DNA of 27,910 nucleotides, taken from IMG/VR virus record IMGVR_UViG_3300025508_000122, positions 1 through 27,910 of that record; one strand, given 5' to 3'. The notes below the pieces were generated by a model. That model saw only the letters and a program-made list of their open reading frames with translations. It was not told the origin of the DNA and made no database searches. This DNA comes from a virus. The translations under genes were made by a program, and so were the position numbers. Within the stretch, counting starts at the first letter, position 1. Each line of letters starts with the position of its first letter. This document shows, piece after piece, positions 1-27,910 of this stretch.

Positions 1-338
1 CTGAATGGGATACAGAATATGGTGCTGATGTAGGTACACCAGTAGCAGAAGAAAGAGTTAACGAACTTTTTGAAAAAGATTTAGCTACTACCATTAGTGA
101 ATGTAAACTTATTTACCATGACTTTGATGTGTTACCAGTTAAGGTACAACATATCGTTGCGAATATGTTGTATAATATGGGTCGTCCTCGTTTAAGTCGT
201 TTTCACAAAATGAAAAAAGCTGTGGATAATCGTGACTGGCATGAAGCTGCACTACAAATGCAGGACTCTAAGTGGTATAATCAAGTGCCTAACAGGGCAG
301 ATAGGCTTGTTCAAGAAATGAAAACTGTCAGTGAATAA
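1..338 (+). CDS. Phage lysozyme (GH24, T4-type endolysin), C-terminal part
   Basis: The reading frame is open from the window edge (first full codon at base 3) to TAA at 336-338, so the 5' end is missing. The product would cleave the peptidoglycan glycan backbone during host lysis. The C-terminal lobe matches T4 lysozyme as I remember it: the stretch around VANMLYNMG corresponds to the T4 INMVFQMG helix, and WHEAALQMQDSKWYNQVPNR corresponds to the T4 segment [20 protein letters not shown]. The catalytic Glu/Asp/Thr of the N-terminal lobe lie outside the window. It runs rightward and converges on the leftward early operon, which fits the end of a late operon continuing from the right side of a circular or permuted genome. 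The family call is firm; the role as free endolysin is inferred from its small-domain character. Confidence 0.88.
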   Translation, partial: EWDTEYGADVGTPVAEERVNELFEKDLATTISECKLIYHDFDVLPVKVQHIVANMLYNMGRPRLSRFHKMKKAVDNRDWHEAALQMQDSKWYNQVPNRADRLVQEMKTVSE

Positions 339-364
339 AGGATATTCTAGGGTACAATCATACT

Positions 365-386
365 AGAGGGAGTGTTTACCCCCTCT
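365..386. terminator. Weak hairpin between convergent genes
   Basis: AGAGGG (365-370) pairs with CCCTCT (381-386) around a 10-base loop, in the 62 bp between the lysozyme stop and the stop of the convergent leftward gene. The position suits a bidirectional terminator, but neither side has a T tract, so this is a weak call. Confidence 0.3.
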
Positions 387-400
387 GTATGGCTCTTATA

Positions 401-718
401 TCAAGCCTTTTTTTGCAAAGAATACATTACAAGCTGACTTCTACCTGCATTTCCCTTTCGAGTGTCACCATTACGATATATCAAACCTTTTCTTTCAAGA
501 CTTGCATATCTTGGTGTGATACTCCCCTCTCTTACATTGCCTATGTGTGGTAAAGTTTCCCATACGTCATCATGTATTGCACCTCTTTCTCCGTGAGCAG
601 TGATTGCATCAAGGACAACTCTTTCAAGTCTATTGGTGTTTACTTTTTCGGCAGCTTCCCATGACGTTTTAGGATCATGGGTTCTTGCCATTGCTTCACT
701 AGAATGGTACTTCGTCAT
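401..718 (-). CDS. Small winged-helix-like phage protein
   Basis: 105 aa from the ATG at 716-718, chosen because a strong AGGAGG sits a few bases upstream; a longer in-frame start at 760 would lie deeper in the preceding gene. The gene overlaps the 3' end of the SSB-like gene by 20 bp and is the last gene of the leftward operon. The middle and C-terminal parts (HDDVWETLPHIG, SITPRYASLERKGLIYR, a basic turn, then MYSL) have the helix-turn-helix-wing rhythm of winged-helix domains in small phage proteins, where the segment 'sitpRyasLerkGli' resembles a recognition helix followed by a beta wing. DNA binding is inferred from this pattern only. It could be a regulator or an accessory factor of the recombination genes beside it. 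Confidence 0.75.
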   Translation of the reverse strand: MTKYHSSEAMARTHDPKTSWEAAEKVNTNRLERVVLDAITAHGERGAIHDDVWETLPHIGNVREGSITPRYASLERKGLIYRNGDTRKGNAGRSQLVMYSLQKKA

Positions 719-1100
719 TGATTTCCTCCTCATCATTGTTGACTGTGTAAGAATCTTCACCTACTCGTGGTGTCTTGTCACCTATCCGTGCAGACAAGAA
801 CTTGGTATTGCCATCTTTGGATACAGTTTTCCAACAAGCAATCCTGCGACTGTCTTGATTGGGCAGTGTCACTGGACCACTGAAGTCTGGTGACTTCTCA
901 TTCTGAGACTTGTCGTTCTCGTACATAGTACCGACCTTTGCATAGACATCTCGTGCAGTACCACCATCAGGTAGTGAGGCTTTGACAATGACAATCCTAT
1001 GCTCTGTGCCATTACTGTCTAGCTTCCCTTGCACAAGCAGACTTTCATCTGCTCGTGGTTTGAAGAAACTGCCTCTGTCTGTGTTATCATAATCCATCAT
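699..1100 (-). CDS. SSB-like protein (DUF736-like) with acidic DEVPF tail
   Basis: 133 aa. The central part (SPDFSGPV, then ACWKTVSKDGNTKFLSARIGD) resembles the DUF736/OB-like pattern 'PDyrv ... aaWkktsk.g..yLsvkldd'. The C-terminus is a run of acidic residues ending DEVPF, closely matching the acidic tip (DDDIPF) with which bacterial SSB recruits repair and replication partners. Its position directly downstream of the ERF annealase (14 bp overlap) and the YqaJ exonuclease supports a single-strand DNA-binding role in recombination. The start is one of two adjacent ATGs (1098-1100 or 1095-1097), preceded by AAAGGA. The tail is seen directly; ssDNA binding is inferred from the tail, the OB-like pattern and the neighbours. 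Confidence 0.8.
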   Translation of the reverse strand: MMDYDNTDRGSFFKPRADESLLVQGKLDSNGTEHRIVIVKASLPDGGTARDVYAKVGTMYENDKSQNEKSPDFSGPVTLPNQDSRRIACWKTVSKDGNTKFLSARIGDKTPRVGEDSYTVNNDEEEINDEVPF

Positions 1101-1605
1101 CTTGTCCTTTCATTCTTGGTTTTGATGTAGTTATTGTAGGTTGACTTGCGACATTACCATCATCATCTTCTGAAGGTAATCCGTACACACTCTGCAAAGT
1201 ATATCTTTTGTAGTATGTGATAGCTGATCCAATCTTCTGTGGATTCTCCATGTTTGCTTGTGCCAACATGATAGGTAGCTTTGACTCAATGACAGTATCA
1301 TCATGCTCGTGCATAACTTTGGTTGATACAACTGGTATTACACTGTTGCCACCATTGATGTCTGACACATATTCATATGTCATTTCTTGGGTAAAGAACA
1401 AACCAAACTGATTGCCTTGCTTTACTGCTTCTATAACTGACTCTAGTGTAGAGTAGTTACTTCTGAAGTGTGGGTTCTTACCATCTTTCTTTGCAGTGAC
1501 AGCAAGTTTTTGGAACTCAAGAAGTGCAGTCTTTATTGTGTGCTTCTTGACAGTCCATACTTTACTAGGCTCTGCTTTTTTGGTATTAGTTTTAGTATCT
1601 GTCAT
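1087..1605 (-). CDS. erf: ERF-family single-strand annealing recombinase
   Basis: 172 aa, in the usual size range for short ERF proteins. ERF proteins are Rad52-like annealases that pair complementary single strands in phage recombination. Diagnostic segments are HFRSNYSTLESVIEAV near residues 47-61 and SAITYYKRYTLQSVYGL around residues 127-143, followed by the acidic turn EDDDGN (146-151), which fits the family signature 'YarRYaL...lGi..deDDDg'. The start at 1605 has GGAGG six bases upstream. It sits between the YqaJ-type exonuclease (upstream in transcription) and the SSB-like gene, a classic exonuclease-annealase-SSB arrangement. The C-terminal 20 residues are polar and probably disordered. 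Confidence 0.92.
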   Translation of the reverse strand: MTDTKTNTKKAEPSKVWTVKKHTIKTALLEFQKLAVTAKKDGKNPHFRSNYSTLESVIEAVKQGNQFGLFFTQEMTYEYVSDINGGNSVIPVVSTKVMHEHDDTVIESKLPIMLAQANMENPQKIGSAITYYKRYTLQSVYGLPSEDDDGNVASQPTITTSKPRMKGQDDGL

Positions 1606-1652
1606 GTGTAACCTCCATTATACAGATAGTTGAAGGGGTGAGTTGGGTCTAC

Positions 1653-2450
1653 TCACCCTTTCTTTGTTATGCGAATTGACCCTCGTTTATCTCGCTTGAT
1701 TGACAGAACATCATTGTAGATCTCTGCTTCATCAGGCTTGATCTCTTCTTTGAGCATCTTCTTGGCTATATCAAACTTTTTTGCATAAAGTTCGTTATCA
1801 AGATATGCTTCGGTAGCTGTTGTAAATGAGTTGCTTTTGGATACATCTCGTTTTGTTTTACCATTGATAGGTATCTTGTCTGTCATAAGTTTGTCTACCA
1901 CAGTAGCAACATCATCAGGTTCATTACCATGCACTACACAATCCCAAAACATTTTGATCTGTGATAGCATTTGATCTTGGTAATCAGCACTAGCATCAAC
2001 AACTACTGCATCATATCTGTTACCAAATATTACAGATAGTAGTCCTTGCTTTGCACCTGATAGATACATATAAAACTGAATCTGTGGCATATAGAAATCA
2101 ATCATATGCTCCATAGTATTCATACTGTGTGTGTGTTTACATTCAATAAGTACATTGTTGGGATAGTCATATCCATCAAGTGTACCTTGTAGGTTTATGC
2201 TGCCATATTGTTTCTTGAATGGCACTTGATTAGAAAACCCATAATCAAATTGTTCTTGTGACCATTGCATATTGAATGATTCTGTTTGTGATCCAAGCTG
2301 TACATTGAACTCACGAGACAAATCTTTGCGACCGATCTGACCCATCTTGATCTTGTATAACTCGTTCCATCTTCCTTGCATCAAAGATACCATGTCGCTA
2401 CCTCTGATAAAGTCCTCACGCATAGGTGAGTGTCGTATATCTAGTGTCAT
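1653..2450 (-). CDS. YqaJ-type phage recombination exonuclease (PD-(D/E)XK)
   Basis: 265 aa from the ATG at 2448-2450 (GGAGG seven bases upstream); an upstream in-frame ATG at 2477 lacks such a site. The protein reads as a YqaJ/lambda-exonuclease-like nuclease: FIRGSDMVSLMQGRWNELY near the N-terminus matches the family start 'iGGSda...m.G.w..Ly', and QLGSQTE follows at 51-57. The catalytic core has D92 in GTLDGY and E103-x-K105 in LIECKH, with the downstream Q-rich helix MPQIQFYMYLSG. The expected role is 5'-3' resection of double-strand ends to give substrate to the ERF annealase encoded 48 bp downstream. Confidence 0.88.
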   Translation of the reverse strand: MTLDIRHSPMREDFIRGSDMVSLMQGRWNELYKIKMGQIGRKDLSREFNVQLGSQTESFNMQWSQEQFDYGFSNQVPFKKQYGSINLQGTLDGYDYPNNVLIECKHTHSMNTMEHMIDFYMPQIQFYMYLSGAKQGLLSVIFGNRYDAVVVDASADYQDQMLSQIKMFWDCVVHGNEPDDVATVVDKLMTDKIPINGKTKRDVSKSNSFTTATEAYLDNELYAKKFDIAKKMLKEEIKPDEAEIYNDVLSIKRDKRGSIRITKKG

Positions 2451-2479
2451 TGAAACCTCCATTTCTGCTATCAGCATAC

Positions 2480-2624
2480 ACTATTTATTTAATTATATCA
2501 AGTATTTAAGTTAAAAAGTAGGCTTCGTTGTATGTCAAGTAAACACCTACTTTTTAACTATCTATATAGCTTCCGTTTCAGGATACGAAAGACCTTACTT
2601 GACTTAAAGCTATATAGAATTTCG
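2480..2624. promoter_or_regulatory. Intergenic dyad region with leftward -10-like element
   Basis: No convincing gene here. A perfect 13-bp inverted repeat (GTTAAAAAGTAGG at 2510-2522, complement at 2546-2558) is interleaved with two 9-bp ones: GTCAAGTAA 2534-2542 with 2595-2603, and CTATATAGC 2562-2570 with 2609-2617. The 7-mer TCAAGTA occurs at 2498-2504 and 2535-2541 and inverted at 2596-2602. On the minus strand TATAAT (2492-2497) lies about 40 bp before the exonuclease start, and a TTGACA hexamer lies farther upstream. The region probably controls the exonuclease-ERF-SSB genes through an operator, attenuator or RNA switch. Confidence 0.5.
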
Positions 2625-2795
2625 TTACATATAATTCCTATTTGTTGCAGTCATACCTGCAGGTTGTAGATTATCTTTCCTATCAGGATAGAATAATAAA
2701 TGCTGATAATAACTGTGATAGCTATTTATCTTTACATAACCTGCACGATCTATTTCATCTAGTTCTTGTGGCACATCTTCGAATCTATCTTCCAT
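2625..2795 (-). CDS. Small hypothetical phage protein
   Basis: 56 aa from the ATG at 2793-2795, chosen for its AGGAG upstream; the longer in-frame extension overlaps the previous gene too far. The N-terminus is acidic (MEDRFEDVPQELDEIDRAG), followed by a Tyr/His-rich stretch (YVKINSYHSYYQHLLFYP) and a polar tail. I do not recognise a family. It overlaps the preceding gene by 11 bp and is the last gene before the dyad region at 2480-2624, so it belongs to the leftward operon. Confidence 0.6.
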   Translation of the reverse strand: MEDRFEDVPQELDEIDRAGYVKINSYHSYYQHLLFYPDRKDNLQPAGMTATNRNYM

Positions 2796-3015
2796 TTGCT
2801 TTCTCCTTTGTGTGTAAATAATAAGTTTGATGTTCTTTCTCATCACCAACATATACATATTGGAAGTTAAATGATTGTCCAAACTCATAGCCTTGCTTGT
2901 AATATGCAGATGATTTTTTATTCATATCCATTTCTTCCTGCAGTAAGCCATCAGCTACACCATCTTTAAAGAATGATAAGTAACCTCTACGTTTTATTTC
3001 TCTAGGATTTTCCAT
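2785..3015 (-). CDS. Small hypothetical phage protein
   Basis: 76 aa. The start at 3013-3015 has AAGGAG about ten bases upstream and lies within the last codons of the preceding 59 aa gene. The sequence has a basic N-terminus (NPREIKRRGYLSFFKDG) and then FKDGVADGLLQEE and AYYKQGYEFGQSFNF, the look of small phage proteins of the 'YKQGYEFG' type that are often near replication genes, but no function is known to me. The coupled start and stop support real translation. Confidence 0.65.
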   Translation of the reverse strand: MENPREIKRRGYLSFFKDGVADGLLQEEMDMNKKSSAYYKQGYEFGQSFNFQYVYVGDEKEHQTYYLHTKEKANGR

Positions 3016-3181
3016 ACTTTGGTTTACTCCTTACTAGTGCTTGTGCTAAGTCATAAATCATATGATCCATTTCCCAACATGTAATATTATTTTCTTCACA
3101 TTTAGTTTGAAAGGTATCTACTTTCATATTTGCAACTTTCTTTAAAGCTATTTGCAAATCCCAACGTTCTTTATAACTCAT
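3002..3181 (-). CDS. 59-residue hypothetical protein
   Basis: ATG at 3179-3181 overlaps the TGA of the upstream gene as ATGA, with AGGAGG about eight bases before it; stop TAG at 3002-3004. It begins MSYKERWDLQIALKKVANMK and is mostly predicted helix, with cysteines at residues 28 and 35 but no CxxC pair. I do not recognise a family. The ribosome binding site, the ATGA junction and the overlap with the next start make it a likely real gene of the leftward operon. Confidence 0.65.
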   Translation of the reverse strand: MSYKERWDLQIALKKVANMKVDTFQTKCEENNITCWEMDHMIYDLAQALVRSKPKYGKS

Positions 3182-3366
3182 CTTTCTTCCTCCTTTTCAT
3201 CATTATAAAACACAACGATAGAATGTATCCTATCACTGTTAGGGTGATCGCCATTTCTTCTGCTCATTATTTTTTCATAATCAGACTTGTCTGCATATGC
3301 CCAGTTAGTGTGACCTAGTATTTCATCACAGCAATCATCTATTACATCTGCTACATATCTACTCAT
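3178..3366 (-). CDS. Small hypothetical acidic protein
   Basis: 62 aa, starting inside the TAA of the upstream loader-like gene (TAATG) and ending in an ATGA junction. It begins MSRYVADVIDDCCDEILGH and ends in a charged tail (YNDEKEEER). No known domain is recognised. The paired junctions on both sides indicate translational coupling to the helicase-loader-like gene upstream. Confidence 0.65.
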   Translation of the reverse strand: MSRYVADVIDDCCDEILGHTNWAYADKSDYEKIMSRRNGDHPNSDRIHSIVVFYNDEKEEER

Positions 3367-3980
3367 TACTTATCTCCTATTGATGCAATTAGTTTACTTG
3401 ATATCAACTCCACCAGTGACTTACGATAGTATAGCTTTGGCTCTACATATTGATAGATCTCTGCCAGTGATGGGAAGAACTTACTGTTGAGACATATCTT
3501 GTGACACGCATCACGCAATATATCTGCAGGTATGTGACTGAGTTTAGTAGCATAGACCTTTGCCTTGAGTGCCATGTCTCTCTCGGTCAATGCTGATTGT
3601 TTAGCAGTACATACCATGACTTCCATGATCCAGTCTTGAATATCTTTAGGGTCAGCTACAGTCATAGCTTCTTGCATTGTCTTGATGAGCAATGGTTTTT
3701 GGACCACCATGATCTTAGCCATGTCTGATATGGTAGGCATCTCCCATCTGAAGAATACAAACGAACTGTTGACTCGTTCATTTATCCTGCAGTTCAGAGT
3801 AGACTCTAGCATAGAATGAATCTTCTTTGTGTATCCGTTTGGATCTGTACCCCACTGCTGAACGAGAGTTTTTGCGATTGGTTTGTTTGTCACACCATTT
3901 GCAATATTCCTGATCCCAGTCTCCTCTACGATACTGGTTGCCAATGTAGAAATGTTTGAAGTATTTAGTTTCTCTGTCAT
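3366..3980 (-). CDS. Helicase-loader-like replication protein
   Basis: 204 aa. The C-terminal half (ERDMALKAKVYATKLSHIPADILRDAC, then NSKFFPSLAEI at about 165-175) matches a pattern common in phage replication accessory proteins: a helical bundle with 'Lad.p..vl..A......kFFPs.aEl', found in lambda-P-like or DnaC-like loaders and replisome organisers. A strong AAGGAGG precedes the ATG at 3978-3980. Residues 1-68 lie over a different frame that encodes the DnaT-like protein (203 bp overlap), so a shorter product starting at M81 is possible, although that ATG has a poorly spaced site. The loader role is inferred from the motif and from the neighbours (DnaT-like domain, resolvase). Confidence 0.7.
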   Translation of the reverse strand: MTEKLNTSNISTLATSIVEETGIRNIANGVTNKPIAKTLVQQWGTDPNGYTKKIHSMLESTLNCRINERVNSSFVFFRWEMPTISDMAKIMVVQKPLLIKTMQEAMTVADPKDIQDWIMEVMVCTAKQSALTERDMALKAKVYATKLSHIPADILRDACHKICLNSKFFPSLAEIYQYVEPKLYYRKSLVELISSKLIASIGDK

Positions 3981-4047
3981 GGTTAACCTCCTTGTATTTG
4001 TCCATGATTGCTTGGCTTGGTTGCCAATCCTTAGATAGTTGGTTCAT
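3778..4047 (-). CDS. DnaT-like ssDNA-binding domain protein
   Basis: 89 aa from the ATG at 4045-4047 (GGAG eight bases upstream). DWQPSQAIMDKY near residues 7-18 and KYFKHFYIGNQYRRGDWDQE plus YCKWCDKQ at 28-55 fit the DnaT DNA-binding domain seen in phage replication proteins ('dWqPs ... kFr.yw .... kkDWda.wrnWcr'). The basic tail (residues 57-75) may bind DNA. It starts inside the end of the preceding gene, and its last 203 bp share DNA with the start of the loader-like gene in another frame. The likely role is primosome assembly; alternatively the two overlapping frames are one protein joined by a frameshift. Confidence 0.68.
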   Translation of the reverse strand: MNQLSKDWQPSQAIMDKYKEVNHDRETKYFKHFYIGNQYRRGDWDQEYCKWCDKQTNRKNSRSAVGYRSKRIHKEDSFYARVYSELQDK

Positions 4048-4252
4048 TGTATTTGCTCCAGTACTCATTCCATATGTCTGTCGCAATAGCATTGCACCAG
4101 TCTTTGTCTGACTGATAGATGGGTTTCATTTTATAGTTGATGTATCGCTTTACTTGTGACACATCTTCTGCTTGTTCTAGTTGCTGCTCAAGACCATCAA
4201 GTTGTATTACTTGATCGTAGTAATCTTGCCATAGTTTTTTGTATTTGTTCAT
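4031..4252 (-). CDS. Small hypothetical helical protein
   Basis: 73 aa with AAGGAGG before the ATG at 4250-4252 and an ATGA junction with the preceding zinc-ribbon gene. It is strongly helical and polar: MNKYKKLWQDYYDQVIQLDG, then a Glu/Gln-rich coiled-coil-like stretch, then a Trp/Tyr-rich end (DWCNAIATDIWNEYWSKY). The family is not recognised. It sits just upstream of the DnaT-like gene and overlaps its start by 17 bp. Confidence 0.68.
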   Translation of the reverse strand: MNKYKKLWQDYYDQVIQLDGLEQQLEQAEDVSQVKRYINYKMKPIYQSDKDWCNAIATDIWNEYWSKYNEPTI

Positions 4253-4461
4253 GACTGTCCTCCTTGTTTCATAGCCATTGATAGTCGCATCTCTGTTAAT
4301 CTTGCAGGTGTAACAATAGATTCGTTACATGATTTGCAACACCAACCATCTTCAGATATTGGTGATGGATTATGACCACCATGATAATATATGTCACCAT
4401 TTTTATCACGATCAGGTTCAATATCTTTGTGGCAGATACAACAAATTAAATTATAATTCAT
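4249..4461 (-). CDS. Small zinc-ribbon-like protein
   Basis: 70 aa. The pattern ICCICHKDIEPD, then GWCCKSCNES about 30 residues later, gives two CxxC pairs (C8/C11 and C43/C46, with an extra Cys beside each), typical of a four-cysteine zinc ribbon. Between them lie Asp/Asn/Gly residues and HGGH, which could contribute metal ligands. The start at 4459-4461 is in an ATGA junction with the resolvase-like gene and has AAGGAG upstream. The function is unknown; phage zinc ribbons in such operons often act as nucleic-acid or protein adaptors. Confidence 0.72.
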   Translation of the reverse strand: MNYNLICCICHKDIEPDRDKNGDIYYHGGHNPSPISEDGWCCKSCNESIVTPARLTEMRLSMAMKQGGQS

Positions 4462-4769
4462 TTAATAATCTCCTTAAATATTTTATCTGGAATGATAGCA
4501 ACCCATCTTGGTTCTCCAGTCTTACGTTTATACATTGCAATATCTTTTCCTTGTAACACCTTGAATACACTAGGAAATTTATCTACTGCTCTGTATTTTA
4601 TTTCGACAACATACTCTACTCCTTTGATTACAAGTTTGATGTCACCAGTATGTTCACCTCCCAGACTACCTGAGAGGGGAACTTTTTTTACTGGTAACTT
4701 CCATGAGGTGAATAGTTTTACAAACCAATTCTCATGATAGTTACCTTTGATTTTACTTTTACTTGCCAT
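4458..4769 (-). CDS. PD-(D/E)XK nuclease, Holliday-junction-resolvase-like
   Basis: 103 aa, close in size to archaeal Hjc-type resolvases. The active-site layout is visible: N-terminal E13 in the helix YHENWFVKLF, a Ser/Gly loop (PLSGSLGGEHTGD) with D43, then E56-x-K58 in YVVEIKYR, followed by a helix and strand ending WVAIIPD. This is the PD-(D/E)XK order E...D...ExK. It probably resolves branched replication or recombination intermediates made by the exonuclease-ERF system downstream in the same operon. The start overlaps the end of the preceding 52 aa gene by 11 bp and its ribosome site is weak, suggesting translational coupling. Confidence 0.8.
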   Translation of the reverse strand: MASKSKIKGNYHENWFVKLFTSWKLPVKKVPLSGSLGGEHTGDIKLVIKGVEYVVEIKYRAVDKFPSVFKVLQGKDIAMYKRKTGEPRWVAIIPDKIFKEIIK

Positions 4770-4917
4770 TTGATACTTCTATCTTTACTAGGTTAGCTTC
4801 AAGTATAATTATCTTTTCATTGATTTCTTTTCTTAATTTCATCAATGCTTTGATCTGCCCATACAAATTAGATTTATTACAAGCATCATCAATTATATTT
4901 GCTACTGCTTCATTCAT
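4759..4917 (-). CDS. 52-residue coiled-coil-like protein
   Basis: ATG at 4915-4917 overlaps the upstream TGA (ATGA) and has AAGGAAA in the right place; stop TAA at 4759-4761. The sequence starts MNEAVANIIDDACNKSNLYG and continues as an amphipathic Leu/Ile/Lys/Glu helix (IKALMKLRKEINEKIIILEA), consistent with a short coiled coil. The function is unknown. The tight junctions on both sides argue for a real gene. Confidence 0.62.
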   Translation of the reverse strand: MNEAVANIIDDACNKSNLYGQIKALMKLRKEINEKIIILEANLVKIEVSNGK

Positions 4918-5069
4918 TTTACTTTCCTTTCTTGTATATATTTTTCTAGTTTTATTTGAAAAATCTTTTCTGATTCTCTAAATTTATGTCCACATTCACC
5001 ACATTGAGCATCTTTAAATGGACCCCAATATTCTGTGCCACATTCAGGACAAATTAATTCTTTAGCCAT
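4914..5069 (-). CDS. 51-residue zinc-ribbon protein
   Basis: ATG at 5067-5069 shares a base with the TAA of the XRE gene (TAATG) and is preceded by GGAGAG. CPEC at residues 7-10 and CGEC at 23-26 with a Trp/Tyr-rich link form a rubredoxin-like or zinc-ribbon knuckle pair; the tail is a charged helix (IFQIKLEKYIQERKVK). It resembles small zinc-ribbon proteins found in many phages, probably a nucleic-acid or protein adaptor. It ends in an ATGA junction with the next gene. Confidence 0.68.
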   Translation of the reverse strand: MAKELICPECGTEYWGPFKDAQCGECGHKFRESEKIFQIKLEKYIQERKVK

Positions 5070-5299
5070 TAGAACTCTCCATCATCATGTGAAATTGTAA
5101 GGTAAACTTGCAATGCTTCACACCAACAAAGCAAGTTAAATAGTTTGGGTTCAACAAGTTTACGTTCCCATTGTCCAAACAACTTAGTGTTTATACCAAT
5201 GTCTATAGCTAATTTTTCCTGCGATATCTTTCGTTCTTGCCGCAGTAATACTAGCTTGTCTATCAGTGACACATATTGATATCGTACTGTATTTTTCAT
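5069..5299 (-). CDS. XRE/Cro-type helix-turn-helix regulator
   Basis: 76 aa. Residues 12-63 form a Cro/CI-type HTH: LIDKLVLLRQERKISQEKLA, then IGINTKLFGQWERKLVEPKL, where 'SQEKLA...IN.k.fgqWErk.veP' is the usual pattern. It would bind a DNA palindrome as a small repressor or activator. The 11-bp inverted repeat just upstream (5309-5342) is the obvious candidate site, suggesting autoregulation and control of the replication genes that follow. No clear Shine-Dalgarno sequence is seen before the ATG at 5297-5299, unlike its neighbours, so expression may depend on the upstream structure. Confidence 0.85.
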   Translation of the reverse strand: MKNTVRYQYVSLIDKLVLLRQERKISQEKLAIDIGINTKLFGQWERKLVEPKLFNLLCWCEALQVYLTISHDDGEF

Positions 5300-5308
5300 A
5301 GCTTAAGT

Positions 5309-5342
5309 GTAGCTACGCACTAAGGAGATAATGCGTAGCTAC
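5309..5342. promoter_or_regulatory. Palindromic operator candidate upstream of XRE gene
   Basis: GTAGCTACGCA (5309-5319) and its exact complement TGCGTAGCTAC (5332-5342) flank a 12-base spacer. Each arm contains the self-complementary 8-mer GTAGCTAC, so the element is also two copies of a palindrome 26 bp apart. It lies 10 bp before the XRE start. This suits a dimeric repressor operator; as RNA it could also fold into a leader hairpin. No T tract follows, so a terminator is unlikely. Confidence 0.6.
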
Positions 5343-5360
5343 TACCCAACCAACTAGGGT

Positions 5361-5633
5361 TCAGTTAAAGCTATGTTTGATCTGACTATCCATCATATCA
5401 TTGAGGATATCAGATGCTTCTTTGCCTTGCCAATCTTTGGGTGCATTTTGTTTCTCCCATATCTTGATTGTCTTGGCAGTCATCATGTTGATCCATACTT
5501 CAGGGTGGTAGTTGCCATATGGTTTGGCAACATCACACATATGATCGTACATTTCTCTGAAGTCTTGTGGTGTACCAATTCTAGCATAGGCTTGGCACAT
5601 TTTTAGTTCTGATGTAGTGTAGTTGATGTCCAT
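5361..5633 (-). CDS. Hypothetical phage protein
   Basis: 90 aa from the ATG at 5631-5633, supported by GGAGG upstream (the same TGGAGGTTA-type site as other genes here); an in-frame ATG at 5645 overlaps the DUF932 stop. The sequence is helical with several Met/Trp residues: YTTSELKMCQAYARIGTPQD, YHPEVWINMMTAKTIKIWEK, then DWQGKEASDILNDMMDSQIK. I do not recognise a family. It follows the DUF932 gene in the leftward operon and precedes the XRE regulator. Confidence 0.7.
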   Translation of the reverse strand: MDINYTTSELKMCQAYARIGTPQDFREMYDHMCDVAKPYGNYHPEVWINMMTAKTIKIWEKQNAPKDWQGKEASDILNDMMDSQIKHSFN

Positions 5634-5644
5634 TATAACCTCCA

Positions 5645-6496
5645 TTAATTGAACATTGAGTCTGACTTAGACATATATGATAGCATCTTACTATTACGTT
5701 CTACAATAGTTTTGTTGGTGCTACTGACATTTACTGGGTGAGATATCCAATGTGTTACTGCATTGTATAATGCCCATTTGTTGCTACCAATTTGATTTTC
5801 GTATTTACCCCAAAGGCTTAGTAAGTTTACATACTGAGTTTCGTTACGATACCTGCCATCAATGGTTGGCTTTGGTGTCCAAGTAAGTTTTGAAAACAAT
5901 TTATCTGCATCATCATCTGTTACTTTAGTATTGTACCATTCACGAAAGCGAGGCTCATTACTACGAAACAAATCTACTGAGTGTTTGATATGATCAAAGT
6001 TGTAGTTGAATATACCATTGTGTTTCTGTCTGTAGTTGGCAATCTTATCAGGTGTAGTGCAACCATTCATGCACCACAGACGTAGACCATCAGCTTGTAT
6101 CATCACGGACCAAACACCATTGTATGAATTACGAAGTACAATTTGAAATGCAATGTAGTCTTGCATTGCAGGATCATCAAAGCAAATCTCTTTGAAGATA
6201 AGTTTTGCCTCCATCATTGCACCATTGTCAATCATGTTGATCTGTGTGATGTATGGTGTTTTCATACTATCAGCTATATCAATGACTGGTTCAAGTACTG
6301 CAGCATGAGTGACTGGTCGGTATGATTTGGAATGATCGCCAAGATACTCTTCTGTATCTGATCTGATAATCATGACACGATTGTCACAGTCAATCATCTT
6401 GTCATCACACATACCTTTCATTGGTATTGTTTCGATAGGAAAGTTATACTCTGCAGGTTTGTCGATTAGTTTTGCTAGTTGGGTCATATGATTCAT
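5645..6496 (-). CDS. DUF932-family phage/plasmid protein
   Basis: 283 aa, typical length for DUF932 (phage/plasmid-like TIGR03299) proteins. Recognisable segments are an N-terminal 'RSDTEEYLGDHSKSYRPVTH', equivalent to the family's 'd.g..Lg.vs..Y.pv.n', then EPVIDIAD, an antiparallel-strand region (YIAFQIVLRNSYNGVWSVMI), a conserved RLWCMNGC and later WALYNAVTHWISHP. The molecular function of DUF932 is not established; genes of this family sit in early and replication modules of phages and plasmids, as here. AAGGAGG precedes the ATG at 6494-6496. It heads the main set of early genes after two tiny membrane proteins. Confidence 0.88.
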   Translation of the reverse strand: MNHMTQLAKLIDKPAEYNFPIETIPMKGMCDDKMIDCDNRVMIIRSDTEEYLGDHSKSYRPVTHAAVLEPVIDIADSMKTPYITQINMIDNGAMMEAKLIFKEICFDDPAMQDYIAFQIVLRNSYNGVWSVMIQADGLRLWCMNGCTTPDKIANYRQKHNGIFNYNFDHIKHSVDLFRSNEPRFREWYNTKVTDDDADKLFSKLTWTPKPTIDGRYRNETQYVNLLSLWGKYENQIGSNKWALYNAVTHWISHPVNVSSTNKTIVERNSKMLSYMSKSDSMFN

Positions 6497-6511
6497 AGTG
6501 TCCTCCTTGAA

Positions 6512-6610
6512 TCAGTTAGGGTTAAAAGCTACAAGTGCAAATACAAATGTAGCAAACATTAATATACAAAAGATTATGTATATTAAATAGATTATAAAGA
6601 AGTTACTCAT
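6512..6610 (-). CDS. 32-residue single-span membrane peptide
   Basis: ATG at 6608-6610 overlaps the upstream TGA by one base (TGATG); stop TGA at 6512-6514, just before the DUF932 ribosome site. Almost the whole peptide is hydrophobic (FFIIYLIYIIFCILMFATFV), one transmembrane helix with a short polar end. It is probably translated by coupling, as its own ribosome site is weak. The function is unknown; it could be a small holin-like, anti-holin or superinfection-exclusion peptide, which is speculation. Confidence 0.5.
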   Translation of the reverse strand: MSNFFIIYLIYIIFCILMFATFVFALVAFNPN

Positions 6611-6786
6611 CATTTCTTTATACTTTTTCTTGTGTTGGCAAGACCATGTTGGAATGTTGCCAAGCTAATTGTGTATGCAACAATGAAGTTGAATACATAT
6701 GGATCAGCACCAGACCATTCATAAGCATATATGATTGATAGTATAGTGCCAACTGTTCCTAGTATTATACATGAAATGTAAATCAT
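6610..6786 (-). CDS. 58-residue two-span membrane protein
   Basis: ATG at 6784-6786 with GGAG seven bases upstream; stop TGA at 6610-6612. Two hydrophobic segments (IYISCIILGTVGTILSIIYA at 2-21, and YVFNFIVAYTISLATFQ at 30-46) are separated by a short polar loop (YEWSGADP), and the C-terminus is basic (NTRKSIKK), which would place it in the cytoplasm. It is the first gene found downstream of the G-quadruplex and hairpin region and may be the first of the leftward transcript. No family is recognised. Confidence 0.62.
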   Translation of the reverse strand: MIYISCIILGTVGTILSIIYAYEWSGADPYVFNFIVAYTISLATFQHGLANTRKSIKK

Positions 6787-6886
6787 TTTGATTCTCCAAT
6801 TTAAAGTTACAATTTAAAACGATCATATAATTATCTGCGACACGGCTATTACACGATCAGGTTGACGTTGTTCCATTAGAACTCAA

Positions 6887-6901
6887 GGGTGGGTGGGTGG
6901 G
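6887..6901 (+). other. G-quadruplex motif
   Basis: GGGTGGGTGGGTGGG: four G3 tracts joined by single T loops, the most stable parallel G-quadruplex topology known. It is isolated in AT-rich DNA and flanked by the near-repeat TAGAACT (6877-6883 and 6907-6913). The G strand is the template strand for leftward transcription. It lies about 100 bp before the first leftward early gene. Confidence 0.85.
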
Positions 6902-6972
6902 TCTAATAGAACTGAGTATAGAGTGCATAGTGTGAAGTATATTATAGAAATGTATATAGAAAGTTGCGTTTG

Positions 6973-7020
6973 GTTACTTATAAAAGTAACTCGGTTTGGT
7001 TCTTTGGCGAGTCAAAGAAC
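6973..7020. other. Two tandem perfect hairpins
   Basis: GTTACTT (6973-6979) pairs with AAGTAAC (6984-6990) around a 4-base loop, and GTTCTTTG (6999-7006) pairs with CAAAGAAC (7013-7020) around a 6-base loop. They lie between the terminator of the 167 aa gene and the G-quadruplex. Neither has a T tract on the minus strand, so they are more likely processing signals, protein-binding sites or replication elements than terminators. Confidence 0.6.
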
Positions 7021-7022
7021 AG

Positions 7023-7057
7023 AAAAAAACCTCTATAGAAATAAATCTATAGAGGTT
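7023..7057 (-). terminator. Intrinsic terminator of the 167 aa leftward gene
   Basis: Read on the minus strand, AACCTCTATAG (7057-7047) pairs with CTATAGAGGTT (7038-7028) around an 8-base loop and runs into seven T residues (7029-7023). It starts 8 bp after the stop codon of the upstream gene. Stem, loop and T tract are all present, so this is a confident rho-independent terminator separating that gene from the early operon. Confidence 0.88.
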
Positions 7058-7064
7058 ATAAAAG

Positions 7065-7568
7065 TTATTTAGATAATCTTTCTTTCATTTGTTTCATAAT
7101 ATCTGATGTTGCAGTTGTAGAAACTTTGTTTGTTTGAGACTCTTTATAATCTGCAAACCATTTTTGACCAAAGTCTTTAGTATGTTTGCCATCATTCCAA
7201 GTCCAACCAGTATAGATGTTAAACATTGAAACCATCATATCATATAAGAATAAACCATTATGTAAAGATGCTTCAGCTTTGATTATATTGTTAGGTTTTA
7301 CATCTTCTGATGAATTTTCAATAACTTGTCTTTCAACAAAGTTCTTATCTAATTCATCAAGATATTTAGTTTTAGATGTAAGAGACCAAGCAAGTTGATT
7401 AAGTACACCACCTATAAGATATACTGCATCTTTGTTCCAATATGGATTGGTTTCACCTGACATTTTCTTTTTCTGTTCGATTGGTTCGAATTGTCTAAGA
7501 TCAAGATGTTCTAGTACTTCCATTGTGATTTTGTTAATAACTTCGTTTGAGTTTTTCTTTGTAGTCAT
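7065..7568 (-). CDS. Hypothetical phage protein (167 aa)
   Basis: The start at 7566-7568 has AGGAG in place. It forms its own leftward unit, with the divergent control region upstream and an intrinsic terminator downstream. The sequence is soluble and mixed: a Lys/Glu-rich N-terminal helix (NEVINKITMEVLEHLDLRQF), a helical centre (AVYLIGGVLNQLAWSL), another helix around HNGLFLYDMMVSMFNIYTGW, then a polar Thr/Ser-rich tail. No family or motif is recognised. Separate transcription next to the divergent region suggests an early or regulatory protein, but this is inference from position. Confidence 0.75.
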   Translation of the reverse strand: MTTKKNSNEVINKITMEVLEHLDLRQFEPIEQKKKMSGETNPYWNKDAVYLIGGVLNQLAWSLTSKTKYLDELDKNFVERQVIENSSEDVKPNNIIKAEASLHNGLFLYDMMVSMFNIYTGWTWNDGKHTKDFGQKWFADYKESQTNKVSTTATSDIMKQMKERLSK

Positions 7569-7585
7569 GTCTTTCTCCTAATTTA

Positions 7586-7829
7586 TTGGTTGATGATGAA
7601 AGGGTTGTATCGCATATCGTAAGACGCAAAAGTCAAACAAACTCAGGTGCTAGGTTTACTTAGGACTTGGCATGGCAGATCAGACCTTGCCCCAACATAG
7701 GTCTGCCATACCCAAGTTCTTAGGAAACATTGTCCACTTCCTTAGTTTGTTTGAAGAATAGCCTGAGCAACCACAACACATTCGATATGCTTTTGTGGCT
7801 GATATGCGAAACAAGACTGCATCAACCAA
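7586..7829. other. Large nested inverted-repeat (structured RNA or DNA) element
   Basis: Five complementary pairs nest without crossing: TTGGTTGATG 7586-7595 with 7820-7829; 14 bases at 7605-7618 with 7801-7814 (one mismatch); CAAAAG 7627-7632 with 7790-7795; CAAACAAACT 7634-7643 with 7744-7753; and a central hairpin in which CTTGG 7666-7670, ATGGC 7672-7676 and AGACCT 7682-7687 pair with 7712-7716, 7705-7709 and 7699-7704. A sixth pair, CTCAGG 7642-7647 with 7762-7767, would cross. This much nested complementarity is not expected by chance and suggests a structured RNA, an origin or a packaging site. Confidence 0.65.
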
Positions 7830-7943
7830 GAAATTAGACGAGAAAGATATGACGTCTCGACAAAGAAAAAGTCAAATGAAGTTATGTTTGTGTTGTGTGT
7901 ACTGTGTGTATGTCTTTGATATCATTGAGGAATTGAAATGCCC

Positions 7944-7973
7944 TTGACAAGCATTTGAATAGGGGTTTATAAA
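7944..7973 (+). promoter_or_regulatory. Sigma70-like promoter for the rightward operon
   Basis: TTGACA (7944-7949), an 18-bp spacer and TATAAA (7968-7973) give a near-consensus vegetative promoter. Transcription would start near 7980, only about 14 bases before the TTG start of the small terminase gene, within a leader made of G tracts. It implies the virion genes are read by the host polymerase. Confidence 0.72.
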
Positions 7974-7993
7974 GGGGGGTAAGGGGGGATCTC

Positions 7994-8365
7994 TTGTTAA
8001 CACAGAATAGAATTACAAAGAAACAGAAGCTATTAGTTGATACGATCGTAGCAAGTGGTTGTAGTGTAACTAAAGCTAGTGCCATAGCAGGATACGCAAA
8101 AGGTGAATCAGGAAGAGTGACAGCTAGTAAGACTTTGCGATTGCCTCATATCCAAGAGTATATGCAACAAAGGGTTAGAGAAAGTATAGGATTGAATGCT
8201 ACGAAAGCATCTAATAAGATGTTACAGCTAAGCAGTAGTGCTAAGAGTGAGTATGTTCAGCTTGAAGCTAGTAAAGACATACTAGATAGGGCAGGGTATA
8301 AGCCTATAGAGAAGTCCATGAACTTAGTGACTGGTAATATAAATGTAAGTATAGACTTGACATAG
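7994..8365 (+). CDS. terS: Terminase small subunit
   Basis: 123 aa, a usual TerS length. The N-terminal half carries the TerS helix-turn-helix: KQKLLVDTIVASGCSVTKAS, then AGYAKGESGRVTASKTLRLP with a following helix IQEYMQQRV, the pattern of small terminases that bind the packaging site ('g.s.tkAa..AGYs......ak.Ll..p.i..yi'). The rest is a helical oligomerisation region. The start must be TTG at 7994-7996: the frame closes upstream at 7970 and the first ATG is at residue 57. The ribosome site is the unusual AGGGGGGA. It begins the packaging and structural operon, directly beside the dyad region that may be its target. Confidence 0.85.
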   Translation: MLTQNRITKKQKLLVDTIVASGCSVTKASAIAGYAKGESGRVTASKTLRLPHIQEYMQQRVRESIGLNATKASNKMLQLSSSAKSEYVQLEASKDILDRAGYKPIEKSMNLVTGNINVSIDLT

Positions 8366-8426
8366 ATTGATGGGTAGAGCTACAGATAGATATGCAAAGT
8401 ATGATATACTAGGGGTGGGGGTAAAA

Positions 8427-8495
8427 ATGTGTGCAAGTACTACTACAACACGACCCACACAAACATTAATAGCTGAAAAGGTACGTTATGGCTAA
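8427..8495 (+). CDS. Possible 22-residue peptide
   Basis: ATG at 8427 follows a G-rich site (GGGGG six bases upstream) and reads MCASTTTTRPTQTLIAEKVR before a two-residue end; its stop overlaps the next gene's start by 8 bp. Its 'MC + small/polar' beginning resembles the start of the gene before the portal (MCLPSGR). A longer in-frame start exists at 8370 but has no ribosome site. It may equally be untranslated leader. Confidence 0.3.
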   Translation: MCASTTTTRPTQTLIAEKVRYG

Positions 8496-8790
8496 GACAC
8501 CTGCATGGACAAGAAAAGCTGGGAAGAATCCTAAGGGTGGATTAAATGCAAAGGGTCGTGCCTCATATAAGGGTGGCACATTGAAAGCACCAGTTAAGAG
8601 TGGTGACAATCCTAGACGAGCTTCTTTTTTGGCTCGTATGGCAGGAATGAGAGGTCCAGAGAAAGATGCTAAAGGCAAACCTACTAGATTATTATTATCG
8701 CTTCGTGCATGGGGTGCTTCGAGTAAAGCAGATGCTCGTGCAAAGGCTAGAGCAATATCGAAACGAAACAAAGCAAAGAAAAAGGCTTGA
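8488..8790 (+). CDS. Small basic phage protein (DUF6321-like)
   Basis: 100 aa, very rich in Lys, Arg, Gly and Ala. The segments KNPKGGLNAKGRASY, PVKSGDNPRRASFLARMAGM and GPEKDAKGKPTRLLLSL match a family I remember as DUF6321, found in the packaging regions of many podoviruses and siphoviruses; its function is unknown. The start has AAAGG seven bases upstream. The high positive charge and position between the terminase genes suggest DNA binding or a virion role, which is inference. Confidence 0.82.
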   Translation: MAKTPAWTRKAGKNPKGGLNAKGRASYKGGTLKAPVKSGDNPRRASFLARMAGMRGPEKDAKGKPTRLLLSLRAWGASSKADARAKARAISKRNKAKKKA

Positions 8791-8848
8791 CGAGACTAAA
8801 AGAAAAGTTGAAGTATTAAGGAAACAACTTAAAGAAAGGAAAGCTAAA

Positions 8849-8977
8849 ATGCCAATGGGTAAAGGAACATATGGAACTACTAAGGGTAGACCACCAAAGA
8901 AGAAGATGACTGCAAAGCAAAAGACATTACCTGCTTCTTTACAGAAAAAAATTATGGCATCTAAGAAGAAGAAGTAG
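8849..8977 (+). CDS. 42-residue lysine-rich phage protein (MPMGKGTYG family)
   Basis: Starts at the ATG at 8849-8851 behind AAAGGAAAG and ends TAG at 8975-8977, one step before the next ATG. It reads MPMGKGTYGTTKGRPPKKKM and then Lys-rich repeats, a pattern I recall from small conserved phage proteins that begin MPMGKGTYG near head genes; no function is assigned. The same frame stays open upstream (a charged helix ending LRKQLKERKAK) to inside the previous gene, so a longer form from a non-ATG start cannot be excluded. Confidence 0.68.
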   Translation: MPMGKGTYGTTKGRPPKKKMTAKQKTLPASLQKKIMASKKKK

Positions 8978-9142
8978 ATGGCAGTTAATGCAGCAGGTAA
9001 TTACACTAAGCCTACAATGAGAAAGGCTTTGTTTAATAGGATCAAAGCGAGTAACAAAGGAGGCAGATCAGGACAATGGTCTGCTCGTAAGGCACAGATG
9101 TTAGCCAAACAATATAAGGCTAAAGGTGGTGGTTATAGATAA
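8978..9142 (+). CDS. 54-residue basic phage protein
   Basis: ATG at 8978-8980 directly follows the previous stop; TAA at 9140-9142 overlaps the next ATG (TAATG). The motif pattern NAAGNYTKPTMRKALFNRIK, then GGRSGQWSARKAQMLAKQYK and a GGGY end is one I recognise from many phage genomes, often next to DUF5872-type genes, without known function. It is strongly basic, with Trp and Gln conserved in the centre. It belongs to the run of small positively charged proteins between the two terminase genes. Confidence 0.72.
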   Translation: MAVNAAGNYTKPTMRKALFNRIKASNKGGRSGQWSARKAQMLAKQYKAKGGGYR

Positions 9143-9402
9143 TGGCACTTGCTAAATCACAAAGGTCGCTTCGTGCTTGGACAAGACAAAAGTGGAGAAC
9201 GAAATCAGGTAAACCTAGTACACAAGGGTCAAAGGCAACTGGCGAACGTTATCTACCTGAAAAAGCAATTAAGGCTTTATCTTCCAGTGAATACTCCAAG
9301 ACTACGGCTCTTAAACGCAAAGCAATTAGAGCAGGTAAACAAGTATCTAAACAGCCCAAAAAGATTGCAAGAAAAACGAAAAGCTATCGATCTTATTCAT
9401 AG
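9142..9402 (+). CDS. Small basic phage protein (DUF5872-like)
   Basis: 86 aa. RSLRAWTRQKWRTKSGKPST and ATGERYLPEKAIKALSSSEY, followed by KGKQ/KQPKKIARK-like basic stretches, match the pattern of DUF5872 ('W.tksGkps..tGeRYLP.kAikaLs..ey....r.kr'). The function is unknown; the high positive charge is consistent with nucleic-acid binding. It is linked to the previous gene by a TAATG junction. A shadow frame of similar length overlaps it (9149-9415) but has no such family pattern. Confidence 0.78.
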   Translation: MALAKSQRSLRAWTRQKWRTKSGKPSTQGSKATGERYLPEKAIKALSSSEYSKTTALKRKAIRAGKQVSKQPKKIARKTKSYRSYS

Positions 9403-9411
9403 GTTAAAAGA

Positions 9412-9534
9412 ATGATTAATATATATTTCGAACTATTTAGATTTTTTAATAAGATAGGTAATTATTTTTATAATAAATACTGTAGGGCATTACACAGCAA
9501 ACAAGTGAGTCGCAAAACAAGAGTTGTTAAATGA
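9412..9534 (+). CDS. 40-residue hypothetical protein
   Basis: ATG at 9412-9414, stop TGA at 9532-9534 in an ATGA junction with the next gene. It has an aromatic amphipathic N-terminus (MINIYFELFRFFNKIGNYFY) and a basic C-terminus (HSKQVSRKTRVVK). It may be a membrane-associated helix or a small virion protein. It fills the gap between two well-supported genes, and the ATGA junction favours a real gene although the ribosome site is weak. Confidence 0.55.
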   Translation: MINIYFELFRFFNKIGNYFYNKYCRALHSKQVSRKTRVVK

Positions 9535-9725
9535 CATTCTTACATACTTTAAAGGTTGAAGAAAGACGAATACTTCGTGAAGTTGTAAAGCGAGTTCACC
9601 TGAAACATCACCCTGAACAATTCTGTACTGATAGGGAAGCCGACAAAGTAATAGCTGTCATTGGTCCTGAGACTGTAGATACTCTTTTGAGAGTCGGAGT
9701 TAATACCAAAATTGATACAGTTTAA
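9531..9725 (+). CDS. Small conserved phage protein upstream of TerL
   Basis: 64 aa. MTFLHTLKVEERRILREVVK, then HHPEQFCTDREADKVIAVIG PET resembles a short protein that I recall immediately before the large terminase in several podovirus genomes ('FL..L...er..lR.lvKrvHl.....t..eaDkvI..i.pe'). No function is known. It ends 14 bp inside the TerL gene and is coupled upstream by ATGA, so it is firmly in the packaging operon. Confidence 0.72.
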   Translation: MTFLHTLKVEERRILREVVKRVHLKHHPEQFCTDREADKVIAVIGPETVDTLLRVGVNTKIDTV

Positions 9726-11232
9726 ATACAAACCTGATGGTCAAGTCATAAAAGACTTTATGAAAGACAATACATTTTTTCGTGGCATCAGAGGTCCAGT
9801 TGGTAGTGGCAAGTCTGTTGCTTGTAGTATAGAAATATTTAGAAGAGCCTTAATGCAAGAGCCTGATAAGAATGGCAGAAGAAAAAGCAGGTGGGCGATT
9901 ATCAGAAACACTAACCCACAACTCCGTACCACAACGATTAAGACTTGGCTTGACTGGTTTCCTGAGAATGAATGGGGAAAGTTTATGTGGTCAGTTCCCT
10001 ATACACATATGATAACAGCAGGTGACTTGGAGATGGAAGTTATATTCCTTGCACTTGACAGACCTGAAGATGTTAAAAAATTACTTTCGTTAGAACTTAC
10101 TGGTGTATGGGTCAACGAAGCTAGGGAAATACCTAAGTCAATTATTGATGCTTGTACTATGAGAGTTGGCAGATATCCTAGTGTTAAAGATGGTGGTGCA
10201 TCTTGGAGTGGTGTTATCTGTGATACTAACAGTCCTGAAGAAGATCACTGGTGGTCTATTATGAGTGGCGAAGTTCCAGTTCCAGACCATATAACTTTGG
10301 AAGAAAGTCGTATGTTAATTAAGCCTGATAACTGGCAGTTCTTTACACAACCTAGTGGTATGCTTGAAGAAAAAGATGAAGATGGTTCTGTCACTGGATA
10401 CAAGCCAAACAAAAATGCAGAGAACAGACATAATATATTAGAGTCATACTATCCTAACTTGGTACAAGGAAAGACTAAGAGTTGGATAGATGTTTATGTA
10501 ATGAATAGGCTTGGTAGTATCCAAGATGGTAAGCCAGTTTATAATATGTTTGTTGCCGATACCCATGTTGCAAAAGAAGAAATACCAGTAGCAGATGGTG
10601 TTCCAGTATATATTGGATTGGACTTTGGACTTACTCCTGCTGCAGTCTTTGGTCAAAAGGTTAGAGGCAGATGGAATATACTACAAGAGATTGTAGCTTT
10701 TGATATGGGTATTGTTAGGTTTGCAGAATTGTTAAGAGCAGAAATAGCAACACGATATGCAAACTGTGAGGTGCATATCTATGGTGATCCTGCAGGAGAC
10801 TTTAGATCGCAGACAGATGAATCTACACCTTTTCAGGTTTTAAGAGGTGCAGGATTGAGTGCCAGACCTACAATGAGCAATGATGTTGCCTTAAGAATTG
10901 AATCTGTGGCATCTGTACTAAATAGAATGGTTGATGGGTTATCAGGAATTTTGATTGACTTTAGGTGCAAAGAATTGGTAAAAGGGTTTGAGGGTGGTTA
11001 TCAATATAGACGTATGCAGGTTTCAGGTGAACGATATGAAGATAAACCTCTCAAAGACCGATACTCACATATCCATGATGCTTTGCAGTATTTGATGTTG
11101 GGGTCAGGCGAGGGAAGGCAGGTACTAGGCATGAATAAAAAGATTGAAACTTTTAATGCTAGAGTAGAGTATGATGTCTTTAATCGTAGACCAAAGCAAC
11201 AAAAGAGGCAGGGTCTATGGGCAAGAATGTAA
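9712..11232 (+). CDS. terL: Terminase large subunit (ATPase and nuclease)
   Basis: 506 aa. The packaging motor ATPase has the Walker A motif GPVGSGKS at 28-35 and a Walker-B-like GVWVNEAREI at 131-140, where the acidic pair is N135-E136 as in T7-type terminases. The C-terminal RNase-H-like nuclease shows D304 (IGLDFGLTP), D359 (YGDPAGD) and D456 (HIHDALQY), the three metal-binding aspartates. It cuts concatemers and drives DNA into the prohead. The start is TTG at 9712-9714 with GGAG upstream; the first ATG (residue 17) would still leave Walker A intact. The T7-like form argues for terminal repeats or cos-like processing, but the ends are not visible here. Confidence 0.96.
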   Translation: MIQFKYKPDGQVIKDFMKDNTFFRGIRGPVGSGKSVACSIEIFRRALMQEPDKNGRRKSRWAIIRNTNPQLRTTTIKTWLDWFPENEWGKFMWSVPYTHMITAGDLEMEVIFLALDRPEDVKKLLSLELTGVWVNEAREIPKSIIDACTMRVGRYPSVKDGGASWSGVICDTNSPEEDHWWSIMSGEVPVPDHITLEESRMLIKPDNWQFFTQPSGMLEEKDEDGSVTGYKPNKNAENRHNILESYYPNLVQGKTKSWIDVYVMNRLGSIQDGKPVYNMFVADTHVAKEEIPVADGVPVYIGLDFGLTPAAVFGQKVRGRWNILQEIVAFDMGIVRFAELLRAEIATRYANCEVHIYGDPAGDFRSQTDESTPFQVLRGAGLSARPTMSNDVALRIESVASVLNRMVDGLSGILIDFRCKELVKGFEGGYQYRRMQVSGERYEDKPLKDRYSHIHDALQYLMLGSGEGRQVLGMNKKIETFNARVEYDVFNRRPKQQKRQGLWARM

Positions 11233-11241
11233 GGAGAAGCT

Positions 11242-11469
11242 ATGTGTTTACCAAGTGGTAGAAGTTCTCCTCCTCCTCCAACTAAAGAGGAGAAGGAAGA
11301 AGAAATGGAAAGAGAAGCAGTAAAAGAAATTGAAACTGAAAAGAGAGCAGATGCTCGACAAGATGTGCTTGAAGAAAATATCTCTCGAAAAAGAAAAGGT
11401 AGTGGTAGACGATCTTTGCTAAGAGGTTCAGGTGGTGGCATAGGTTTCTACAACGAATACGATAACTAA
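11242..11469 (+). CDS. Small phage protein upstream of portal (MCxP type)
   Basis: 75 aa with AAGGAG before the ATG and a TAATG junction with the portal. It begins MCLPSGRSSPPPPTKEEKEE, continues as a long charged helix (Glu/Lys/Arg) and ends with the basic-glycine segment GRRSLLRGSGGGIGFY. Proteins with an MCxP start, proline-rich linker and a 'GR.SLL..GG.G' end are found just before the portal gene in podoviruses; the role is not established and may be capsid- or portal-associated. It is not a lipoprotein, as no signal peptide precedes the cysteine. Confidence 0.75.
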   Translation: MCLPSGRSSPPPPTKEEKEEEMEREAVKEIETEKRADARQDVLEENISRKRKGSGRRSLLRGSGGGIGFYNEYDN

Positions 11470-13016
11470 TGCACGAAAAAACTGTAAGTCAAATGTTGCA
11501 AAGATATGAGAAAGCTCTTTCTGTAAGGTTAGAGTTTGAAGATCTTTATGATGAAATCTTTGAGTATTGTTTGCCACAACGTCAGGGTTTTAAAAACTAT
11601 TCGGCAGGTGAAAGACGAGATGACAAGATCTTTGATGAGACTGCAGTTGTAGGTATTCAAGAGTTTGCATCAAGACTTCAGTCAGGATTGACACCTAACT
11701 TTGCAAGATGGGCAGACTTTGTTACTGGTCAGGAAGTTCCTGAAGAAGAAAAAGATGATATCAATAATGCACTTGATGGTGTCACTGATTATGTATTTGA
11801 GATATTGCAGACATCAAACTTTGCTCAAGAGATACATGAATGCTTTATAGACTTGGCACTAGGTACTGCAGTCCTTTGTGTTATGGAAGGTGATGCAGTT
11901 AATCCCATTAGGTTTCAATCAATCCCATTGCCTCATGTAGTTTTAGATACTGGACCTGATGGCAAGGTCGATCATGTATATCGTGAACGTATGTTAAAGA
12001 ATGAAGATATACCAGTTGCCTATCCTAATGCAGTCTTGACTCCACAGATGGCAGATAGAATAACTAGAAATCCTGAAAGTAAAACTAAGATACTTGAGGT
12101 ATCATGTAGATTATATGATGATCCTAATGTTGAAAAGTATGGATACTATGTCATAGATGTAGCAGATAAAGTTATGATAATGACTGAGATCTATACTGGT
12201 GTAGGATCAAATCCATTTATTGCATTTAGATGGAGCAAGGCAAGTGGCGAAGTATATGGCAGAGGTCCTGCATTAAATGCTCTTAGTGCAATCAAAACTT
12301 GTAACCTTACTATAGAAATGATTTTAGAAAATGCACAGATGTCTATATCAGGTATCTATCAGATTGATGATGATGGTGTAATTAATGTTGATACAATCAA
12401 CCTAGTCCCCGGCACAGTGATTCCTAAAGCACCAAACTCACAAGGGTTGCAACCAATAAGATCAGCAGGATCATTTGATGTGGCTAACCTTATTTTAAAT
12501 GATATGAGAAATAATATAAAGAGAGCTTTGTATAATGATATGTTAGGTGATCCCAACAGAACACCTGCATCAGCTACCGAAGTTGCAGAACGTATGGCAG
12601 ATCTGTCTCGTAAGATAGGATCAGCATTTGGCAGACTGCAATCTGAGATGGTGCAACCATTATTACAAAGAGTTGTCTATATATTACAGAAGCAGGGTCG
12701 GATAGAAATGCCGACAGTTAATGGTAGAGAAGTAAAGATTCGTAGTGTTTCTCCCCTAGCACAAGCACAATCCAATCAGGATATTGTGTCACTGAATAGA
12801 TTTCTACAAACTGTGGCAGGATCATTCGGTCCTGAGATTTTAAATATATTAATATCTTCAGAAGAAACTGCATTGTATCTAGCCAAAAAGTTTGGTGTAC
12901 CTGATAACTTAATAAGAGATGCAGATGAAAGACAGCAGTTAGTACAGATGGCACAGCAAGTACAACAGATGCAACAACAAGGAGAGTTACCAAATGCCTC
13001 AACACTTGGGGGTTGA
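11469..13016 (+). CDS. Portal protein (T7-like head-to-tail connector)
   Basis: 515 aa, the usual length of T7-like connectors (head-tail connecting protein family). It forms the dodecameric portal through which DNA is packaged and ejected. Matching features are the N-terminal RYEKALSVRLEFEDLYDEIF with CLPQRQGF, the segment FASRLQSGLTPNFARWADF, the stem region with GEVYGRGPALNALSAIKTCN, PASATEVAERMADLSRKIG and LQSEMVQPLLQRVV, and a Gln-rich C-terminal helix (residues about 490-507). It overlaps the downstream small gene by 23 bp. The family assignment is firm. Confidence 0.95.
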   Translation: MHEKTVSQMLQRYEKALSVRLEFEDLYDEIFEYCLPQRQGFKNYSAGERRDDKIFDETAVVGIQEFASRLQSGLTPNFARWADFVTGQEVPEEEKDDINNALDGVTDYVFEILQTSNFAQEIHECFIDLALGTAVLCVMEGDAVNPIRFQSIPLPHVVLDTGPDGKVDHVYRERMLKNEDIPVAYPNAVLTPQMADRITRNPESKTKILEVSCRLYDDPNVEKYGYYVIDVADKVMIMTEIYTGVGSNPFIAFRWSKASGEVYGRGPALNALSAIKTCNLTIEMILENAQMSISGIYQIDDDGVINVDTINLVPGTVIPKAPNSQGLQPIRSAGSFDVANLILNDMRNNIKRALYNDMLGDPNRTPASATEVAERMADLSRKIGSAFGRLQSEMVQPLLQRVVYILQKQGRIEMPTVNGREVKIRSVSPLAQAQSNQDIVSLNRFLQTVAGSFGPEILNILISSEETALYLAKKFGVPDNLIRDADERQQLVQMAQQVQQMQQQGELPNASTLGG

Positions 13017-13245
13017 TGGATACCCTAGATCCAAAGAACAAGACGAACAAATTTCAAAAGTAATAGAATCAGTATTCAAAACTCCTAATGGCAAGGAGAT
13101 GTTACAGTATTTAAAGTCAGTTACTATCGAAGCAATTAGTGGTGCTAATATATCTGATGCAGAACTTAGACACCTAGAAGGGCAAAGATATTTAGTGGCT
13201 TTAATAGTCAAGAGAATCAATCATGCAATGAGGTTAAAACAATGA
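12994..13245 (+). CDS. Small phage protein between portal and scaffold (Bbp19-like)
   Basis: 83 aa, starting inside the end of the portal gene with AAGGAG upstream and ending in an ATGA junction with the scaffold gene. The core (VFKTPNGKEMLQYLKSV, then LRHLEGQRYLVALIVKRINH) follows the Bbp19-like pattern 'F.t..Gk.vL.yL ....... EGqR.lv..I', known from podovirus head regions without a firmly assigned function. It probably takes part in head assembly. Confidence 0.72.
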   Translation: MPQHLGVDGYPRSKEQDEQISKVIESVFKTPNGKEMLQYLKSVTIEAISGANISDAELRHLEGQRYLVALIVKRINHAMRLKQ

Positions 13246-13979
13246 GTGAAGAACAAGTTACACCAACAGAATCTGCTACAGATACCCCAACAGAAACTAC
13301 TGCACCTCCAAGTGTTACTGAGTCTGTAGCAGAACCAACAAGACCTGAAGGACTACCTGAGAAGTTTAATACTTGGGAAGATATGGCTAAGTCATATTCT
13401 GAGATGGAGTCTTGGAAAGGTAAAAAGACTGAGGATATAAAAGCAGAAGTCTTGCAAGAACTAGAGACAGAAGCCTACTCTAACAGACCTGCAAGTTCAG
13501 GTGACTATCAAATACCTGAAGTATTAGATGAGGGTGAAGCTGCAACTAATCCACTTCTTAAATGGTGGGCAGATTATTCTTGGGAGAATGGCTTATCACA
13601 AGATGAGTTTAATGAGGGAATAACTAAATGGGCAGAGCATACTGGATCAAATCAACCTGACCTTGAAGCTGTAAAGAAAAGTCTAGGTGACAATGCTAAC
13701 CTAAGAGTAGAAGCTACACAGTTATTTGTGCAGAAGTTTTTTCCTGAAGAGTTGCAAGATGCAGTTGCAGAACTGGGATCAACAGCAGAGGGAATCAAAG
13801 CATTAGAACTAATACAAAGATCAATGCAACAAACTAATGTTAATCCACAAGCCACTGCACCTGCTAAAACAACTATTGAAGATCTTATGACTAAGATGAA
13901 AGATCCTAGATACTATGATCCTACAAGAAGAGATAGGGCATTTGTTCAAGAAGTGACAGATGGCTTTAAGAGAATTTAA
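13242..13979 (+). CDS. Capsid assembly scaffolding protein
   Basis: 245 aa. The N-terminal 40 residues are low-complexity Thr/Pro/Glu (disordered), followed by LPEKFNTWEDMAKSYSEMES (a typical 'lPeKFk..edla.syseLE' scaffold signature) and long acidic helices. The C-terminus is a positively charged helix region (DPRYYDPTRRDRAFVQEVTD) of the kind scaffolds use to bind coat protein. It would organise coat subunits around the portal and then leave the head. Its place directly before an internal-virion-type gene and the major capsid gene fits. Confidence 0.88.
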   Translation: MSEEQVTPTESATDTPTETTAPPSVTESVAEPTRPEGLPEKFNTWEDMAKSYSEMESWKGKKTEDIKAEVLQELETEAYSNRPASSGDYQIPEVLDEGEAATNPLLKWWADYSWENGLSQDEFNEGITKWAEHTGSNQPDLEAVKKSLGDNANLRVEATQLFVQKFFPEELQDAVAELGSTAEGIKALELIQRSMQQTNVNPQATAPAKTTIEDLMTKMKDPRYYDPTRRDRAFVQEVTDGFKRI

Positions 13980-14493
13980 AGGCGAGGGTATCTATGATGG
14001 ATACCCAATCGTCAAAGCCAAAGTAAGTCATGTAGATTACCTGCAAAATAACTTAAGAGATGCAGATGTTAGGGAGTGCATTATACATGGTGCTACTCCT
14101 TTTCGTGCATTGATGGCAGGTATTAGAGAACCAAATGGCGAAAGTTATACTGTAATGGTAGACAAAAAACCTGCTTTAATGTTTGGTTGCAACCCAATAT
14201 ACAGTAATATGATAGGTAAAATATGGGCATTAGGCACATATGATATTGAAAAAATACAAAGAAAGTTTTTAAAATGGTGCAATCCAGTAGTGGATTACTA
14301 CCAAAAACAATATTATCAACTAGAAAATGTAGTACCTGCAGACCATGCCAATACCTTATCATGGCTTGATTTCGTAGGTTTTGAGATTCTTGATCCACCA
14401 GTTATGATAAATGGTTTTGCAGTTTTACGATTTGTACGTTGCAAAGGCGAAGAAATTTTGGTAAACAAAGAATATAGCCCAGTTGTTAGCTGA
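13960..14493 (+). CDS. T7 gp13-like internal virion protein A (DUF2833)
   Basis: 177 aa. GYPIVKAKVSHVDYLQNNLR followed by ADVRECIIHG, an Ala/Met turn, TVMVDKKPALMFGCNP, IWALGTYDIEKIQRKF and LSWLDFVGFEILDPP gives the acetyltransferase-like fold pattern of the T7 gp13/DUF2833 family, a small protein needed for virion assembly in T7 whose catalytic activity is not shown. The start at 13960 overlaps the scaffold end by 20 bp and has only a weak ribosome site. It lies between scaffold and capsid rather than among the tail genes, an unusual position compared with T7. Confidence 0.8.
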   Translation: MALREFKGEGIYDGYPIVKAKVSHVDYLQNNLRDADVRECIIHGATPFRALMAGIREPNGESYTVMVDKKPALMFGCNPIYSNMIGKIWALGTYDIEKIQRKFLKWCNPVVDYYQKQYYQLENVVPADHANTLSWLDFVGFEILDPPVMINGFAVLRFVRCKGEEILVNKEYSPVVS

Positions 14494-14503
14494 TAGCCCT
14501 TAC

Positions 14504-14538
14504 GGATAACTAGATGATGCTAAGATGGATAACTAGAT
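14504..14538 (+). repeat. 12-bp direct repeat upstream of the capsid gene
   Basis: GGATAACTAGAT occurs at 14504-14515 and 14527-14538, 23 bp apart, in the 80-bp gap before the major capsid gene. No clear promoter hexamers surround it. It could bind a regulator or be a transcript-processing or phage-specific promoter element. Confidence 0.55.
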
Positions 14539-14573
14539 AAAATGTAACATTAACTTTTTTGAGGAGAACTATA

Positions 14574-15386
14574 ATGGCTAATACAATAGACACAGCCTTT
14601 ATTACGCAGTTCGAGACAGAAGTTCATTTAGCTTATCAAAGAATGGGTAGTAAATTAAGAAATACTGTCCGTACTGTAGCTAATGTGAGTGGAAGTACAG
14701 CACGATTTCAAAAGATCGGTACTGGAACTGCATCAACTAAATCCAGAAATGGACAAGTAACACCAATGGAATTGGCACACACCACAGTAGATGTGAGTAT
14801 GTCTGACTTCTATGCTGCTGAATTTATCGATAAGTTAGATGAATTAAAGACCAACATAGATGAGAGACAAGCTGTTGCAACAAGTGCTGCGGCTGCTCTT
14901 GGTCGAAAGACTGACGAGATCTTATATACTGCTATGGACTCAGGTGCTAATAGTTCAGCATTGCATGACACAAGTTCTGCAGTTGAAAAGGCAGACTTAC
15001 TAAGTGCGTTTGAAACCTTTGGTACAAATAACATACCTGAAGATGGTGGCAGATATATTGCTATGCACCCAAAGGGATATGCTGACTTATTTTTAATTAC
15101 TGAGTTTGCATCATCTGACTTTGTTGGTGAGCAAAACTTACCATTCGCAGGTGGCATGAGTATGAAAGAGTTCTTAGGATTTAAGATATTCTCTACTGCT
15201 GCAATTACTGCAGGTAAGAATATGGTCTATCATACAAGTGCAGTAGGATTAGGTATTGGTGCTGACGTAAGTACAGAACTAAATTATATACCTGAGAAAG
15301 TATCTCACTTAGCAACCTCAATGATGTCTATGGGTGCTGTTGTTATTGATAACAATGGTGTCTATGAACTTCTTGATAACAATTAA
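14574..15386 (+). CDS. Major capsid protein
   Basis: 270 aa from the ATG at 14574-14576, behind an excellent GAGGAG; a longer TTG start (14559) would include that ribosome site. The sequence follows the HK97-fold capsid family often called Phage_capsid_2: FETEVHLAYQRMGSKLRNTV near the N-terminus, a central TPMELAHTTVDVSMSDFYAA and an Ala-rich spine helix (QAVATSAAAALGRKTDEILY). Then come YIAMHPKGYADL and, near the end, a domain with GVYELLDNN. It sits after the scaffold and before a small decoration-like gene, the normal order. It is the shell subunit of the head. Confidence 0.93.
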   Translation: MANTIDTAFITQFETEVHLAYQRMGSKLRNTVRTVANVSGSTARFQKIGTGTASTKSRNGQVTPMELAHTTVDVSMSDFYAAEFIDKLDELKTNIDERQAVATSAAAALGRKTDEILYTAMDSGANSSALHDTSSAVEKADLLSAFETFGTNNIPEDGGRYIAMHPKGYADLFLITEFASSDFVGEQNLPFAGGMSMKEFLGFKIFSTAAITAGKNMVYHTSAVGLGIGADVSTELNYIPEKVSHLATSMMSMGAVVIDNNGVYELLDNN

Positions 15387-15398
15387 TAGGAGGATCAA

Positions 15399-15662
15399 AT
15401 GGCTTACGCAGCAAGTGGACTTCATAAAATGGCAGGTGCTAGTGGTGTTCAACTCTTTATCTACCAAACAGCAGATGCTATTGCGACTGTAAATACTGCA
15501 GGGTATTTTAATGATGCAGCAGGTATGCTGAATATTAGAGATCTCATTATAGTGATGGATACTAATACACCAACAACAAGTTTTGTTTCAGTTTTATCTA
15601 ATACTGGATCAGTGGTTGACGTTTCAGACGGAACTGCTGTAGCAGAAACAGACTCAGACTAA
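15399..15662 (+). CDS. Small capsid-associated (decoration-like) protein
   Basis: 87 aa with TAGGAGG right before it. It begins MAYAASGLHKMAGASGVQLF and contains a beta-rich centre (YFNDAAGMLNIRDLIIVMDT) ending in an acidic tail. The pattern 'MAYa.sGL.kmag..g...f.Y.t.D..atVn..gYFn.aa..l.v.D.I' is one I recall directly after the capsid gene in many phages. Its role is unproven; decoration of the head or a head-fibre base are common guesses. Confidence 0.72.
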   Translation: MAYAASGLHKMAGASGVQLFIYQTADAIATVNTAGYFNDAAGMLNIRDLIIVMDTNTPTTSFVSVLSNTGSVVDVSDGTAVAETDSD

Positions 15663-15667
15663 AGGGA

Positions 15668-15683
15668 GGGGGAGCAATCCCCC
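15668..15683 (+). other. GNRA-tetraloop hairpin between capsid and tail genes
   Basis: GGGGGA (15668-15673) pairs with TCCCCC (15678-15683) around a GCAA tetraloop, extendable by one pair. It takes up the G-rich ribosome-binding region of the tail tubular A gene and is followed by TTATCTT, not a clean T tract. It could be an attenuating terminator or a translation-limiting hairpin that lowers tail output relative to capsid. Confidence 0.65.
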
Positions 15684-15692
15684 TTATCTTAC

Positions 15693-16280
15693 ATGGCAAG
15701 TACTGTAGCAAATTCAGCAATTGATATAGCATCTAGGGCATTAGTTCTTATAGGTGCAGAACCAATTACATCTTTTGACTCATCTAGTACTGAAGCATTG
15801 GTAGCAAGTAATATGTATGAAGATACTGTTCGTGCTACATTGGCTACAGCAAGATGGAGGTTTGCATCAGAACAAGCTGTACTAAATCAACTTACAGATA
15901 AACCCACTGGTAGATTTGATATTGCTCATCAACTACCAAGTGATCTTCTTGTTCTTCATGGTGTAACTATCAGTGATAGATTAATAGAATATACTGTGTA
16001 TGGTGACAAAGTATTTAGTGATTCAACTACTGCTGACACTTTGATAGCAGACTATACATTCAGAGCAGAAGAAGTAAACTTCCCAAGTTATTTTTCATTA
16101 GCATTGCAATACTCATTGGCATCTATCTTTGCAACATCTATAGCAAGAGATGATAGGCTTATGCAGTTAATGGAAACAAAAGCAAATATGTTAATGGCAA
16201 AAGCTAGAAACTTAGATGCACAACAACAGACAACAAGAAAACTATCAACTTCAAGATTCATTACAAATAGGAGAAGTTAA
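15693..16280 (+). CDS. Tail tubular protein A (T7 gp11-like)
   Basis: 195 aa, matching the length of T7-like tubular protein A. The pattern ANSAIDIASRALVLIGAEPI, then SSTEALVASNMYEDTVRATL and ARWRFASEQAVL, is diagnostic for this family ('A..aLvliGa.pI.sf...s.ea.va...Y..tr...L....W.FA'). It forms the gatekeeper ring beneath the portal and connects to the nozzle. It ends at 16280, immediately before the ATG of the nozzle gene, so the two are translated together. A GNRA hairpin covers its ribosome region. Confidence 0.93.
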   Translation: MASTVANSAIDIASRALVLIGAEPITSFDSSSTEALVASNMYEDTVRATLATARWRFASEQAVLNQLTDKPTGRFDIAHQLPSDLLVLHGVTISDRLIEYTVYGDKVFSDSTTADTLIADYTFRAEEVNFPSYFSLALQYSLASIFATSIARDDRLMQLMETKANMLMAKARNLDAQQQTTRKLSTSRFITNRRS

Positions 16281-18560
16281 ATGGCAAGAGTAAGAGTGCC
16301 ATTAAATAACTTTCAGTTTGGAGAAGTTAGTCCTGCACTTACATCAAGAACAGATACTAAAGTATATACTAATGCTGCAGAGCAAGTAAGAAACTTTTTT
16401 ATTAGATCAGAGGGTGGTCTAAAGAAAAGAACTGGCACAAAAAGACTTGCTAACTTTGGAAGCAACCCATCATTTACAGCAACAGCAAGTCTTAGACAGA
16501 GTGTTCGAATAGAACCATTTATATTTTCAGATGATGAAAAATATATAATAGCCTTTAGTAATACACGAATAGAGATCTTTCAGATAAATCCCAGTACTGG
16601 TGCAGTGGCATCTGTTCAGGCAATTACCAGTCAATCATGGTTAGTGAATACAACATCAGCATCTTATCTTGAAGAGATTACCTTTGCACAACAAGGCGAT
16701 CTAATGTTTATATGTCACAATACATTTCAGACTAGAATATTAGAACGTACTGGTCTTACAACTTTTGCAGTATCTACATTTAACTTTGATACATCACGAG
16801 ATGATGAAGATATATTCCAACCATACTTTAGTTTTCAACCATTAGGTATGACTATGAGTTGTAATGCAACTACTGGAACAAGTAAGACCCTTACTGCTAG
16901 TGCTGATTACTTTGTGTCAGGTCATGTTGGTGTAGATCTTTTGATAGGTGAAACTCGTTGTCGTATTACTGCAGTAGCTAGTGCAACATCTGCTACAGTA
17001 GATATAGCAGGTACATTAAGACAGCAGTTAGAAATAGATAGTATAAAAACATTTGAAGGTAGTGGTACAGTAAGAGTTACCAAAGCCTTACATGGTTTAG
17101 CAACCAGTGCATCTATAACAATAGAAAGATCAGGTGCAGTTGGTGGTATTGCTAATAGTAATATCAATGGAAGCAGAACTATAACTGCTGTTCCTGATGA
17201 AAATACATTTGAATTTACTGCAGGTGGCAGTGCTACTGCTACATCTAGTGCCATTGGTGGAGGTAGTCCTCGTATTGTTACTGGTGCAGCTACTACTGAG
17301 TTTAGTGAAATGAGTTACTCACCCTTGAGAGGATATCCTGCGGCAGTTACATTTCATCAAAATAGATTATGGTTTGGTGGTACACTGGCACAACCTGATG
17401 GTATATGGGGTAGTAAGTCAGGACAGTTCTTTAACTTTGATGTAGGAGATGCAAGTGATAATGATGCTCTTGATCTTACTGCAAACGTAGGTGAGATATT
17501 TTCTATCAGACATTTGGTATCAAACAGAGATTTACAAGTCTTTACTACTGGTGCTGAGTTATTTGTTCAAGCACCAACTGATAAACCAGTGACACCTGCT
17601 AACGCACAGATACGCAGACAAACTCCTTATGGTGCATCATTTGTAAAACCTACAGTGTTTGATGGTGCGACTTTGTTTATACAGAAAACTGGTAGTGCAT
17701 TGAGAGAGTTTCTATTTACAGACTCAGAGGCAGCATATACATCTGTGGCTGTATCAGGTCTTGCACCTCATTTAATATTAGATCCAGTACAGATGACATC
17801 AATCAAAGGTGCATTGAATAGAAGTGAGTCATATGCTTTTCTTATAAATAATGATGGCACTATAGCTGTATTCTATTCTGTTAGAGGAGATCAAAAAGCA
17901 GGGTGGACATTGTGGGATACACAAGGAACATGGCATAGTATATGTGCAGTGCATGAAAGATTGTTTGTAGTTTGTGCTAGAGATGATGGATCAGGTACTA
18001 CCAAGTTGTTTCTTGAGGAGTTCCAAACAGATATGCCTATGGATTTCTGTGATACATTTAGTGGGAGCAGTAGTGCCTTTGGTAGTTTGGGGTCACACTT
18101 TGCCAATGATGCAGTCGTAAAGGCTACAAATGGTAATGACTTTCTTGGATCATTTACTGTATCAGGTGCAGCAATAGATGCTAGTGCAGTAAAGAGTGGA
18201 TTGTCTCAGGCATTTATTGGATATTCTTTTACACCTACACTTAAGACTTTACCTATAGATGCAAGTATACAAGGTGGTCCTTTGACTGGTGAGCCTAGAC
18301 AAATACCTAAAGTCGTATTAGATTTGTTCTCAACATTAGCAGTTAGTGTTCAAGGCCCAAGTACAACATCAACAACAAGAGACTTGGTTATCAGGAATAC
18401 TACAGATACAGTGTCAGGTGGCTTGATGGAAAGGTCTGCTGTTACTGGCAAAGAGGAGTTTAGGTTATTGGGATATAGTCGTGATCCAAGAGTTATAGTA
18501 TCACAGTCTTTTCCTTTGGATTTACAGATTAACGGAATGATAGTAGAGGTGGCATTTTGA
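16281..18560 (+). CDS. Tail tubular protein B (T7 gp12-like nozzle)
   Basis: 759 aa, in the expected range for T7-like nozzle proteins. It begins MARVRVPLNNFQFGEVSPAL followed by TDTKVYTNAAEQVRNFFIRS and GGLKKRTGTKR, the conserved start of marine tubular protein B. Further matches are QNRLWFGGT with SGQFFNFD (about 362-395) and the later EFLFTDSEAAY. Residues about 250-325 look like a separate beta-rich module (KALHGLATSASITIERSG, NGSRTITAV, TFEFTAGG), an insertion of the type inserted in tail proteins. It makes the tail tube through which DNA passes. Confidence 0.93.
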   Translation: MARVRVPLNNFQFGEVSPALTSRTDTKVYTNAAEQVRNFFIRSEGGLKKRTGTKRLANFGSNPSFTATASLRQSVRIEPFIFSDDEKYIIAFSNTRIEIFQINPSTGAVASVQAITSQSWLVNTTSASYLEEITFAQQGDLMFICHNTFQTRILERTGLTTFAVSTFNFDTSRDDEDIFQPYFSFQPLGMTMSCNATTGTSKTLTASADYFVSGHVGVDLLIGETRCRITAVASATSATVDIAGTLRQQLEIDSIKTFEGSGTVRVTKALHGLATSASITIERSGAVGGIANSNINGSRTITAVPDENTFEFTAGGSATATSSAIGGGSPRIVTGAATTEFSEMSYSPLRGYPAAVTFHQNRLWFGGTLAQPDGIWGSKSGQFFNFDVGDASDNDALDLTANVGEIFSIRHLVSNRDLQVFTTGAELFVQAPTDKPVTPANAQIRRQTPYGASFVKPTVFDGATLFIQKTGSALREFLFTDSEAAYTSVAVSGLAPHLILDPVQMTSIKGALNRSESYAFLINNDGTIAVFYSVRGDQKAGWTLWDTQGTWHSICAVHERLFVVCARDDGSGTTKLFLEEFQTDMPMDFCDTFSGSSSAFGSLGSHFANDAVVKATNGNDFLGSFTVSGAAIDASAVKSGLSQAFIGYSFTPTLKTLPIDASIQGGPLTGEPRQIPKVVLDLFSTLAVSVQGPSTTSTTRDLVIRNTTDTVSGGLMERSAVTGKEEFRLLGYSRDPRVIVSQSFPLDLQINGMIVEVAF

Positions 18561-19030
18561 TAGAACTAGCAATAGCATCAGCATTTGTTTCAGCAATGGG
18601 ATATCAACAAGCAGGTAAAGCAGCTAAGATGGAAGGTGCTTTAACTGCTCGTAATATAAAGACTCAAGGCAAAATAAGAAAATTACAAGCCTTACAAGAA
18701 CATAATGATATTATGGCAAACTTAAAATCATTTAAAGATCAAAATGCTGCATTAGCAGGAACTACTGGTAGAGCCGAAGATAGATCATATAAGGCATTAA
18801 TAAAGAAAGCTGAAGAAGATAATAAAACATTAGCACAAAGATCAAACTATCAAAATCTTGCAGAGCAAAGCAAGTATTCTCAACAAGCAGTTATGGCAGT
18901 TACAAAAGCCAACAATATATCTAGGGCATATAGATATAAAGCATTTGGCACAATACTGAGTGCAGGATACAAAGCAAGTACTATGACTGGTGGTGGTATG
19001 GGTACAAGTAGAAGTGGAACTTATACATAA
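18557..19030 (+). CDS. Internal virion protein B-like (T7 gp14-like)
   Basis: 157 aa. The start is TTG at 18557-18559, overlapping the upstream TGA; no earlier ATG exists, and homologous small internal virion proteins begin with the same Ala-rich hydrophobic helix as IASAFVSAMGYQQAG. The following region is a long Ala/Gln/Lys helix (AAKMEGALTARNIKTQGKIR, NDIMANLKSFKDQNAALAG), then a Gly/Ser/Thr-rich tail. This is the typical make-up of gp14-like proteins, which are ejected and form a channel in the outer membrane. Identity rests on position and composition more than on motifs. Confidence 0.8.
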   Translation: MIELAIASAFVSAMGYQQAGKAAKMEGALTARNIKTQGKIRKLQALQEHNDIMANLKSFKDQNAALAGTTGRAEDRSYKALIKKAEEDNKTLAQRSNYQNLAEQSKYSQQAVMAVTKANNISRAYRYKAFGTILSAGYKASTMTGGGMGTSRSGTYT

Positions 19031-22000
19031 TGGCAGAGTTTATTAGATCAAAACCTACTACATTTAGAAATAAACCAGTTGGTGTTGTTCGTGCTGACAC
19101 TGGTGCAATTCAATTAGGCAATGCAGTTGCAGAATTAGGTAACTCTATGCAAAAAGTTTTTTGGGAAGAAGCTAGACAAGATGCTATAAAAGATGATGTG
19201 CAAAGAGCAAAGACATTAGCTGTTGCTGATAATGGTAAAGTTATATTTGAAAAAGCAAACTTTACGCAGGTAGGTACACCTTATGCAGAAAAAATATTAG
19301 CTCAAAGATATAGTGATGCTATTGGACTTATGGCTAAAGGTGAGTTTGCAAAGTTACAAAGTGAAAACAGATATGATAAAGATACATTTGATACACAAGC
19401 AAATGGGTATATAGAAGCTCATGTAAAAAGTTTTAAAGATAATGGCATGGAACAATACATACCTGACTTTATAACTAAGATTACAAATCAAAAAGTTCTT
19501 CATTCTAATAAAATATTAAATGACACTATTGCAAGAGATGAAAGAGTTGCAGCACAAAATACATTATTGACCACTAGAGATAATATAAATTCACTAGCAA
19601 CCCTTACATATACAAAAGGAAACCTTGAAAAGAGTGATATAGAAGTAGAAGGTCCTGAAGTATTTACTCAAATAGATACAGATATAAATGAAACTGTTAA
19701 TGAAATAACAGATAATATTAATAGTCTTGTGCAAGATGGACATATCAAAGCACCTGCTGCTGCTGATTTATTTTCAGAACTAAGAAGAAGTCAGGCACTT
19801 GGAACTGTGAGACAAGTAGTTGATCGACTTGGTGAAAATGGTACTGCTATAAAAGGCATTGAACAGCTTATGCAAAGTAAGTATCCATCACAAAAACTTA
19901 TTAATACAATTATAGAAATATCAGATGGTGCTGTTACTATAGATGATTTACAAAAAGTATTTGATCTTAAGAACAATTTAAATCTCTCAAGAACTGATAT
20001 GGGCATTATTACTCGTGAAATTAGTAATAGATCAGGTGATGCAGATAAACTAATGACTGCAATGGGAGATGATTATGCTACATCAAACTTTGCTAATTTA
20101 TTAAATGGATCTGCAACATCACCTACTATTTTACAGAATAATGATAAAACAAGAGATGGTTTAAATGCAGGTTTAAGCAAAGAGTTAGGCACAAAAATTA
20201 CATCTATGAACTTATTAACTATGCCACAAGAGCAATATGATATGGCATTACGAATGGTAAGAACACAACCTGTTGTACCTACATCAATGCACGAATTATT
20301 TAAACACCCTGATATAACAACATTAACTGCTTTGGAAGGTGCTACACGATCACAAAAAACACAGTATCTTAATAGGGTATTAGATATGTGGAAAAATACT
20401 GCATATACAAAAGATGGTCGATCAAAGTTAAAAGGATATGATGATGAATACTTTAAGTTTATTGCTATTGATGCAGTAGCTAGGGCTAATGGTGGTGACA
20501 TAGTTGATGCTTTTAATTATTTTTCTAGGATACCTGCTACTGAAAAAGATATTAATGAAAATATAAAACTTGTTGTTCAAGAGTTTTTACCTGAAGCTAC
20601 CACTACTTCTGTTGATAAAAGTCTTGAATCTGTATTAGCCAAGACAGATGTAAAGGCACAACATTGGAATCAAATGAAGCCTTATGTCCAAAAACTATTA
20701 GTATTTAAGAGATTAAAAGGTATTGGCAATGAAAAAATGGCAGAGTTTAATCTTGAGAATATGATTGATGTAATCAATGGCACTTATGATAAGTTATATA
20801 TTGAAGATGAAACTATTTATGATGTGCAAAATCTAGGACTAAACGATCAAAGAACTAGATTTTCACCACAAAGAAAATATGTAGATGGCAACTATGATAA
20901 GTTTAAATTGTATGTAAACAATATGGTTGCTGAAACAACAAAGGTAGATGGTATTTTAGGATCAGAGTATTTTCTTTTGCCTGATTATAGAAATTCACAG
21001 TTTGGAGATCAAGCATACACAATAGTAAATGCAAATGGTATTCCAATATTAAATAATGAAGGTGTTGAAATATATTTTAACACTAAAGAATTTGATAAAC
21101 AGTTGAGTTATGATGCAGAAGAAGCAAGAAAAAGAAGTATAAATCAAGTTTATAATTCAAGACTTTCTAAATTAAATGCAAAAGTGCCACCATCAGATCT
21201 CTCTTTATGGAAACCAAATGTCCAAAATATAAAGTTTGCTGACTTTATTGGTAATGATAAAAGAGATCCTACTTATAACTCAACATTTAAATCAATAAAA
21301 AATCTTGAAACACCTATTATTTCAGGTGACTATGAATTAGCATCTGGAACTTTTAAATCAAAGTCACAACAAGAGTTTGAGGACTATGATAAATTTGGTG
21401 TAAGACAACAAGCAGGTACAAATAATCGTGTAGTTGATATACTGCAAAAGGGTACACTTAAAGAAGATGGCACAAGAGATAAATCATTTTCAGAATATGT
21501 TAATGGATTAGAAGATAGTTATATTGAAAAAAAGATAGCAGGTAAAGGATTTGAAAATCCATCTTGGCAATTAATAACTCGTGCCGAAACAATGAAAGAA
21601 GGTATGTTAGATGCATTAAGAGATATAAAAAGTTCTTTATTAACTCCTGATGTAGCTGTTGAAATACAAGATAACTTAATAGATATAGTAAACTATACTT
21701 CAGAAAAAGAAGATTTTAAAGTTGCACCATATATAGATGCTAACACATTATCTATTGGTAGAGGTTTTAATATACAATATCTTACCGATCAAGATTATGA
21801 AAAGATGTCAGATAATTTAGCATCAATGTTAAAACCACTTCAAGCATGGCTTAACTCAACACCCAAACGAACTACTGCACAACTTGTAGAAAAGATGAAT
21901 GAGTTTAAAAGAAACTTAGGCGGATCAGAGGGCATGAAACAACAAGTAGCTGATTTAATTTATACAGATAAAATAAAAAAAATATATGAACAGTATAGTA

Positions 22001-22119
22001 CTGAGTTTACAAATTTTGGAGAATTAGCTGTTGATAGACAAAAAGCTTTAATTGATTTTTCATATCAGTTTGGACATGACAGATTAAAGAGAGACTTTCC
22101 AAGTATTATGAATCTATAA
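19030..22119 (+). CDS. Internal virion protein with C-terminal lysozyme domain (frame ends early)
   Basis: 1029 aa in this frame, starting in a TAATG junction. The long N-terminal part is helical and corresponds to T7 gp15-like internal virion proteins. From about residue 885 it becomes a GH24/T4-lysozyme-like domain. E894 and D903 have the same spacing as T4 E11 and D20, and S908 in LSIGRGF stands near the T4 T26 position, one residue closer to the aspartate. Helices such as KALIDFSYQFGHDRL (about 1001-1015) match the T4 NMVFQMG helix. The frame then stops at 22117-22119, before the C-terminal lobe is complete; the missing part is encoded in the -1 frame (next entry). It would locally digest peptidoglycan during genome entry. 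A real frame change, a programmed shift or a sequence error could explain the split. Confidence 0.85.
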   Translation: MAEFIRSKPTTFRNKPVGVVRADTGAIQLGNAVAELGNSMQKVFWEEARQDAIKDDVQRAKTLAVADNGKVIFEKANFTQVGTPYAEKILAQRYSDAIGLMAKGEFAKLQSENRYDKDTFDTQANGYIEAHVKSFKDNGMEQYIPDFITKITNQKVLHSNKILNDTIARDERVAAQNTLLTTRDNINSLATLTYTKGNLEKSDIEVEGPEVFTQIDTDINETVNEITDNINSLVQDGHIKAPAAADLFSELRRSQALGTVRQVVDRLGENGTAIKGIEQLMQSKYPSQKLINTIIEISDGAVTIDDLQKVFDLKNNLNLSRTDMGIITREISNRSGDADKLMTAMGDDYATSNFANLLNGSATSPTILQNNDKTRDGLNAGLSKELGTKITSMNLLTMPQEQYDMALRMVRTQPVVPTSMHELFKHPDITTLTALEGATRSQKTQYLNRVLDMWKNTAYTKDGRSKLKGYDDEYFKFIAIDAVARANGGDIVDAFNYFSRIPATEKDINENIKLVVQEFLPEATTTSVDKSLESVLAKTDVKAQHWNQMKPYVQKLLVFKRLKGIGNEKMAEFNLENMIDVINGTYDKLYIEDETIYDVQNLGLNDQRTRFSPQRKYVDGNYDKFKLYVNNMVAETTKVDGILGSEYFLLPDYRNSQFGDQAYTIVNANGIPILNNEGVEIYFNTKEFDKQLSYDAEEARKRSINQVYNSRLSKLNAKVPPSDLSLWKPNVQNIKFADFIGNDKRDPTYNSTFKSIKNLETPIISGDYELASGTFKSKSQQEFEDYDKFGVRQQAGTNNRVVDILQKGTLKEDGTRDKSFSEYVNGLEDSYIEKKIAGKGFENPSWQLITRAETMKEGMLDALRDIKSSLLTPDVAVEIQDNLIDIVNYTSEKEDFKVAPYIDANTLSIGRGFNIQYLTDQDYEKMSDNLASMLKPLQAWLNSTPKRTTAQLVEKMNEFKRNLGGSEGMKQQVADLIYTDKIKKIYEQYSTEFTNFGELAVDRQKALIDFSYQFGHDRLKRDFPSIMNL

Positions 22120-22325
22120 CAAAAGCCATACTTACAGAAGATCCTGATTTAAGATCGTATTATTTTAGACAAGCAGGATTTCATCAAGCATATAATTATG
22201 GTGAGTTTGGTAATACAAAAACATTAATACATAATCAAACAAGAAGCAGAGTTGGAGATAGAACTGGATTATTAGGGTTTTCTATAAGAGATGGTAGTAA
22301 CTTTATGGATCAGGAGTACAATTAA
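22080..22325 (+). CDS. C-terminal lobe of virion lysozyme in the -1 frame
   Basis: This frame is open from 22080 to TAA at 22323-22325 and has no ATG until five codons before the end, so it needs a -1 shift from the upstream frame. After the junction (about 22087-22117) it reads KYYESITKAILTEDPDLRSY, then FRQAGFHQAYNYGEFGNTKT, then HNQTRSRVGDRTGLLGF. The last segment resembles the T4 lysozyme end 'YNQTPNRAKRVITTFRTG'. Its stop overlaps the next ATG as TAATG, a junction used repeatedly in this genome, so this is the natural end of the gene. A joined product would be about 1098 aa. An AAG at 22087-22089 preceded by A is the best single slip site seen. Confidence 0.72.
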   Translation, partial: QIKERLSKYYESITKAILTEDPDLRSYYFRQAGFHQAYNYGEFGNTKTLIHNQTRSRVGDRTGLLGFSIRDGSNFMDQEYN

Positions 22326-25300
22326 TGAGATTAGAATATACTGGTACAAAACCACAAGGTTTTAATCCTACTGGTGATCTTGCTACTCTTGTTGAGCCAT
22401 TACATTCTATTTATCCTGATAGTGAGGGTAGAGTTGATCCAACATTTTTTGAAGGATTTAAAGCTAATTTTAAATATCAATGGTTGCCTATAACAAATTC
22501 TACTGCAGAATATTTTAATTTTATAGATACACCATATGATGAATCTTTTGATTGGCTTGGTGAAATACAAAAGAATGAAGATTATTTTTTTGCTGATGAA
22601 TTATCAAGAGCCAAAAACATGGAGCATTATCAATACATTAAAAATGATTTAATGGCTATGCAACAGAATCGTGAGGTGTTTCAACGATCAGGTATAGGTG
22701 CAACATTAGTGGCAGGTGTTGTTGATCCATTAAATATTGCTTTCTTCCACCCAGTTTTTAATACTGGGATAAGAGCAGCATGGGCAGCTAAGTCTGCTTT
22801 TGGTGTGGCAAAGGAATCAGGCAAGATAGGTTTTTTGTTTGGTATGGGGAGTGAAGCATTACGAGCGCCTTTTGATCCATTTAACACATATGCTGAATCA
22901 GTAACAAACATTGCAGGTAATACAGTATTTGCAGGATTGCTTGGTGGTGGTGCAAGAGGAGTTACAAATAAATTTAGTAATATAGTAGCTAATCATAAAG
23001 CTAAAAAGAATCCTGATGCTAAAATAGGTAATAATAATTATAATTTAAAACAAACTATTATAGATGGTTTGAGTCAAGGTAAGCAGTTTCCTGATTATGT
23101 TTTTCATAGAACAACTAGAAATGTAAATATTAATAAGCAAGGTTTAACTTCAGGAGGTGTGCAAGGTAATAATCCTATAGAAGATATGGGTTATGGTGAT
23201 GTTGTTTATGTTTTTAAAAGAGAGGACTTTCCGTTTGATAAAGGCTTTGATGGTGCTGATGTTGCTTTTATAAAAGAGGGATACACACCTGCTAAACCAG
23301 TTACAGCTTTTCATATAGACGAAATTGTAGATTCACAAGGTAGATACAAACAAGGTGGATCACGAACAGATGAACTGGGAGATGATCGAGTTCAAGAAGA
23401 AGCATATAGGAAAGCAATAGGACAGAGCAAAGAACAATATTATGGTGCTGAAGTTTTAAAAGCAGAAAGACAGAACTTTGAAGAACAAGTAAAGTTATTA
23501 GATAAAGACTTTAGAATGAATCAAAAGTTTGATGTGCCACTTGATAAAGAGCCAGTAATGAAAGGTTCTTCATTAAAAGAATTAACTATAGATAAACTTA
23601 GTTTTTTAAACAAGTTGATTCCATCAAGACGTTTGCACTTTGGTAAATATGATGGTCAGGAAGCACCTGCAAGTGTTAGAGATATTAATATGCAGATTGC
23701 TTTTAATGGTGCAGTAGGTATGAAAGGTAGACCAGTACAATCTATAGATGTTATGCAACAAGTATATAATGCTAAAGGTTTAGAGGTTGAGCAATTTATT
23801 GACAATCTTTATATGCAACAGTTTTACAAAACACAAGGTACTGGCAAGATTGCAGGTGTAGATTATATATCTCCATATCAGTTTGCACAAGACAAGTTAG
23901 GTAAACAATTACAAACTAAATATTATAATGATGCTACACAAGATTACTTTAAAGCTATGCCATCTAAAGAAGAATTTAGAGCTGAAATAGTTGAATTACA
24001 AATATTGAATGGTAATCCATCTTGGAATAAATCTTATTTTGCAAACCTGCCTGAATATAAGAGACAAGGCATGGAACGTATATCTAAATTTTATAGAGAC
24101 TTTGATGAGTTGGCACAAGATGTAGGAGTATTTCATACACCTGAAAGTGTAAAGACTGCACAAATAAAACTACAAGATCGTATTGATGAACTTGGTGAAA
24201 AGATTAAATCTGAAAGAGATCCTGCCTCTAAAGAAATATTTAGATTGAGTATGAAACAACTTTTGGAAAAAAAATCTTTCTATGATGGCTATCAACAAAC
24301 TCGTAATAATTATAAGTGGGCAATCTATTATGACAAGATGATGCTTATGAATGATCCTGAACAACAAAAAAAATTGGCAGGTGTGTTTGCCGATCATTAT
24401 TTAGGTCAAGGTTTTATTACTAGATGGACTGGAACAAGTAATGAAAGACTACCAATAACAAGTTTGGAACAAGCACAAAAAGCTGCAGATGAAGATGTGT
24501 CACACATTCTTTCTATGGGTGATGATCCTATGGGATATAGTACACCACTTGGTATTGGTAAAGGTAAACATATAATGATGAGAACTACCAATATACCTGA
24601 GTGGAAAGTAAAAGATTTTATTGTAAAAGATCTTGGTGTTTTATCTCAATATGCAAAGAACATGGGGTTTAGAATTGAATATGCTCGAAAGTTTGGTGAT
24701 GATACTATTGATTATATAATGGATATGCTTGAAGCAGAAATGCAATCTTCAAAAAAATATACGCAACGAGCAATAGCAAATATAAAGTCTGATCTTTTAG
24801 CTGATTATGAAAGAGTGGCAGGTCAAATGACTAGAGAACCTAACAGATGGGATACAAAGTTTGCTCGTATATCTAAAAAGTTTTCAGGTGTTACCTATCT
24901 TACTGGTGCAGGTATTACTGCAGTAACAGAAACAGTGGCAATGCCTATACTTGAGCATGGATTTGGCAATGTTATTAAAGGTGTATTTAGAAGTCTTGAT
25001 GGTAATTTTGATAAGATGAGACTAAATGCAAAACAAGTGTTGCATACTGGTGAAAGTTTGGAAATGGCTAGACCTATTGCTCAAGACAAATATCTTGGTG
25101 AAATGACACGACCATTGCAAATGGGGAAGATAGAAAAAGGTGCAGAGGCAATGGAAAACCTTTTTTATAAATTTAACTTTTTATCTATTGTTACAACGTT
25201 GGGAAAACGAGTTGATTCTGCTGTAAGAATACCAAAGTTTTACGATCAAATAAAAAATTATGATAGTCTTGATAGATTTGATATTGATGAACTTGAGAGA

Positions 25301-26155
25301 TATGGAATAACAAGGGATCTTGCAAAAAGATTATATGAAAATGGTGCTTGGCAGTTTACTGATTCTGATACCCCTTTGTTAAATATACAAGGGTGGTCTA
25401 CGAAAACTAAAGCTGATAGAGAGCTTAGATCACAAATGGAAACATATCTTAATAATGGTGCAAGAAATACTATTATGCACGCAACAGCATTTGATAGACC
25501 AACAATGGCAGATGGATTTGTATTTAAAAAGTGGAAACCATACATGGCAAAAATGGGAATACAACCTGATCCACGAGCATCTGTAGGTAAATTAGCAGAT
25601 GGCACATATCGTTATCCTATTGCTAGAATTGAGTCAGGTGTAATGGCTTTTCCTTTTCAATTTTATAATTTTTCGTTTGCTGCAAATCAAAGGATATTAA
25701 GACCTATGTTTGATCCTAATAAAAAACATAGATTAGCAGGTGCTATTGCTCTTATGGGTATGTCATACTTAGTACTAGCCACAAGAAAACCTGATTGGTG
25801 GTTTAAGGATAAAGATTATTCAGAATTATTTATGCAAGTAGCCGATAGATCAGGAATAGCAGGTTTATATTCTGAAATTGCTTATAGAGGAATAGAAGCA
25901 TCTGCTGCATTTGGGTTGCATAATCCTGATAATACATGGTTAAAAGGTAGATACAATGCTACTGGTTGGGATTCTGCATTTGGAATGTTAGGTGCTACAC
26001 CAAACATGTATAGAGAATGGGTTGATGGTGCTAACGATCTTCTTAATGATAGAACAGAAGAAGGATTAAAAACATTATCATATAATGCACCAATATTAGG
26101 TTTGTTAGGATTAGATGATGATTTGCGATCTATTGCAGGTGGTAGAAATAGATAG
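22325..26155 (+). CDS. Large internal virion protein (T7 gp16-like)
   Basis: 1276 aa, close to T7 gp16 in size and in the last position of the internal-protein block. The N-terminus (about 1-180) has HSIYPDSEGRVDPTFFEGFK, YFNFIDTPYDESFDWLGEIQ and a hydrophobic stretch around RSGIGATLVAGVVDPLNIAF; the C-terminus (about 1120-1270) has MSYLVLATRKPDWWFKDKDY, YSEIAYRGIEAS and Asn/Gly-rich turns, as in other podovirus internal proteins. It should be ejected and extend the channel across the periplasm. Residues about 250-345 look inserted: H261 in VFHRTT, Y295 in VVYVFK and E333 in HIDEIVD give an ADP-ribosyltransferase-like H-Y-E spacing, an inference only. The lysozyme activity that T7 places in gp16 seems here to sit in the preceding gene. 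Confidence 0.85.
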   Translation: MRLEYTGTKPQGFNPTGDLATLVEPLHSIYPDSEGRVDPTFFEGFKANFKYQWLPITNSTAEYFNFIDTPYDESFDWLGEIQKNEDYFFADELSRAKNMEHYQYIKNDLMAMQQNREVFQRSGIGATLVAGVVDPLNIAFFHPVFNTGIRAAWAAKSAFGVAKESGKIGFLFGMGSEALRAPFDPFNTYAESVTNIAGNTVFAGLLGGGARGVTNKFSNIVANHKAKKNPDAKIGNNNYNLKQTIIDGLSQGKQFPDYVFHRTTRNVNINKQGLTSGGVQGNNPIEDMGYGDVVYVFKREDFPFDKGFDGADVAFIKEGYTPAKPVTAFHIDEIVDSQGRYKQGGSRTDELGDDRVQEEAYRKAIGQSKEQYYGAEVLKAERQNFEEQVKLLDKDFRMNQKFDVPLDKEPVMKGSSLKELTIDKLSFLNKLIPSRRLHFGKYDGQEAPASVRDINMQIAFNGAVGMKGRPVQSIDVMQQVYNAKGLEVEQFIDNLYMQQFYKTQGTGKIAGVDYISPYQFAQDKLGKQLQTKYYNDATQDYFKAMPSKEEFRAEIVELQILNGNPSWNKSYFANLPEYKRQGMERISKFYRDFDELAQDVGVFHTPESVKTAQIKLQDRIDELGEKIKSERDPASKEIFRLSMKQLLEKKSFYDGYQQTRNNYKWAIYYDKMMLMNDPEQQKKLAGVFADHYLGQGFITRWTGTSNERLPITSLEQAQKAADEDVSHILSMGDDPMGYSTPLGIGKGKHIMMRTTNIPEWKVKDFIVKDLGVLSQYAKNMGFRIEYARKFGDDTIDYIMDMLEAEMQSSKKYTQRAIANIKSDLLADYERVAGQMTREPNRWDTKFARISKKFSGVTYLTGAGITAVTETVAMPILEHGFGNVIKGVFRSLDGNFDKMRLNAKQVLHTGESLEMARPIAQDKYLGEMTRPLQMGKIEKGAEAMENLFYKFNFLSIVTTLGKRVDSAVRIPKFYDQIKNYDSLDRFDIDELERYGITRDLAKRLYENGAWQFTDSDTPLLNIQGWSTKTKADRELRSQMETYLNNGARNTIMHATAFDRPTMADGFVFKKWKPYMAKMGIQPDPRASVGKLADGTYRYPIARIESGVMAFPFQFYNFSFAANQRILRPMFDPNKKHRLAGAIALMGMSYLVLATRKPDWWFKDKDYSELFMQVADRSGIAGLYSEIAYRGIEASAAFGLHNPDNTWLKGRYNATGWDSAFGMLGATPNMYREWVDGANDLLNDRTEEGLKTLSYNAPILGLLGLDDDLRSIAGGRNR

Positions 26156-26188
26156 ACATTTGAAACAAAAACTAGTAAAGGTAAAAGC

Positions 26189-27493
26189 ATGACTATAGCA
26201 TTAAGTGCAAATACTCCACGAGTGAGTTACACAGTTAATCAGGGTGCGAGTCAAACCTCATTTGCTGTACCATTCGTATTTTTTACTGCATCAACAGATC
26301 TCAATGTTTTTGTTGACAATGTTGCACGGACATTTGATGCCAGTACATCAAACACATCTCTATATACTGTGAGTGGTGGCAGTGGTTCTACTGGAACTGT
26401 AACAACTTCTGTTACTGGTGCTACTGGTGGCAGTACTGTTGTCATCACAAGAGCAGTGCCATTGTCTCGTACCACAGACTTTCCAAGTTCAGGTGCATTT
26501 GAGATATCAAAACTAAATACAGAGTTAGATACTGTTACTGCTATTCAGTCTGATTTCAATGATTCTGCATCAAGAGCAATAAGATTACAAGATTCTGACA
26601 GTGCAGTATCTATGGAGTTACCATTACTGGCTAGTCGTAAAGGCACAGTTCTAGGATTTAATGCAAGTACTGGTGCTGCAGAGGCAGGACCTACAATTAC
26701 TGCAGTGCAGTCTTTATCGGCAGTCACAGCATCTATTGCTTTATTAGGTACTTCTGCTGTTGTTGAGGACATGGGTTTACTTGCCACATCTGCGGTCATA
26801 GAAGATATGGGGATATTAGCTACGTCTGCTAACGTAACAGCTATGGGATTACTAGGAACTAGTGCTGTTGTAGCTGATATGGCTTTGTTAGGAACTTCTG
26901 ATGTTGTGGCAGACATGGCATTGTTAGCTACTTCTGATGTAATAGCTGATATGAATACATTAGCAACAAGTGATATAATTACTGATCTTAATACACTAGC
27001 TACCAGTGACATTGTTACTGATATGAATCTATTGGCAACTAGTGATAATGTTACAGCAATGGGTTTACTTGGAACGTCAGGTAATGTTACGGCAATGGGT
27101 TTACTTGGAACAAGTGCTGTTGTTGAGGATTTAGGATTACTAGCTACAAGTACTGTCATTGAGGACATGGGAATACTAGCAACAAGTGCCAATGTAACTG
27201 CAATGGGATTGTTAGGTACAAGTGATGTTGTTACTGATATGGGATTGTTAGGTACGTCTGCAGTTGTAGAAGATATGGGTTTGTTAGGAACAAGTGCTAA
27301 CGTAACAAACATGGCAACATTGGGTGCAAGTGGTGTTGTTGCAAACATAGCCACAGTAGCAGGTGCAAATTCTAACATATCAACTGTTGCAGGCTCAATA
27401 TCTAATGTGAATACAGTAGCAAGTAACATAGCAACAATTTCATCTAAGGCATCTTTAGATGATGCAACTGCCTTAGCAATAGCTTTAGGATAA
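26189..27493 (+). CDS. Tail fibre protein with T7-type N-terminus and 12-residue repeats
   Basis: 434 aa with AAAGG before the ATG. Residues 1-130 match the T7 tail-fibre N-terminal domain that docks to the tail: RVSYTVNQGASQTSFAVPFV, a V/D-rich strand, then VVITRAVPLSRTTDFPSSGA and the helix NTELDTVTAIQSDF. Residues 185-388 are 17 tandem 12-residue repeats (pattern LL[GA]TSxxVxxMx). The end switches to TVAG-type repeats (NSNISTVAGSISNVNTVASN). Such repeats build a long trimeric shaft. No receptor-binding tip is present, so the tip probably lies in the following genes, one of which runs off the window. Confidence 0.88.
   Translation: MTIALSANTPRVSYTVNQGASQTSFAVPFVFFTASTDLNVFVDNVARTFDASTSNTSLYTVSGGSGSTGTVTTSVTGATGGSTVVITRAVPLSRTTDFPSSGAFEISKLNTELDTVTAIQSDFNDSASRAIRLQDSDSAVSMELPLLASRKGTVLGFNASTGAAEAGPTITAVQSLSAVTASIALLGTSAVVEDMGLLATSAVIEDMGILATSANVTAMGLLGTSAVVADMALLGTSDVVADMALLATSDVIADMNTLATSDIITDLNTLATSDIVTDMNLLATSDNVTAMGLLGTSGNVTAMGLLGTSAVVEDLGLLATSTVIEDMGILATSANVTAMGLLGTSDVVTDMGLLGTSAVVEDMGLLGTSANVTNMATLGASGVVANIATVAGANSNISTVAGSISNVNTVASNIATISSKASLDDATALAIALG
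26741..27352 (+). repeat. 17 tandem 36-bp (12-residue) repeats in the fibre gene
   Basis: Seventeen in-frame 36-bp units encode the pattern [LIT]-L-[GA]-T-S-x-x-[VI]-x-x-[ML]-x. Units 1-3 and 11-13 are nearly the same at protein level (LLGTSAVVED, LLATS.VIED, ILATSANVTAM) but differ in many synonymous bases, so the block duplication is not recent or the protein is held constant while the DNA drifts. Confidence 0.9.
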
Positions 27494-27503
27494 GGAGTAA
27501 AAT

Positions 27504-27869
27504 ATGGCAAACACATTCAAGGTAGTATCACATGATGTTATGCCTGCAACTGCAGGAACACCTGAGGATTTATATACTACACCAAGTAGTCCAAGTACAA
27601 CGACTGTGGTACTGGGATTAATAATAGCGAATGTTCATACAAGCCAAGTAACAGCTAGTGTAAAGCTAGTATCTGATACAAGTGGTGGTGGTAGAACAGC
27701 TACGAATACAACGACATTCTTACTGAAAGATGCACCAATACCAGTTGGAGGTTCACTAGAGATATTATCTGGTAACAAAGTTGTGTTAGAAACTACAGAT
27801 AAACTACAGATAGATTGTTCTGTGGCTGACAAGGTATCAATTACACTAAGCATAATGGAGATTACATAA
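27504..27869 (+). CDS. Virion structural protein downstream of tail fibre
   Basis: 121 aa with AAGGAG seven bases before the ATG. It is beta-rich: MANTFKVVSHDVMPATAGTP, TTTVVLGLIIANVHTSQVTA, VKLVSDTSGGGRT and PIPVGGSLEILSGNKVVLET, then KLQIDCSVADKVSITLSIME. This resembles a small all-beta phage protein I recall next to tail fibre genes in marine podoviruses, possibly a fibre-connecting or decorating domain; no function is established. It ends in a TAATG junction with the next gene. Confidence 0.75.
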   Translation: MANTFKVVSHDVMPATAGTPEDLYTTPSSPSTTTVVLGLIIANVHTSQVTASVKLVSDTSGGGRTATNTTTFLLKDAPIPVGGSLEILSGNKVVLETTDKLQIDCSVADKVSITLSIMEIT

Positions 27870-27910
27870 TGCCTTATGTTGGACAAACCATAACAGATGT
27901 ATTTCCAACG
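27869..27910 (+). CDS. Start of a fibre-associated protein (cut by window end)
   Basis: The ATG at 27869-27871 overlaps the previous TAA; the first 14 residues are MPYVGQTITDVFPT and the frame runs off the window. 'MPYVG...' starts are common for small tail-fibre or virion proteins in marine podoviruses, which fits the place after the fibre genes. Too little is visible to assign a function. Confidence 0.6.
   Translation, partial: MPYVGQTITDVFPT

What the first reader, a model, noticed from the sequence alone, without database searches (positions are those of the whole stretch)
7586..7829. About 245 bp of nested inverted repeats between the divergent operons
Five complementary segments nest symmetrically around a hairpin at 7666-7716, including a 14-base pair with one mismatch and two perfect 10-mers; a further 6-bp pair could form a pseudoknot. 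The element lies beside the small terminase gene and outside coding sequence. It could be a structured noncoding RNA, a replication origin or a terminase (pac/cos) recognition site. I do not recognise it as a known phage RNA class such as GOLLD or ROOL.
Basis: seen in the sequence. Interest (0 to 1): 0.75.

Follow-up and report, generated by a model that had tools for sequence, protein, structure and literature searches.

The report
Giant antisense hairpin RNA in phages
Beside the DNA-packaging genes of a large group of ocean phages lies a very long hairpin (about 230 to 1,470 bases) whose sequence changes fast but whose two arms change in step, the mark of a working RNA, and one arm is antisense to the start, or the whole, of the neighbouring gene.

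Summary
It overlaps the ribosome-binding site and first 32 nt of the leftward gene (7065-7568, -) and stops before the conserved promoter of terS. Of 164 non-identical relatives, 99 carry a 233-1468-nt imperfect palindrome at the same place, in 37 clusters without mutual nucleotide similarity; none of 277 control stretches does. The cultured Pelagibacter phage Hodr has it too. In about a dozen loci the left arm swallows the entire leftward gene plus terminator, while the right arm is noncoding. Across 24 ortholog pairs 265 base pairs changed on both sides and stayed Watson-Crick; single changes to G·U outnumber A·C 111:19 on the + strand (control 104:89). This asymmetry excludes a dsDNA cruciform or arm-to-arm gene conversion as sole cause and shows selection on a + sense single strand, almost certainly RNA. 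No Rfam family matches. Most likely it is a rightward noncoding RNA, antisense to the leftward gene, with its antisense arm held in an imperfect hairpin, repressing that gene; the regulatory step is inferred. Promoter and transcript are not shown. A pac/cos site or replication origin is not supported.

The parts
7537..7885 (+). whole hairpin, read as a + sense RNA; outermost pairs ATAACTTCG / TGAAGTTAT; 35-nt one-sided insertion in the right arm at about 7755-7789
   Evidence: covariation in its own clade (122 pairs, 29 with changes on both sides)
7537..7692 (+). left (5') arm; antisense to the start codon, Shine-Dalgarno region and leader of the leftward gene
7695..7885 (+). right (3') arm; carries a degenerate copy of the leftward gene's RBS and start (GACGAGAAAGATATGAC), no long ORF
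7666..7716 (+). apical stem-loop; sequences around it (AAGTCAAACAAACTCAGGTG, CTTAGGAAACATT, CCACTTCCTTAGTTTGTTTGA) are strongly conserved within the clade
7065..7568 (-). leftward gene, 167 aa, unknown function; member of a very divergent helical family found beside the hairpin in 89 of 95 loci examined
   Evidence: no PHROG or Pfam match
7020..7057 (-). intrinsic terminator right after the leftward gene (AACCTCTATAGA-TTTATT-TCTATAGAGGTT + T-run): the gene is a monocistronic unit
   Evidence: sequence; same element in 27 of 34 clusters against 19 of 392 control stretches
7944..7972 (+). terS promoter, TTGACA-17-TTATAA, between hairpin and terS; TTGACA...(C)ATAAA is found at this place in most relatives
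7994..8365 (+). terminase small subunit (terS)
   Evidence: PHROG 2538, E 4e-13

Best explanation
The element is a member of a family of giant single-hairpin noncoding RNAs, transcribed rightward (terS sense). SHOWN by comparison: the two arms are kept complementary by compensatory change, and the pairing is selected on the + strand. SHOWN by position: the 5' arm is the exact complement of the ribosome-binding site and start (short class) or of the complete unit with terminator (long class) of the divergent leftward gene. INFERRED: the RNA is a cis-antisense regulator. It is made from a promoter inside or just beyond the leftward gene, its antisense arm is held and protected in an imperfect duplex with the mimic-like 3' arm, and it is displaced onto the fully complementary mRNA of the leftward gene, blocking its ribosome-binding site and/or exposing the duplex to RNase III. 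The leftward gene is so kept low at some stage of infection, probably when the late (terS) operon takes over. My probabilities: selected + sense structure 0.93; it is RNA rather than ssDNA 0.9; cis-antisense repression of the leftward gene 0.5.
For: Strong hairpin in the window. 99 of 164 non-identical terS-adjacent regions exceed the best of 984 shuffles; 0 of 147 downstream and 0 of 130 upstream control stretches do. 37 clusters without mutual nucleotide similarity. 24 ortholog pairs: of pairs that changed, 42% stayed Watson-Crick against 2.5% in control pairings; 265 double changes; WC to G-U 111 against WC to A-C 19, p 5e-17, control 104:89. G-U exceeds A-C in all 14 clusters of those pairs (my tally). 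Without using the second sequence's own structure: 58:7 with Watson-Crick neighbours, 28:0 with two on each side. In the window's clade 29 of 122 pairs show two-sided changes. In 35 clusters the arm covers the RBS/start of the leftward gene by 30 nt or more, and the SD region is the best-paired part, 0.87. In the long class the left end lies 32-101 nt beyond that gene's stop, taking in its terminator. The gene is a monocistronic unit. Arms never exceed 86% pairing, as strand exchange onto a perfect target would need.
Against: No transcript data. No convincing + promoter left of the hairpin; synonymous divergence is lower 0-29 nt left of the hairpin (0.24 against about 0.36 farther out), but one distant bin is as low. 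In one cluster (L201/L213/L220/L231/L297) the hairpin begins upstream of the start codon (L213). Upper-bounded pairing could equally reflect the instability of perfect DNA palindromes. 65 of 164 loci lack a hairpin above threshold, although many of these still fold well.
Confidence: 0.5

Rival explanations
1. A trans-acting structured RNA (double-stranded-RNA-like decoy, scaffold or partner of the leftward protein) whose overlap with the leftward gene is incidental, because the hairpin grew by inverted duplication of the nearest DNA.
For: Same RNA-selection evidence. Length and sequence are nearly free, place and hairpin form are not. Gene family and hairpin travel together in 89 of 95 loci.
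Against: Hairpin ends follow the boundaries of the leftward unit: start region in the short class, terminator in the long class. No RNA-binding signature was found in the leftward protein.
Confidence: 0.25
2. Structured 5' leader of the terS (late) mRNA made from a promoter farther left, controlling late-gene expression or RNA stability.
For: The selected strand is the terS-sense strand.
Against: A conserved TTGACA...ATAAA promoter lies between hairpin and terS in most loci, so terS does not need the hairpin in its mRNA.
Confidence: 0.1
3. Structure of single-stranded DNA of the + polarity (replication intermediate, single-strand initiation site, hairpin used in concatemer processing).
For: G-T is also more stable than A-C in DNA; the tolerance order GG, GT, GA > TT over all sites resembles DNA mismatch stabilities (own knowledge).
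Against: At Watson-Crick-flanked sites C-T is tolerated far better than A-A (11/71 against 1/70), against the DNA order; a 0.3-1.5 kb ssDNA hairpin that tracks a gene unit has no precedent known to me.
Confidence: 0.08
4. Double-stranded DNA element: pac/cos site, origin, or recurrent inverted duplication with arm-to-arm gene conversion and no selection for pairing.
For: Next to terS; long palindromes can arise by template switching (own knowledge).
Against: Strand asymmetry 111:19 with a flat control; no near-identical (young) arms among 99 loci, maximum 85.5%; no shared sequence across clusters.
Confidence: 0.05

Closest known systems
cis-antisense RNAs that form mismatched hairpins and cover a ribosome-binding site (e.g. 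IS10 RNA-OUT, Sok; own knowledge)
   Same: Encoded opposite the translation start of the target; antisense part lies in an imperfect hairpin.
   Different: Here 230-1470 nt in one hairpin, up to the whole target gene; no conserved sequence between clusters; 3' arm is a mimic-like copy of the target; regulation untested.
c4 antisense RNA of P1/P7-like phages (RF01695; listed in PMC2864571)
   Same: Phage-encoded antisense RNA.
   Different: Small, sequence-conserved, targets short stretches (own knowledge); no Rfam match here.
Large ornate phage/prophage RNAs GOLLD and ROOL (PMC12286853; Rfam)
   Same: Large noncoding RNA of phages.
   Different: Those are multi-branched with conserved sequence and form RNA oligomers; this is one rod-like hairpin with conserved shape and place only.
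Eukaryotic hairpin RNAs / young miRNA genes born by inverted duplication of their target (own knowledge)
   Same: One arm antisense to the target gene, the other a decayed sense copy; arms co-evolve with the target.
   Different: Bacterial virus, target adjacent, no Dicer/Argonaute pathway known.

Membership tests
any Rfam 15 RNA family | covariance-model score above gathering threshold | tested here: not met
   0 matches in window; E-value mode over 7400-8100 best E 2.7, 14 bits against 49; 20 related loci gave only one tRNA elsewhere
structured noncoding RNA | compensatory changes and one-strand G-U tolerance | tested here: met
structured noncoding RNA | existence of the transcript | not testable with these tools
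   no RNA-seq of these phages at hand; the SAR11 phage transcriptome paper covers other phages (PMC12753301)
cis-antisense RNA | complementary to the opposite-strand gene's translation start | tested here: met
   35 clusters with at least 30 nt of gene inside the arm
cis-antisense RNA | own promoter and terminator on the antisense strand | tested here: inconclusive
   no clear + promoter or + terminator; weak synonymous constraint just left of the hairpin
cis-antisense RNA | changes expression of the target | not testable with these tools
   needs an experiment
pac/cos site | conserved terminase recognition sequence / DNA ends here | tested here: inconclusive
   no sequence shared between clusters; DNA ends not testable
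intrinsic terminator | short GC stem followed by T-run | tested here: not met
   none found on either strand at 7300-8100
DNA cruciform / gene-converting palindrome | strand-symmetric mismatch tolerance | tested here: not met
   GT 111 against AC 19; GG 26 against CC 8; AG 58 against CT 19

The most novel reading that the evidence does not exclude
A phage equivalent of inverted-duplication hairpin RNAs: a giant hairpin RNA captures the neighbouring gene, from its start region up to the entire unit with terminator, as a folded antisense copy, and for a long evolutionary time the decoy arm follows every change of the gene by compensatory mutation, giving a regulatory RNA defined by shape and place, not sequence, that sequence-based RNA discovery cannot see.
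Probability: 0.4. Interest if true: 0.88.

Novelty: new variant of a known kind. Interest (0 to 1): 0.78.

Why it matters
It would be a widespread RNA class of abundant ocean phages that has no Rfam entry and turned up no description in my searches of an open-access library, with an unusual rule: structure and position are conserved while sequence is not, even where one arm must also encode a protein. It shows that RNA families can be missed by sequence-anchored searches, offers a natural experiment on RNA structure and coding in the same DNA, and is testable now because a cultured phage-host pair (Pelagibacter phage EXVC031P Hodr on HTCC1062) carries a 468-nt, 86%-paired copy.

Tried and rejected
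Rfam in gathering and E-value mode. tRNA/tmRNA. Terminator reading. Divergent-paralogue reading (both arms coding): rejected, since right arms of the long class hold no ORF matching the left protein. Recurrent neutral duplication: rejected, because no young arms exist and the strand asymmetry is strong. First wobble count over all aligned positions (246 GT to 155 AC) was not trusted, because base composition of mismatches alone explains it; replaced by ortholog-change counts with shuffled-partner controls. A version that defines pairs in one sequence only is noisier (196:116) because it includes realigned stretches; the Watson-Crick-flanked version settles it. Position-weight promoter scan found the terS promoter but nothing consistent for the + hairpin RNA. 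Loose and wide palindrome searches and the first Hodr alignment ran into the linear regime and were discarded. A z-score scan of all negative loci timed out and was repeated smaller. Function of the leftward protein: no Pfam, PHROG or PDB profile match worth keeping; AlphaFold gives a helical hairpin (pLDDT 84.5) with only insignificant fold matches (P4 Psu, T4 UvsY). Distant TerL relatives MEP301, Mwe-JY08, Pmp11 and Ss1 have no such palindrome upstream of terS, and VA-RY-3 has only a 127-nt one 1.3-1.4 kb away.

Full report
WHAT IS THERE. The window is a 27.9-kb virus record of a podophage whose large terminase is 65% identical to that of Pelagibacter phage EXVC031P Hodr. Between the leftward gene 7065-7568 (-) and terS at 7994 (+) lies one imperfect hairpin, 7537-7885. 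Folding gives z -7.6 (+) and -7.0 (-), 0 of 200 shuffles as good. The left arm contains the start codon and Shine-Dalgarno sequence of the leftward gene; the right arm carries a degenerate copy of them. A TTGACA-17-TTATAA promoter for terS (7944-7972) lies outside the hairpin and is conserved. Directly after the leftward gene stands an intrinsic terminator (7020-7057, -), so the gene is a unit of its own; 27 of 34 clusters show the same, against 19 of 392 control stretches.

HOW WIDE. Searches with TerL, TerS and the leftward protein gave 169 non-identical regions upstream of terS, 164 of them long enough (600 nt or more). In 99 the best self-complementary alignment within 1.2 kb exceeds the best of 984 dinucleotide shuffles; none of 147 stretches downstream nor 130 farther upstream does. 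For all but one of these (a doubtful one left out), full extents are 233-1468 nt (median 388), 63-85% paired; they fall into 37 clusters whose sequences do not match each other over half their length. Many of the other loci also fold well there. The cultured phage Hodr has a 468-nt copy, 86% paired, 17-484 nt upstream of terS; its neighbouring gene scores 20 bits against the leftward-gene profile. More distant terminase relatives lack it.

TWO SIZES. About 16 loci of the TerS tree hold hairpins of 1.15-1.47 kb. In these the left arm contains the whole leftward gene (about 140 aa) and its terminator; the left end lies 32-101 nt past the stop codon, and the right arm is noncoding. On the TerS tree the long class needs 11 changes, at least 5 forced by well-supported branches, so size has switched repeatedly. 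The leftward proteins form one very divergent family by iterative profile search in 89 of 95 loci (E-values there are from a small, pre-selected set).

WHY IT IS AN RNA. In 24 ortholog pairs from 14 clusters, base pairs shared by both structures show 265 two-sided changes that keep Watson-Crick pairing. Of changed pairs 42% stay Watson-Crick, against 2.5% when partners are shuffled among the same positions. One-sided changes lead to G-U 111 times and to A-C 19 times on the + strand; shuffled partners give 104:89. At sites flanked by Watson-Crick pairs: GT 48 of 122 expected neutrally, AC 1 of 107, AA 1 of 70, GG 9 of 16, AG 20 of 68, TT 18 of 82, CT 11 of 71. The result holds when the second sequence's own structure is not used: 58:7, and 28:0 with two flanking pairs on each side. 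A cruciform forms on both strands and gene conversion copies arms; neither yields G-T without A-C. In the window's own clade RNAalifold finds 122 pairs, 29 with two-sided changes. Single-stranded DNA of the same polarity is not formally excluded, but RNA is far more likely.

HOW IT PROBABLY WORKS. The selected strand is antisense to the leftward gene. In 35 clusters the arm covers at least 30 nt of that gene's start, and the Shine-Dalgarno region is the best-paired part of the arm (0.87), with a dip to 0.66 just before the start codon. Arms are never more than 86% paired, so the perfectly complementary mRNA can displace the 3' arm. This favours a cis-antisense regulator whose antisense arm is stored in an imperfect hairpin. 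Shown: structure, strand, position. Inferred: transcription, repression, timing. No clear promoter for the + RNA was found; reduced synonymous divergence 0-29 nt left of the hairpin (0.24 against about 0.36 beyond) is only a hint, since the bins were looked at afterwards and one distant bin is as low. The upper limit on pairing could also reflect instability of perfect DNA palindromes.

COMPARED WITH THE KNOWN. No Rfam family fits. It works like hairpin-forming cis-antisense RNAs, but is much larger, keeps no sequence, and can hold a whole gene. It differs from GOLLD/ROOL in being a single rod. I found no description in the open-access library; subscription papers and preprints were largely not searchable, so absence of reports is not proven.

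VERDICT. A real, conserved, apparently undescribed hairpin RNA family; mechanism open, with cis-antisense control of the leftward gene the best-supported reading.

Noticed in passing
window 8488-9402: A run of small, extremely basic, Lys/Arg-rich ORFs between terS and terL; DNA of the first (MAKTPAWTRKAGKNPKGGLNAKGRASYKGG...) is 79-89% identical to phages of Pelagibacter, Methylophilales and Synechococcus, one annotated DUF6321.
   Followed up: no
window 26189-27493: 434-aa protein with many copies of a short repeat (LLGTSAVVEDMG/LLATSxVIxDM...), probably a tail fibre or appendage.
   Followed up: no
window 7065-7568 and relatives: The leftward proteins form a very divergent, unnamed helical-hairpin family without Pfam or PHROG match; N-terminal ~28 residues, which overlap the RNA arm, look like a variable linker before a shared helical core.
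   Followed up: partly
window 7944-7993 and relatives: terS promoter region keeps TTGACA...ATAAA followed by G-runs (GGGGGGTAAGGGGGG) immediately before terS in many relatives.
   Followed up: partly
L097, L098, L100, L103 (close TerS relatives): Instead of the large hairpin they carry a short, 113-118 nt, 86-89% paired one at about -205 to -90 of terS; may be a reduced or replaced form.
   Followed up: no
L140, L142, L133, L160, L189 just right of the hairpin: A compact GC-rich stem-loop (e.g. GCCATGCCCTTCGGCATGACC) with a weak T-stretch follows the long-class hairpins; could be the 3' end of the + RNA.
   Followed up: no
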